Shown here one piece after another: positions 1-42,296 of a DNA stretch of 42,296 bases. The translations under genes were made by a program, and so were the position numbers. Every line of letters begins with the position of its first letter. Position 1 is the stretch's first letter. This DNA is from Victivallales bacterium (GTDB lineage: Bacteria > Verrucomicrobiota > Lentisphaeria > Oligosphaerales > Oligosphaeraceae). The DNA lies in assembly GCA_017535315.1 (NCBI GenBank), contig JAFXUD010000018.1, forward strand, positions 1-42,296, written 5' to 3'. The notes beneath the pieces were generated by a model. That model searched no databases and was not told where the DNA came from. It saw only the letters and a list, made by a program, of their open reading frames with translations.

Positions 1-144
1 CGGTGGGGTGTCCTCCTGCGGTGGGGTGTCCTCCTGCGGTGGGGTGTCCTCCTGCGGTGGGGTGTCCTCCTGCGGTGGGGTGTCCTCCTGCGGTGGGGTG
101 TCCTCCTGCGGTGGGGTGTCCTCCTGCGGTGGCGTGTCCTCCTG
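1..144 (-). repeat. 18-bp tandem repeat encoding QEDTPP, 8 copies to the window edge
   Basis: Eight consecutive 18-bp units start at 1, 19, 37, 55, 73, 91, 109 and 127. Seven are identical; the one at 127-144 has a single synonymous change in the Thr codon. The unit is six codons, so copy-number change keeps the frame of the minus-strand gene. The array may continue outside the window. Confidence 0.95.
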
Positions 145-2007
145 CGGGTGTTCACGGCTCAGGGATAGGGAGCCAAGCGTGACGGAATCTTGAAGGCCTG
201 ATCGATTGGTATATGAAATGGTTGCGTTGTCTTGGATTATAAGTGTTTCAGGTATTTCATCTGGAAGTACAAAGGAGAAATCCAGATTAAGAGTTGTTCC
301 CTCTGCTAGAATCTCAGCGTCATATTCCAGAATCACGTTGTTATCCAATTGTGTGATGTGGTCAAAAGGTGCTTCTGTCAGAAATTTCTTTATGCTCTCG
401 GGAATGGTTACGGCAATATGAAGGTTGGCAATGGCAGTGGAGTGATGGATGATTTCATCGGAAAGCGAGAGAAGCATAAAGGCAGTCTCCATATCATCTG
501 AATAGGGCATGTTGTTTTCATAGCTACAAAACTGCCGCGAATCCAGAATCCAGTGTCCATCGTTTTGCTGTCGTACGAGGATTCGATGCCAAATGCCCCC
601 CTTTTGACTATCTGCTTCACGCCAGTTGACGGGTTCTCCAGAAAAAAGATAATGGTTGAGACCGATGGTTTTCAACGCCCGTATGAGAGTCCAGATATAG
701 TATCCAGCATTAAGTAAAGCTTCTTGTTGTTGTGTGATTTGAGGCAGATGTGCTAGTGCCTGGAACATCAGAAAACCCGATGAAATCTCCTCGCCATCAT
801 GCAAGGCGGTGAGTTTTCCAAGTCGGTTTGCCTTTCTCGCAAGAAAGAGACCGTGAAGCGCAGCCGCCGTAACGGCGATGCTTTTTGTCTCGGCTGGAGC
901 CTTGTAGCTATAGCCGCCATGCTGCCAGTCGAAGTTGTTGGAGATGAATTGAACAAAGGATTTATAGAGTGTTTCTGGGATGGGGATGTTCCATATTTCC
1001 ACTGATTCGATGGCCATATAGTTCCAACCTGCAATGGAGAGGTCATATCCTCCCCCAAAGGGATAGCGGCTGCTGTATGGCCAGCTGTTTTCCCCTCTGC
1101 TGAAAAACGTGTGTCCAATAAAATCCAGGGCATCTTCTAGCAGGTCACGCAGGGTGATGCGCTGTCCCTCGACAGTCACCGTGTGTCTAGGGAGTCCCGC
1201 TGCCACGATGGCAGCCATTGCCATGGGCTGTGTATAGCCGTCATACGATGGGTCATCACCAAGTTGCGCCCCTTTCCCGTTTTGGTTTTTATCCAGTTCC
1301 ATTTCCATTAGTTGCGCGAGAGGAACCTGTGTACTTTTGGAGGCCAGATAGTCCAAGCCTTTCTGGACGCATCGTCTGAAGGGATTGGCTTTTGCATTGT
1401 CCAGTCCGAAGCCGCAGTTGCCAAAAGCCCATAGGACCGTTGCAGAGGTGCAGAAGGCGTGGTAGTGGTCGTAATATGACACGGTCACGTTTCCATCTGA
1501 ATAATCGACAAACAAGTGGTCATCATATTTGTACTGGGCTTCATGGTAATACCAGTCATAATCCCTCCATCCTCCATCGGGGCGCTGACGGCTTTGAAGC
1601 CAATGGAGTCCGTGGACAATGGCATAGCTTCGCCATGCGGTTGCGTTATCAGGGGAGATAAAGTCGAAATGCGGGGTGATTGGGTAGGTGCGTGTACAAC
1701 TAAAAGAGGGCGCGTTGTTTGGGGCCAAGGTCAATGTGACGGTGAGTTCTGTTTCTGAATCGCCGATGTCGTAGTTGCAGCAGATATTCCACCCATCGTG
1801 GACAAGGCCTTGTGCAAAAGGTTCGGCCTTCCCCTCAAGAGACCATGTGAAGGGACAGCCTTCATAAGCGTCTCTCTCGGAATCAAGGGCAGCCCAAAGC
1901 TCGACGCTCTTTCCAGCGGGAAGGGATGGGTAGGGTGCCATGATGATGGCTGTAGATGCGGAAAGGTGGAGCACTGCGAGTACCCAAATGAGGATGATTC
2001 TTTTCAT
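1..2007 (-). CDS. Secreted alpha/alpha-toroid (squalene-cyclase-like) protein with C-terminal QEDTPP repeat, 3'-partial
   Basis: The reading frame is open from the ATG at 2007 down to base 1 (669 codons) and leaves the window, so the C-terminus is not seen. It begins MKRIILIWVLAVLHLSAS, a typical signal peptide. The body has QW-like motifs of the terpenoid-cyclase/prenyltransferase toroid fold, for example QSRQRPDGGW near residue 120 and RQQNDGHW near residue 470, with helical stretches between. A beta-rich stretch follows, and then QEDTPP is repeated eight times to the window edge. The start codon overlaps the stop of the upstream gene (ATGA, 2007-2004), which implies translational coupling to a second toroid protein. 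No catalytic DxDD motif was noticed, so an enzymatic cyclase role is not claimed. The Pro/Glu-rich repeat looks like an extended surface linker (inference). Function unknown; the fold assignment is moderately confident. Confidence 0.75.
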   Translation of the reverse strand, partial: MKRIILIWVLAVLHLSASTAIIMAPYPSLPAGKSVELWAALDSERDAYEGCPFTWSLEGKAEPFAQGLVHDGWNICCNYDIGDSETELTVTLTLAPNNAPSFSCTRTYPITPHFDFISPDNATAWRSYAIVHGLHWLQSRQRPDGGWRDYDWYYHEAQYKYDDHLFVDYSDGNVTVSYYDHYHAFCTSATVLWAFGNCGFGLDNAKANPFRRCVQKGLDYLASKSTQVPLAQLMEMELDKNQNGKGAQLGDDPSYDGYTQPMAMAAIVAAGLPRHTVTVEGQRITLRDLLEDALDFIGHTFFSRGENSWPYSSRYPFGGGYDLSIAGWNYMAIESVEIWNIPIPETLYKSFVQFISNNFDWQHGGYSYKAPAETKSIAVTAAALHGLFLARKANRLGKLTALHDGEEISSGFLMFQALAHLPQITQQQEALLNAGYYIWTLIRALKTIGLNHYLFSGEPVNWREADSQKGGIWHRILVRQQNDGHWILDSRQFCSYENNMPYSDDMETAFMLLSLSDEIIHHSTAIANLHIAVTIPESIKKFLTEAPFDHITQLDNNVILEYDAEILAEGTTLNLDFSFVLPDEIPETLIIQDNATISYTNRSGLQDSVTLGSLSLSREHPQEDTPPQEDTPPQEDTPPQEDTPPQEDTPPQEDTPPQEDTPPQEDTPP

Positions 2008-4580
2008 AATTGATTGCTTAGCAAGATTTCAATGGTTCCGATTCTGTCGTAGAAATCGTTCTCCTGGTAGGGGAAGATTTCAATGGGAACGATATGTTTG
2101 ATTCCGTAAGGCGTTTCACCTTGGGGGAGATAGGTGAAGCTGGCCGTGCCTTCATGGATTGGGATGGCGACAGTTCCGCCGTATTTCCAATTCGGTGTGA
2201 GATCATTTTCACCAGTGAGGACGCCATACGGGGTTTGGCAGACAAGCCATCCAGATTGAATGGTGTTGCCGAAGGCATTTACAACCCCGTCAAGGGTTAT
2301 GAGGATGGCGTTGTCAGGTGCATCATTAAGGGCGATAGGAGAGGCTTCACATTGGAAACTGCATGGCAAGGAGAGTGCATCGTCCTGAAGTTTTATGCGA
2401 AGGATATCGGTTATGGGGGTGGCTGTGCCATCAGGTGCAGGAAGACAAAGCCTTCCAGCTTCATCCGATTCTCCTTTGGGACTATAGAGCTTGTTTTCGC
2501 AGATGATGCCTGGTCGTTTGGAGACGGTCAGGGTATGTGAGGCATTTAGTGTCTGCTCGTTGGCTGCCAGTTGAATATGCACGGTATATGTGGCGGCTTT
2601 TGCGAAGACGATGTCGTCGAGTGACAGAAGGTGCCATTGTCGAAGGGAATTCAAGTTGGCGTTTATAATGTCTGGAGTGTTGCTTTGCGCGACAATGGAA
2701 TCCATTTCATCATGTATTTCCCAGGAGATTTGGCAGGTAGTGGAGGTATTCGCCGCCGTTTCCCAGGTCAGGGAGACAAGTGGCGAGCAAGGCATTCCTT
2801 CGTAGAAACGGATTCCCGAGTTCTTCTCTGTTACAGTGCGAATAATCAGGTTGGCGGATGCGGAGGATGGTGTGATTTCAAAAAAACATTCGGCTTTCGA
2901 CGGCATCTCCATGGTGTCAAAGTCCCAGAATTCTGCAATTACCTTGTAGAGGCCAGGTGTTGAAGCCTCTGTATTCCAACGATATTTCCCTGAGCTTTTT
3001 TCTGCTACGGCATTTCCGATGTATGCACCAGATGCGTCAAATATCGAGATACTTGCCGATGCATCTGGATTTGAACTGAATGTTTCAAAGAGTATCTCCT
3101 CCCTGGCGGCAAAGGTGTGGTCAGAATGGTTCTCATTTTCCTGGACATGTCTGCAGAACAGGGCGCAGGAATCATAGAGAACCTGAATGTCCAGCGAGGC
3201 CTCCACGGTGTAGCTGGCTTCACCAATCGTCTGGGTGACCTGAATGGAAATGGTATGCACCCCCTTGGCTGGAAAGCAGTCCACCTGGATAGGAAGCGGC
3301 TTGAGGGCGTTTGGAGTGTCAATTCCACCTGTTGAAAAGACGGAGCCGTCGCACAACCATTTCCATCTGAGAGGGGTGGAAGGATTGGGACAGAAAATGG
3401 AGATGGAGGCGACGGCTCCAAAGCCAGGATTCAGATAATAGGGGTAATCTGGTTTTCGCCAGTCGAAAAGCATTTGGCCAAGATGCAGTGACGGAAGGGT
3501 GTCGGAGAGCGGAATGAGAAGATAGTTGTTTTCCCGTTGTGAATCGCCTGTTGTCCCCTTCTGGTCTGCCTCCAGAAGAATGGCGGTACATTCATCTGGA
3601 ATCTCCAGTTGAAAAGTCAATTGTTGCGAACTGCCTTGATTCAAATAGGAGACGGTAGTGCTTTCAAGAGGGAGTGTGTCTGTTTCGGTCAAGGCTGAGA
3701 CGATGATTTTGAAGTTGCTTGCCGCCACAGTGCCCTTGTTGGAAACAACCGTTGAGAGAAGTGTGGAGTCGCTGTCGAATCTCAAAGAGGTTGTGCTCTC
3801 CTCCAGACATAGGTCTGGGGCGATTGTGTTTTCACTGACGTGGAAGCAATCCAGTGCCAAAATGGCGAGGCTGGTGGTTACCAAGTCGAATGGTAGGCCG
3901 TCGGCCTCGTTCCAACCGCCTTCGGGGAGTTGCGAGGCGAGGAGGCGTTCACGGAGTTTTAGGGCATCGTCCCATTGTGAGAGCTTTGCAAGGGAAAACA
4001 GTGCCAGTGCCTGCTCGAAAAAGCCGATCTCTTCAGAAAGATTGTCCAGCAGTTGAAGCATCTCCTCTGGGGGGTGGAGGCGGTGACGCAGAAATGAAAA
4101 CAGGAGTAGCAAAGAGTATCGAATGTTGTCAGACGAGGTTTCATTTGCGAGAAATGCGAGGTCTTGTCTGGTGAACTCATTGGTTGGGGACAGCAGAAGC
4201 ATCAGCAAGGTTGTGGCCTTGTCGGCTGGGGCTCCTGCTTCCTGTATCCACCCCTCTTCATCGTGAAAGAATGACAATTGGAATATGTCGTCGGACTGTG
4301 ATGCGAGGAGAAAAGGGAGGGAACCGAGCAGGCTGCCGTCATCCTGGCCGTTCAGGTAGATGGCGGCTCGTGCGCTCTGGGTGGCTACTATATCTTCTGG
4401 AGCCGAAGAGGTCTCAAGGGCTGTGAGAGCGAAAAGGGTGCCTATCATGTCAACGCCGTTGGTATCCCTCCATAGACCATCCGATGATTGGTGTGCGCGC
4501 AGAACTGCGCGATGGTCTGCTCCGAAGCAGAGAACTCCAGACAAGATGAAAAGCAAAAGGTTTTTCCAAGAGTTTTCCAT
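2004..4580 (-). CDS. Secreted alpha/alpha-toroid protein with CARDB/Ig-like C-terminal region
   Basis: This 858-residue protein starts at an ATG preceded by AAGGAG about ten bases upstream. Residues 1-20 form a signal peptide (MENSWKNLLLFILSGVLCFG). Residues about 25-245 carry QW-type repeats of the terpenoid-cyclase-like toroid: HQSSDGLW near 31, GQDDGS near 78 and LPEGGWNEADG near 220, each followed by a hydrophobic helix. From about residue 260 the sequence becomes beta-rich, with a CARDB-like segment (VVSNKGTVAASNFKI) and further Ig-like modules to the end. Its TGA stop overlaps the ATG of the next gene by ATGA, so the two toroid proteins are probably made together and may act together at the cell surface. 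No enzymatic residues were recognised. Secretion and fold are well supported; the role is unknown. Confidence 0.8.
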   Translation of the reverse strand: MENSWKNLLLFILSGVLCFGADHRAVLRAHQSSDGLWRDTNGVDMIGTLFALTALETSSAPEDIVATQSARAAIYLNGQDDGSLLGSLPFLLASQSDDIFQLSFFHDEEGWIQEAGAPADKATTLLMLLLSPTNEFTRQDLAFLANETSSDNIRYSLLLLFSFLRHRLHPPEEMLQLLDNLSEEIGFFEQALALFSLAKLSQWDDALKLRERLLASQLPEGGWNEADGLPFDLVTTSLAILALDCFHVSENTIAPDLCLEESTTSLRFDSDSTLLSTVVSNKGTVAASNFKIIVSALTETDTLPLESTTVSYLNQGSSQQLTFQLEIPDECTAILLEADQKGTTGDSQRENNYLLIPLSDTLPSLHLGQMLFDWRKPDYPYYLNPGFGAVASISIFCPNPSTPLRWKWLCDGSVFSTGGIDTPNALKPLPIQVDCFPAKGVHTISIQVTQTIGEASYTVEASLDIQVLYDSCALFCRHVQENENHSDHTFAAREEILFETFSSNPDASASISIFDASGAYIGNAVAEKSSGKYRWNTEASTPGLYKVIAEFWDFDTMEMPSKAECFFEITPSSASANLIIRTVTEKNSGIRFYEGMPCSPLVSLTWETAANTSTTCQISWEIHDEMDSIVAQSNTPDIINANLNSLRQWHLLSLDDIVFAKAATYTVHIQLAANEQTLNASHTLTVSKRPGIICENKLYSPKGESDEAGRLCLPAPDGTATPITDILRIKLQDDALSLPCSFQCEASPIALNDAPDNAILITLDGVVNAFGNTIQSGWLVCQTPYGVLTGENDLTPNWKYGGTVAIPIHEGTASFTYLPQGETPYGIKHIVPIEIFPYQENDFYDRIGTIEILLSNQL

Positions 4581-4737
4581 TTCTACGGCTCTCCTTGTGT
4601 TTTTTGCGAATAACTAAAAGATATTCTTGAATTACAAAAAATCAAATTAAAAAGATTGCCTTTAAAGAAACTTATGAAATCATATATAATTCCATGATCT
4701 TTTTATAAAAAAGTACATTTCACATGAGGGAGCAAGC

Positions 4738-4779
4738 ATGTTGAAAATCGTTGAAGTAATCCCTCTGCGATTGATATGA
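4738..4779 (+). pseudogene. Possible 5' remnant of a mandelate-racemase-family gene (MLKIVEVIPLRLI), cut off at a palindromic repeat
   Basis: A GAGGGAG Shine-Dalgarno-like sequence precedes an ATG that encodes MLKIVEVIPLRLI and then TGA. This resembles the N-terminal strand common in mandelate racemase/muconate lactonizing enzymes (MKIxxVEVIPLRL). The stop ends exactly one base before repeat element A begins at 4780. That suggests a gene truncated by repeat insertion or deletion, but thirteen residues cannot prove homology; a chance leader peptide is the alternative. Confidence 0.3.
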
Positions 4780-5020
4780 GCCGCGGCGACAAGTAGATAG
4801 CCGTGGGTGGAGCGAGTGTCTTTGGCGCGAGCTAAACCCACGGGATAAGCAGACTGCACAATCCCTTTGCGCCGTGCAGCGGAGCGGCACGGCGCAGAAA
4901 ATGCCGCATTAGCGGCGACAAGAACATAGCCATGGGTGGAGCGAAGCCGCGTAAGCGGCGAGCGCAACCCATGGACACATTCGTGACCAGTCCCATTGCG
5001 CCGTAAAACGGCGCAGAAAA
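4780..5020 (+). repeat. Composite palindromic repeat, locus A (two units)
   Basis: Two consecutive units (4780-4900 and 4903-5020) each contain three stem-loop modules. First is a short GCCGC/GCGGC hairpin followed by GACAAGAACATAGCC or a variant. Second is a long stem CCGTGGGT/ACCCACGG. Third is a stem TGCGCCGT/ACGGCGCA followed by GAAA. In the second unit the middle stem reads CCATGGGT/ACCCATGG, so both arms changed together. The flanks (4581-4737 and 5021-5152) are AT-rich and show no other gene. Confidence 0.85.
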
Positions 5021-5152
5021 ACCAGTGAGCATGATCAATCGGTGAGGCATTACTCCGTTGATATAGATTCGATGAATGAATTAGATAGTAGGCAACTTGT
5101 AATCAAGGGAAAGTGGGGTATGGTATTGGGTATTAAATGCAAGGGGAGGCTG

Positions 5153-5176
5153 ATGAAAGAAACGATGAATAATTAG
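5153..5176 (+). other. Minicistron MKETMNN with strong ribosome-binding site upstream of the heparinase-like gene
   Basis: AGGGGAGG lies three bases before ATG-AAA-GAA-ACG-ATG-AAT-AAT-TAG, ending 17 bases before the start of the lyase gene, whose own ribosome-binding site is weak. It could be a leader that feeds ribosomes to the next gene or a decayed start. Chance is possible. Confidence 0.25.
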
Positions 5177-5193
5177 GCCAGCTAGAAACAAAA

Positions 5194-7020
5194 ATGCCAA
5201 CGATTGTACCTGATTTAGGAATATCCTTTCCCAAATTGTCCAGTGCGCGGATAGCGCAGATTGCCTCATGGTTGCCCGAGCAGCCGATGGGAATCGGACC
5301 GCGTTCCGTTGAGCGAAGCGTGTGGGAGAAACTGTCGACATCGCCAGTGGCGCGCGATTTCATCGTGGCGGCGGAAAAGTATCTGGCTGAGCCGCGTCCT
5401 GAGTTGACAGAAGAACTTTATTTGGAGTTTCTTCGCAATGGGAACCGCAACCACTATGAAGGTGAAAAGGGCAAGCGCTGTCGGCGGCTTCTAACTATCG
5501 CACTGGCGGAATTGCTTGAGTTTCGCGGACGTTTTCTGCCTGCGTTGAAGGAGGAACTGTATGCATTGTGCAATGAGAGAAGCTGGGTGGTACCAGCGCA
5601 CGACCCGAAATTGCTGAACTACAATGGCACCGCCCCATATGCGGAGCTATCAAGTTCGCGCATCTGTCTTGAAGTTGCCATCATCGACTGGTGGTTCGGC
5701 GACCTGCTGGGGAAGGATTTGCGGCAGAGACTCCGCGACGAGGTGCAGCGACGTGCCTTCAACGCCTATCTGAAGGTCATCCGCACAGGTGTCGTCACGG
5801 ACTACCAGTGGTGGACCATCTACAACTCGAACTGGAATCCTGTCTGCACCAATGGGGTAGTGGGTGCGGCACTGATGTTTATGCCGTCACGCGAAGCACG
5901 GGCTGAGGTCTTGGCCGCCGCCGAGCAGTCGATGGCGTTCTATGCAACGGGCTTCACGCCAGACGGCTACTGTTCCGAGGGAGTGTCTTACTGGAACTAC
6001 AGCTTCGGAAACTTCCTCAACCTTGCGGAAACGGTGCTCATCGCCACAGGAGGCCATCTCAATTTCTTTGACAATGCCCTGTTCAGGCGGGTTGCCGCCT
6101 ACGGACGGGACATTCAGATTGAGCCTCAATGCAGCCCCGCGTTCGCGGATTGCGGTACGAAGGCGAGACTATCTGACAGCATCACCTCCATCATCCAGCG
6201 GTACTATCCCGAGTCGGTTTTTGAACCAGTTCAACCGCTTGACCATCCGATACTTGACTTCCAGACGATGATACTGCGTGTGATAGGCGACAAGCCTGTG
6301 GAGCCTGATGTAAAGGCAGTTGTCCTGCCGTCACGCTCTTATTTTGCCGATGCGGGCATCTATGTCGGGCGGACGGATGTGCGTTTCGGGGTGGCGTGCA
6401 AGATGGGCAACAACGATGAACTGCACAACCACAATGACATCGGAAGCTTCTGCATTGCGCTTAAGGGGCACCAGTACTTCCTTGACCCAGGCAACGAGAT
6501 ATACACCTACAGGACTTTTTCCGAACACCGCTATGATGGGCAGATGCTCAATTCATTCGGGCACATGGTTCCCATCGTTGCAGGGAATTTGCAGCCAGAG
6601 GGCAGGGAGGTCTATGGCACCTTTATACACACGGAGTTTACGGCGGAGCGGGACACACTGGTGGGCGACATGACGACAGCCTACCCTGAAGTTGACGCAC
6701 TGGTTTCTTTAAAACGCACCTTTGTCTTTGACCGCGAGGCACGGAGTTTGACCGTGCGCGACGAGGTGGAGTTCAGCTTACCACAGAGCTTCGAGACAGC
6801 CCTGGTGAGCTATGACAAGCTGGAGTTTCCATCGGCGGACAGAATTGTCGCCTCTGATGAGAACGGTTCTGTAACGGCACAGGTTACCGCAGTGGGGGGC
6901 GAGCTGAAGGTCTCTGTTGGCGAGATAGACAATCCTGGAGCCGTGAACCCGAAACGGGTGGCGCTTGCTTTTGCAGAACCTGTGCTGAAGGCCGCCATAA
7001 CGGTGGTGTTTCGCGTTTGA
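5194..7020 (+). CDS. Heparinase II/III family protein (polysaccharide-lyase-like)
   Basis: The 608-residue protein has the two-part layout of alginate-lyase/heparinase II/III proteins: a helical toroid (about residues 60-340, with WWTIYNSNWNPVCTNG near 208 and YCSEGVSYWNYSFG near 259) and a C-terminal beta-sandwich (about 370-608). The signature NDELHNHNDIGSF is present with H411, N412, H413, N414 and D415, followed by YFLDPG; a later NSFGHMVP segment fits the same family. No signal peptide is visible, so it is probably cytoplasmic and would act on imported acidic oligosaccharides (inference). The substrate (uronate-containing glycan) and polysaccharide-lyase family number cannot be fixed by eye. 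The start at 5194 has little Shine-Dalgarno; a minicistron with a good one lies just upstream. The membrane-protein gene follows 44 bases downstream. Confidence 0.85.
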   Translation: MPTIVPDLGISFPKLSSARIAQIASWLPEQPMGIGPRSVERSVWEKLSTSPVARDFIVAAEKYLAEPRPELTEELYLEFLRNGNRNHYEGEKGKRCRRLLTIALAELLEFRGRFLPALKEELYALCNERSWVVPAHDPKLLNYNGTAPYAELSSSRICLEVAIIDWWFGDLLGKDLRQRLRDEVQRRAFNAYLKVIRTGVVTDYQWWTIYNSNWNPVCTNGVVGAALMFMPSREARAEVLAAAEQSMAFYATGFTPDGYCSEGVSYWNYSFGNFLNLAETVLIATGGHLNFFDNALFRRVAAYGRDIQIEPQCSPAFADCGTKARLSDSITSIIQRYYPESVFEPVQPLDHPILDFQTMILRVIGDKPVEPDVKAVVLPSRSYFADAGIYVGRTDVRFGVACKMGNNDELHNHNDIGSFCIALKGHQYFLDPGNEIYTYRTFSEHRYDGQMLNSFGHMVPIVAGNLQPEGREVYGTFIHTEFTAERDTLVGDMTTAYPEVDALVSLKRTFVFDREARSLTVRDEVEFSLPQSFETALVSYDKLEFPSADRIVASDENGSVTAQVTAVGGELKVSVGEIDNPGAVNPKRVALAFAEPVLKAAITVVFRV

Positions 7021-7064
7021 TGCCACATGTTTTCACCTGCAATAAGTATCATTGAAGTTGAGCC

Positions 7065-9041
7065 ATGAAAAAACTCCTGTCAAGAATCTTCTTTGTGGAT
7101 GCGCCTGCGCAGGGAGTGTTCTTTTTTCTGACGCTGCTTTTCACATTGCCGTGGTTCCTGTTGGTGTGGCTCTTCCATACCAGCCGTGTGCCTCTCTCGC
7201 TTTTTGTATTTGCAACTGAGGGTAGAGGGGCTGGAACCGCCTACGCATTCATTGTTCCCCTTGTCATCGTGCTTCTTTTTTGCGCTGATGCTCTTTTCCT
7301 TTGCGTGCGACTGCTGCCAGAACTCTGGCGGACTGTGAAGAAGAGGAGATTTGCGCTGCTCTTGTATGGCGTTGGTGCTGTTCTTGCACTGTGTGGCGGG
7401 ATGTTTGCGCTGATGTCTCTTCTGGTCAATTTGTTCAAGTGCCTCAGTTTATTCTTCCCCTTCTGGAATATGCCACCTGAGATGGGCTTCGTCCAGCAGC
7501 TTGGCTGGGGGTGGATGATGCTGGCGGGACTACTACTCCTCATGATGGCGTATCTGCTGATGGGAAAGACGGTTTCGTTGCTATGGCAGACATCGTTCAA
7601 GGTACTTTTCGGAAAGGGCGTTCTGGTCTTGTGGGGACTAGTGCTGGTCAGTTACCTATGCAGCTTGGTGCTGGCGTTCCAGGCTACCTCCCGTTATCAC
7701 CGTAACATTGAGGAATTGGCGGAGTATTTTGGTCATCCGATGACGGCAAGCGGCTTTGCGAATGTCTATTACAATGGGCGCACACCTGACGCTGCCTACT
7801 GGAAGAATGTGAGCGAACTGACGCGTAAGAAAAATGTTATCTTCAACGCCACATTTTGTGGGAAGCCAGTCCGCATAGAGTCTTTCTTAAATCCAAATGA
7901 GGAAGTTGACGAGGAAGTCTTGTCCAAATGGAAAGCCCATTTTATAGGCAATGAGAGCATCCGCCAACTTGAGGCGATGCTGGATGAGCCTTTGCCGCTT
8001 CCAGAACGCAATTATAGCGATGAGAAGTTGCTGGCAAGCTTGCCGCTAAATGAAATCTCTTTCATCAGGGAACTGGCTTGGATGGAACGGTGGCGGCAGC
8101 GCATTGCAATGGAGGCGGATGATTCTGCCGCGGTGAAGATGGCATGGAGACGGTTGGAGAACATCTGCGCCTATATGCAGAACGAGCCATTCCTTATTGG
8201 CAGCTTGGTCTGGCTTGCCGTCGAGCATATTCGATTGGCTTCACTGGAACGTCTGGTACCATGGGAGAAGACAGAGAGTGCATGGCTGGAGGCGCAGGCC
8301 GCGAAGCTTGCAGAAATGGAGGAGACTGTGAAGCAAGTACAGCAAAGTGCGGTCTATGGCGAGGCGGTCTTTGCCATCAATGCAATCAATCTTATCTGTA
8401 ACGATGGAGAGAAGCACCTCAATCCTTGTGTTCTGCGGTGGTTTTTCCCACAAGTTTGGCGGATGCTGGCAAATGATGCTGCTGAGGCACTGAAGGCGTA
8501 TAGAATCTCCGACTTTGCCGATTTCCCTGAAAAACGTGGTGATAACTTCATGATGTATATGCTAAGCGATGCCTTGCGTCATGCGGGTACCCATAAGTTT
8601 CCTGCTCTTGTTGCCAATTTGCGTATCATGCGGTGCCTTATCGACGCGGAGCTTCAGAAGCGTCGCACAGGGCACTATCCAGACCAGCTCGACACGCTCC
8701 AGGACCCATTTAGTAAACAGTCTCTGAAATACAAGAAGGGACTGATTGAACTCAGAATAACGAAACTGATTCCACGCAAGGAGGATATCGAATGGTGGTT
8801 ATCAGGTGACACGACCGATTCAAAGAATACGGATGCTTCGGATGATTCATTCGGAGGTGATTCTATTAAGGAGCCGCCGATTCTACAATTCAAAGTAGAG
8901 TATGAAAGTAAAACCTTGGAGGGCGTTCAAGTCTGGAGCGTGGGACCAGACGGCATAGACGACGGTGGCGCGCCAGATAAACTGATTAATGGTTCCTGGA
9001 AGAAAAACGATGACCTTAGGTATATCATACCGCTAAGGTGA
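7065..9041 (+). CDS. Integral membrane protein of unknown function with large soluble C-terminal domain
   Basis: I do not recognise a named family for this 658-residue protein. Residues 1-210 hold about five hydrophobic transmembrane helices (near 18-40, 62-84, 98-125, 148-170 and 183-205). The remaining ~450 residues are soluble and mainly helical. Near the C-terminus there is a helix with ALVANLRIMRCLIDAELQKR, then TGHYPDQLDTLQDPFS, and finally VWSVGPDGIDDGG. This order (helix, Gly-Tyr-Pro segment, then WSVGPDG-x-DDGG) is reminiscent of the C-terminal part of type II pseudopilin G-like proteins common in Lentisphaerota and Planctomycetota, here attached to a multi-spanning membrane region. 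It lies 44 bases after the lyase gene on the same strand, so co-transcription is possible. The membrane topology is well supported; the function is unknown. Confidence 0.75.
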   Translation: MKKLLSRIFFVDAPAQGVFFFLTLLFTLPWFLLVWLFHTSRVPLSLFVFATEGRGAGTAYAFIVPLVIVLLFCADALFLCVRLLPELWRTVKKRRFALLLYGVGAVLALCGGMFALMSLLVNLFKCLSLFFPFWNMPPEMGFVQQLGWGWMMLAGLLLLMMAYLLMGKTVSLLWQTSFKVLFGKGVLVLWGLVLVSYLCSLVLAFQATSRYHRNIEELAEYFGHPMTASGFANVYYNGRTPDAAYWKNVSELTRKKNVIFNATFCGKPVRIESFLNPNEEVDEEVLSKWKAHFIGNESIRQLEAMLDEPLPLPERNYSDEKLLASLPLNEISFIRELAWMERWRQRIAMEADDSAAVKMAWRRLENICAYMQNEPFLIGSLVWLAVEHIRLASLERLVPWEKTESAWLEAQAAKLAEMEETVKQVQQSAVYGEAVFAINAINLICNDGEKHLNPCVLRWFFPQVWRMLANDAAEALKAYRISDFADFPEKRGDNFMMYMLSDALRHAGTHKFPALVANLRIMRCLIDAELQKRRTGHYPDQLDTLQDPFSKQSLKYKKGLIELRITKLIPRKEDIEWWLSGDTTDSKNTDASDDSFGGDSIKEPPILQFKVEYESKTLEGVQVWSVGPDGIDDGGAPDKLINGSWKKNDDLRYIIPLR

Positions 9042-9271
9042 TGTATCGTTACTATTGCTTCTTAGACTTTATGGTCCATACAGGGTTACGTTTGCCAATG
9101 CTTTGCTTGACAACACTCTTTTGCGGCAACACCGCTTGTTTGGTGAAGCGAAAACGTGCAGGCAAAGCAGGGGAACAAAGCGTATTCCAAAACGTATTAG
9201 AAGCTCTTTTTTGGGGTATAATTTACTTGAGTTTCCTGAGGACATTATCCCTCACTGGTCGATGGTCAAGA

Positions 9272-9451
9272 TGCGCCGTGCCACTTCGCTGCGCTACGTG
9301 GCACGGCGCACGGGGACTGGGGGTGGGCATCTGACCGTGGGTTTTGCTTCGCCGCTGTCGCGGCTTCGCTCCACCCACGGCTATGCTCTTGCCGCCGCTT
9401 ACGCGGCTTCGCTCCACCCACGGCTATGCTCTTGCCGCCGCTTACGCGGTT
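9272..9451 (-). repeat. Composite palindromic repeat, locus B, with internal 43-bp tandem duplication
   Basis: This is the same modular repeat as locus A in the opposite orientation. The terminal stem is TGCGCCGTGCCAC/GTGGCACGGCGCA at 9272-9310; relative to other copies it carries a paired change (A opposite T). The arm plus GGCTATGCTCTTGCCGCCGC segment is duplicated exactly as two 43-bp units, 9360-9402 and 9403-9445. The rest of the 9042-9604 interval shows no convincing gene: 9055-9250 is open in one frame but has no ribosome-binding site or recognisable motif. Confidence 0.85.
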
Positions 9452-9531
9452 CTTCTCTGTTGGTAAAATCTAATCGGCAACTAAAGTATATAAATTCCCT
9501 TTTTTTCCCTCCTATGCTTGCAGGATAGATA

Positions 9532-9561
9532 TTGGCAAGGTAAATTTAGTGTTGGTATGAT
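9532..9561 (+). promoter_or_regulatory. Putative sigma70-type promoter for the secreted hydrolase gene
   Basis: TTGGCA (9532-9537) and TATGAT (9556-9561) are separated by 18 bases, each one mismatch from consensus. Transcription would begin near 9568, after the longer in-frame start at 9518 but before the ATG at 9605 that carries AAGGAG. This supports the shorter start. Not tested experimentally. Confidence 0.45.
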
Positions 9562-9604
9562 AGTATATGCCTTGTTTTACAAGTGTGATTGCAAGGAGTT
9601 TCAA

Positions 9605-12600
9605 ATGCGACAGTCTGGCGTTTTTCATTGTTTTCAATCTCGTTTCCTATTGTTTTTGTCGGTTTTGTCCTTGATTGTTTTCGGACAGGACGGCAAGTCT
9701 AAGGTTGCTTCACCTGGGCAGAGGCGAAGTGTGCTGACTGTGCTCCCCTTCGGGAAAAGCCCTGTCATCGACGGCCAGATTTCTCCTGCGGAATGGGAGG
9801 ATGCGGCCATGCATTGGGGAGGTGTCTCCAAGGAAACCCAGATGCTTGCCCAAAGACGCGTTGATTTCCGCATCGGCTTCGATGCGGAGGCACTCTATCT
9901 TGCGCAGACCAGCGAACTGTCTCCAGCGAAGATGAAGGAGATCGACACCAGAACGGTCGGCATTGAGCTTCTCCCTCCTAGATGCAAGCCGTTTCGCCTC
10001 TCATTTGTCTCCAATAGCAAGCCAGAGCTGCCATCAGGGGCGGTCTTTGCCGAAAAGAAGGATAACAAGAGCTGGACCTGGGAACTAAAACTTCCCTTTG
10101 TGGCCATTGGTGCAACGGTTGACAAGACGCCTTGGGGAATCCAAATGAGCCAAACATGGAGCAATCCTACCGAGACGGCCTATCTCCATCTGCCCAGCAA
10201 GGAATTTCCCATGGCCGAGCTGCACTTTGCCACGGAAGGAGCCACAGTTTCCATGGTGGAGTTCCAGGAGAAGGGCACCTCCTATCCCATCACCTGGCAA
10301 TTCAGAAACGCTTCAAAGAAGGAGACCACGCTCATGCTGACGGGGGGAATCGTCTCACTAGAAGCTCCCATCATCTTTGACACCAAAATCGTCTTGCAAC
10401 CAGGCGAGCGGAAGAATATCAAACTCCACAAGATTCTTCAGCTGGATGTGTTTCGCGAGTTCTCCGTGCGCTGCCAGGATGAACAGGGAACGGTGCTGCT
10501 AGAGGGCTCATTTGCGTGGGATTCCCGAAAGGTCCTCGGCTGGAAGAACCCGAATCCTCCCTACAAACTTCATTTTGCCATGCGTCCCACCAGCAAGAGC
10601 TTCCGAGTAAGGCTGTTCTGCGCCAGTCGTGAACGGCTCAAGGCTGTCCCCTCCGTTCTGGTGCGTGTCCGTACCGAGGAAAACAAGACCATTCTGGAGC
10701 GGCAGTTGGAAAGGCGTTCCAATGACGATTTCTTCCTGGAATGGACGGAGCCGCAAATGGCCAGCTGGCCATGCGGCAAATATTTCCTGGACGCCATCTT
10801 CAAGAATGACAAGGGCGAGGAACAGGTGCTTACCCACACATTCGGCCTCTATGAGTTTGAATGGGAGAACAACAAGCTGGGAAAATCCGAACTCATTGTC
10901 CCTCCCTTCCGCCCCTTACAGGAAAATGGTTCCGAAATCATAGGCCTGCTGACAGGTTACCGCAGGAGCAACGTCTTCTGGGATGCCATCTATGCGCAGG
11001 GCGAAAACATCCTGGCTGCGCCTATTGAGCTTCTTCTGGACGGCAAGCCCTTCACAGTCGTGAATACCCGCAAGATTTCTGCTGGCTTTGGTATGCTCGG
11101 CTATGAAAGTGAACTGCAATGCGGCGCACTCCGCTTGGTAGTACGGCAAATCTACGATTATGACGGCATGTGCAAAGTCACCCTCTCATTCAAGCCAGAG
11201 AAGGAGCTCTCCATAAAAGACCTGCATTTTGACATTCGCATGAAACGGGAGTTCGCCCGCTTCTACCATGCCACGGGGGCCCGCCTCCGCAATGATTTCC
11301 ACGGGGATATTCCAGAGCAGGAGGGGGCTGTCTGGGACAGCCTCAAGGGGCGCGTGCTCCATCCAAGCTTGACAGGCTGGCGTCCATACATCTGGTTTGG
11401 CGGCTCCTACAAAGGCATCGCCTGGTTCGCGGAGACGCCGCTCCATTGGAGCCTGGACCCCGAGCAGCCCGCCCAGACCCTGACTGTGGAAAAGGATGCG
11501 GCGGTTTTGCGGGTGCGCTTGGTGAACCGTCCCGTAACCTGGAAGGAACCCTTCAACATCGTCATGGGCTTCCAGCCGACTCCCGTCAAGCCTCAGCCGC
11601 CTTTGAACGCGCTGCCTGGCATCGTCAACCGCGAGTACAATCCACAGAAGTTCAGCCGCTATCTCCATTGGATAGCCACATACGGCTACCTTGGCCTCCG
11701 CTACGAGGAGGGGCTTCTCCAGGCTCCTCCAAACAACGATTGGAGCTTCTTGGAGTATTTGACCGCCTCCGAATGGAAGACACCAAAGGAGGCACAGGCT
11801 TTTGCGCAGCAGTGGATTGCCAAAAACGGGCTGAACAATGACGATTTCAGCAAATACGGTTACCGCAAGCAAAACCACATGGATGCCCAGTTGCGCTCAG
11901 GCTGCGAGACTTGGCGAAAGAGCAACTCCCGTACTATCTACCAGAACCCGCGCGCCCTCCCGCCATCCCGCGAATATGACATGTATGTGGATGAGTGGAC
12001 ATTGTGGGAGACACGCTCACCTGAACCCATGATGAGCCACTTCGGTTTCGACCCTGATGACAAATATGCCGATTATATGCTTTGGAACAACAAGAAGATG
12101 TTCCGATTCGGTTTCCGTGGCATCTATTATGACAACCTGTTCGAGACCCTCTGCTACAATCCCGCCAAGGGTCCTGCCATCGAGGTGGAACCTGGCAAGA
12201 TTCTGCCCTTCTATCCCTTCTTTGCCATGCGCGAACTTCTGAAGCGTACAGCGGTGATGCTGACGGAAGAGGGACACCTCCTTGGGGGATATCCAATGCT
12301 TGAAACCCACATTTCCGACACCAACATGGTTCCCTTCGGCAGCTTCAACGCCACCACCTTGGACTGGGAGTTCAACTATGGCAGCGATCCATATCCCCAG
12401 CGCTTCTCCCAGGCCTATATCCAGACAAACACAGTTTCGTCGCAGATCGGGGCATTGGGCCGCAACATTCTCCAATTCGCCGCAGCCGATGAAAAGGTCG
12501 AACGCTCCGCTCTGGCAGTGCTCTTCGCCAACAACCTGATGAGCTTCTACCTGCATACACCAGCAGGCTTGAAGCTGGATCCCTTCTTCTACAAGGCACG

Positions 12601-12910
12601 AGACACTGTCTTCGAGTTCGGCTATGACCGAGAGGACACGGTGGTCTATCCAGGCTGGAACGATGACAACCCCGTCAAGGTCTCCCCGCAAAACGTCAAG
12701 GCGACGGTTGTAAAGCGTGCAGATGGCGAGATTTTGCTCATGATCGGCAACATCGGAGATGCGGCCAATGCCACCCTCTCCATGGGCGACTTTGCCTCTG
12801 GGACAATCATTGATGCCATGACAGACGAGAAGCTGGGCGAGGGCAATTCCATCGCCTTCCCCGTGGGAAAGCAGGACTTCCGTTTGCTCCGAGTGGTAAA
12901 GACGAAATAA
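9605..12910 (+). CDS. Large secreted CBM9-like plus TIM-barrel glycoside-hydrolase-like protein (DUF6067-like)
   Basis: The frame is open from 9518, but the ATG at 9605 has AAGGAG six bases upstream and begins a signal peptide (MRQSGVFHCFQSRFLLFLSVLSL...FG), giving 1101 residues. After the signal, PVIDGQISPAEWEDA (near 48-62) is the hallmark start of a CBM9/DOMON-type sugar-binding domain extending to about residue 220. A beta-rich middle follows. From about 600 onward a probable TIM barrel contains GIYYDNLFETLCYNP and LLGGYPMLETHISDTNM. The overall order resembles the DUF6067 group of uncharacterised hydrolase-like proteins, recalled without a search. Export and sugar binding are well supported; the reaction is not. 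The C-terminus (residues about 1030-1101) is beta-rich. Palindromic repeats flank the gene on both sides. Confidence 0.75.
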   Translation: MRQSGVFHCFQSRFLLFLSVLSLIVFGQDGKSKVASPGQRRSVLTVLPFGKSPVIDGQISPAEWEDAAMHWGGVSKETQMLAQRRVDFRIGFDAEALYLAQTSELSPAKMKEIDTRTVGIELLPPRCKPFRLSFVSNSKPELPSGAVFAEKKDNKSWTWELKLPFVAIGATVDKTPWGIQMSQTWSNPTETAYLHLPSKEFPMAELHFATEGATVSMVEFQEKGTSYPITWQFRNASKKETTLMLTGGIVSLEAPIIFDTKIVLQPGERKNIKLHKILQLDVFREFSVRCQDEQGTVLLEGSFAWDSRKVLGWKNPNPPYKLHFAMRPTSKSFRVRLFCASRERLKAVPSVLVRVRTEENKTILERQLERRSNDDFFLEWTEPQMASWPCGKYFLDAIFKNDKGEEQVLTHTFGLYEFEWENNKLGKSELIVPPFRPLQENGSEIIGLLTGYRRSNVFWDAIYAQGENILAAPIELLLDGKPFTVVNTRKISAGFGMLGYESELQCGALRLVVRQIYDYDGMCKVTLSFKPEKELSIKDLHFDIRMKREFARFYHATGARLRNDFHGDIPEQEGAVWDSLKGRVLHPSLTGWRPYIWFGGSYKGIAWFAETPLHWSLDPEQPAQTLTVEKDAAVLRVRLVNRPVTWKEPFNIVMGFQPTPVKPQPPLNALPGIVNREYNPQKFSRYLHWIATYGYLGLRYEEGLLQAPPNNDWSFLEYLTASEWKTPKEAQAFAQQWIAKNGLNNDDFSKYGYRKQNHMDAQLRSGCETWRKSNSRTIYQNPRALPPSREYDMYVDEWTLWETRSPEPMMSHFGFDPDDKYADYMLWNNKKMFRFGFRGIYYDNLFETLCYNPAKGPAIEVEPGKILPFYPFFAMRELLKRTAVMLTEEGHLLGGYPMLETHISDTNMVPFGSFNATTLDWEFNYGSDPYPQRFSQAYIQTNTVSSQIGALGRNILQFAAADEKVERSALAVLFANNLMSFYLHTPAGLKLDPFFYKARDTVFEFGYDREDTVVYPGWNDDNPVKVSPQNVKATVVKRADGEILLMIGNIGDAANATLSMGDFASGTIIDAMTDEKLGEGNSIAFPVGKQDFRLLRVVKTK

Positions 12911-12929
12911 CAACTATCCAGAAAGGCAA

Positions 12930-13126
12930 GCCGTGTAGCGGCGACAAGAGCACAGCCGTGGGTGAAGCGAAGCAGCTAGGTGCAGAAATAGCCGCGTTAG
13001 CGGCGACCAGAACATAGCCGTGGGTGAAGCGAGTGCCTCTGGCGCGAGCGAAACCCACGGGCAGGCAATCCCCCAAATCCCTTTGCGCCGTACCGCGTAG
13101 CGCAGCGGAGCGGCAAGGCGCAGAAA
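12930..13126 (+). repeat. Composite palindromic repeat, locus C (one truncated and one complete unit)
   Basis: 12930-12988 is a shortened unit: GCCGTGTAGCGGC, GACAAGAGCACAGCC, GTGGGTGAAGCG, then directly a GCAGAAA tail. 12990-13126 is a complete unit with CCGTGGGT/ACCCACGG and TGCGCCGT.../...AAGGCGCA stems. The orientation matches locus A. It begins 19 bases after the stop of the preceding gene and ends about 77 bases before the next start. Confidence 0.85.
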
Positions 13127-13203
13127 TTCTGGCAAGTTGTGCTTTTTTTCTCTCCCTTCTGAATAGTTACAAATAATCATTTAGAATAAGTTAGCTTCAA
13201 AAC

Positions 13204-15600
13204 ATGAGAGAAAATATGATGCAAGAAAATCCTTTGATACCAATGGCGGCGGTGACGGGGCGGCCAAGCCGCGAGTTTATCCGCAATTTCATGGGGGAAT
13301 ACCGCCGTGTGGGCATCACGCAGTTCTTGTTATACCCGCGTTCAGGCTGCGAGTTGGATTATCTCTCCGATGAGTGGTTCACGATGGTTCAGAATGTCAT
13401 CGACGCGGCGGAGGAACTTGGCTTTACCTCGTTGTGGCTCTATGACGAGTTCAATTGGCCCAGCGGACAGGGGGGCGGGCGCGTGATGGCCGAAAGCCCC
13501 GACTTTATGCTGCATTATCTTCAGGCAAAGCGAGATGAAAATACGGGAGAAGTCGCCTTCACAGTCCAGCGCATGGAGAAGTATCCCAATCTTCTGAATC
13601 CCGCATCTGTGGAGTTCTTCCTCAAGACCACCCATGAGGAGTATGCCAGACGTTTCGGAAAGCATTTTGGCACACTCATCAAGGGTATCTTCACGGATGA
13701 ACCCTCGTTTGGATACTACTGGGGCCACAACGAATTTGACCAGCCCGATGAAGTGCATTTGCCATGGTACCCCGAACTAGAGCAGGAGTACCACGACTGC
13801 ACAGGACGCGAACTCCGCGATGACCTCCGAGCACACTTTGACGGCACGGCACGTAATGGCTTCCGAGAGGTATGTGAAGCGCTGGTCGGCAAGCGCTTCC
13901 GCACGACATTCTTTGACCGTATTCGCAGCTGGTGTGATGCACACGACATTCTCCTGACTGGTCATCTGATGGGAGAACACGGTGCTCAGGCCCCGCGTTA
14001 CAATGGTGATACACTGTTGGCAAACGCTGGATTCTCCTTGCCTGGAATGGATGAGATTCATACGGGAGTCAGAGGTTTTGACGTGGAGTGGCAGACCTTC
14101 GGAACCGTCCAGTACGGTGCGCATCAACGCGGCAATGGCGCACTCGCAGAGCTCTTCGCGCTGGGGCCCTCAACGCTGTCGCCTGCCTACTACCGCCAGA
14201 TGATCTGGCTGACGGCGCTCTTTGGCGTGGACCACTACCTGCTGGCGGTCGCGCAGTTCGGCTCCGAGGGTAATGTCCACAAGCCAACCTGGTACAACCC
14301 AACTTCGCCTGCGCAGACCTGGTTCGACCATTTCGAACAACTGGGCGAGGATGCACGAAAAGCAGCGCAGTTTGCCCACCGTGAGCTGCGTCCTGATATC
14401 GAAATCCGCTATGCAAACCACTCGCCTTTGCAGGTGGCGCTCCTGAGGCAACTGGTCCACGAACAGCGTCCATGGCGTTTCCTGCGGGCGGACGATGCGT
14501 CATCGCCAGAGGCATTCGTGGTGCTGGAGACCCTTCCAAATGGCACGCTGCGGGACGAAAAGAGTGGAATTGAGTTTGCCGATGCCGATACGTTGATAAA
14601 CTGGTTGCGTAAGCATTGCAGCCAGCGTGTACGCGTCTTCTCGCACGGTAATATCTTGGCGGAGGATGTGTTGGTGCAGAACTATATGGATGGGACAAGC
14701 GTAGTGCTGGACTTGCGCGACCCTATCGAAACTGCCAGAAGGCTTCTTCTGCGTTTGGACGATGAAACAACGAGCCGTCCCTTTGTGCTGGAGGCCGCTG
14801 GCGTGGCGGTGATTAATCGTGCAAGTTTTGATTCGGATACCTCTGCCCTGATGGGGAGCCATCCGCGAAATGCGATGGCGGGAAAATGGCGCCTTGTCGG
14901 CGTTGACCGCCCGATGCTCCTTTGCCCTGAGTACGATGCGCAAAACAGTGTGCGGCTGGAAGTGGCACCTGGAGTCAGACCAGTTCGGGTGCTGCTTCGG
15001 CAATATGGCATGCCAGCAACCGTTCGGCTGGATGGTCAGGAAGTATTGGCGGAGGAACCCTGCGCCACTTTGCCGCATGGCTTCAACCACCTCTATCGCT
15101 CCAGCACCATTATAAATCTGGAGCCCACGGTGCATTGTCTTGAATTGTCTGGAACGGTCAAAGACTATCCATTCATGCCAAGCGTCTTTTTGGAGGGCGA
15201 GTTTGCAGTGTACTGCGATGCACCAGGCATGATGAAGATAACTCCTCTGCCGCATGAGGTTCAAGATGGTGATTTGACCACGCAGGGATTGCGCAATTAT
15301 GCAGGAAAGGTTACTCTGGAACAGACAGTGGTAGTGCCATTGGATGCGGAGTGGTTGTGTCTGGACACGGGTGCAAACTGCGTTGCCGTTACACTGGACG
15401 GGCGCGACCTCGGCTTGCGTTGCTGGGCACCCTTCGCATGGACGGTTCCTGCTGAAGTGCGTGGAAGGACGGTTGTGTTGTCTGTCACGCTGGAGTCCCC
15501 TGTAGGATGGCTCTTCGGACGCGAACGACTGGATGGGAAGGCCTGGCAGTCACCCCGCGACATCCTGCCCCCTGGACTATACTGCGTTGAGTGGGCGTAA
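13204..15600 (+). CDS. GH106-like glycoside hydrolase (putative alpha-L-rhamnosidase or related)
   Basis: The 798-residue protein shows a TIM-barrel N-terminal half with LWLYDEFNWPSGQGGGRV (residues 77-94; D81, E82) and GIFTDEPSFG (161-170; D165, E166), the pattern of GH106 and related large rhamnosidase-like enzymes. A galactose-binding-like beta domain occupies roughly 600-798 (LDGQEVLAEEP, LDTGANCVAVTLDGRDLG). There is no signal peptide, so hydrolysis of imported oligosaccharides in the cytoplasm is likely (inference). It is a little shorter than classical GH106 enzymes. Two in-frame ATGs exist (13204 and 13219); GAGAG before the second gives it a weak ribosome-binding site, so the start is uncertain by five codons. 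It converges on the amidohydrolase gene. The exact sugar specificity is unknown. Confidence 0.7.
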   Translation: MRENMMQENPLIPMAAVTGRPSREFIRNFMGEYRRVGITQFLLYPRSGCELDYLSDEWFTMVQNVIDAAEELGFTSLWLYDEFNWPSGQGGGRVMAESPDFMLHYLQAKRDENTGEVAFTVQRMEKYPNLLNPASVEFFLKTTHEEYARRFGKHFGTLIKGIFTDEPSFGYYWGHNEFDQPDEVHLPWYPELEQEYHDCTGRELRDDLRAHFDGTARNGFREVCEALVGKRFRTTFFDRIRSWCDAHDILLTGHLMGEHGAQAPRYNGDTLLANAGFSLPGMDEIHTGVRGFDVEWQTFGTVQYGAHQRGNGALAELFALGPSTLSPAYYRQMIWLTALFGVDHYLLAVAQFGSEGNVHKPTWYNPTSPAQTWFDHFEQLGEDARKAAQFAHRELRPDIEIRYANHSPLQVALLRQLVHEQRPWRFLRADDASSPEAFVVLETLPNGTLRDEKSGIEFADADTLINWLRKHCSQRVRVFSHGNILAEDVLVQNYMDGTSVVLDLRDPIETARRLLLRLDDETTSRPFVLEAAGVAVINRASFDSDTSALMGSHPRNAMAGKWRLVGVDRPMLLCPEYDAQNSVRLEVAPGVRPVRVLLRQYGMPATVRLDGQEVLAEEPCATLPHGFNHLYRSSTIINLEPTVHCLELSGTVKDYPFMPSVFLEGEFAVYCDAPGMMKITPLPHEVQDGDLTTQGLRNYAGKVTLEQTVVVPLDAEWLCLDTGANCVAVTLDGRDLGLRCWAPFAWTVPAEVRGRTVVLSVTLESPVGWLFGRERLDGKAWQSPRDILPPGLYCVEWA

Positions 15601-15615
15601 ACAAGCTGACATGGG

Positions 15616-15641
15616 GGTGGCGACGGTGTCCCGCCGTCACC
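15616..15641. terminator. Hairpin between convergent genes, possible bidirectional terminator
   Basis: GGTGGCGACGG and CCGCCGTCACC form an 11-bp stem with one mismatch and one G-T pair around a TGTC loop. It lies between the stop codons of the convergent GH106-like and amidohydrolase genes. No U-tract follows on either strand, so termination efficiency is uncertain. Confidence 0.45.
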
Positions 15642-15658
15642 ACTGCCTTGCCCGTGGG

Positions 15659-16423
15659 TTATTTTAATCCCAGCAGTCGTTCTGCGTTGCCGTGAAAGAT
15701 GGCTTCACGGTCAGCTGGTGTGATGTCCTCGTAATCGACGGCGGCGACCTGCATGGCGGCGTTGCAGGTGGGGAAGTCCGTCGCGAAGAGGACGCGGTCG
15801 GCCCCAATCGCCTTGACCGTGTAGGAGAGCATATTGTAGCGGAAAAGACCTGTACCGCAGATGTCCAGGTAGGCGTTGCGATGCTTTTTCATCACTTCCA
15901 GCTTTTGCTGGAGGCTGGCGAACTCGCCTGGATGCGCCATGACGACAGTCAGCTTCGGATAGGCGGCGACGAGCTTCTCCATGTCGGTGAGGTCCATGCT
16001 ATGGATGCTGACAGGCATCTGCATCTTCTCTGCATATTCCCAGACGGGCTGCAGAGAGGGGTGCATATACTCCTTGTAGCCCATGCTATAGGGGACTAGC
16101 TCACCGATGAGTTTCACACCTTCTGCACGCATGCGATCAATCTCCTGGATGGATTCATCGGGAAAACCTGCAAGTACATGCATTCCAGGATAATAGAAAT
16201 CGGGGTGCAAATCCCTGAAACGTAGAGCCTGGTCGTTCATTTCGCGGATGGGGGCGAAATCGGTTCCGTCAATGCGGTGGATGACACTTCCCGCACAGGC
16301 GGTGATGCCAACTTTCTTCAAGTGCGCCACAAATGCTTCTGCACTGGCTGGGGCGGCGTAACTGCCGATGCGGTCTTTCAGGTCGATGAAGGGATGGAGG
16401 TGGAAATCGAAAATCTTGCGCAT
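15659..16423 (-). CDS. Amidohydrolase family (amidohydrolase_2) metal-dependent TIM-barrel hydrolase
   Basis: The 254-residue protein opens with DFHLHPF (H8, H10, the metal-binding HxH), followed by SIHSMD (H141), VMAHPGE (H164) and FATDFPT (D216), the ordered ligands of amidohydrolase_2 enzymes. This group includes sugar-lactone hydrolases and decarboxylases acting in sugar-acid and aromatic catabolism. The neighbouring Gfo/Idh/MocA oxidoreductase favours a lactonase or related role (inference). No Shine-Dalgarno is visible; instead heptamer tandem repeats run directly up to the ATG. The gene lies 60 bases downstream of the oxidoreductase gene on the same strand and converges with the GH106-like gene, with a hairpin between them. 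No signal peptide. Confidence 0.88.
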   Translation of the reverse strand: MRKIFDFHLHPFIDLKDRIGSYAAPASAEAFVAHLKKVGITACAGSVIHRIDGTDFAPIREMNDQALRFRDLHPDFYYPGMHVLAGFPDESIQEIDRMRAEGVKLIGELVPYSMGYKEYMHPSLQPVWEYAEKMQMPVSIHSMDLTDMEKLVAAYPKLTVVMAHPGEFASLQQKLEVMKKHRNAYLDICGTGLFRYNMLSYTVKAIGADRVLFATDFPTCNAAMQVAAVDYEDITPADREAIFHGNAERLLGLK

Positions 16424-16455
16424 AGTGGTTAGTGGCTAGTGGTTAGTGGCTAGTG
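16424..16455 (-). repeat. 7-bp tandem repeats abutting the amidohydrolase start codon
   Basis: On the plus strand TAGTGGTTAGTGGC occurs twice (16423-16436 and 16437-16450) and is followed by TAGTG, so alternating TAGTGGT/TAGTGGC heptamers reach the start codon. Next to them lies GCAATTAGCAATT (16458-16470). They occupy the position where a ribosome-binding site would be expected. Confidence 0.85.
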
Positions 16456-16483
16456 AAGCAATTAGCAATTTGGTGCTAGGGTG

Positions 16484-17797
16484 CTAGGGGGCTTTACGAA
16501 CGATGGGGGGCTGCTGCCCTCGAACCCCCGCCCGAATGATATAAAGCATCCATTCGAGGTTGCGACGTGCCATGGGGGCGGTCATCTCGATCTTTCCCTT
16601 TATATAGCTTCGGATGAGGAGGCGCAGCATGTCTTCGCGATCAACGGAGCCCCAGGGGGTGGAGATGCGCATGTTGAATACGCCTTTTTCGTCCTTGTAG
16701 CCGCCGATGTCGAAGGTGTTGCCGTCGATGGTGATTTGGCGGACATTCTTGGGCTCCTCGTCGCGGTGGAGGGTCAGGATGTCGCAGTGGAGCAGGGAGC
16801 CGTCCCGCCGCTCGCAGTCAAAGAGGGCACGCGCCTGATGTCCCGTGAACTCGGTCTTCAGGGTCTTCCAGTTGATGCGTCCATTGTGGGAGAGTGCCTG
16901 TGCGACGGCCAGCATGTGGGGGGACAAATCCACCCAGGTCCAGTGGGGAACGGGCGGACGATTACGCGTGGGAGACACCAAGGTCCCCTGGAAATGCTCT
17001 GGTTTCTCCAGTTTAGTATGCTTGCTAAAAATGGAGAGGCACTCCTGTTCAGCCATGATGTACTGCGTGCATACACCTAGCATCTTGCGCTTTGCCAACG
17101 CCATCTCCTCCAGTTCCTTGACCTGCGCTAGCATCTGCTCGTGCTCAAGGTTGTCGTCATAGACGAATGGCTTCTCGCACAACACGTTGCAGCCTGCTTC
17201 CAAAGCGGTCTTCGTTGCCTGGTAGTGCAGGGCAGGGGGTAGGCAGACATCGACGATGTCGGGTTGTGTCTCCTCAAGAAGCGCCTGCAAGTCGGTATAG
17301 CCCTTTGGATGAATGCTGAACGAACTGGAAAGCAACTCTGCGGTTGCGGAAACACTTGCGGGAGTGCTTCCCAAGAATGCAACAGGCTGTGCGCCTTCCA
17401 GGTTCCACCAGTTTGCATGGTGGCGGCCAATACCACTTGCACCCAAGATGGCGACTTTGGGACTGGCGGGAAGCGGGGCAGGGGCGTTCTTCAAGGCTTC
17501 TTTGTCCAAGAGGTGCATCCGAAGGTCGGGAAGAACCGATGTGGCCAGCGGCGAGCGGTGGAAACCTATTATTTTCGTACCATGGAAGCCGAAAATCACC
17601 TCAATGTCCGCGCTTGTGAGGCATTGATAGATGGGGCAGGGAAAATCCCGCAGCACGGCATCGCGGCTGTTTCCCGACAAATCTGTCGTGATCAGCAGGA
17701 AGGCAAGCTGTTTGCGTATCTGGTGCAGACGGTCGCGGCCAACCTCCACGACGCGTGACTTGAGCATGAAGGGAGCTAGTTTTTTCAGGGTTTCCAT
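16484..17797 (-). CDS. L7Ae/L30e-like domain fused to a Gfo/Idh/MocA-family oxidoreductase
   Basis: From the ATG at 17797 the protein has 437 residues; a TTG at 17803, overlapping the previous stop, would add two. Residues about 3-95 look like an L7Ae/L30e-type fold: a helix, AFLLITTDLSGNSRDAVL, then CPIYQCLTSADIEVIFG, then TKIIGFHRSPLATSVL. A Pro/Ala linker (about 100-113) leads to a Rossmann domain with VAILGASGIGRHHA near 115-128 and the family motif CEKP near 207-210. The C-terminal half is the usual Gfo/Idh/MocA alpha/beta domain. Such enzymes oxidise or reduce sugars or sugar acids with NAD(P). Their normal length is about 330-390, so the N-terminal ~100 residues are extra. The gene follows the cyclase-like gene immediately and should be co-translated. 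The L7Ae call is by pattern and needs a profile search; the oxidoreductase call is firm. Confidence 0.8.
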   Translation of the reverse strand: METLKKLAPFMLKSRVVEVGRDRLHQIRKQLAFLLITTDLSGNSRDAVLRDFPCPIYQCLTSADIEVIFGFHGTKIIGFHRSPLATSVLPDLRMHLLDKEALKNAPAPLPASPKVAILGASGIGRHHANWWNLEGAQPVAFLGSTPASVSATAELLSSSFSIHPKGYTDLQALLEETQPDIVDVCLPPALHYQATKTALEAGCNVLCEKPFVYDDNLEHEQMLAQVKELEEMALAKRKMLGVCTQYIMAEQECLSIFSKHTKLEKPEHFQGTLVSPTRNRPPVPHWTWVDLSPHMLAVAQALSHNGRINWKTLKTEFTGHQARALFDCERRDGSLLHCDILTLHRDEEPKNVRQITIDGNTFDIGGYKDEKGVFNMRISTPWGSVDREDMLRLLIRSYIKGKIEMTAPMARRNLEWMLYIIRAGVRGQQPPIVRKAP

Positions 17798-17799
17798 GT

Positions 17800-18429
17800 T
17801 CAAATCTCTGCAAGAAGGGTTATGGGTATCTGGGCAGTTGGCATGGGCTGGAACGCGATGGTGATAAGTGCTTGTGCATAATCCTTCAGCAAAAAGAGGT
17901 TAACGGGTTCACAGACTGTGCTGACACCAGCCTGGAATAACTTAAGGAAGACTCCCTCCAGTTTTTTACTTTCAAATACATCGGAAATGAGCACCTTGCA
18001 GCCACTCTCGATAATCCACTGTACTGCGGTGGAATCCAGATAGACGCTTCGCCACTCCACGTCATGAGGCGACAGTTGGTCGGCCAGTGCATGGACGATG
18101 AGGAAACGGTTGACCTCGTCTTTGCCTCCATTGGCCTTGCGGAGGTCGTCGGCTGTTATGGCGCCGCTGTTGCTGTATCTATTCAGATGCAGGATGGTTG
18201 TGGGAACGCGGTAGAAATCGGCGAGGTCCAGGTTGGAGCCGCGCCTTCCGTCATCGGTTTCCAATATGTGCCCTGGCAAATCCAGGTAGGTGCCGACCAT
18301 TGAATCACAGGTGAAATACCAGATTTCGCCTGTGTATTTTGTCTGCTCCGAGGCGAGCGGGAGGTGCTTAAGGGAGATTTTTGTCTCAGAATGTTCGCTG
18401 ATGAAGGTTCTGGTGAGGTTGATGAGCAT
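17800..18429 (-). CDS. Cyclase-family (kynurenine-formamidase-like) protein with altered metal-binding motif
   Basis: The ATG at 18429 is preceded by AAAGGA and begins MLINLTRTF, as expected for cyclase-family proteins; the frame extends 16 codons further upstream without support. The 209-residue protein contains MVGTYLDLPGH (residues 44-54), matching the family motif HxGTHxDxPxH. However, the first and second His are replaced by Met44 and Tyr48, while Asp50 and His54 remain. It may therefore have lost or changed metal-dependent hydrolysis. Its stop codon touches the next gene. Family members hydrolyse N-formylkynurenine or act on other cyclic and amide substrates; the substrate here is unknown. 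A promoter with a palindrome over its -35 box lies upstream. Confidence 0.65.
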   Translation of the reverse strand: MLINLTRTFISEHSETKISLKHLPLASEQTKYTGEIWYFTCDSMVGTYLDLPGHILETDDGRRGSNLDLADFYRVPTTILHLNRYSNSGAITADDLRKANGGKDEVNRFLIVHALADQLSPHDVEWRSVYLDSTAVQWIIESGCKVLISDVFESKKLEGVFLKLFQAGVSTVCEPVNLFLLKDYAQALITIAFQPMPTAQIPITLLAEI

Positions 18430-18466
18430 ATGGGATAATCCTTTTGTTTTTAAAATGTTGTTTTTT

Positions 18467-18500
18467 ACTATACTCACAAAAGGGATAATTGCAATTACCC
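18467..18500 (-). promoter_or_regulatory. Putative promoter with operator palindrome for the cyclase/oxidoreductase operon
   Basis: Reading the minus strand, TTGCAA (18494-18489) and TATAGT (18472-18467) are spaced by 16 bases. The -35 box is the centre of the perfect palindrome TAATTGCAATTA (18486-18497), enlarged to GGGATAATTGCAATTACCC at 18482-18500. A repressor bound here would cover the -35 box. The site sits in the divergent region shared with the GH127 gene. Confidence 0.5.
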
Positions 18501-18631
18501 GAAGTTATTTCAAAACTGGCGCGAAATTAGCTCACCCTAGAAGATTTCATTGTTTCAATTTGATTTTATAGGGATGTGCAATAGATTTAGGCATGATGTA
18601 ATTGGTAAAGAAGCAAAAGGATTATAATCTA

Positions 18632-18667
18632 GTTTTTCTAGATAGTCTGGTTTTTCTGGATAGTCTA
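18632..18667 (+). repeat. 18-bp direct repeat upstream of the GH127 gene
   Basis: GTTTTTCTAGATAGTCTG (18632-18649) is followed directly by GTTTTTCTGGATAGTCTA (18650-18667), with two differences. It lies about 35-70 bases before the GH127 start codon. The unit keeps the reading frame (VFLDSL twice) if translation began at an upstream TTG, but a regulatory site is equally possible. Confidence 0.7.
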
Positions 18668-18700
18668 GAATTTTTAGAACAAGACAAGGAGACAGGCGAT

Positions 18701-20413
18701 ATGACACGCATGAACTGGCTGCCAGGCGGCAATGTTAAACTGACGGGTGAAATCGGAAAGATGTTAGAGAAAAGCATCCGCAACCGTCTTTGCACGATGG
18801 ACTATAAAAAGCTGGTCGAGCCTTTTCACCAACGCTATGAGGACGACGGGGGATGGCGTGGGGAGTTCTGGGGAAAAAACATCCGTGGTGCCATCCTTTC
18901 CTGTTATGTTACAGGCGACAAGGAGCTGGCAGCACTTCTGAAGGCCTCCGTGAATGACATGCTCAGCACGCAGACCCCCGATGGCTGCATCAGTTCCTAT
19001 CCAACCGAGAAACAGTTGACAGGATGGGACATTTGGGGGCGCAAGTATGCCCTCATCGGTCTGATGCGCTATTATAACCTACTGGAGCAGGACCCACGGA
19101 TACCTGTCGCTTGCGCGCGCTCTTTGGATTTCCTCATCGAACAGCTCAAGGAGAAGAAGCTCCAACTGAAGGATTGCGGCAGGCACGATGGTCTGGCCTC
19201 CTGCTCCATTCTTGGCGCGGTGGTGGAGGTCTATCGGCTGACGCAGGAAAAGCGCTTCCTGGACTTTGCCGTTGACATCGTGGAATCTGGTTGCTCGCTA
19301 CGGCACAATATCTTCAAGGAGGCCCTGAAGGGAACGCTGCCGTGCGACCTGGGCAACGGGAAAGCCTACGAGATGATGAGCTGCTTCCAAGGACTGGCGC
19401 AGCTTCAGGAGTTCATCCCCAACCCGAGGTGGCATGAGGTCGTGATGCGATTCTTCAAGATGGTCAGCGAGCACGAGCTATTTGTCACGGGGGCGGCTGG
19501 CTGCCGAGACCGTGTGGGCGAATTCTGGGGGGAAGGAAACCTAATGCAGACTGACAATAACTTTAAGCATACGGGGGGGCTTGGCGAGACATGCGTCACC
19601 GTGACCTGGCTCCACTACTGCAACGAGATTCTGCGCCTCTGCGGTGATGGCGTTGTGCCCACGCACTTTGAGCGCACCGCGTTCAATGCAATTTTGGGTG
19701 GAACGGATGATACAGCCGTCCTCTGGGTCCATCTCAATCCAACGCCGCTTGCGGGTCCCACTCACAAGGTTCCCCCTGAGGACCAGATTGGAAAGTGCTT
19801 CGGGAAGCCCTTTGACGGCCACGACTGCTGCCGTGCGCAGGGCCCCGAGGGGCTTGCGATGCTTCCTGTGCTGGCTCTGATGCAAGGGGAGGGCGAGAAT
19901 GCACCGTGGTATATGAATCTCTATGAAAGTATGGAAACCCCCTATTTTAAGATGGAGGGTACCTATCCCTTCGATGGTGATGCTCTCAAGATCGTCTTCA
20001 CCAAGGAGATGACCCATTCACTCTGCCTGAACATCCTGCCTGATGTGGCTAGTGTCAAGCTGGATGGCAAAGAGCTGCCAATTCAGCAAGGAACCTACCT
20101 GAAAGTGGCAGAAACCTTCAAGGTTGGGCAGGTCATCGACATTCGTTTCGACACCGCTGTCAAGGCCGAACGCCGCGGCAACCTGGTTGCACTGACCTCT
20201 GGTCCCCTGGTGCTGGCGCAGGATTCGAGAATCTATGGACGCGCGGTCGGCACGCCTTTGGAGGGCTGCCATTTCGACTTCCAGCGCATCGCCCCACGAC
20301 AAGGCTTCCGTACTTGTTTCCAGAACCGTGACGGGCGCATCCTGTGCGACTACGCATCGGCTGACAGTACCTTCCAGCAGGACGTTTCCATCCAGGTCTG
20401 GCACGATTGCTGA
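18701..20413 (+). CDS. GH127-family beta-L-arabinofuranosidase-like enzyme
   Basis: The ATG at 18701 has AAGGAG ten bases upstream and gives 570 residues; the open frame continues upstream to a TTG at 18602 without a better site. The protein is an (alpha/alpha)6-barrel of the DUF1680/GH127 type. GETCVTVTW contains E296 and C298, and HDCCRAQG contains C376 and C377. These correspond to the Glu and three Cys zinc ligands of characterised GH127 enzymes, one Cys being the nucleophile; the spacing of about 80 residues agrees. The conserved QTPDGCISSYP and WDIWGRKYALIGLM segments are also present. There is no signal peptide, so it probably releases L-arabinofuranose from imported oligosaccharides. 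It is divergently transcribed from the cyclase/oxidoreductase operon, with an operator-like palindrome between. Confidence 0.9.
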   Translation: MTRMNWLPGGNVKLTGEIGKMLEKSIRNRLCTMDYKKLVEPFHQRYEDDGGWRGEFWGKNIRGAILSCYVTGDKELAALLKASVNDMLSTQTPDGCISSYPTEKQLTGWDIWGRKYALIGLMRYYNLLEQDPRIPVACARSLDFLIEQLKEKKLQLKDCGRHDGLASCSILGAVVEVYRLTQEKRFLDFAVDIVESGCSLRHNIFKEALKGTLPCDLGNGKAYEMMSCFQGLAQLQEFIPNPRWHEVVMRFFKMVSEHELFVTGAAGCRDRVGEFWGEGNLMQTDNNFKHTGGLGETCVTVTWLHYCNEILRLCGDGVVPTHFERTAFNAILGGTDDTAVLWVHLNPTPLAGPTHKVPPEDQIGKCFGKPFDGHDCCRAQGPEGLAMLPVLALMQGEGENAPWYMNLYESMETPYFKMEGTYPFDGDALKIVFTKEMTHSLCLNILPDVASVKLDGKELPIQQGTYLKVAETFKVGQVIDIRFDTAVKAERRGNLVALTSGPLVLAQDSRIYGRAVGTPLEGCHFDFQRIAPRQGFRTCFQNRDGRILCDYASADSTFQQDVSIQVWHDC

Positions 20414-20476
20414 AGAGTTAGACAGACCGTCAATCGATTTGGTTATTCATAATTTAGCAAAAACGGGGAGGAAACT

Positions 20477-20494
20477 ATGGTACCATTAGACTGA
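20477..20494 (+). other. Five-codon minicistron MVPLD with strong ribosome-binding site
   Basis: GGGGAGGAAACT precedes ATG-GTA-CCA-TTA-GAC-TGA in the 173-base gap after the GH127 gene. A strong Shine-Dalgarno with correct spacing but only five codons suggests the leftover 5' end of a deleted gene, or chance. Shortly downstream, GGCTCTGTTTTG (20510-20521) resembles the terminal repeat of the element at 21299-21458. Confidence 0.25.
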
Positions 20495-20586
20495 ACTATT
20501 GGGCTCTGTTTTGTTTCGTCGGTGTGACAGAGACTACCTTGGAGAACAAGAGCGTGTTCAGAATTGAGGAATGGGGATGCAAAAAA

Positions 20587-21291
20587 TCACCGCATCAGCG
20601 TGCGGAAGGCGTCTGCGGCCTGAAAGACTGTGGAGAGGTCGTTGTCCTGCACAAAGAGGCTGATGCCGAGGGCATAGTTGTCCGCAACGGCGAAAGCGGC
20701 TGTTACTTTACCCTCGTCCAGGTGGATGTAGTGGCCGTCCATGCGCACACGACTCTTGACCGCCATGAACTCCTCCAGGTTCTTCCAGCATCCGACACCG
20801 CACTCCTCGAAACGCCATTGATGCTCATATTGCAGAGCATTGGGGGCGGTTGCCTGGAGGCAGATGGCTGTGGCGGAGATGTATGGATGAAAGAGCAGCT
20901 CCAGTGGACGTTGCACTTCCATCGGGCGGTCGGGGGACATCCGCAGGATGCAGCGTGCCGCATCGGGGGTCAGGTAGCTGAAGGTCAGCACCGCCTCTGG
21001 TAGCAATTCGGCTACGCGCGGCAGGGCGGCTGCCGCGCGGATGACCATCGCCTGGCGGTCGTTCCTCTGCGCCAGTTCATAGACGGCGGAGCCAAGAAAA
21101 TAGCTGCCGCTAGAGTCCTTATAGACGTAGCCGCGTGCGGCAAGGGTGCGCAGCAGGTTGTGCGCTGTCGTCACTTTCACCCCCGTTGCCTGTGCTATGT
21201 CATTCAGGCGAAGGCCATTGGGCGAGGCAGCAACGGCGGAGAGCATGTCCAGTGCGCGGATGACCGACTGTACTAGTTCTGAGCTTGGCAT
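20587..21291 (-). CDS. IclR-family transcriptional regulator
   Basis: The 234-residue protein begins with an IclR-type winged helix-turn-helix: VQSVIRALDMLSAVAASPNGL, then LNDIAQATGVKVTTAHNLLRTLAARGYV (residues about 7-55). A C-terminal effector-binding domain of about 160 residues follows. It is slightly shorter than the usual 250-270. IclR proteins commonly control operons for sugar acids and aromatic compounds by binding small carboxylic acids. It is the last gene of the minus-strand run that includes the dehydratase, SDR and isomerase, which makes it their likely regulator (inference). Its upstream region is occupied by a 156-bp element with inverted repeats, which may carry its promoter. 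Confidence 0.9.
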   Translation of the reverse strand: MPSSELVQSVIRALDMLSAVAASPNGLRLNDIAQATGVKVTTAHNLLRTLAARGYVYKDSSGSYFLGSAVYELAQRNDRQAMVIRAAAALPRVAELLPEAVLTFSYLTPDAARCILRMSPDRPMEVQRPLELLFHPYISATAICLQATAPNALQYEHQWRFEECGVGCWKNLEEFMAVKSRVRMDGHYIHLDEGKVTAAFAVADNYALGISLFVQDNDLSTVFQAADAFRTLMR

Positions 21292-21298
21292 GGAACGC

Positions 21299-21458
21299 TA
21301 GTGCTCTGTTTCAATCGAAACCAAACAGAGCTGATGTAGTTTTCGAGAGGTTTATTTGCGAGTTGCACCGCGCATAGTTTCCTATGCAAGAAGCAACTCA
21401 CAAGGAAACAGCCGAAAAATGCGCGGCTATGTTTGTTTTCAAATAAAACAGAGCACTA
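21299..21458. mobile_element. MITE-like element with 11-bp terminal inverted repeats and flanking TA
   Basis: GTGCTCTGTTT (21301-21311) and AAACAGAGCAC (21446-21456) are perfect inverted repeats, each bordered outside by TA (21299-21300 and 21457-21458). This is the arrangement expected of non-autonomous IS630/Tc1-mariner-type elements that duplicate TA. Nested inverted repeats lie inside: a third copy AAACAGAGC at 21323-21331, GCATAG/CTATGC at 21372-21377 and 21382-21387, GAGTTGC/GCAACTC at 21360-21366 and 21393-21399, and CCGCGCAT/ATGCGCGG at 21368-21375 and 21419-21426. No transposase is encoded. The right edge forms the stop codon of the neighbouring gene. Confidence 0.6.
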
Positions 21459-22526
21459 GTCCGCCTTGTCACCGATTATCTTCTCTGGACGAAATTGGGT
21501 TCCCTCCGAATACTCTGGTTCCTTGCTCCAATCGACCTCCCAGGTGGGACGACGGCGGAACTTTTCTTTGAAGCTGTTCTGGAGAACACCACGGGATTCG
21601 AGGCTTATCATGCAGGCGCGTGTGCATCCGCGGGCACCGCAGACCGCCTGTCCCGTGTTATAGAGATTGCGGGGTTTTTTGTAGAAGGGCGACCAGTTGC
21701 CAGGCTTGTATCCCTTATGGATGTCGCCATAGTAGGATGGCTCATAGTTCGGGTCTTCGGCTTTTTCAGCACCCACGAAGATGGTGCCGCACTTCTCGAT
21801 GTCGATGTTGGCCCACTCGACCTCGTGCCCAGCAAGGTTGACCTTAATGGGATGCTCCACGTCAAACACATGTCCTGGGCAGTTCCTGATGCACGCCATG
21901 CAGCGGTTGCACAGCTTCGGGCCGTTGTAGATGGGGTCTGGTTCAAGCTCCAAATCCGTCAGTACAATGCCCACGCGGTTACGGGGACCGAACTGCGGCG
22001 AGAGGAACATCTTGCTGAAGCCGATTTCACCAAGCCCGCACAGATAGGCCGCTATGCGCAGATGAATCATCACGTCGGGCGAAGCCTGACCTGGACGCAC
22101 GGGCCGTGAATACCCCTTGCGCATGTAGCCGCCATTGTCAATGGCGCGCCAGTCGCTCTGATGCCCCATGGGGATTGCCTCGTAGCCCTGGTCCTCAATG
22201 CTCTTCGCCAAATTGATGACCGTCATCGGCATATAGAGATAAGTGATGCCGCCATATCCCATCGCGGAGTAGTTGCTGAAGTAGGTTCCTTCCTCGACAC
22301 CGCGAAGGCTGCCTCGCTCCACGCGGAAAACCATTCCGATGATGGACTTGCATTCGGGCATGATTTGCTTCGGGTCCATCTGCAGCGGTGCATTCGACCA
22401 ACGCTCGATGTTGCCGATTCCGACCGCATCTGCCCCAAACTCCAGCGCCTTCCGCTTCACATAGTCCGCCGCCTTTTTCGGGTCACTCAAATCAACGTCA
22501 TTGAATGTTCGCGACATTACCGCCAT
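21456..22526 (-). CDS. Fe-S protein related to epoxyqueuosine reductase / reductive dehalogenase family
   Basis: The start has TAAGGAG nine bases upstream. In 356 residues the protein shows LCNRCMACIRNCPGHVF (Cys-x2-Cys-x2-Cys-x3-Cys-Pro, a [4Fe-4S] site) and a second set, IEKC followed by VCGARGCTRAC, that can supply another cluster. The N-terminal part (FGADAVGIGNIERW, PECKSIIGMVF) resembles the cobalamin-binding region of QueG and reductive-dehalogenase-like proteins. No TAT signal or membrane anchor is present, so it is cytoplasmic. The substrate is not known; true QueG function is doubtful because the context is sugar-acid genes. The TAG stop is formed by the TA and first base of the adjacent inverted-repeat element, so the C-terminus may have been shortened or replaced on insertion. 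Confidence 0.75.
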   Translation of the reverse strand: MAVMSRTFNDVDLSDPKKAADYVKRKALEFGADAVGIGNIERWSNAPLQMDPKQIMPECKSIIGMVFRVERGSLRGVEEGTYFSNYSAMGYGGITYLYMPMTVINLAKSIEDQGYEAIPMGHQSDWRAIDNGGYMRKGYSRPVRPGQASPDVMIHLRIAAYLCGLGEIGFSKMFLSPQFGPRNRVGIVLTDLELEPDPIYNGPKLCNRCMACIRNCPGHVFDVEHPIKVNLAGHEVEWANIDIEKCGTIFVGAEKAEDPNYEPSYYGDIHKGYKPGNWSPFYKKPRNLYNTGQAVCGARGCTRACMISLESRGVLQNSFKEKFRRRPTWEVDWSKEPEYSEGTQFRPEKIIGDKAD

Positions 22527-22651
22527 GGCTCGTTTCTCCTTAAAGGTTGTTCATCATTGATGAAATATTTTTCATCGTTTTTTTACGACATAAAAAATAT
22601 AAGCCAGTTTTTGAGGATTGCAAATGAGAGAGGCTCTGAAAAAAACGAAAA

Positions 22652-22725
22652 GGTACAAAAGCGTTATGTATTACGGGATGGAAGCGATAATTATACCATA
22701 TATCGCTTATATCCCTTTTTGTACC
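22652..22725. repeat. Nested inverted repeats in the gap between the EEP-family and Fe-S protein genes
   Basis: GGTACAAAA (22652-22660) pairs with TTTTGTACC (22717-22725). Inside, AAGCGATA (22682-22689) pairs perfectly with TATCGCTT (22701-22708) around an 11-base loop. The site is just downstream of the EEP gene stop and upstream of the Fe-S gene start, both on the minus strand. It could be a terminator, an operator or a small mobile element. Confidence 0.55.
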
Positions 22726-22736
22726 AAAGAAGCTCT

Positions 22737-23576
22737 CTACTCCAGTATTATCTCCGCCATAACAGGGAAGTGGTCGGAGGGGTATTCCTTGCCGTTATGG
22801 TCGCTGATGGTGACATGGCGCAGAACCTGCATATTGCCGAGGACAAAAATGAAATCGATCGGAGGTTTCGATGAGTTTTCAGGGGTGTATTTGTAGGCAT
22901 GAAAGGTCTGCTCTGGGCCCTCATGAGGCGTCTTGCTGAGCGACTTTGCATCCTTCATCTTCTCCAGAATGGCTTTGACAGCGGCAGAGGAGGGCCTGCC
23001 GTTCATGTCGCCTGTGAGAATGCATGGGAGTTCGTCGCGCATGGCCTCCATGCGCGAGAGGATAAGGGCTGCGCCATTGCGGCGTGCAGCATCGCTGATG
23101 TGGTCTAGGTGGGTGTTGAAGTGGTAGAAAAGCTTGCCAGTCGTCTTGTCTTTTAATTTTGCCCAGGTGCAGATACGGCGGCAGGCGGAGTGCCACGAGC
23201 GGGAACCAGGGACATCAGGCGTTTCGGAGAGCCAGAAGGTGCCGTTTTCAAGGCAGTCGAAGTGTTTCTTTCGGTAGAAGATGCAGCAGTGCTCACCCTT
23301 TTTGTCTGGCTCGCGTCCCATGCCGACAGAATCATAGGGGCTGTCGTTTTCAAGCAGGGCATCCTTCTGAATTGGTACCAGCTCCTGCACACCAATGATG
23401 TCCAGTTGATAGTTCTCCATGATCGCACGTATGCGCGGTATCCGCTCACGCCAGTTGTTGGGGCTTCGATCCCCAGGAGTGCGGACATTGAAGGTGGCAA
23501 CGCGGATGTTTGTTTCCGCCTGGCCAAACAAGGCGCATACAGTGAGAAAAACTATTGTCAGGATGCGCTTGAGCAT
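22737..23576 (-). CDS. Secreted endonuclease/exonuclease/phosphatase-family hydrolase
   Basis: The frame opens at 23672, but the ATG at 23576 starts a clear signal peptide (MLKRILTIVFLTVCALFGQA), giving 279 residues; no strong Shine-Dalgarno is visible. EEP-fold motifs are in order: RVATFNVR (N30), IIGVQE (E65), HFNTHLDH, ILTGDMNG, IDFIFV and SDHFPVMAEI, covering the metal and catalytic Asn, Glu, Asp and His residues. Proteins of this kind exported by gut and marine bacteria may cleave phosphodiesters in nucleic acids or lipids. It sits inside an operon of sugar-acid genes, 37 bases after the SDR gene. The catalytic family is well supported; the substrate is unknown. Confidence 0.88.
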   Translation of the reverse strand: MLKRILTIVFLTVCALFGQAETNIRVATFNVRTPGDRSPNNWRERIPRIRAIMENYQLDIIGVQELVPIQKDALLENDSPYDSVGMGREPDKKGEHCCIFYRKKHFDCLENGTFWLSETPDVPGSRSWHSACRRICTWAKLKDKTTGKLFYHFNTHLDHISDAARRNGAALILSRMEAMRDELPCILTGDMNGRPSSAAVKAILEKMKDAKSLSKTPHEGPEQTFHAYKYTPENSSKPPIDFIFVLGNMQVLRHVTISDHNGKEYPSDHFPVMAEIILE

Positions 23577-23613
23577 ATTTCGTTGAAGGATATTGGGAGA
23601 GCTCAACTTCAAG

Positions 23614-24396
23614 TCAGAAATCCACGTCCTCGGGCATGTGCTGGCATGAACAGCCAGCGTCGCAGGTAACAATTTCGCCTGTCATGTTGCCGCTGTCGTC
23701 GCTGGCGAGGAAAGCCACCACGTTGGCGATGTCCATGCCTGTGGCTTCATGGCGCAGCGGGCAGTTGAGGCGGCGGCGCTGCTTTGTCGTTTCTGAAAGG
23801 CTGTCCCAGCGTTCCGTGTAGATGTAACCTGGGGCACAGGCGTTCACGCGGATGCCAAGCGGGCCAAGGTCCAGCGCGATCGATCTGACCATTGAATTGA
23901 TGGCCCCCTTGCTGGCGCAATAGGCCGTCCTGTTTCGGATGGCTCGCATGGCTGTATTGGATGATAGGAATACCACCACGCCACGCGTCTCCTGTCTGAG
24001 GAAAAAGCGCCTAACTGCCTGTTGGGTGACCTGGAAGCCGCCGCGGACATTGACGCCAAGGACTTCCATCACATAATCGGTGGACATTTCCAGAAAGGGT
24101 TTTCCAATGCCCTGGTGCGCGGCATTGTTGACCAGGATGTCTAGTTGTCCCGCTTCCTTTTCAATCACGTCGAAGAGGTGGTTAACCTGTGCAAGGTCTG
24201 AGATGTCGCAGGGAATGCTTCGTATATTGGCGCATCCCCATGAGGCAAGTATTTCTGCGCCCTTGGCGGTGGATTCAGGTGTGGAGCCGCACATGAAAAC
24301 CCTTGCACCTTCATCGCAAAACTTCTTGACGATGGAAAGCCCCGTATTGCGGCTTCCGCCTGTCACCAACACGATTTTCCCTTTGAAGCGGTTCAT
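23614..24396 (-). CDS. Short-chain dehydrogenase/reductase
   Basis: The 260-residue classical SDR has the nucleotide-binding TGGSRNTG (residues 12-19), NNAA (90-93), the catalytic Ser in FLSSNTA (145-146) and YCASK (Y159, K163). Length and order match typical NAD(P)-dependent sugar or hydroxy-acid dehydrogenases. The ATG follows one base after the stop of the dehydratase gene, with GGAG inside that gene as ribosome-binding site, so the two are translated together. That pairing suggests oxidation of the same sugar or of the 2-keto-3-deoxy acid formed by the dehydratase (inference). The C-terminus ends in a Cys-rich tail (CDAGCSCQHMPEDVDF), which is somewhat unusual. Confidence 0.9.
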   Translation of the reverse strand: MNRFKGKIVLVTGGSRNTGLSIVKKFCDEGARVFMCGSTPESTAKGAEILASWGCANIRSIPCDISDLAQVNHLFDVIEKEAGQLDILVNNAAHQGIGKPFLEMSTDYVMEVLGVNVRGGFQVTQQAVRRFFLRQETRGVVVFLSSNTAMRAIRNRTAYCASKGAINSMVRSIALDLGPLGIRVNACAPGYIYTERWDSLSETTKQRRRLNCPLRHEATGMDIANVVAFLASDDSGNMTGEIVTCDAGCSCQHMPEDVDF

Positions 24397-24397
24397 G

Positions 24398-25576
24398 TCA
24401 CTTGTTCTCCATCTTGTAGTACTTCACTGCGTTAACAGGGCGGATATTGGTCAGGTCGCCGCGATAATGACGCAGTTGAATTGGCTGGAAAGGATGCTTG
24501 AGAAGCTCTGCCTCGTTCAAATCAATGCCCAAACCTGGGCGATTCGGGATGCGCATCTCTCCATTGGCAAGTACGCAAAGCTCCTCATCGCAGATGTCGC
24601 TTCGCCATGGAACATCGGTCATCATCATCTCCAGAACAACGAAATTCGGGATGCATGCTGCCAGTTGAAGCGAGGCGGCATTGGCGACAGGGCCAGAAGG
24701 ATTGTGCGGGCAGAAACCGATGTGCCGTGCCTCTGCCTCTGCTCCGAGAAAGCGCATTTCCATGATACCGCCAGCATGGGAGATGTCTGGCTGGATGTAA
24801 TCGGTACAGTTTAAATCGAAGAACTGGCGGTATTCGTAGCGGTTGTAAAGCCGCTCTCCAGCGGCAAGCGGGACTCGGACACGCTCCTTAACCTCCCGCA
24901 GGCCATTAAGGTCGTCTGGGGGGAGCGGTTCTTCGAACCAGAAGATGTCAAACTCCTCCAGTCGTTGTCCGATTTTGACGGCTGTAGGAATGTCGAACCG
25001 TCCGTGACCTTCAATAAGCAGATTGACATCGTGCCCGACGGTATTGGAGACCATTCGGATGCACTCCATCGCGTTGTCAAGTTCATGTTTGCCAAGGCGT
25101 TGCCATGCCTTGCCGAAGGGATCCCACTTGCAGCCTGAAAACTTTGCATCGCGCACGGCGACCGCCTTCTCCGCAAACTCCTCGGGCGTCTTTGCAGGGG
25201 CAAACCAACCGTTCACATAGATGGGCACGCTTTCACGCACCTTGCCACCAAGCAGTTGATAAACTGGGACGTTCAATGCCTTGCCCTTGATGTCCCACAG
25301 GGCCATCTCCACGCCAGCGAGGGCGCTCATCAGCACGGGGCCACCACGCCAATAGGCGTCACGGTAGCAGTCATGGCGGAATTTTTCGATGTTGTCTGGA
25401 TCGGCTCCGATGAGGTAGTACTCCAGTTCATGGATGGCGGCTGCAACCGTGTTTTCCTTGTATTCAAGGGTGGCCTCACCCCAACCGTGAACCCCTGAAT
25501 CTGTCTCGATTTTCACAAAAACCCAGTTCGTGCGGAAGCAGTTGCACAAAAACGTCTTGACTGCAGTGATTTTCAT
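24398..25576 (-). CDS. Mandelate racemase/muconate lactonizing enzyme family, probable sugar-acid dehydratase
   Basis: The 392-residue enolase-superfamily protein has the capping domain (1-125) followed by the barrel. Metal-ligand positions are E189 (LLIEGHG), E215 (WFEEP) and E241 (AAGER). The D264 (QPDISHAGG) and H291 (CPHNPSGP) pair is separated by 27 residues, as in mandelate racemase and its acid-sugar dehydratase relatives. CKWDPFGKA at the end of strand 2 resembles galactonate/gluconate-type dehydratases. It would remove water from a hexonate, 6-deoxyhexonate or uronic-acid derivative to give a 2-keto-3-deoxy acid. It lies 19 bases after the isomerase gene and one base before the SDR gene. 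Exact substrate unassigned. Confidence 0.9.
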   Translation of the reverse strand: MKITAVKTFLCNCFRTNWVFVKIETDSGVHGWGEATLEYKENTVAAAIHELEYYLIGADPDNIEKFRHDCYRDAYWRGGPVLMSALAGVEMALWDIKGKALNVPVYQLLGGKVRESVPIYVNGWFAPAKTPEEFAEKAVAVRDAKFSGCKWDPFGKAWQRLGKHELDNAMECIRMVSNTVGHDVNLLIEGHGRFDIPTAVKIGQRLEEFDIFWFEEPLPPDDLNGLREVKERVRVPLAAGERLYNRYEYRQFFDLNCTDYIQPDISHAGGIMEMRFLGAEAEARHIGFCPHNPSGPVANAASLQLAACIPNFVVLEMMMTDVPWRSDICDEELCVLANGEMRIPNRPGLGIDLNEAELLKHPFQPIQLRHYRGDLTNIRPVNAVKYYKMENK

Positions 25577-25595
25577 AAATGATTCCGTTGGAGAA

Positions 25596-26387
25596 CTAGT
25601 TAGTTAACGATGCTATAAACGCGAGGCCTGCGGAGCAAGCCTCTTCGGTACTTTTCTGTTCCAGGAGTTTCGTGCCTGGGTGCTTGGCGATTGCCTTGTG
25701 GAATTCCAGCGGGATGTCGCCTGTGCCTGGAACGAGGTGCATGTCCTGGTACTTTGCTTCACCATTTAGCACTTTTGCGTCGGACCAGTGGAAGTGGCAG
25801 ATATTGTCGGGTTCCTTGAAGAAATCCCAGAGAACCTGAATGCGCTTTTCCTCCGTTTCCTCCATGGCTGCAACAGAGGAGGCGTGACTTGTGTCCAGAC
25901 AGAGGGATACATTGCTCTTCCCCAAATCGATGGGGAGCTGCCTCCATTCTGCGGCGCTGGTGCCGACAATGACGCGGATGTCGGGGTGGCGGAGCACCTG
26001 GTTCTCCAGGCAGATGACCAGCTTTGCTTTTGCTGCATAGTCAATGATTTCGCGCAGGGCGTCAATCATACGGCTGTATTCGCCGACATTCTTGTGCTCC
26101 TTTTCAAGAAAGCAGCAGGGGTGCAGGATGGCCTTGGTGACATTGTACCGCACGGACATGTCGATGGCCTTCTTGATGCAATCGATGGACTCCTGCCGCC
26201 AGGCATCGTCGAAGGCCCCGAGGTTGAGGAAGCCGTTGGCGTCGGAGAAGGGCAGATGAACCGTCTTGACGAATGGCGCGTAGGCCTCCAGGTCGATTCT
26301 GCCCTCCTCCTTGTTGGTGGCAAGCTCGATGCCCAGGTTGTGCTTTTTGAGGAACTCGATGGATTGATTGCTTTGAACGAGTAGCAT
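25596..26387 (-). CDS. Xylose-isomerase-like TIM-barrel protein (sugar phosphate isomerase/epimerase family)
   Basis: The 263-residue protein fits AP_endonuc_2/sugar isomerase-epimerase proteins. Likely metal ligands are E128 (CLENQ), D165 and H168 (LDTSHA), H200 and D203 (HFHWSDAK) and E243 (LLEQK); VPGTGDIPLEFH (219-230) is a familiar family segment. It is the first of a tight minus-strand series with the dehydratase and SDR, so it probably interconverts the sugar that feeds them. The upstream region contains repeat element D, and no Shine-Dalgarno is seen before the ATG. The N-terminal strand is short but not obviously truncated. Confidence 0.85.
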   Translation of the reverse strand: MLLVQSNQSIEFLKKHNLGIELATNKEEGRIDLEAYAPFVKTVHLPFSDANGFLNLGAFDDAWRQESIDCIKKAIDMSVRYNVTKAILHPCCFLEKEHKNVGEYSRMIDALREIIDYAAKAKLVICLENQVLRHPDIRVIVGTSAAEWRQLPIDLGKSNVSLCLDTSHASSVAAMEETEEKRIQVLWDFFKEPDNICHFHWSDAKVLNGEAKYQDMHLVPGTGDIPLEFHKAIAKHPGTKLLEQKSTEEACSAGLAFIASLTN

Positions 26388-26422
26388 AATAATAAACTAA
26401 TTAGTTGATTTGCTATGTTTTC

Positions 26423-26557
26423 TGCACCGTGCCGCTCCGCTGCGCTACGCGGCACGGTGCAGGGGGACTGGAGGTTTCGCCTGCCCGTGGGTTGCGCTCG
26501 CCGCTTGTGCGGCTTCGCTCCACCCACGGCTATGTTCTTGTCGCCGCTGCGCGGCTT
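26423..26557 (-). repeat. Composite palindromic repeat, locus D
   Basis: One complete unit in the orientation of locus B. The terminal stem reads TGCACCGTGCCGC/GCGGCACGGTGCA, where the other loci have TGCGCC/GGCGCA: both arms carry the paired substitution. The middle stem is CCCGTGGGT/ACCCACGG with GGCTATGTTCTTGTCGCCGC after it. It ends eight bases from the stop of the large secreted protein gene and lies upstream of the isomerase gene. Confidence 0.85.
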
Positions 26558-26564
26558 ACCTTTC

Positions 26565-28931
26565 TTAGTACTTCACATCAAGAAGGGCGACGTTTTCAGG
26601 TGCGAGCTGGAAGGTGGCGGTTTTGCCGTCCAGGCGGATGGCGATGTTGTTGACGAGGTCGGTGACAGAGGCGGGGGCCTTCTCGAAGGTGATGACTGCT
26701 TCGTTGCTCTTCGCGTTGTCGTTGAACACGGTGAAGTAGCTCTTGCCGAAGCGCTCCACGACGATTTGGCGCTGCGAACTGCGTGCCAGCGTGATGGGCT
26801 GCCAGCCAGCCTCGCCGACGAGCTTGCAGAGCGGAACGTATTTTTTGAAGAGGGGCCTGTCGCGGTTGTAGATGGTCGGGTTCTTGAAGTAGTGGTTGCC
26901 AGAGGCATTGGGGCTGAAATAGCCAGGATACATGCCGTAGGCGAGGCAGCGTTTCATGTAGTTCTCCGAACACTCGTAGGTGAAGCGGGTGAAATCTGTG
27001 TTCTGGAGGAAGCAGTAGGGTTTGCCGCCGCAGAGGGCGCGCCTGTAGAAGAGCTCGTTCGTGCTCATTGGCTCCCATTTGTCGCCTTGTTTCCAGTTGG
27101 TCTCCGTGCCCATGATGTCCAGTATGGGAGCCAGGAACCAGAGACGTGTCGGTGTCGAGTTCGCCATCATCGTCTTGCCCATGGCATGGATGTCATCCGC
27201 AATGCCCTTGACGTATTCATAGGTGATGTGGTATTTTGTCGCTCCAGGCATCAGGGTACGGCTGTCGTAGGTGAGCGGGAGTTCGTATGCGACGAAGTGG
27301 TCGCGCCGTGTGTCGATGTAGTGGGTCACATAGCACTCGCTGGAATCGATGTATTCGCCTTCCAGGACACCCTTGGCATTAGGGCCGTGGTGCTTCTCTT
27401 TCACGGCACTCCATTTGACAGTGTAGTCGGTGTGTTCTCCACGGATGCCAGGGGCGGAGTTCATGCTCCAGACGATGCCGTTGCACCAGGGAGTGTCCTT
27501 GATGAGGCCAACGGGGTTGCCATTGACATCATGAATCACGCTGGATGCGAAACTCTTGGCATGCATGTCCTTGCCCTCCTTGACCAGGCGTTCGACCTCC
27601 TTGAGGCATTCCTCCATCGTGGAAGGCCTGCCTTTGTTTTCCATTTTCATCCACCAGGTTGTTGGCTCCGTGTAGCGGTAGGTTTGGATGCCATGCGCGT
27701 CATCCCAAGTTGTTTCTCCATCGCCTTCCTTGATGGCGAAGCCAAAGTCTTCCCATCCTTGAACATCGCTGATTTTGGCGAAGGGCATCCAGAGTCCCTG
27801 TTTTTTGACGCGGACGGCGAATGCCTCGGGGAAAACCTTGTACAGCGTGTCAATGGCGCCGCGGAAGGCCCATTGCGCATCAAAATTGAAGGTGAAGAGC
27901 CTTACGGTAGCGGTTGGTTTCTCTGGTGTCAACGCGATGTCCCAACTGACGAAGAGGGAGTTGGAAAGGGTGTTGAAACCGTTGCGTCCGTGGACGGGGA
28001 GGTTCATATCGATGCCGATGGCCTGACCATTGGTTCCGTTGGCGACGCATGCAAGGGGAAAGCGGGAGAAGCCGTTGGCGAAGGAGCATCCGCTGTCGCT
28101 GGTACTGCCATATTCGGGGAGGTTGTCTGGAAGCGGTTGGTTCTCAAAGTAGGGAATCCACTTCCAGGTGCCTTGCAGGGCTTGCGAATAGACTAGATGG
28201 AGGATACGGTCCTTCTTCCCATCGCTGGTGATGGTCGCCTCGATGAAATTGGCGCCCAGGTTTCCGCTAGAGTGTTTAGTGGAAAGAGAGATTCCAAGTG
28301 CCTGGCCGTTCTCGAAGCTCTCGAAGTTCGAGTGTGCCGCGACATCCCGCAGCAGCCAGCCCGAATAGGGTGGGTTGCTGGTGACGACAACCTTGTCGAA
28401 GCAGGCATAGTTCTCCGCCTTGCTTTCGCCTTCCCAAAAGCGAAGGTTCCTGAACCAGGCCTTGCCTGAGTTCTTCCTGAAAAGCAACCAGCAGTTCACT
28501 TCGCGGATGGGGCTGCTGGGGTTCACGAAAACCTCACGCGACTCCCAGTCATGCGTCCCGCCCGTGAATTCGGCCTTCTGACCGTAAAGGGCGGAGCCGT
28601 CCGTGTAATAGACGTCCAAGTAGAGGGAGTAGCCCGTTGAATTGGAGTAACTGGCGTTATCCGCCTTGCTCTCCGCCGTGACCTTTAGCGGCAGCGGCAC
28701 CTTCTGGTTGAGGATGATCTTCTTACCGACACCCTTGATGAGCGTTTTGTTGTCGCCATTGTCGCACATCGGCCCTTCGTCCGTGATGACAAAGCCGTCG
28801 CCCCAGGGACGCCATTCGACCTGGCTCACATCGACCTCTTTCAGTTTCGAGCTGATATACAGCACTTCCTTGACGGTCTTGGCATGAATCATCAGCGTCA
28901 CAAATAACAACACGGCAAACAGTTTTTTCAT
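26565..28931 (-). CDS. Large secreted protein, putative carbohydrate-active enzyme of unrecognised family
   Basis: The start has a strong AGGAGG six bases upstream and a signal peptide (MKKLFAVLLFVTLMIHA). The 788-residue protein has an N-terminal beta-sandwich resembling a carbohydrate-binding module (about 25-170; YSLYLDVYYTDGSALYG, CWLLFRKNSGKAWFRNLRFWEG). An aromatic-rich middle follows, then a probable TIM barrel around 380-700 with WWMKMENKGRPSTMEECLKE, ITYEYVKGIADDIHAMGKTMMAN and MYPGYFSPNASGNHY. The C-terminus is beta-rich. I cannot assign a CAZy family. It precedes the isomerase, dehydratase and SDR genes on the same strand, so it may release the sugar they process. A separate promoter region divergent to the GH42-like gene lies upstream. 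Confidence 0.7.
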   Translation of the reverse strand: MKKLFAVLLFVTLMIHAKTVKEVLYISSKLKEVDVSQVEWRPWGDGFVITDEGPMCDNGDNKTLIKGVGKKIILNQKVPLPLKVTAESKADNASYSNSTGYSLYLDVYYTDGSALYGQKAEFTGGTHDWESREVFVNPSSPIREVNCWLLFRKNSGKAWFRNLRFWEGESKAENYACFDKVVVTSNPPYSGWLLRDVAAHSNFESFENGQALGISLSTKHSSGNLGANFIEATITSDGKKDRILHLVYSQALQGTWKWIPYFENQPLPDNLPEYGSTSDSGCSFANGFSRFPLACVANGTNGQAIGIDMNLPVHGRNGFNTLSNSLFVSWDIALTPEKPTATVRLFTFNFDAQWAFRGAIDTLYKVFPEAFAVRVKKQGLWMPFAKISDVQGWEDFGFAIKEGDGETTWDDAHGIQTYRYTEPTTWWMKMENKGRPSTMEECLKEVERLVKEGKDMHAKSFASSVIHDVNGNPVGLIKDTPWCNGIVWSMNSAPGIRGEHTDYTVKWSAVKEKHHGPNAKGVLEGEYIDSSECYVTHYIDTRRDHFVAYELPLTYDSRTLMPGATKYHITYEYVKGIADDIHAMGKTMMANSTPTRLWFLAPILDIMGTETNWKQGDKWEPMSTNELFYRRALCGGKPYCFLQNTDFTRFTYECSENYMKRCLAYGMYPGYFSPNASGNHYFKNPTIYNRDRPLFKKYVPLCKLVGEAGWQPITLARSSQRQIVVERFGKSYFTVFNDNAKSNEAVITFEKAPASVTDLVNNIAIRLDGKTATFQLAPENVALLDVKY

Positions 28932-29093
28932 AGATTCCTCCTAATGGGCATAGGGTAACGATGGCATCCGCCGTCGGGCCTGGGGATATATGGTCATTAC
29001 AATCTAACACCCAAAACAATACTAGCGATTTGTGCTATTACAAGACGACGAGTGGCTTTTTTTGAGAAAAAGCTGTTTTTGCGCATTGAAGTA

Positions 29094-29123
29094 TTGAATG
29101 TACGCTAAACCATGCTTTATTAT
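29094..29123 (+). promoter_or_regulatory. Putative sigma70-type promoter for the GH42-like gene
   Basis: TTGAAT (29094-29099) and TATTAT (29118-29123) are separated by 18 bases in the AT-rich 225-base divergent interval 28932-29156. Transcription would start near 29130, leaving a leader of about 27 bases. Confidence 0.4.
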
Positions 29124-29156
29124 AGCAAAAAACGAGAAAAAAAGACAAGATAGACC

Positions 29157-32100
29157 ATGCGCAGATTTGTTTTTGCTTGTTTGACTTTTTTATTGACAAC
29201 GGTTCTTTATGCAGAATTAACTGTGGAAGAACAGGGTGGCGTCATCCGTGTGCTGCGGGACGGACAACCGCTGGTGGAGAGCGTCACCCTTTCGCTGCTG
29301 GATGCGGAACTGATTGAACCGAAGCAAAATGCAAAGACGCTCCCTGACGGCACCCGTGTCTGGAACCTCTGGAGCGAGCATCTGGATACCCGCGTTCGCA
29401 TGGAGGTGGCGCGGCGAGGGGACGGCGCTGTTGAAATCTCCATGCTCAGCAACATCCTGCCGCTTTCTGATAGTGCCAGCCGCTTCATTCAACTGAAACT
29501 GGCAGCAGGTGCGCTCATTGACAAGCCCTTTGACGGGGTGGAGGGAAACTCACGTTCCTACAAGCCCGTCAAGGGGGTGTTCGATGCAGACTTCAAGGGC
29601 CTGAACCTCCACTGGCTTGCCACCGACGGACTGATATTCGATTTGAACCCGACGGGCAACACCAACTTTTGCAGCATGTACCGCACGGGAGCCGTCAAGG
29701 GCATCTGGTCAGTGGTACGCAAGGGGGAGAACATCCATGTCACAGGTGGTACCACCGTGGGGCAAAGCGGCGGTTTCACGGGCATCAAGATGGTGATTCT
29801 GGAAGGCAAGAACGAAGACCATGACCGTATGCACTTCATGCGCGCCTACCAATACAGCCAGCACCTGCACTCCAAATACCTCCTGGCCTTTGGTTCGCCT
29901 GCACACGGCAGCCAGTACAAGGACGGTAATCTGCCGCTTGGCGACGAGTTCGGATGGGCAGATGCAGTTCCAGAAGCCAGCGTGGGTTACAAAGAGGGTG
30001 CACTCTACAGTTGTGTGACGGGCGAAGACGGCCTTTTCCAGGTGAAAAACCTGCCTGACGGCTTCTATGTCTGCACTGTTGCCTGCGGCAACTACCAAGG
30101 CTTGGAGAACCGCTTCAGCCTGGCCTTCAATGATGATGTCATCGCCGAGGGGAAGAGCATTGCCCCCAGAAAAGTCTGGATAGCCTCCAAGACCGTCCAT
30201 GTCAAGGGAGGAACGTTGAATATGCGCTTCAAGGGGCGTTTCCTGCTCTCGACCTTCGGTCTCCAGCCACTAATGGGGGATGCAGAAGACTATTCAATAC
30301 AGCGTCCTTTCTGGGTGTCAGAGGGCTATGAGCCCGCGCTGATTTGCCGAAACGTCGATTTCCCAAAGGAGTATCGCCTCCCCGTCTCTGAGGAGACGTT
30401 GGAGTTGCCCGTTCCTGGCAAGGAGTTTTCAGCGGAGTATCGTCAACCGCCGCGTCCTACTTTGTTGCCTCCGCCTGACACACCGTCGCTTGCCTGGCTT
30501 GGCAAGATGCAGATGGGCAACATGGGGACTGGCATGAGTGCAGCAGACACCTCCTGTCCGCAGGAGGTGCGGACACGCCTCATTGACGGCAACGTCCAGG
30601 GCAAAGGTTTCAACTGCGTGATGAGCGGCTTCATGCACAGCCGCCATACCTATCCCACGCGCTTTGACTACGGCGTGGAGCTCAACCGCACACTGGCGCG
30701 GGAGGCACATTCGCGCAATCTGAAAATCATTGACCACCACGACGTGACCATCCTCTGGAACCAGCACAGCGGACTGCGTACCCTTGCCGAACGGCTGCCT
30801 GAACTGTGCAGAGGGTTGGATGACCACCTGCCATCCTTCCAGCTTTGCCCACTCAACCCCGAGTTCAAGCAGAAGTACTTCGAGTACTGGCGGAAAAACG
30901 TGGAGGCTGGCATTGACGGTTTCCAGCTGGACGAGGTCCAATTCTGGCCGCATACCTGTTCCTGCCACTATTGCCGCGAGGCCTTCACGCGGGACACGGG
31001 CTGGATTTATCCCCTGAACGAGCTGGACCCTTCATTGAAAAACGAAAACACGGTATTCAATCGCCGCTGGCATGACTGGCGCATGGCAGCCATCACCAAC
31101 TGGTTCATCGACCTACGCAAGTATCTGGCGGACATCAAGCCCGACTTGGTGCTATCCATGTACACGACCCACTGGGGCTTCACACGCTCCGCGCCGCGAT
31201 ACAAGGCGGGCTATGACATGATGGACTTGGCGCGCACCTTCAACATGTTCGGAACCGAGGTCATGACGCGGAACGTGATGAAATCCTCACGGCCTTTACT
31301 TCCACTTCGCAAGATGAAGAACATCATCACGCGCGAGTATGGCACGCGCATTTGGGGCATCTACTATACAAATGACTGGGAATCAACCTATTTTGCCTGG
31401 GCAGTCGCCAATATGTGCGGACAGAGCGCCGTGATGGCCTTCAAGATGCCTGAAGACGCGCCCAAGTTCGGCATCTTTGCCGCCACGGATGGCAATATGA
31501 AACGGGATGGAGCCGAGCAGGTTGCGCAGATAGCGCTACTTTTCTCTGCGCCAAGCCGCGACTGGAACCGAAACATCGGCTTTGAAGCGGGGCTTTTCGG
31601 CTTGGCGCAGGAGCTGGAGGCCCTCCATATCCCATACGAGATGCTTGCCAACATCAGTCTGCGGCCCGACATTCTCGCCAAATACAAGGTTCTTTCCATC
31701 GGCTCCTCCGCTTGTCTTTCCGACCGTGAGCTTGAGGCCATCATGGCGTTTGCACGACAGGGAGGCACTGTGCTGCTGAACACGGTGGCGGGACTTTGTG
31801 ACGAAACGGGCGTTGAGCGAAAGGAGTGGCCCTTCCGCGAACTGTTTGGCTTTGCGCCCGTCTATTATACGAAGTGGAGTGCAACCGACTGGGAGGGCGC
31901 ACACTCGGAAAAGCCCGTTCGCACATTCCTCAAGCCAGGCACCGCGAACCTGCTTCACGAGGAGCGTCCTTTTGGCAAGGGGCGTTTCATCTACTGCGCA
32001 CTGGATGTTGCAGGGCAATTTGCTGCTGGCGAGAAGTCAGCAAATGAAAAGTGGACGTTTGCGCCAGTTAAGCCGTTGCAAGAAGCCTACCGCACTTATC

Positions 32101-32456
32101 TGAAAAAGCTGTTGGCATTGGATGCCTGTTGGGAGATTAGCGCACCCGACCAGCTCTATACCACACTCTGGCGTGAAGCGGACGGCACGCTTGCCATTCA
32201 TTTTCTCAATGCCACAGGCGCAAGACCGCAGCCAGGCGAGGTGCTGGACGGACTGGCGCCGAAGCCTGCCTTCCCTGAGCTGCGGTCGGACATCACCTTC
32301 CGTCTTGCGGCGGAAAAGGCAACGTCCGTAACGGCAGCCAGCCCGTCATTTGAGGGCAAGAAAGAGCTGGCATTCGTCAAAAACGGAGACGGCACCATCA
32401 CAGTGACGTTGCCTGCCGAACTGGCAAAACAGTATGTTGTCGTGAAGATAAAATAG
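29157..32456 (+). CDS. Large secreted GH42-like glycoside hydrolase
   Basis: The 1099-residue protein starts with a signal peptide (MRRFVFACLTFLLTTVLYA). The first ~440 residues are beta-rich, with a segment near 270-350 (GLFQVKNLPDGFYVCTVACGN) of carbohydrate-binding type. A TIM barrel spans about 450-800: KGFNCVMSGFMHSRHTYPTRFDYG, then DGFQLDEVQFWPHTCSCHYC with D592/E593 as possible catalytic acids and a Cys cluster (CxCxxC) as in GH42-like enzymes. Residues about 800-980 (LLFSAPSRDWNRNIGFEAGL ... YKVLSIGSSACLSDRELEAI) match the beta-galactosidase trimerisation, class-I-amidotransferase-like fold. It is followed 12 bases later by the GH39-like gene and is probably co-transcribed with it. 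Specificity is not predicted. Confidence 0.75.
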   Translation: MRRFVFACLTFLLTTVLYAELTVEEQGGVIRVLRDGQPLVESVTLSLLDAELIEPKQNAKTLPDGTRVWNLWSEHLDTRVRMEVARRGDGAVEISMLSNILPLSDSASRFIQLKLAAGALIDKPFDGVEGNSRSYKPVKGVFDADFKGLNLHWLATDGLIFDLNPTGNTNFCSMYRTGAVKGIWSVVRKGENIHVTGGTTVGQSGGFTGIKMVILEGKNEDHDRMHFMRAYQYSQHLHSKYLLAFGSPAHGSQYKDGNLPLGDEFGWADAVPEASVGYKEGALYSCVTGEDGLFQVKNLPDGFYVCTVACGNYQGLENRFSLAFNDDVIAEGKSIAPRKVWIASKTVHVKGGTLNMRFKGRFLLSTFGLQPLMGDAEDYSIQRPFWVSEGYEPALICRNVDFPKEYRLPVSEETLELPVPGKEFSAEYRQPPRPTLLPPPDTPSLAWLGKMQMGNMGTGMSAADTSCPQEVRTRLIDGNVQGKGFNCVMSGFMHSRHTYPTRFDYGVELNRTLAREAHSRNLKIIDHHDVTILWNQHSGLRTLAERLPELCRGLDDHLPSFQLCPLNPEFKQKYFEYWRKNVEAGIDGFQLDEVQFWPHTCSCHYCREAFTRDTGWIYPLNELDPSLKNENTVFNRRWHDWRMAAITNWFIDLRKYLADIKPDLVLSMYTTHWGFTRSAPRYKAGYDMMDLARTFNMFGTEVMTRNVMKSSRPLLPLRKMKNIITREYGTRIWGIYYTNDWESTYFAWAVANMCGQSAVMAFKMPEDAPKFGIFAATDGNMKRDGAEQVAQIALLFSAPSRDWNRNIGFEAGLFGLAQELEALHIPYEMLANISLRPDILAKYKVLSIGSSACLSDRELEAIMAFARQGGTVLLNTVAGLCDETGVERKEWPFRELFGFAPVYYTKWSATDWEGAHSEKPVRTFLKPGTANLLHEERPFGKGRFIYCALDVAGQFAAGEKSANEKWTFAPVKPLQEAYRTYLKKLLALDACWEISAPDQLYTTLWREADGTLAIHFLNATGARPQPGEVLDGLAPKPAFPELRSDITFRLAAEKATSVTAASPSFEGKKELAFVKNGDGTITVTLPAELAKQYVVVKIK

Positions 32457-32468
32457 AAGCTTGTTACA

Positions 32469-33794
32469 ATGGATGCAATTCTAGTCGATTTCACACGTGA
32501 AGAAGGAGCGATGAAGCCTTTGCATGGCATCAACAACTCGCCTATTCGGTACAATAACAAACTGCCCGAGCTGGAGGACGCGGGCATTCCGTATGTGCGC
32601 CTGCACGACACGGGCGGTGCCTTTGGCGGCACCTATCTAGTCGATATTCCAAACATCTTCCCAAACTTCGACGCAGACGCATCCGACCCAGCCAGCTATG
32701 ACTTTGCCTACACGGATGCCTATTTCCGTACTTTGAACGCCTCGCATCTCAAGATATTCTATCGTTTGGGCGTCACCATCGAAAACCGCTACGACATCAA
32801 GCCGCAACGCATCTATCCTCCGAAGGATTTCCGCAAGTGGGCGGACATCTGCACGGGTATCATCCGACACTACAATGAAGGCTGGGCGAATGGCTTCCAT
32901 TACGGCATCGAGTATTGGGAAATCTGGAATGAACCCGAGTCGCCCGCCATGTGGCAGGGTACACCATCGCAGTTCTACGAGTTTTACGCCACCGCCGCCT
33001 CCATTTTGAAGGAGCGTTTCCCTCTGTTGAAAATCGGCGGCTACGGCGCCAGCGGCTTCTTCGCGACAACACGTCCGAACTGCAACGACATGCGCAAGGG
33101 GTATTTGCGTTTCTTCAATGGTTTTATGGAGTTTATGAAAGCGCATCCGCAGATTCCCTTCGATTTCTTCACTTGGCATCTCTACACAAAGGATCCGCAC
33201 GAAACGGAGAGTCACGCAAACTATGTTCGAAAGCGTCTGGACGAAGCAGGTTTCCCACGTACCGAAAGCATTTTCGGCGAGTGGAACTATGTGGAGCACG
33301 ACACATGCCATGTCGATAAGGCACCGTGGGATTTGATGCGTTCCAGTGCTGGAGCCGCTTTTGTCACGGCGACCTTCGCGTTGCTTCAGAAAGCTCCTGT
33401 TGATAAGGCGCTATTCTACGATGCGATGCCATCGCGTGTCTATTGTGGGCTTTACATGTTCCCCGAACAAAAGGTTTCCAAAACCTACTATGCCTTCAAG
33501 GCGTTCAACGAGCTCTTCAAACTGGGCACTTCTGTCCATACGGAGGCTGGCGAGGCGCAGAACGGCATCTATGCGCTGGCTGCGAAAAACGGAGCAGGGC
33601 AGGGGGCCCTGATGCTGGCAAACCGCCTTTCAAAAATGCAGAAACTTGAATTGAAGTCGATTGGAATGAATGAGAGGCCGACCGTTCTTGTTCTGGATGC
33701 TGACCGTGTCCTGACCGAGGTCAACTGGCTTCTGGATGAAAAAAACATCCTCACCTTGCCTCCTGAATCCATGCTGCTTCTAAGGTGGGCATAG
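32469..33794 (+). CDS. GH39-like glycoside hydrolase (beta-xylosidase/alpha-L-iduronidase type)
   Basis: The 441-residue clan GH-A protein has YWEIWNEPE with E155 as probable acid/base and SIFGEWNY with E271 as probable nucleophile. The N-terminal PLHGINNSP and VRLHDTGG segments fit GH39. A beta-sandwich-like C-terminal part (about 345-441) is also typical. No signal peptide is present, suggesting hydrolysis of imported xyloside- or uronide-containing oligosaccharides. The start at 32469 has only a weak ribosome-binding site. A later in-frame ATG at 32511 has AAGGAG but a spacing of two bases and would remove conserved N-terminal sequence, so the earlier start is preferred. The upstream gene ends 12 bases before, so coupling is likely. 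Confidence 0.85.
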   Translation: MDAILVDFTREEGAMKPLHGINNSPIRYNNKLPELEDAGIPYVRLHDTGGAFGGTYLVDIPNIFPNFDADASDPASYDFAYTDAYFRTLNASHLKIFYRLGVTIENRYDIKPQRIYPPKDFRKWADICTGIIRHYNEGWANGFHYGIEYWEIWNEPESPAMWQGTPSQFYEFYATAASILKERFPLLKIGGYGASGFFATTRPNCNDMRKGYLRFFNGFMEFMKAHPQIPFDFFTWHLYTKDPHETESHANYVRKRLDEAGFPRTESIFGEWNYVEHDTCHVDKAPWDLMRSSAGAAFVTATFALLQKAPVDKALFYDAMPSRVYCGLYMFPEQKVSKTYYAFKAFNELFKLGTSVHTEAGEAQNGIYALAAKNGAGQGALMLANRLSKMQKLELKSIGMNERPTVLVLDADRVLTEVNWLLDEKNILTLPPESMLLLRWA

Positions 33795-33830
33795 CAAAGT
33801 AGTCATTGTTTTTTTCGAATCGTTGTTCCT

Positions 33831-35183
33831 ATGCCTTCAGAACGATTTACCCTCTTCAGTAATCTTGACCTGAAACGTCTGATTGTGCCATTGCTCATTG
33901 AGCAGGCGCTTTTTATGACGGTTGGTGCAGCCGACACGATTATGGTGGCCTCCCTTGGCGAGGTCAGCGTGTCGGCAGTTTCGCTGGTGAATATGTTCAA
34001 CGGCTTCATAGCCAACATCCTTTTTGCCTTGGCGACTGGCGGGGCTGTGGTTGCCTCGCAATCGCTCGGTGCTGGCAATCAGAAGCGTGCCTGCGCAAGT
34101 GCAAAGCAGTTGCTTGCATTGTCTTTCTGTATCACACTTTGCCTGCTGCTGATCTGCCAGGTGTTCTACCGACAGATTATATGGGTGATTTATGGACGTC
34201 TTGAAGCGGATGTTCTGCGGGATGCCATCACCTATTTCCGCATAACGACCTGTGGCTACCCCCTGATATCCATCTACGGTTGCTGCGCGGCTTTATGCCG
34301 TTCGATGAGCAAATCCAAAGTTACGATGTATATCTCCGTCATGAGCAACTGCGTCAATATCGCTGGCAATGCACTGTTGATCTATGTGTTGAAAATGGGT
34401 GTTTCTGGTGCCGCATACGCGACCTTCTTCTCTCGCATCTGCCAGGTCTTTGTCATTCTGGTTGTTTTGGCGGATAGGTCAAAGCCCATCTACATCGACT
34501 TCCGCGAGAAGTTCCGTTTCTCCTTCGACATGGCGAAACGGATTCTCTTCATCGGCATTCCCAATGGCATCGAAAACGGCGTGTTTCAATTGGGACGACT
34601 GCTGGTGGTCGGCCTTATCGCCAAATACGGGACCAAGGAGATTGCGGCGAACGCAGTTGCAAACACGATTGACTACTTCGGCTGTATCGTCGGAAATAGT
34701 TTTGGCCTTGCGATGATAACCGTCATCGGACAGAGTGTCGGGGCAGGTATCAAGGAGCAGGTCGAATACTACGTCAAGAAGATGATGAAATGGTGCTACG
34801 TATGCCATGTCGCCTGGCTTGCTTTGCTGCTTTGCATGACACCCCTCATTCTGAAACTCTTCCATAACGTAACGCCTGAAACCCTTGAAATGGCTTTCAT
34901 CCTTATTCTTATCCACAACGGCTTGGGAATGTTCCTGTGGCCAGCCGCATTTGTCTTTCCGAACGTGCTTCGCGCATCGAATGACGTGCGTTTCACGATG
35001 GTGCTTTCCATCAGCTCGATGTTTTTGGTGCGCATTGGACTAAGTTACATCATGGCGCCGCTTTTCCAAAGCGGAGTCATCGCCGTATGGATTGCGATGA
35101 TCATGGACTGGATTGTCCGTTCCAGTGGCTTTATCATTCGCTACCGTTCCGATGCTTGGGTTTCAAAATCTGGCGTGCATTAA
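33831..35183 (+). CDS. MATE-family multidrug/solute exporter
   Basis: The 450-residue membrane protein has about twelve hydrophobic helices in two related halves. LLIEQALFMTVGAADTIMV and GGAVVASQSLGAGNQKRA in the first half are characteristic of MATE transporters, and FGLAMITVIGQSVGAGIKEQVE repeats the motif in the second half. It would export cationic compounds or other metabolites by H+ or Na+ antiport. It begins 36 bases after the GH39-like gene and may share its transcript; a role in removing a glycan-derived or competitor-derived toxic compound is only a guess. Downstream lies an array of hairpin repeats. Confidence 0.92.
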   Translation: MPSERFTLFSNLDLKRLIVPLLIEQALFMTVGAADTIMVASLGEVSVSAVSLVNMFNGFIANILFALATGGAVVASQSLGAGNQKRACASAKQLLALSFCITLCLLLICQVFYRQIIWVIYGRLEADVLRDAITYFRITTCGYPLISIYGCCAALCRSMSKSKVTMYISVMSNCVNIAGNALLIYVLKMGVSGAAYATFFSRICQVFVILVVLADRSKPIYIDFREKFRFSFDMAKRILFIGIPNGIENGVFQLGRLLVVGLIAKYGTKEIAANAVANTIDYFGCIVGNSFGLAMITVIGQSVGAGIKEQVEYYVKKMMKWCYVCHVAWLALLLCMTPLILKLFHNVTPETLEMAFILILIHNGLGMFLWPAAFVFPNVLRASNDVRFTMVLSISSMFLVRIGLSYIMAPLFQSGVIAVWIAMIMDWIVRSSGFIIRYRSDAWVSKSGVH

Positions 35184-35225
35184 CTGGATTGTAAATAAGG
35201 AGGAGGGGATTATATTATTCTTAAA

Positions 35226-35590
35226 GGGACGAGAGGGACTGGAGCGACGGGAGCGACGCAAGGGGCTTGTTTTTTTTCATGCCACTTGCGTCGCAATGTG
35301 CATGTTTTTTCATGCCACTTGCGTCGCTCCCGTCGCTCCCGTCGCTCATGTCCCTGTTAAAAAGTGTTCTTAAATTTTGGGGACGGGAGGGACTTGAGGG
35401 ACAGGAGCGACGCAAGGGGCTTGTTTTTTTTCATGCCACTTGCGTCGCTCCCGTCGCTCCCGTCCCTCATGTCCCTGTTAAAAAGTGTTTTTAAATTTTG
35501 GGCACAGGAGCATCGCAAGGTGCATGTTTTTTTTTATGCCACTTGCGTCGCTCCCGTCCCTCCCGTCCCTCATGTCCCTGTAAAAAAGAG
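35226..35590. repeat. Tandem array of three hairpin-forming units between the MATE and phosphate-transporter genes
   Basis: Three related units cover 35226-35380, 35381-35500 and 35501-35590. Each has a purine-rich arm of degenerate GGAGCGACG repeats, a GGGCTTG- or GGTGCATG-type element with a long T tract, CATGCCACTTGCGTCGCTCC, pyrimidine-rich CCGTCGCTCC repeats, and CATGTCCCTGTTAAAAAGTGTT. In unit 1 the arms 35241-35262 and 35318-35339 are perfectly complementary over 22 bp. Unit 1 also contains an extra CATGCCACTTGCGTCGC copy. This fills most of the 434-base gap; no promoter was identified in it. Confidence 0.9.
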
Positions 35591-35617
35591 ATTTTCCCCC
35601 CCAGATATCGCACACAA

Positions 35618-38080
35618 ATGAAAACTCCTGGTTGGTGTATTTTTTTTCTATCATTTTTGAGTGCAGCCATGCTGTCACTGATGGTGGGATGTGGCAATGT
35701 TGAGGAAAAGACGCCTGATGTGATTTCCGTGATGGATGGCGCCTCGCAGACGGCCAAGGCGGGGGAGATGTGCGAGGAGGAGTTGCTTGTTCTGGTGCGT
35801 GGCGCAAAACGGCGCGGCAAGCTGGGCGGTGCCGTGAACCGTCATCCTGCCGTCGGCGTGAAGGTACGAATCTCCTCTTCATCGACAGGAGCCTTTGCCG
35901 AGCCATCGGAGGGATTGACGGACAAGGGAGGCAATTTCCGCTGCAAGCTTCATTTGGCTCGACAGTTTGGCGACCAGTATTTTGTGATTGATTGTCCTGA
36001 TTTTCCCGATGTGAAGCCATTCTACGTCCATACTGTTGCAGGCGTCACGATAAAGGGAGCCAACCAGGAGACTATCGCGGGGGACGACCTGCCCGAGCCA
36101 ATCCAGCTTTTGATTACGGATGACGAAGGCAAGCCGATTGCAAATATGCCCGTCAACTTCAAAATCTCAAAGGGCAGTGAAAAGGCAAAGCTGAGCAGTG
36201 CCAGGGTGATTTCCGATGCAACGGGGCATGCCAGCGTCGGTCTGCACACGGACGACGATTTTACTGGCGCGTATGAGGTGATTGCGGAGGTTGGCGAGGA
36301 AGGTGCCAGGACGCGTGGCATCTCCATCAGGGTGCTGGCCATCAACCGCCTGAACATCATCATCGGAATCCTGGGCGGCTTGGGTATCTTCATCTTCGGA
36401 ATGTCACTCATGAGCGAAGGTCTGCAGCAGCTTGCAGGGGATAAGCTGAAGGGACTTCTCCAGATGTTCACCAGCAACCAATTCAAGGCAATGATGGCAG
36501 GGCTTGTGGTCACCTCTCTGATTCAGTCCTCTGGTGCGTGTACCGTCATGGTCGTCGGTTTTGTAAATGCCGCTTTGCTGAATCTGGAGCAGGCCATCGG
36601 CATCATCTTCGGTGCCTCCATCGGTACAACCATCACTGCGCAGATGGTCTCCTTCAGGCTGGACAATCTCGCATTGCCATCCATCGCAGTCGGCGTGGTC
36701 TGCCTGCTCTTGGCAAAGAAGTCCCGCTCCAAGGGGATTGCATCCACGATTCTTGGTTTTGGGCTGCTTTTCTACGGCATGATGACGATGTCCGCCGAGT
36801 TGAAGACGATTTCCCAATTCCCCACCTTCATGTCCTATTTTCAGATGTTTGACTGCACGCCGAAAGGCAGTTCCAATATCATGCCCTTCTGGAATGTCAT
36901 CTGCACCATTGTCGTAGGGGTGATTATGACCATCATCGTGCAATCCAGTTCAGCCACAGTCGGTCTTGCCATTGCCATGGCGGATAGCGGGTTGCTCAAT
37001 TTCTACACATCCATACCCTTCATCTTCGGGTGCAACATCGGCTCCACGGTCACGGGCCTGTTTGCAGCGCTGAATACGAATCGCGCCTCCAAGCAGGCGG
37101 CAGTTGCAGCGACGCTACACAAGATACTGGGTGTGCTGATCATGATGCCTTTGCTCTACATCAACATTCAGGCGCGTCCCATCTTCCTGCAGTTGGCTGA
37201 CGTGCTGACACCAGGGGATGTGTTCGCTTTTGTCCCCGAAAACATCGGGCGCCATCTGGCCAATGCGCATACCTTGTTCAATATCTTCAACGTTGTTTTG
37301 TTCCTGCCCTTTATCAAGCTCCTTGCGTGGATATCGAAGATTGTCGTTCCCGAACGGGCGAATGGGGAAGAGGCAAAGGACAGCATCTGCCATCTAGAAC
37401 AGCGATTGCTCAACACGCCATCTGCCGCGCTGGCGCAGGTTTTCAATGCCATCCTGAGCATGACCGAGGTGGCAATGGACCTGACCAGCAAGAGCATCCA
37501 TTCAATCGCCTACACCAATGAGGCAAATGAAGAGGAGGAGATAGAGCATATTGAAGAGCGAATCGACAATGCTCAACATGCCATCATCGACTATCTGGTA
37601 CTGCTGACGAGGCGCAACTTGAACATCACCCAGTCGGCATCCATTCCCATCTTCATGCACTGCGTTAACGACATTGAGCGCATTGGCGACCGTGCGGTGA
37701 ACATCTATCAACTATTGCCCCCGATGAAGGCGAAGGAACTCTCCTTCTCCGCGCAGGCCGTGGCGGAAATCGTGGAAATAAATGAGCATCTGAACAAGAT
37801 GAAGAACCTGCTGACGGATGGTCTGCGCAACAAGAACATGGATGAGATACAAAAGGTGCTTGCCATGAACGCGGAGGTCAAGTTCATGACGGCGCGCTTT
37901 GAACGCAGCCATGAAGCCCGCCTGAAGGCATTGGACTGCACTGTGGAGAAAGGAGTCGTCTTCGTGGAACTTCTCTCCAATCTGGAGCGCATCTCCGCGC
38001 ATCTTGGCAACATCGCCGAGCGCGCAAACGAGATATTGCCGCATAGCGTCAGTTTCAATACGGCGAATACCAGAAAGTAG
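35618..38080 (+). CDS. Na+/Pi cotransporter fusion: lipoprotein-like N-terminus, Ig-like domains, Na/Pi-II core, PhoU-like C-terminus
   Basis: The frame is open from 35498, but that part is the hairpin array; the ATG at 35618 begins MKTPGW and a lipoprotein-type signal ending LMVGC (Cys25), giving 820 residues. Residues about 30-245 hold two beta domains of Ig/Big_1 type (GVKVRISSSS...EGLTDKGGNFRCK and PIQLLITDDEGKPIANMPVNFKI...SDATGHASVGLHTDD). Residues about 248-575 are the Na/Pi-II (NptA-like) membrane core with the paired motifs QSSGACTV (Q303) and QSSSATVG (Q442). Residues about 600-805 form a helical PhoU-like region. The core and PhoU parts are the known layout for phosphate uptake with regulation; the extracytoplasmic Ig-like and lipoprotein portion is unusual. 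Confidence 0.88.
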   Translation: MKTPGWCIFFLSFLSAAMLSLMVGCGNVEEKTPDVISVMDGASQTAKAGEMCEEELLVLVRGAKRRGKLGGAVNRHPAVGVKVRISSSSTGAFAEPSEGLTDKGGNFRCKLHLARQFGDQYFVIDCPDFPDVKPFYVHTVAGVTIKGANQETIAGDDLPEPIQLLITDDEGKPIANMPVNFKISKGSEKAKLSSARVISDATGHASVGLHTDDDFTGAYEVIAEVGEEGARTRGISIRVLAINRLNIIIGILGGLGIFIFGMSLMSEGLQQLAGDKLKGLLQMFTSNQFKAMMAGLVVTSLIQSSGACTVMVVGFVNAALLNLEQAIGIIFGASIGTTITAQMVSFRLDNLALPSIAVGVVCLLLAKKSRSKGIASTILGFGLLFYGMMTMSAELKTISQFPTFMSYFQMFDCTPKGSSNIMPFWNVICTIVVGVIMTIIVQSSSATVGLAIAMADSGLLNFYTSIPFIFGCNIGSTVTGLFAALNTNRASKQAAVAATLHKILGVLIMMPLLYINIQARPIFLQLADVLTPGDVFAFVPENIGRHLANAHTLFNIFNVVLFLPFIKLLAWISKIVVPERANGEEAKDSICHLEQRLLNTPSAALAQVFNAILSMTEVAMDLTSKSIHSIAYTNEANEEEEIEHIEERIDNAQHAIIDYLVLLTRRNLNITQSASIPIFMHCVNDIERIGDRAVNIYQLLPPMKAKELSFSAQAVAEIVEINEHLNKMKNLLTDGLRNKNMDEIQKVLAMNAEVKFMTARFERSHEARLKALDCTVEKGVVFVELLSNLERISAHLGNIAERANEILPHSVSFNTANTRK

Positions 38081-38128
38081 AATTGTACTGCTGTGTGTTT
38101 TAACAACCATCCAGGAGTCTTCTGAACC

Positions 38129-38983
38129 ATGTCGAAGTTGCATATTCTAATCACAGGGGGCAAGGGGATGTTGGGGCGTACCTTGCAGCGGGTGCTGGCA
38201 GAACACCGTATCACGGTGGCGGATTTGCCAGATTGGGACATCACGGATGCCGCTGTCTTTGATGCTCAACTTGCGACTGTCACCCCCGACGTGGTCATTC
38301 ACTGTGCCGCCATGACGGCCGTTGACAAGTGCGAGAGCGATGTGGATTTGGCTTACAAACTCAATGCAGTCGGCAGTGGCAATGTGGCAGCTTCATGCCA
38401 TCGCCATGGAATCAGGCTCATTGCCATTTCCACGGACTACGTGTTCGGTGGCGAACTGGACAGGCCCTACCATGAGTTCGATGTCGCAGGAGGAGCGCAC
38501 ACCATTTATGGACTGAGCAAGTTTGCGGGCGAGGAGCTGATACGCAGGCATTGCCCGAACCATCTTATCTGCCGAATCTCCTGGTTGTACGGACCAGGCG
38601 GACCGAGTTTTGTGCATACCATGCTGAAATTGGCGGATGGCACCCGTCCGCAGTTGAAGGTGGTGAACGACCAGATTGGCAATCCGACGTCAACGTGGGC
38701 TGTTGCCGAGCATCTCGCCATTTTTCTGCAACACCCCGAATTGGTCGGGACATTTCATCTGACCTGCGAAGGGGAAGCCACCTGGTTTGAGTTTGCGCAG
38801 GAGATTTTCCGCAATGCGGGTGTGACGCAGGAAGTCATCCCATGCACGACGGATGAGTACCCGCGTCCAGCACCGCGTCCCCATAATTCCCGCTTGGAAA
38901 AGCGGATGCTGCGCCTTTGCGCTCTTCCTCCCATGCCCGATTGGCACGATGCCTTGAAAGAGTTTTTTGCAAGAGGAATTTAA
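38129..38983 (+). CDS. rfbD: dTDP-4-dehydrorhamnose reductase-like protein
   Basis: The 284-residue extended SDR has GGKGMLG (residues 10-16), HCAAMTAVDKCE (59-69), the catalytic STDYVF (101-106) with YGLSK (Y127, K131), RISWLYG and, at the end, RPHNSRL, all diagnostic of RfbD/RmlD proteins. The reaction is NADPH-dependent reduction of dTDP-4-dehydro-L-rhamnose to dTDP-L-rhamnose for cell-surface glycans. AGGAG precedes the ATG by about eleven bases. It stands alone: rfbA, rfbB and rfbC are not in the window. Assignment to RmlD is strong; a related nucleotide-sugar reductase cannot be ruled out. Confidence 0.88.
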   Translation: MSKLHILITGGKGMLGRTLQRVLAEHRITVADLPDWDITDAAVFDAQLATVTPDVVIHCAAMTAVDKCESDVDLAYKLNAVGSGNVAASCHRHGIRLIAISTDYVFGGELDRPYHEFDVAGGAHTIYGLSKFAGEELIRRHCPNHLICRISWLYGPGGPSFVHTMLKLADGTRPQLKVVNDQIGNPTSTWAVAEHLAIFLQHPELVGTFHLTCEGEATWFEFAQEIFRNAGVTQEVIPCTTDEYPRPAPRPHNSRLEKRMLRLCALPPMPDWHDALKEFFARGI

Positions 38984-39011
38984 TGAGTTACTTGAAAGGG
39001 ATTGGTAAATC

Positions 39012-40094
39012 ATGGAGACTTTAGCCACCTTTGACATTGTTGCGGACAGCAAAAACTGCCGCAATTCGGAAGGTTCGTTTATCACGCTGAAGAGCGGGCG
39101 CATTCTTTATATCTATACCCGTTATTTGGCGGGGAATGGCAGAGATGATGATGTGGCGGATCTGGGTTCCTGCTATTCGGATGACGATGGCATGAGCTGG
39201 AAGCTGGGGGATATCGTCGTCCATCACAAGGAAGATGATGTGAACATCATGAGCGTTTCCCTCCTGCGTCTGAAGGATGACCGCATCATGCTGTTGTACT
39301 TGCGTAAAAGTCTGGCATCGGATGGTTCCATCTATTGCATGCCCTGGTGCCGTTTTTCATCTGACGAGGCGCAGAGCTGGTCGGAGCCTGTTTCATGTTT
39401 CCGTTACAACGGCTATTATGTCGTGAACAATGATCGTCTGGTTCAGCTTTCGGATGGGCGAATCGCATTTTGTACGAGCTTGCATATCTGGAGGTGGACG
39501 GGTGCTCGGAACTACAATCCCGCCATCTCCATCTTCTGTTATTCCGATGATGGAGGCCAAAGCTGGCTTCAAAGTCCAGAGATGGTGTTCCCAGCCGTGG
39601 AATCAGGGAGCAAGGTCGGCTGGCAGGAGCCAGGGGTTGTGGAACTAGCCCCCCATGAACTGATGATGTGGCTTCGCACCGACCTCGGCCACCAATATCT
39701 GAGTTTTTCGCATGATGACGGGATGAGTTGGAGCATTCCGCGGCCTGGGCTGGCTTTCCGCAGCCCGACCTCGCCGATGTCGCTGAAGCGTGATCCGACG
39801 GACCAGTCCCTGGTGGCCATTTGGGATGACCAGCGGCCTGTCTGGGGGAATGTCGTGCCAAATGATGTCAAGATGATGGATCGCAGGCCGCTGGTTCTGG
39901 CGCGAAGCTACGACAATGGCAAGAGTTGGTGCGAGCACCAGCTACTTGAAAACGAGCCACACCATGGCTATTGTTACACGTCCATGCATTTTCACCATGA
40001 CAAACTGATAATCGCCTATTGCTGCGGTCTGCATAAAGATGGTCACAATTGTCTGATGGACAGTCGAATACGAGTCTTGAACAACAAACATTAA
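39012..40094 (+). CDS. Sialidase/neuraminidase-superfamily protein (five Asp-boxes), no signal peptide
   Basis: The 360-residue six-bladed beta-propeller carries five Asp-box repeats: SDDDGMSW (56-63), SSDEAQSW (116-123, degenerate), SDDGGQSW (178-185), SHDDGMSW (233-240) and SYDNGKSW (299-306). Arginines in the early RNSEGS and the WLRTDLG segments may belong to the active-site triad, but the triad was not verified. Without a signal peptide it would be intracellular. Many proteins of this type in PVC bacteria are annotated as exo-alpha-sialidase without biochemical proof, so another sugar-acid substrate is possible. The MDR oxidoreductase gene begins nine bases after its stop, so they are probably one transcript. 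Confidence 0.8.
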   Translation: METLATFDIVADSKNCRNSEGSFITLKSGRILYIYTRYLAGNGRDDDVADLGSCYSDDDGMSWKLGDIVVHHKEDDVNIMSVSLLRLKDDRIMLLYLRKSLASDGSIYCMPWCRFSSDEAQSWSEPVSCFRYNGYYVVNNDRLVQLSDGRIAFCTSLHIWRWTGARNYNPAISIFCYSDDGGQSWLQSPEMVFPAVESGSKVGWQEPGVVELAPHELMMWLRTDLGHQYLSFSHDDGMSWSIPRPGLAFRSPTSPMSLKRDPTDQSLVAIWDDQRPVWGNVVPNDVKMMDRRPLVLARSYDNGKSWCEHQLLENEPHHGYCYTSMHFHHDKLIIAYCCGLHKDGHNCLMDSRIRVLNNKH

Positions 40095-40103
40095 GGTGTC
40101 GTT

Positions 40104-41138
40104 ATGAAGAACAAAATCATCTATTTTCCCGCCAAGGAACAAGCCGATTTGAAGGAAACGGAGTTTGAACCCAAACTGGAGGCCGATCAGATTTTTCTGC
40201 GCTGTGAATGCTCTGCCATCAGCGCAGGCACGGAATTGGCGAACTACCATGCGTTGCCGAATACGTCTCCCACTGGATACCGCGGCATGGAATATGCGGA
40301 TTTAAGCAAGGGGTTTCCATTTTACCCAGGATATAGTTCCGTCGGCATCATCGAGGAACTGGGAGCCGATGTTAAGGGGTACAAGGTTGGGCAGCGCGTT
40401 ATCATCATCGAAGGCGGCCATAGGCTTTACACCATACGCCCTGCAAACAAACTGTATCCTGTTTCGGACAATGTTTCACCAGAGGATGCGGCATTTGCCT
40501 TCATCAGTGTATTCCCCTGTCTTGGAGTGCGCAAACTCCAGATTCAACTGGGAGAAGCCTGTATGATTGCAGGTCTTGGAATTCTTGGGCTATTTGCCGT
40601 GCAGTTCGCCAAACTCTCTGGTGCGGCGCCTGTGCTTGCTTGCGACATGTCCCCCGAACGCCGTGAACTGGCTCTGAAACTGGGTGCGGACGCGGTTTTC
40701 GACCCGTCAGATCCTGATTTCATCCAGAAGGTTCTGGATGCAACGGACGGCAAGGGACCTGATGCCGTAGTAGAGGTTACGGGACGGATCGAGGCTCTTC
40801 AGCAGGCATTGGAATACATTGCCTGGGAAGGACGCATCTCCCTCTTGGGCTGCACGCGCATTTCGGACAAGTTCATTGACTTCTACAAGTATGTTCACAA
40901 GCGCGGCATCACACTGATTGGAAGCCATAACCATACGCGTCCAGGAGTTGAGTCACGGCCTGGTCAATGGACGATTCCAGACGACTTCCGTACATTCATG
41001 CGCCTAGTGGGTTCAAAACGGCTTCAGGTAGCTCCCATGATCAACCGTGTGGTGCGCCCTGAAGATGCATCGGCCATCTACCATGAACTAGGCTTCTCGA
41101 AGAACCCACCTGTCGGAATACTCATTGACTGGAGATAG
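40104..41138 (+). CDS. Medium-chain dehydrogenase/reductase without classical catalytic zinc ligands
   Basis: The 344-residue MDR protein has the Rossmann segment MIAGLGILGLFAVQFAKLSGA (about 153-173) and the usual two-domain order. At the position of the catalytic-zinc Cys it has SAISAGTE (S40 before AGTE), and the usual PGHE is YPGYSS (Y77 instead of His). The normal zinc site therefore appears absent, as in the SAISAGTE subgroup of MDR proteins. It would be an NAD(P)-dependent dehydrogenase of a sugar or sugar-derived substrate (inference from context). AAGGTG precedes the ATG, and the gene follows the sialidase-like gene after nine bases. It converges on the C45-like gene with a hairpin between. 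Confidence 0.85.
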   Translation: MKNKIIYFPAKEQADLKETEFEPKLEADQIFLRCECSAISAGTELANYHALPNTSPTGYRGMEYADLSKGFPFYPGYSSVGIIEELGADVKGYKVGQRVIIIEGGHRLYTIRPANKLYPVSDNVSPEDAAFAFISVFPCLGVRKLQIQLGEACMIAGLGILGLFAVQFAKLSGAAPVLACDMSPERRELALKLGADAVFDPSDPDFIQKVLDATDGKGPDAVVEVTGRIEALQQALEYIAWEGRISLLGCTRISDKFIDFYKYVHKRGITLIGSHNHTRPGVESRPGQWTIPDDFRTFMRLVGSKRLQVAPMINRVVRPEDASAIYHELGFSKNPPVGILIDWR

Positions 41139-41152
41139 GGATAACTTGGAGG

Positions 41153-41172
41153 GAGGGGGATTAATTCCCCTC
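41153..41172. terminator. Palindrome overlapping the stop of the C45-like gene, possible bidirectional terminator
   Basis: GAGGGGGATTAATTCCCCTC is a near-perfect palindrome (one G-T pair) between the stop codons of convergent genes; the minus-strand stop TAA lies inside it. No long U-tract follows in either direction, so the function is tentative. Confidence 0.4.
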
Positions 41173-42270
41173 TGGTTTCTTGTTGTCAAGAAGTTGTTTC
41201 AGCAGGTTGTATGCTTCTGCGACCTGCTTATCGAAAAGGGCCTGAAGCATTTCCATGGCCTTGTCCTTTTCGTTGTTGCCGAGGAGTTTTTTTGCCTCGG
41301 AATGCTGTTCAAGATATTCACTCCAGAAACGCTGCTCCATCTGCTGGAACTGAGCCAAGGCGTTTTCATCATCGGAAAGATTGCGCTTGATTTCATACGA
41401 GCGTTTTCCGAAATTGCCGCTTTCCAGGACCTCTGGAATCCTGTTGATTCCAATTGGAACAGGTATGGCTATGGTGTAGCGTGGCGGTCCAGGGCAAATG
41501 CGGATGGTGCCCAGAAGACCAGGATAATCGCTGTCTGGGATGTAGTCTGCCGCGCAGACGGTACTGTTTCTAAAAGGGCAGATTCCAGGGTATTTTTCAT
41601 CGTCTCTGAAGCGTGAGAGGGCCATGGTGTCCTCCATGGTGATTTTGCCTTTTTCCTGAAGGGACCTGGCCAGTGCATCCTGGGTAATCAACATTCGCGT
41701 CGCAGATTTGATGTTGCTTTCCAGTTTGCCCTTGGAGATGGCAAAGCTCTCGGAGAAGATGTGATGGTTGGTGTGGACGGCAAATCCCTGGGTGACCTTA
41801 CGGTAGGCGATGTGCTTTGGGGAGAGTTCAACGATGACGGCCTCATTCGGATCGCAGAGCATGTAGTTGTCGTGCTTGGGGTTGGTACCGTCCTTGGTGA
41901 AAGCCTCCAGCATCGCCAGCCCCTCCTTCACATTGGCGCAGCTGTGGATGACCCTGTTCATCGTGTTGCCGATGTTGATGATCTCAAGTCCAGGGGGCTC
42001 ATCCGTGGTCATGGGAGTACTCGTATCGACCATCCCCAAGCCCTTTTCATTGAAAAGCATATATGGGCTGAAGGCAAGCACCTTGTACTTGCCCTCAGGG
42101 AACTCGGGCTTCAATAAGGTTACGGGAATCTCCTTGCCATCTCCCCAGTCGCGTGTCTTGTGAAGGACGAATTTACCTGTTTCATTGGAATCAGGGGCAA
42201 GGATCCAGACCGTACACGCCTCCAGAGAAATGGCGGCAGCGGTTGAAAGGGCAATAAGGGATTTCAGCAT
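41161..42270 (-). CDS. Secreted Ntn-type amide hydrolase (C45/choloylglycine-hydrolase-like)
   Basis: The ATG at 42270 gives 369 residues; the frame extends to a TTG that lies within tandem repeats. A signal peptide MLKSLIALSTAAAISLEA precedes Cys19 in ACTVWILAPDSNETGKFVLHKTRDWG. Signal cleavage would therefore expose an N-terminal Cys, as in Ntn hydrolases of the C45/C69/choloylglycine type, with HKTRDW equivalent to the usual GRNFDW-like region. LFNEKGLGMVDTS and CDPNEAVIVE are also family-like. Such enzymes hydrolyse linear amide C-N bonds (acyl-amino acids, bile-salt conjugates, beta-lactam side chains); the substrate here is unknown. A charged helical tail (about 290-369) follows the core. 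The ATG is preceded directly by TTGCTAA repeats rather than a ribosome-binding site. Confidence 0.72.
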   Translation of the reverse strand: MLKSLIALSTAAAISLEACTVWILAPDSNETGKFVLHKTRDWGDGKEIPVTLLKPEFPEGKYKVLAFSPYMLFNEKGLGMVDTSTPMTTDEPPGLEIINIGNTMNRVIHSCANVKEGLAMLEAFTKDGTNPKHDNYMLCDPNEAVIVELSPKHIAYRKVTQGFAVHTNHHIFSESFAISKGKLESNIKSATRMLITQDALARSLQEKGKITMEDTMALSRFRDDEKYPGICPFRNSTVCAADYIPDSDYPGLLGTIRICPGPPRYTIAIPVPIGINRIPEVLESGNFGKRSYEIKRNLSDDENALAQFQQMEQRFWSEYLEQHSEAKKLLGNNEKDKAMEMLQALFDKQVAEAYNLLKQLLDNKKPEGN

Positions 42271-42296
42271 AGCAATTAGCAATTAGCAATTAGCAA
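42271..42296 (-). repeat. 7-bp tandem repeat (TTGCTAA on the minus strand) abutting the start codon
   Basis: On the minus strand TTGCTAATTGCTAATTGCTA and its continuation run into the ATG of the C45-like gene; the array reaches the window edge, so its length is unknown. The same GCAATTAGCAATT sequence occurs near the amidohydrolase gene at 16458-16470. Confidence 0.85.

Follow-up and report, generated by a model that had tools for sequence, protein, structure and literature searches.

A gene of a Victivallales bacterium (assembly GCA_017535315.1, contig JAFXUD010000018.1) encodes a protein of 437 residues in which a domain of the L7Ae/L30e fold, resembling the bacterial protein YlxQ, is fused to the N-terminus of a Gfo/Idh/MocA oxidoreductase. 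It lies on the minus strand at 16484..17797 of the window, the whole stretch of 42,296 nucleotides that was analysed, with its ATG at 17797 and its stop codon at 16484-16486, and all 437 residues are read in a single frame. The N-terminal domain, here called the head, comprises residues 1-98 (17504..17797) as delimited by a structure model, Foldseek and family profiles. It is followed by a linker of residues 99-111 (17465..17503), recognised by model confidence, which is low at residues 100-105, and by a substitution rate that was fastest here in one of the pairs tested, and then by the oxidoreductase part at residues 113-437 (16487..17461), assigned by Pfam, conserved catalytic residues and the structure model, the enzyme proper covering about residues 113-425. 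The source genome encodes many further Gfo/Idh/MocA proteins and only this one carries the head domain. On balance we favour a model in which the basic YlxQ-like head binds RNA and, through the short linker, holds an active NAD(P)-dependent enzyme on it; RNA binding by the head, the tethering and catalysis on a sugar-like substrate are the parts of this model that we infer.

The first-pass annotation had recognised an L7Ae/L30e-type domain in front of the enzyme from sequence patterns, and structure prediction agreed with this, no unrelated fold being obtained. A profile-based AlphaFold2 model of residues 1-98 (mean pLDDT 94.1) shows a three-layer alpha/beta/alpha fold with the element order helix-strand-helix-strand-helix-strand-helix-strand-helix. 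The top match to this model in a Foldseek search of the PDB was B. subtilis YlxQ (3v7q; E 1.8e-5, TM 0.80/0.81, 18% identity); next came an integrative YlxQ model, Nhp2, the YlxQ-type protein 3on1 from Bacillus halodurans, eL8, Snu13 and L30e, and the 32 matches at E<=0.001 were L7Ae/L30e-type proteins or ribosome and pre-ribosome chains labelled by entry alone. A narrow sequence profile of the head also placed YlxQ first in the PDB, at an insignificant E of 0.2, and with a wide family profile two YlxQ-type structures ranked first (3v7q, E 0.0028; 3on1, E 0.032). The NCBIfam model PRK05583, ‘ribosomal protein L7Ae family’, was matched by 20 of 32 family members (best 1.3e-6) and the YlxQ model PRK07714 by four of them. 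Since the window's own copy of the head, taken alone, matched nothing in Pfam or NCBIfam, its assignment to the L7Ae/L30e superfamily rests on family profiles and predicted structure. Pfam, PF01248 included, left the head unmatched both alone and in 28 relatives, and at cut-off the Pfam L7Ae model found one of 338 genomes of the phylum and none of 29 of the family. As judged by profiles and models, the head is thus an L7Ae-type family that is missed by the standard Pfam model, in a phylum nearly devoid of canonical L7Ae. The family is marked by the signatures G20-R21-x-R/K-L-x-Q and T74-K75-x-x-G78-F79 and is basic, its mean pI being 9.5 and that of the enzyme part 6.2.

The remainder of the protein matches PF01408 (Gfo/Idh/MocA) at residues 114-229 (2.1e-19), residues 1-111 having no Pfam match, and the first-pass assignment of this part is therefore upheld as well. 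In the full-length model (pLDDT 86.9, pTM 0.73) the two-domain enzyme matches Gfo/Idh/MocA structures, with an N-terminal NAD(P)-binding Rossmann domain, whose nucleotide-binding loop reads GASGIG, and a C-terminal alpha/beta domain with D...H active-site residues. The nearest solved structures, GnnA (UDP-GlcNAc 3-dehydrogenase), 1,5-anhydrofructose reductase and scyllo-inositol dehydrogenase, share the fold and the catalytic motif with the enzyme half; they differ from it in sequence, at about 15% identity, within the 12-17% or so seen with any solved member, and in the extra N-terminal domain of the fusion. None of 13 full-length fusions departs from Glu208-Lys209-Pro210 (the EKP motif with the catalytic lysine), Asp290 or His294, and the enzyme half is therefore probably active. 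The genes next to the enzyme vary among genera and include a cyclase, an amidohydrolase, a xylose-isomerase-like barrel and an FAD amine oxidase. Naming a substrate from these neighbours was therefore rejected, and the evidence suggests a sugar-like substrate and nothing closer.

Within the same family the head domain is present in 26 of 29 genomes, 17 of which have it joined to a full-length oxidoreductase; MAGs submitted under the names Victivallales, Lentisphaeria or Oligosphaeraceae have the fused layout too. No fewer than nine genera of a single family keep the fusion, and in fused pairs the head showed a dN/dS of about 0.1 and the enzyme one of 0.02-0.13, indicating purifying selection on both halves. 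A wrong start or another gene-prediction artefact was rejected on the grounds that the fused frame is kept across genomes with a dN/dS of about 0.1 in each half. The layout had been annotated as undescribed, and indeed no L7Ae-oxidoreductase fusion was found in the literature searched, although one may exist elsewhere; it is not a one-off, however, being a conserved family feature with a traceable history. In four genomes of neighbouring families, head and enzyme are encoded separately, the stop codon of one gene overlapping the start codon of the next in the sequence ATGA. Stand-alone copies of the head are found elsewhere in the class Lentisphaeria and in 58 of 245 genomes of one Verrucomicrobiae order. 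Within the family itself, five genomes (G002, G003, G017, G018 and G027) carry the head alone, and at 1e-15 no enzyme was found elsewhere in these assemblies, several of which are incomplete. Homologues of the enzyme with no head domain nearby were seen in MAGs of Brocadiaceae, Nitrospiraceae and Hydrogenedentes (L051-L056). In two further fusions, in G026 and G028, the enzyme half is shortened and EKP has become ETP or KTP, with loss of the catalytic lysine. These truncated halves (L027:1081-1914 and L029:1426-2289) have the appearance, by sequence, of enzymes decaying behind a retained RNA-binding-type head.

In a tree rooted with Verrucomicrobiae as the outgroup, the fused members are interspersed with, and nested within, the unfused, and five or more changes of state are required by branches that are well supported. 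The alignment has about 100 columns, which leaves many forks of this tree unresolved, and change counts alone cannot separate gain from loss. Because some enzyme halves have decayed, at least one lineage must have lost the enzyme, and of the two parts of the fusion the head seems the older and the more persistently kept, originally a stand-alone protein. According to the favoured model, the head would descend from a stand-alone protein whose gene in Verrucomicrobiae accompanies that of a DeaD-type RNA helicase, and in Lentisphaeria the head gene would have come to overlap the oxidoreductase gene by ATGA before the two fused. Most likely the head would then hold the enzyme on structured or ribosomal RNA, with each half retaining its own activity. 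The same history could be read as that of a passive fusion, in which a ribosome- or RNA-associated head and an ordinary soluble sugar or cyclitol dehydrogenase were joined by loss of a stop codon in overlapping genes and remain functionally uncoupled. The ATGA overlap means that a small mutation would be enough to fuse the genes, the enzyme half is dispensable, being absent or decayed in several genomes, and the enzyme's neighbours are varied (cyclase, amidohydrolase, xylose-isomerase-like barrel). Retention across so many genera under selection on both halves argues against such uncoupling, which we consider unlikely while giving it more weight than any of the other alternatives discussed here. 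The possibility that the head is a mere passenger of the enzyme is a point against the RNA-tethering model.

Independent support for the idea that the head has a role with RNA comes chiefly from the gene order around its stand-alone relatives (loci L112, L122, L126, L128 and L129-L163). In 17 of 35 Verrucomicrobiae loci, representing six families, a DeaD-type DEAD-box helicase is encoded directly upstream of the head gene on the same strand. In the four junctions that were read (G393, G526, G463 and G454) the helicase and head genes overlap as TGATG, and both helicases scanned contain a DbpA RNA-binding domain and a DeaD dimerisation domain. DEAD-box genes number only a few among the thousands of genes in a bacterial genome, which puts the adjacency far above chance, as judged from general gene numbers and not by simulation, the 35 loci not being independent of one another. 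The stand-alone YlxQ-like protein is therefore a candidate helicase partner that has apparently gone unrecognised so far. YlxQ proper is a stand-alone gene within the nusA-ylxR-ylxQ-infB operon. The nusA-infB setting was not seen among the neighbours visible in the fetched loci, which were judged by eye; the stand-alone relatives occupy various genomic places or lie behind the DeaD-type helicase. The helicase neighbourhood was seen in Verrucomicrobiae and not in the window's own class, which counts against the model, as does the weak sequence similarity to YlxQ (18% in the structural alignment). RNA binding is nonetheless the best reading of a head that is basic, has YlxQ as its predicted closest solved relative and has stand-alone homologues behind a DeaD-type helicase. 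As the head would be an old stand-alone protein, often encoded with an RNA helicase and only later fused, the fused enzyme probably sits on RNA.

L7Ae proteins recognise the two G.A pairs of the kink turn through Asn33 and Glu34, which begin a helix, and a hydrophobic loop of these proteins caps its loop (PMC5061560). According to PMC9723947, the glycine just in front of this helix is conserved universally, and SBP2 no longer binds when it is mutated. The equivalent Gly20, in the turn before helix 2, is invariant in the head family, where it is followed by R-[D/E/Q]-[R/K]-L-x-Q, such that the positions of archaeal L7Ae Asn33, Glu34 and Lys37 are taken by D/E/Q, R/K and Q and the equivalent of Glu34 is a basic residue. 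With these contacts altered, canonical kink-turn recognition by the head is doubtful, and this replacement of Asn33, Glu34 and Lys37 also counts against the RNA-tethering model in that binding to a kink turn of the known type is not assured. YlxQ is reported to bind kink turns (Baird 2012, cited in PMC9723947). Since YlxQ likewise lacks Asn33 and Glu34, the altered contacts neither prove nor exclude such binding. They would suit a repurposed L7Ae-fold domain that no longer binds RNA and now serves the oxidoreductase as a dimer or ligand-binding module. This seems improbable, as the basic surface is kept, the helicase neighbourhood points to RNA and the domain persists without the enzyme both inside and outside the fused clade; because it persists alone, an enzyme-specific role cannot explain the conserved face of the head.

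The fusion gene is preceded directly by a putative cyclase gene (PF04199; 17800..18477, minus strand) and followed by an amidohydrolase gene (PF04909; 15659..16423, minus strand). Between the latter and the fusion gene lie short tandem repeats, at 16423-16455 (TAGTGGTTAGTGGC, 2.4 copies) and 16472-16493 (GGTGCTAG, 2.8 copies). As only 2 bases separate the cyclase stop codon from the ATG of the fusion, the two genes probably share one transcript and the fusion gene has no leader. This bears on the proposal of the first-pass annotation that the enzyme might sense the metabolic state of its own transcript, taken here to mean that it binds a kink turn within that mRNA and tunes its expression accordingly. 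In favour of this, a role of archaeal L7Ae in translational regulation has been proposed (PMC5539422). In addition to the 2-base gap and the altered contact residues, the window contained no kink-turn-like element upstream of the fusion gene and no Rfam family, and upstream of the gene in 15 relatives four kink-turn-like elements were found against 2.2 expected, which is no excess. A kink turn in the leader was thus rejected for the window, with no enrichment in the relatives, and the own-transcript proposal, which was not borne out, is the least credible of the readings considered.

Enzymes bearing an L30e-type domain are already known. The SPOUT rRNA methyltransferases of the RlmB/AviRb type (COG0566B/C) carry an L30e-like, probably RNA-binding N-terminal domain fused to the enzyme (PMC1829167). 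Those enzymes are methyltransferases that act on rRNA, whereas the partner here is a Gfo/Idh/MocA oxidoreductase, which lacks the knotted SPOUT domain and for which no RNA substrate is known, a partner not found described in the literature searched. The head is moreover closer to YlxQ than to the SPOUT heads, no SPOUT protein being named among the 50 PDB matches listed. YlxQ and YbxF, the B. subtilis homologues of L7Ae, share with the head its fold, its length, its basic character and the invariant glycine at the turn before helix 2, YlxQ being the closest by both structure and profile. YlxQ and the head differ in the kink-turn contact motif, which is GEDLVIK in YlxQ and G-R-x-[RK]-L-x-Q in the head family, and in setting, the head being enzyme-fused here and standing alone behind a DeaD-type helicase in many Verrucomicrobiae. 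The head could also bring the active site to ribosomal or structured RNA for redox chemistry on an RNA-linked sugar or an RNP-held metabolite. Such an RNA-directed oxidoreductase is very unlikely, more so than a repurposed head, and if real it would be the first redox enzyme of the Gfo/Idh/MocA superfamily to act on or at RNA. What is observed is a family tied to an RNA helicase by gene order and a natural series of stand-alone gene, overlapping pair, fusion and decayed enzyme. This series provides a test bed for how RNA-binding modules join metabolic enzymes and allows one to ask whether such enzymes act at RNA.

Elsewhere in the window, on the plus strand at 13204-15600, a protein of 798 residues has no Pfam match at 1e-3 and looks by eye like a large glycoside-hydrolase-like protein. 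Longer tandem repeats are present at the contig end (1-147, an 18-base unit in 8.2 copies) and at 35401-35595 (a 103-base unit in 1.9 copies).
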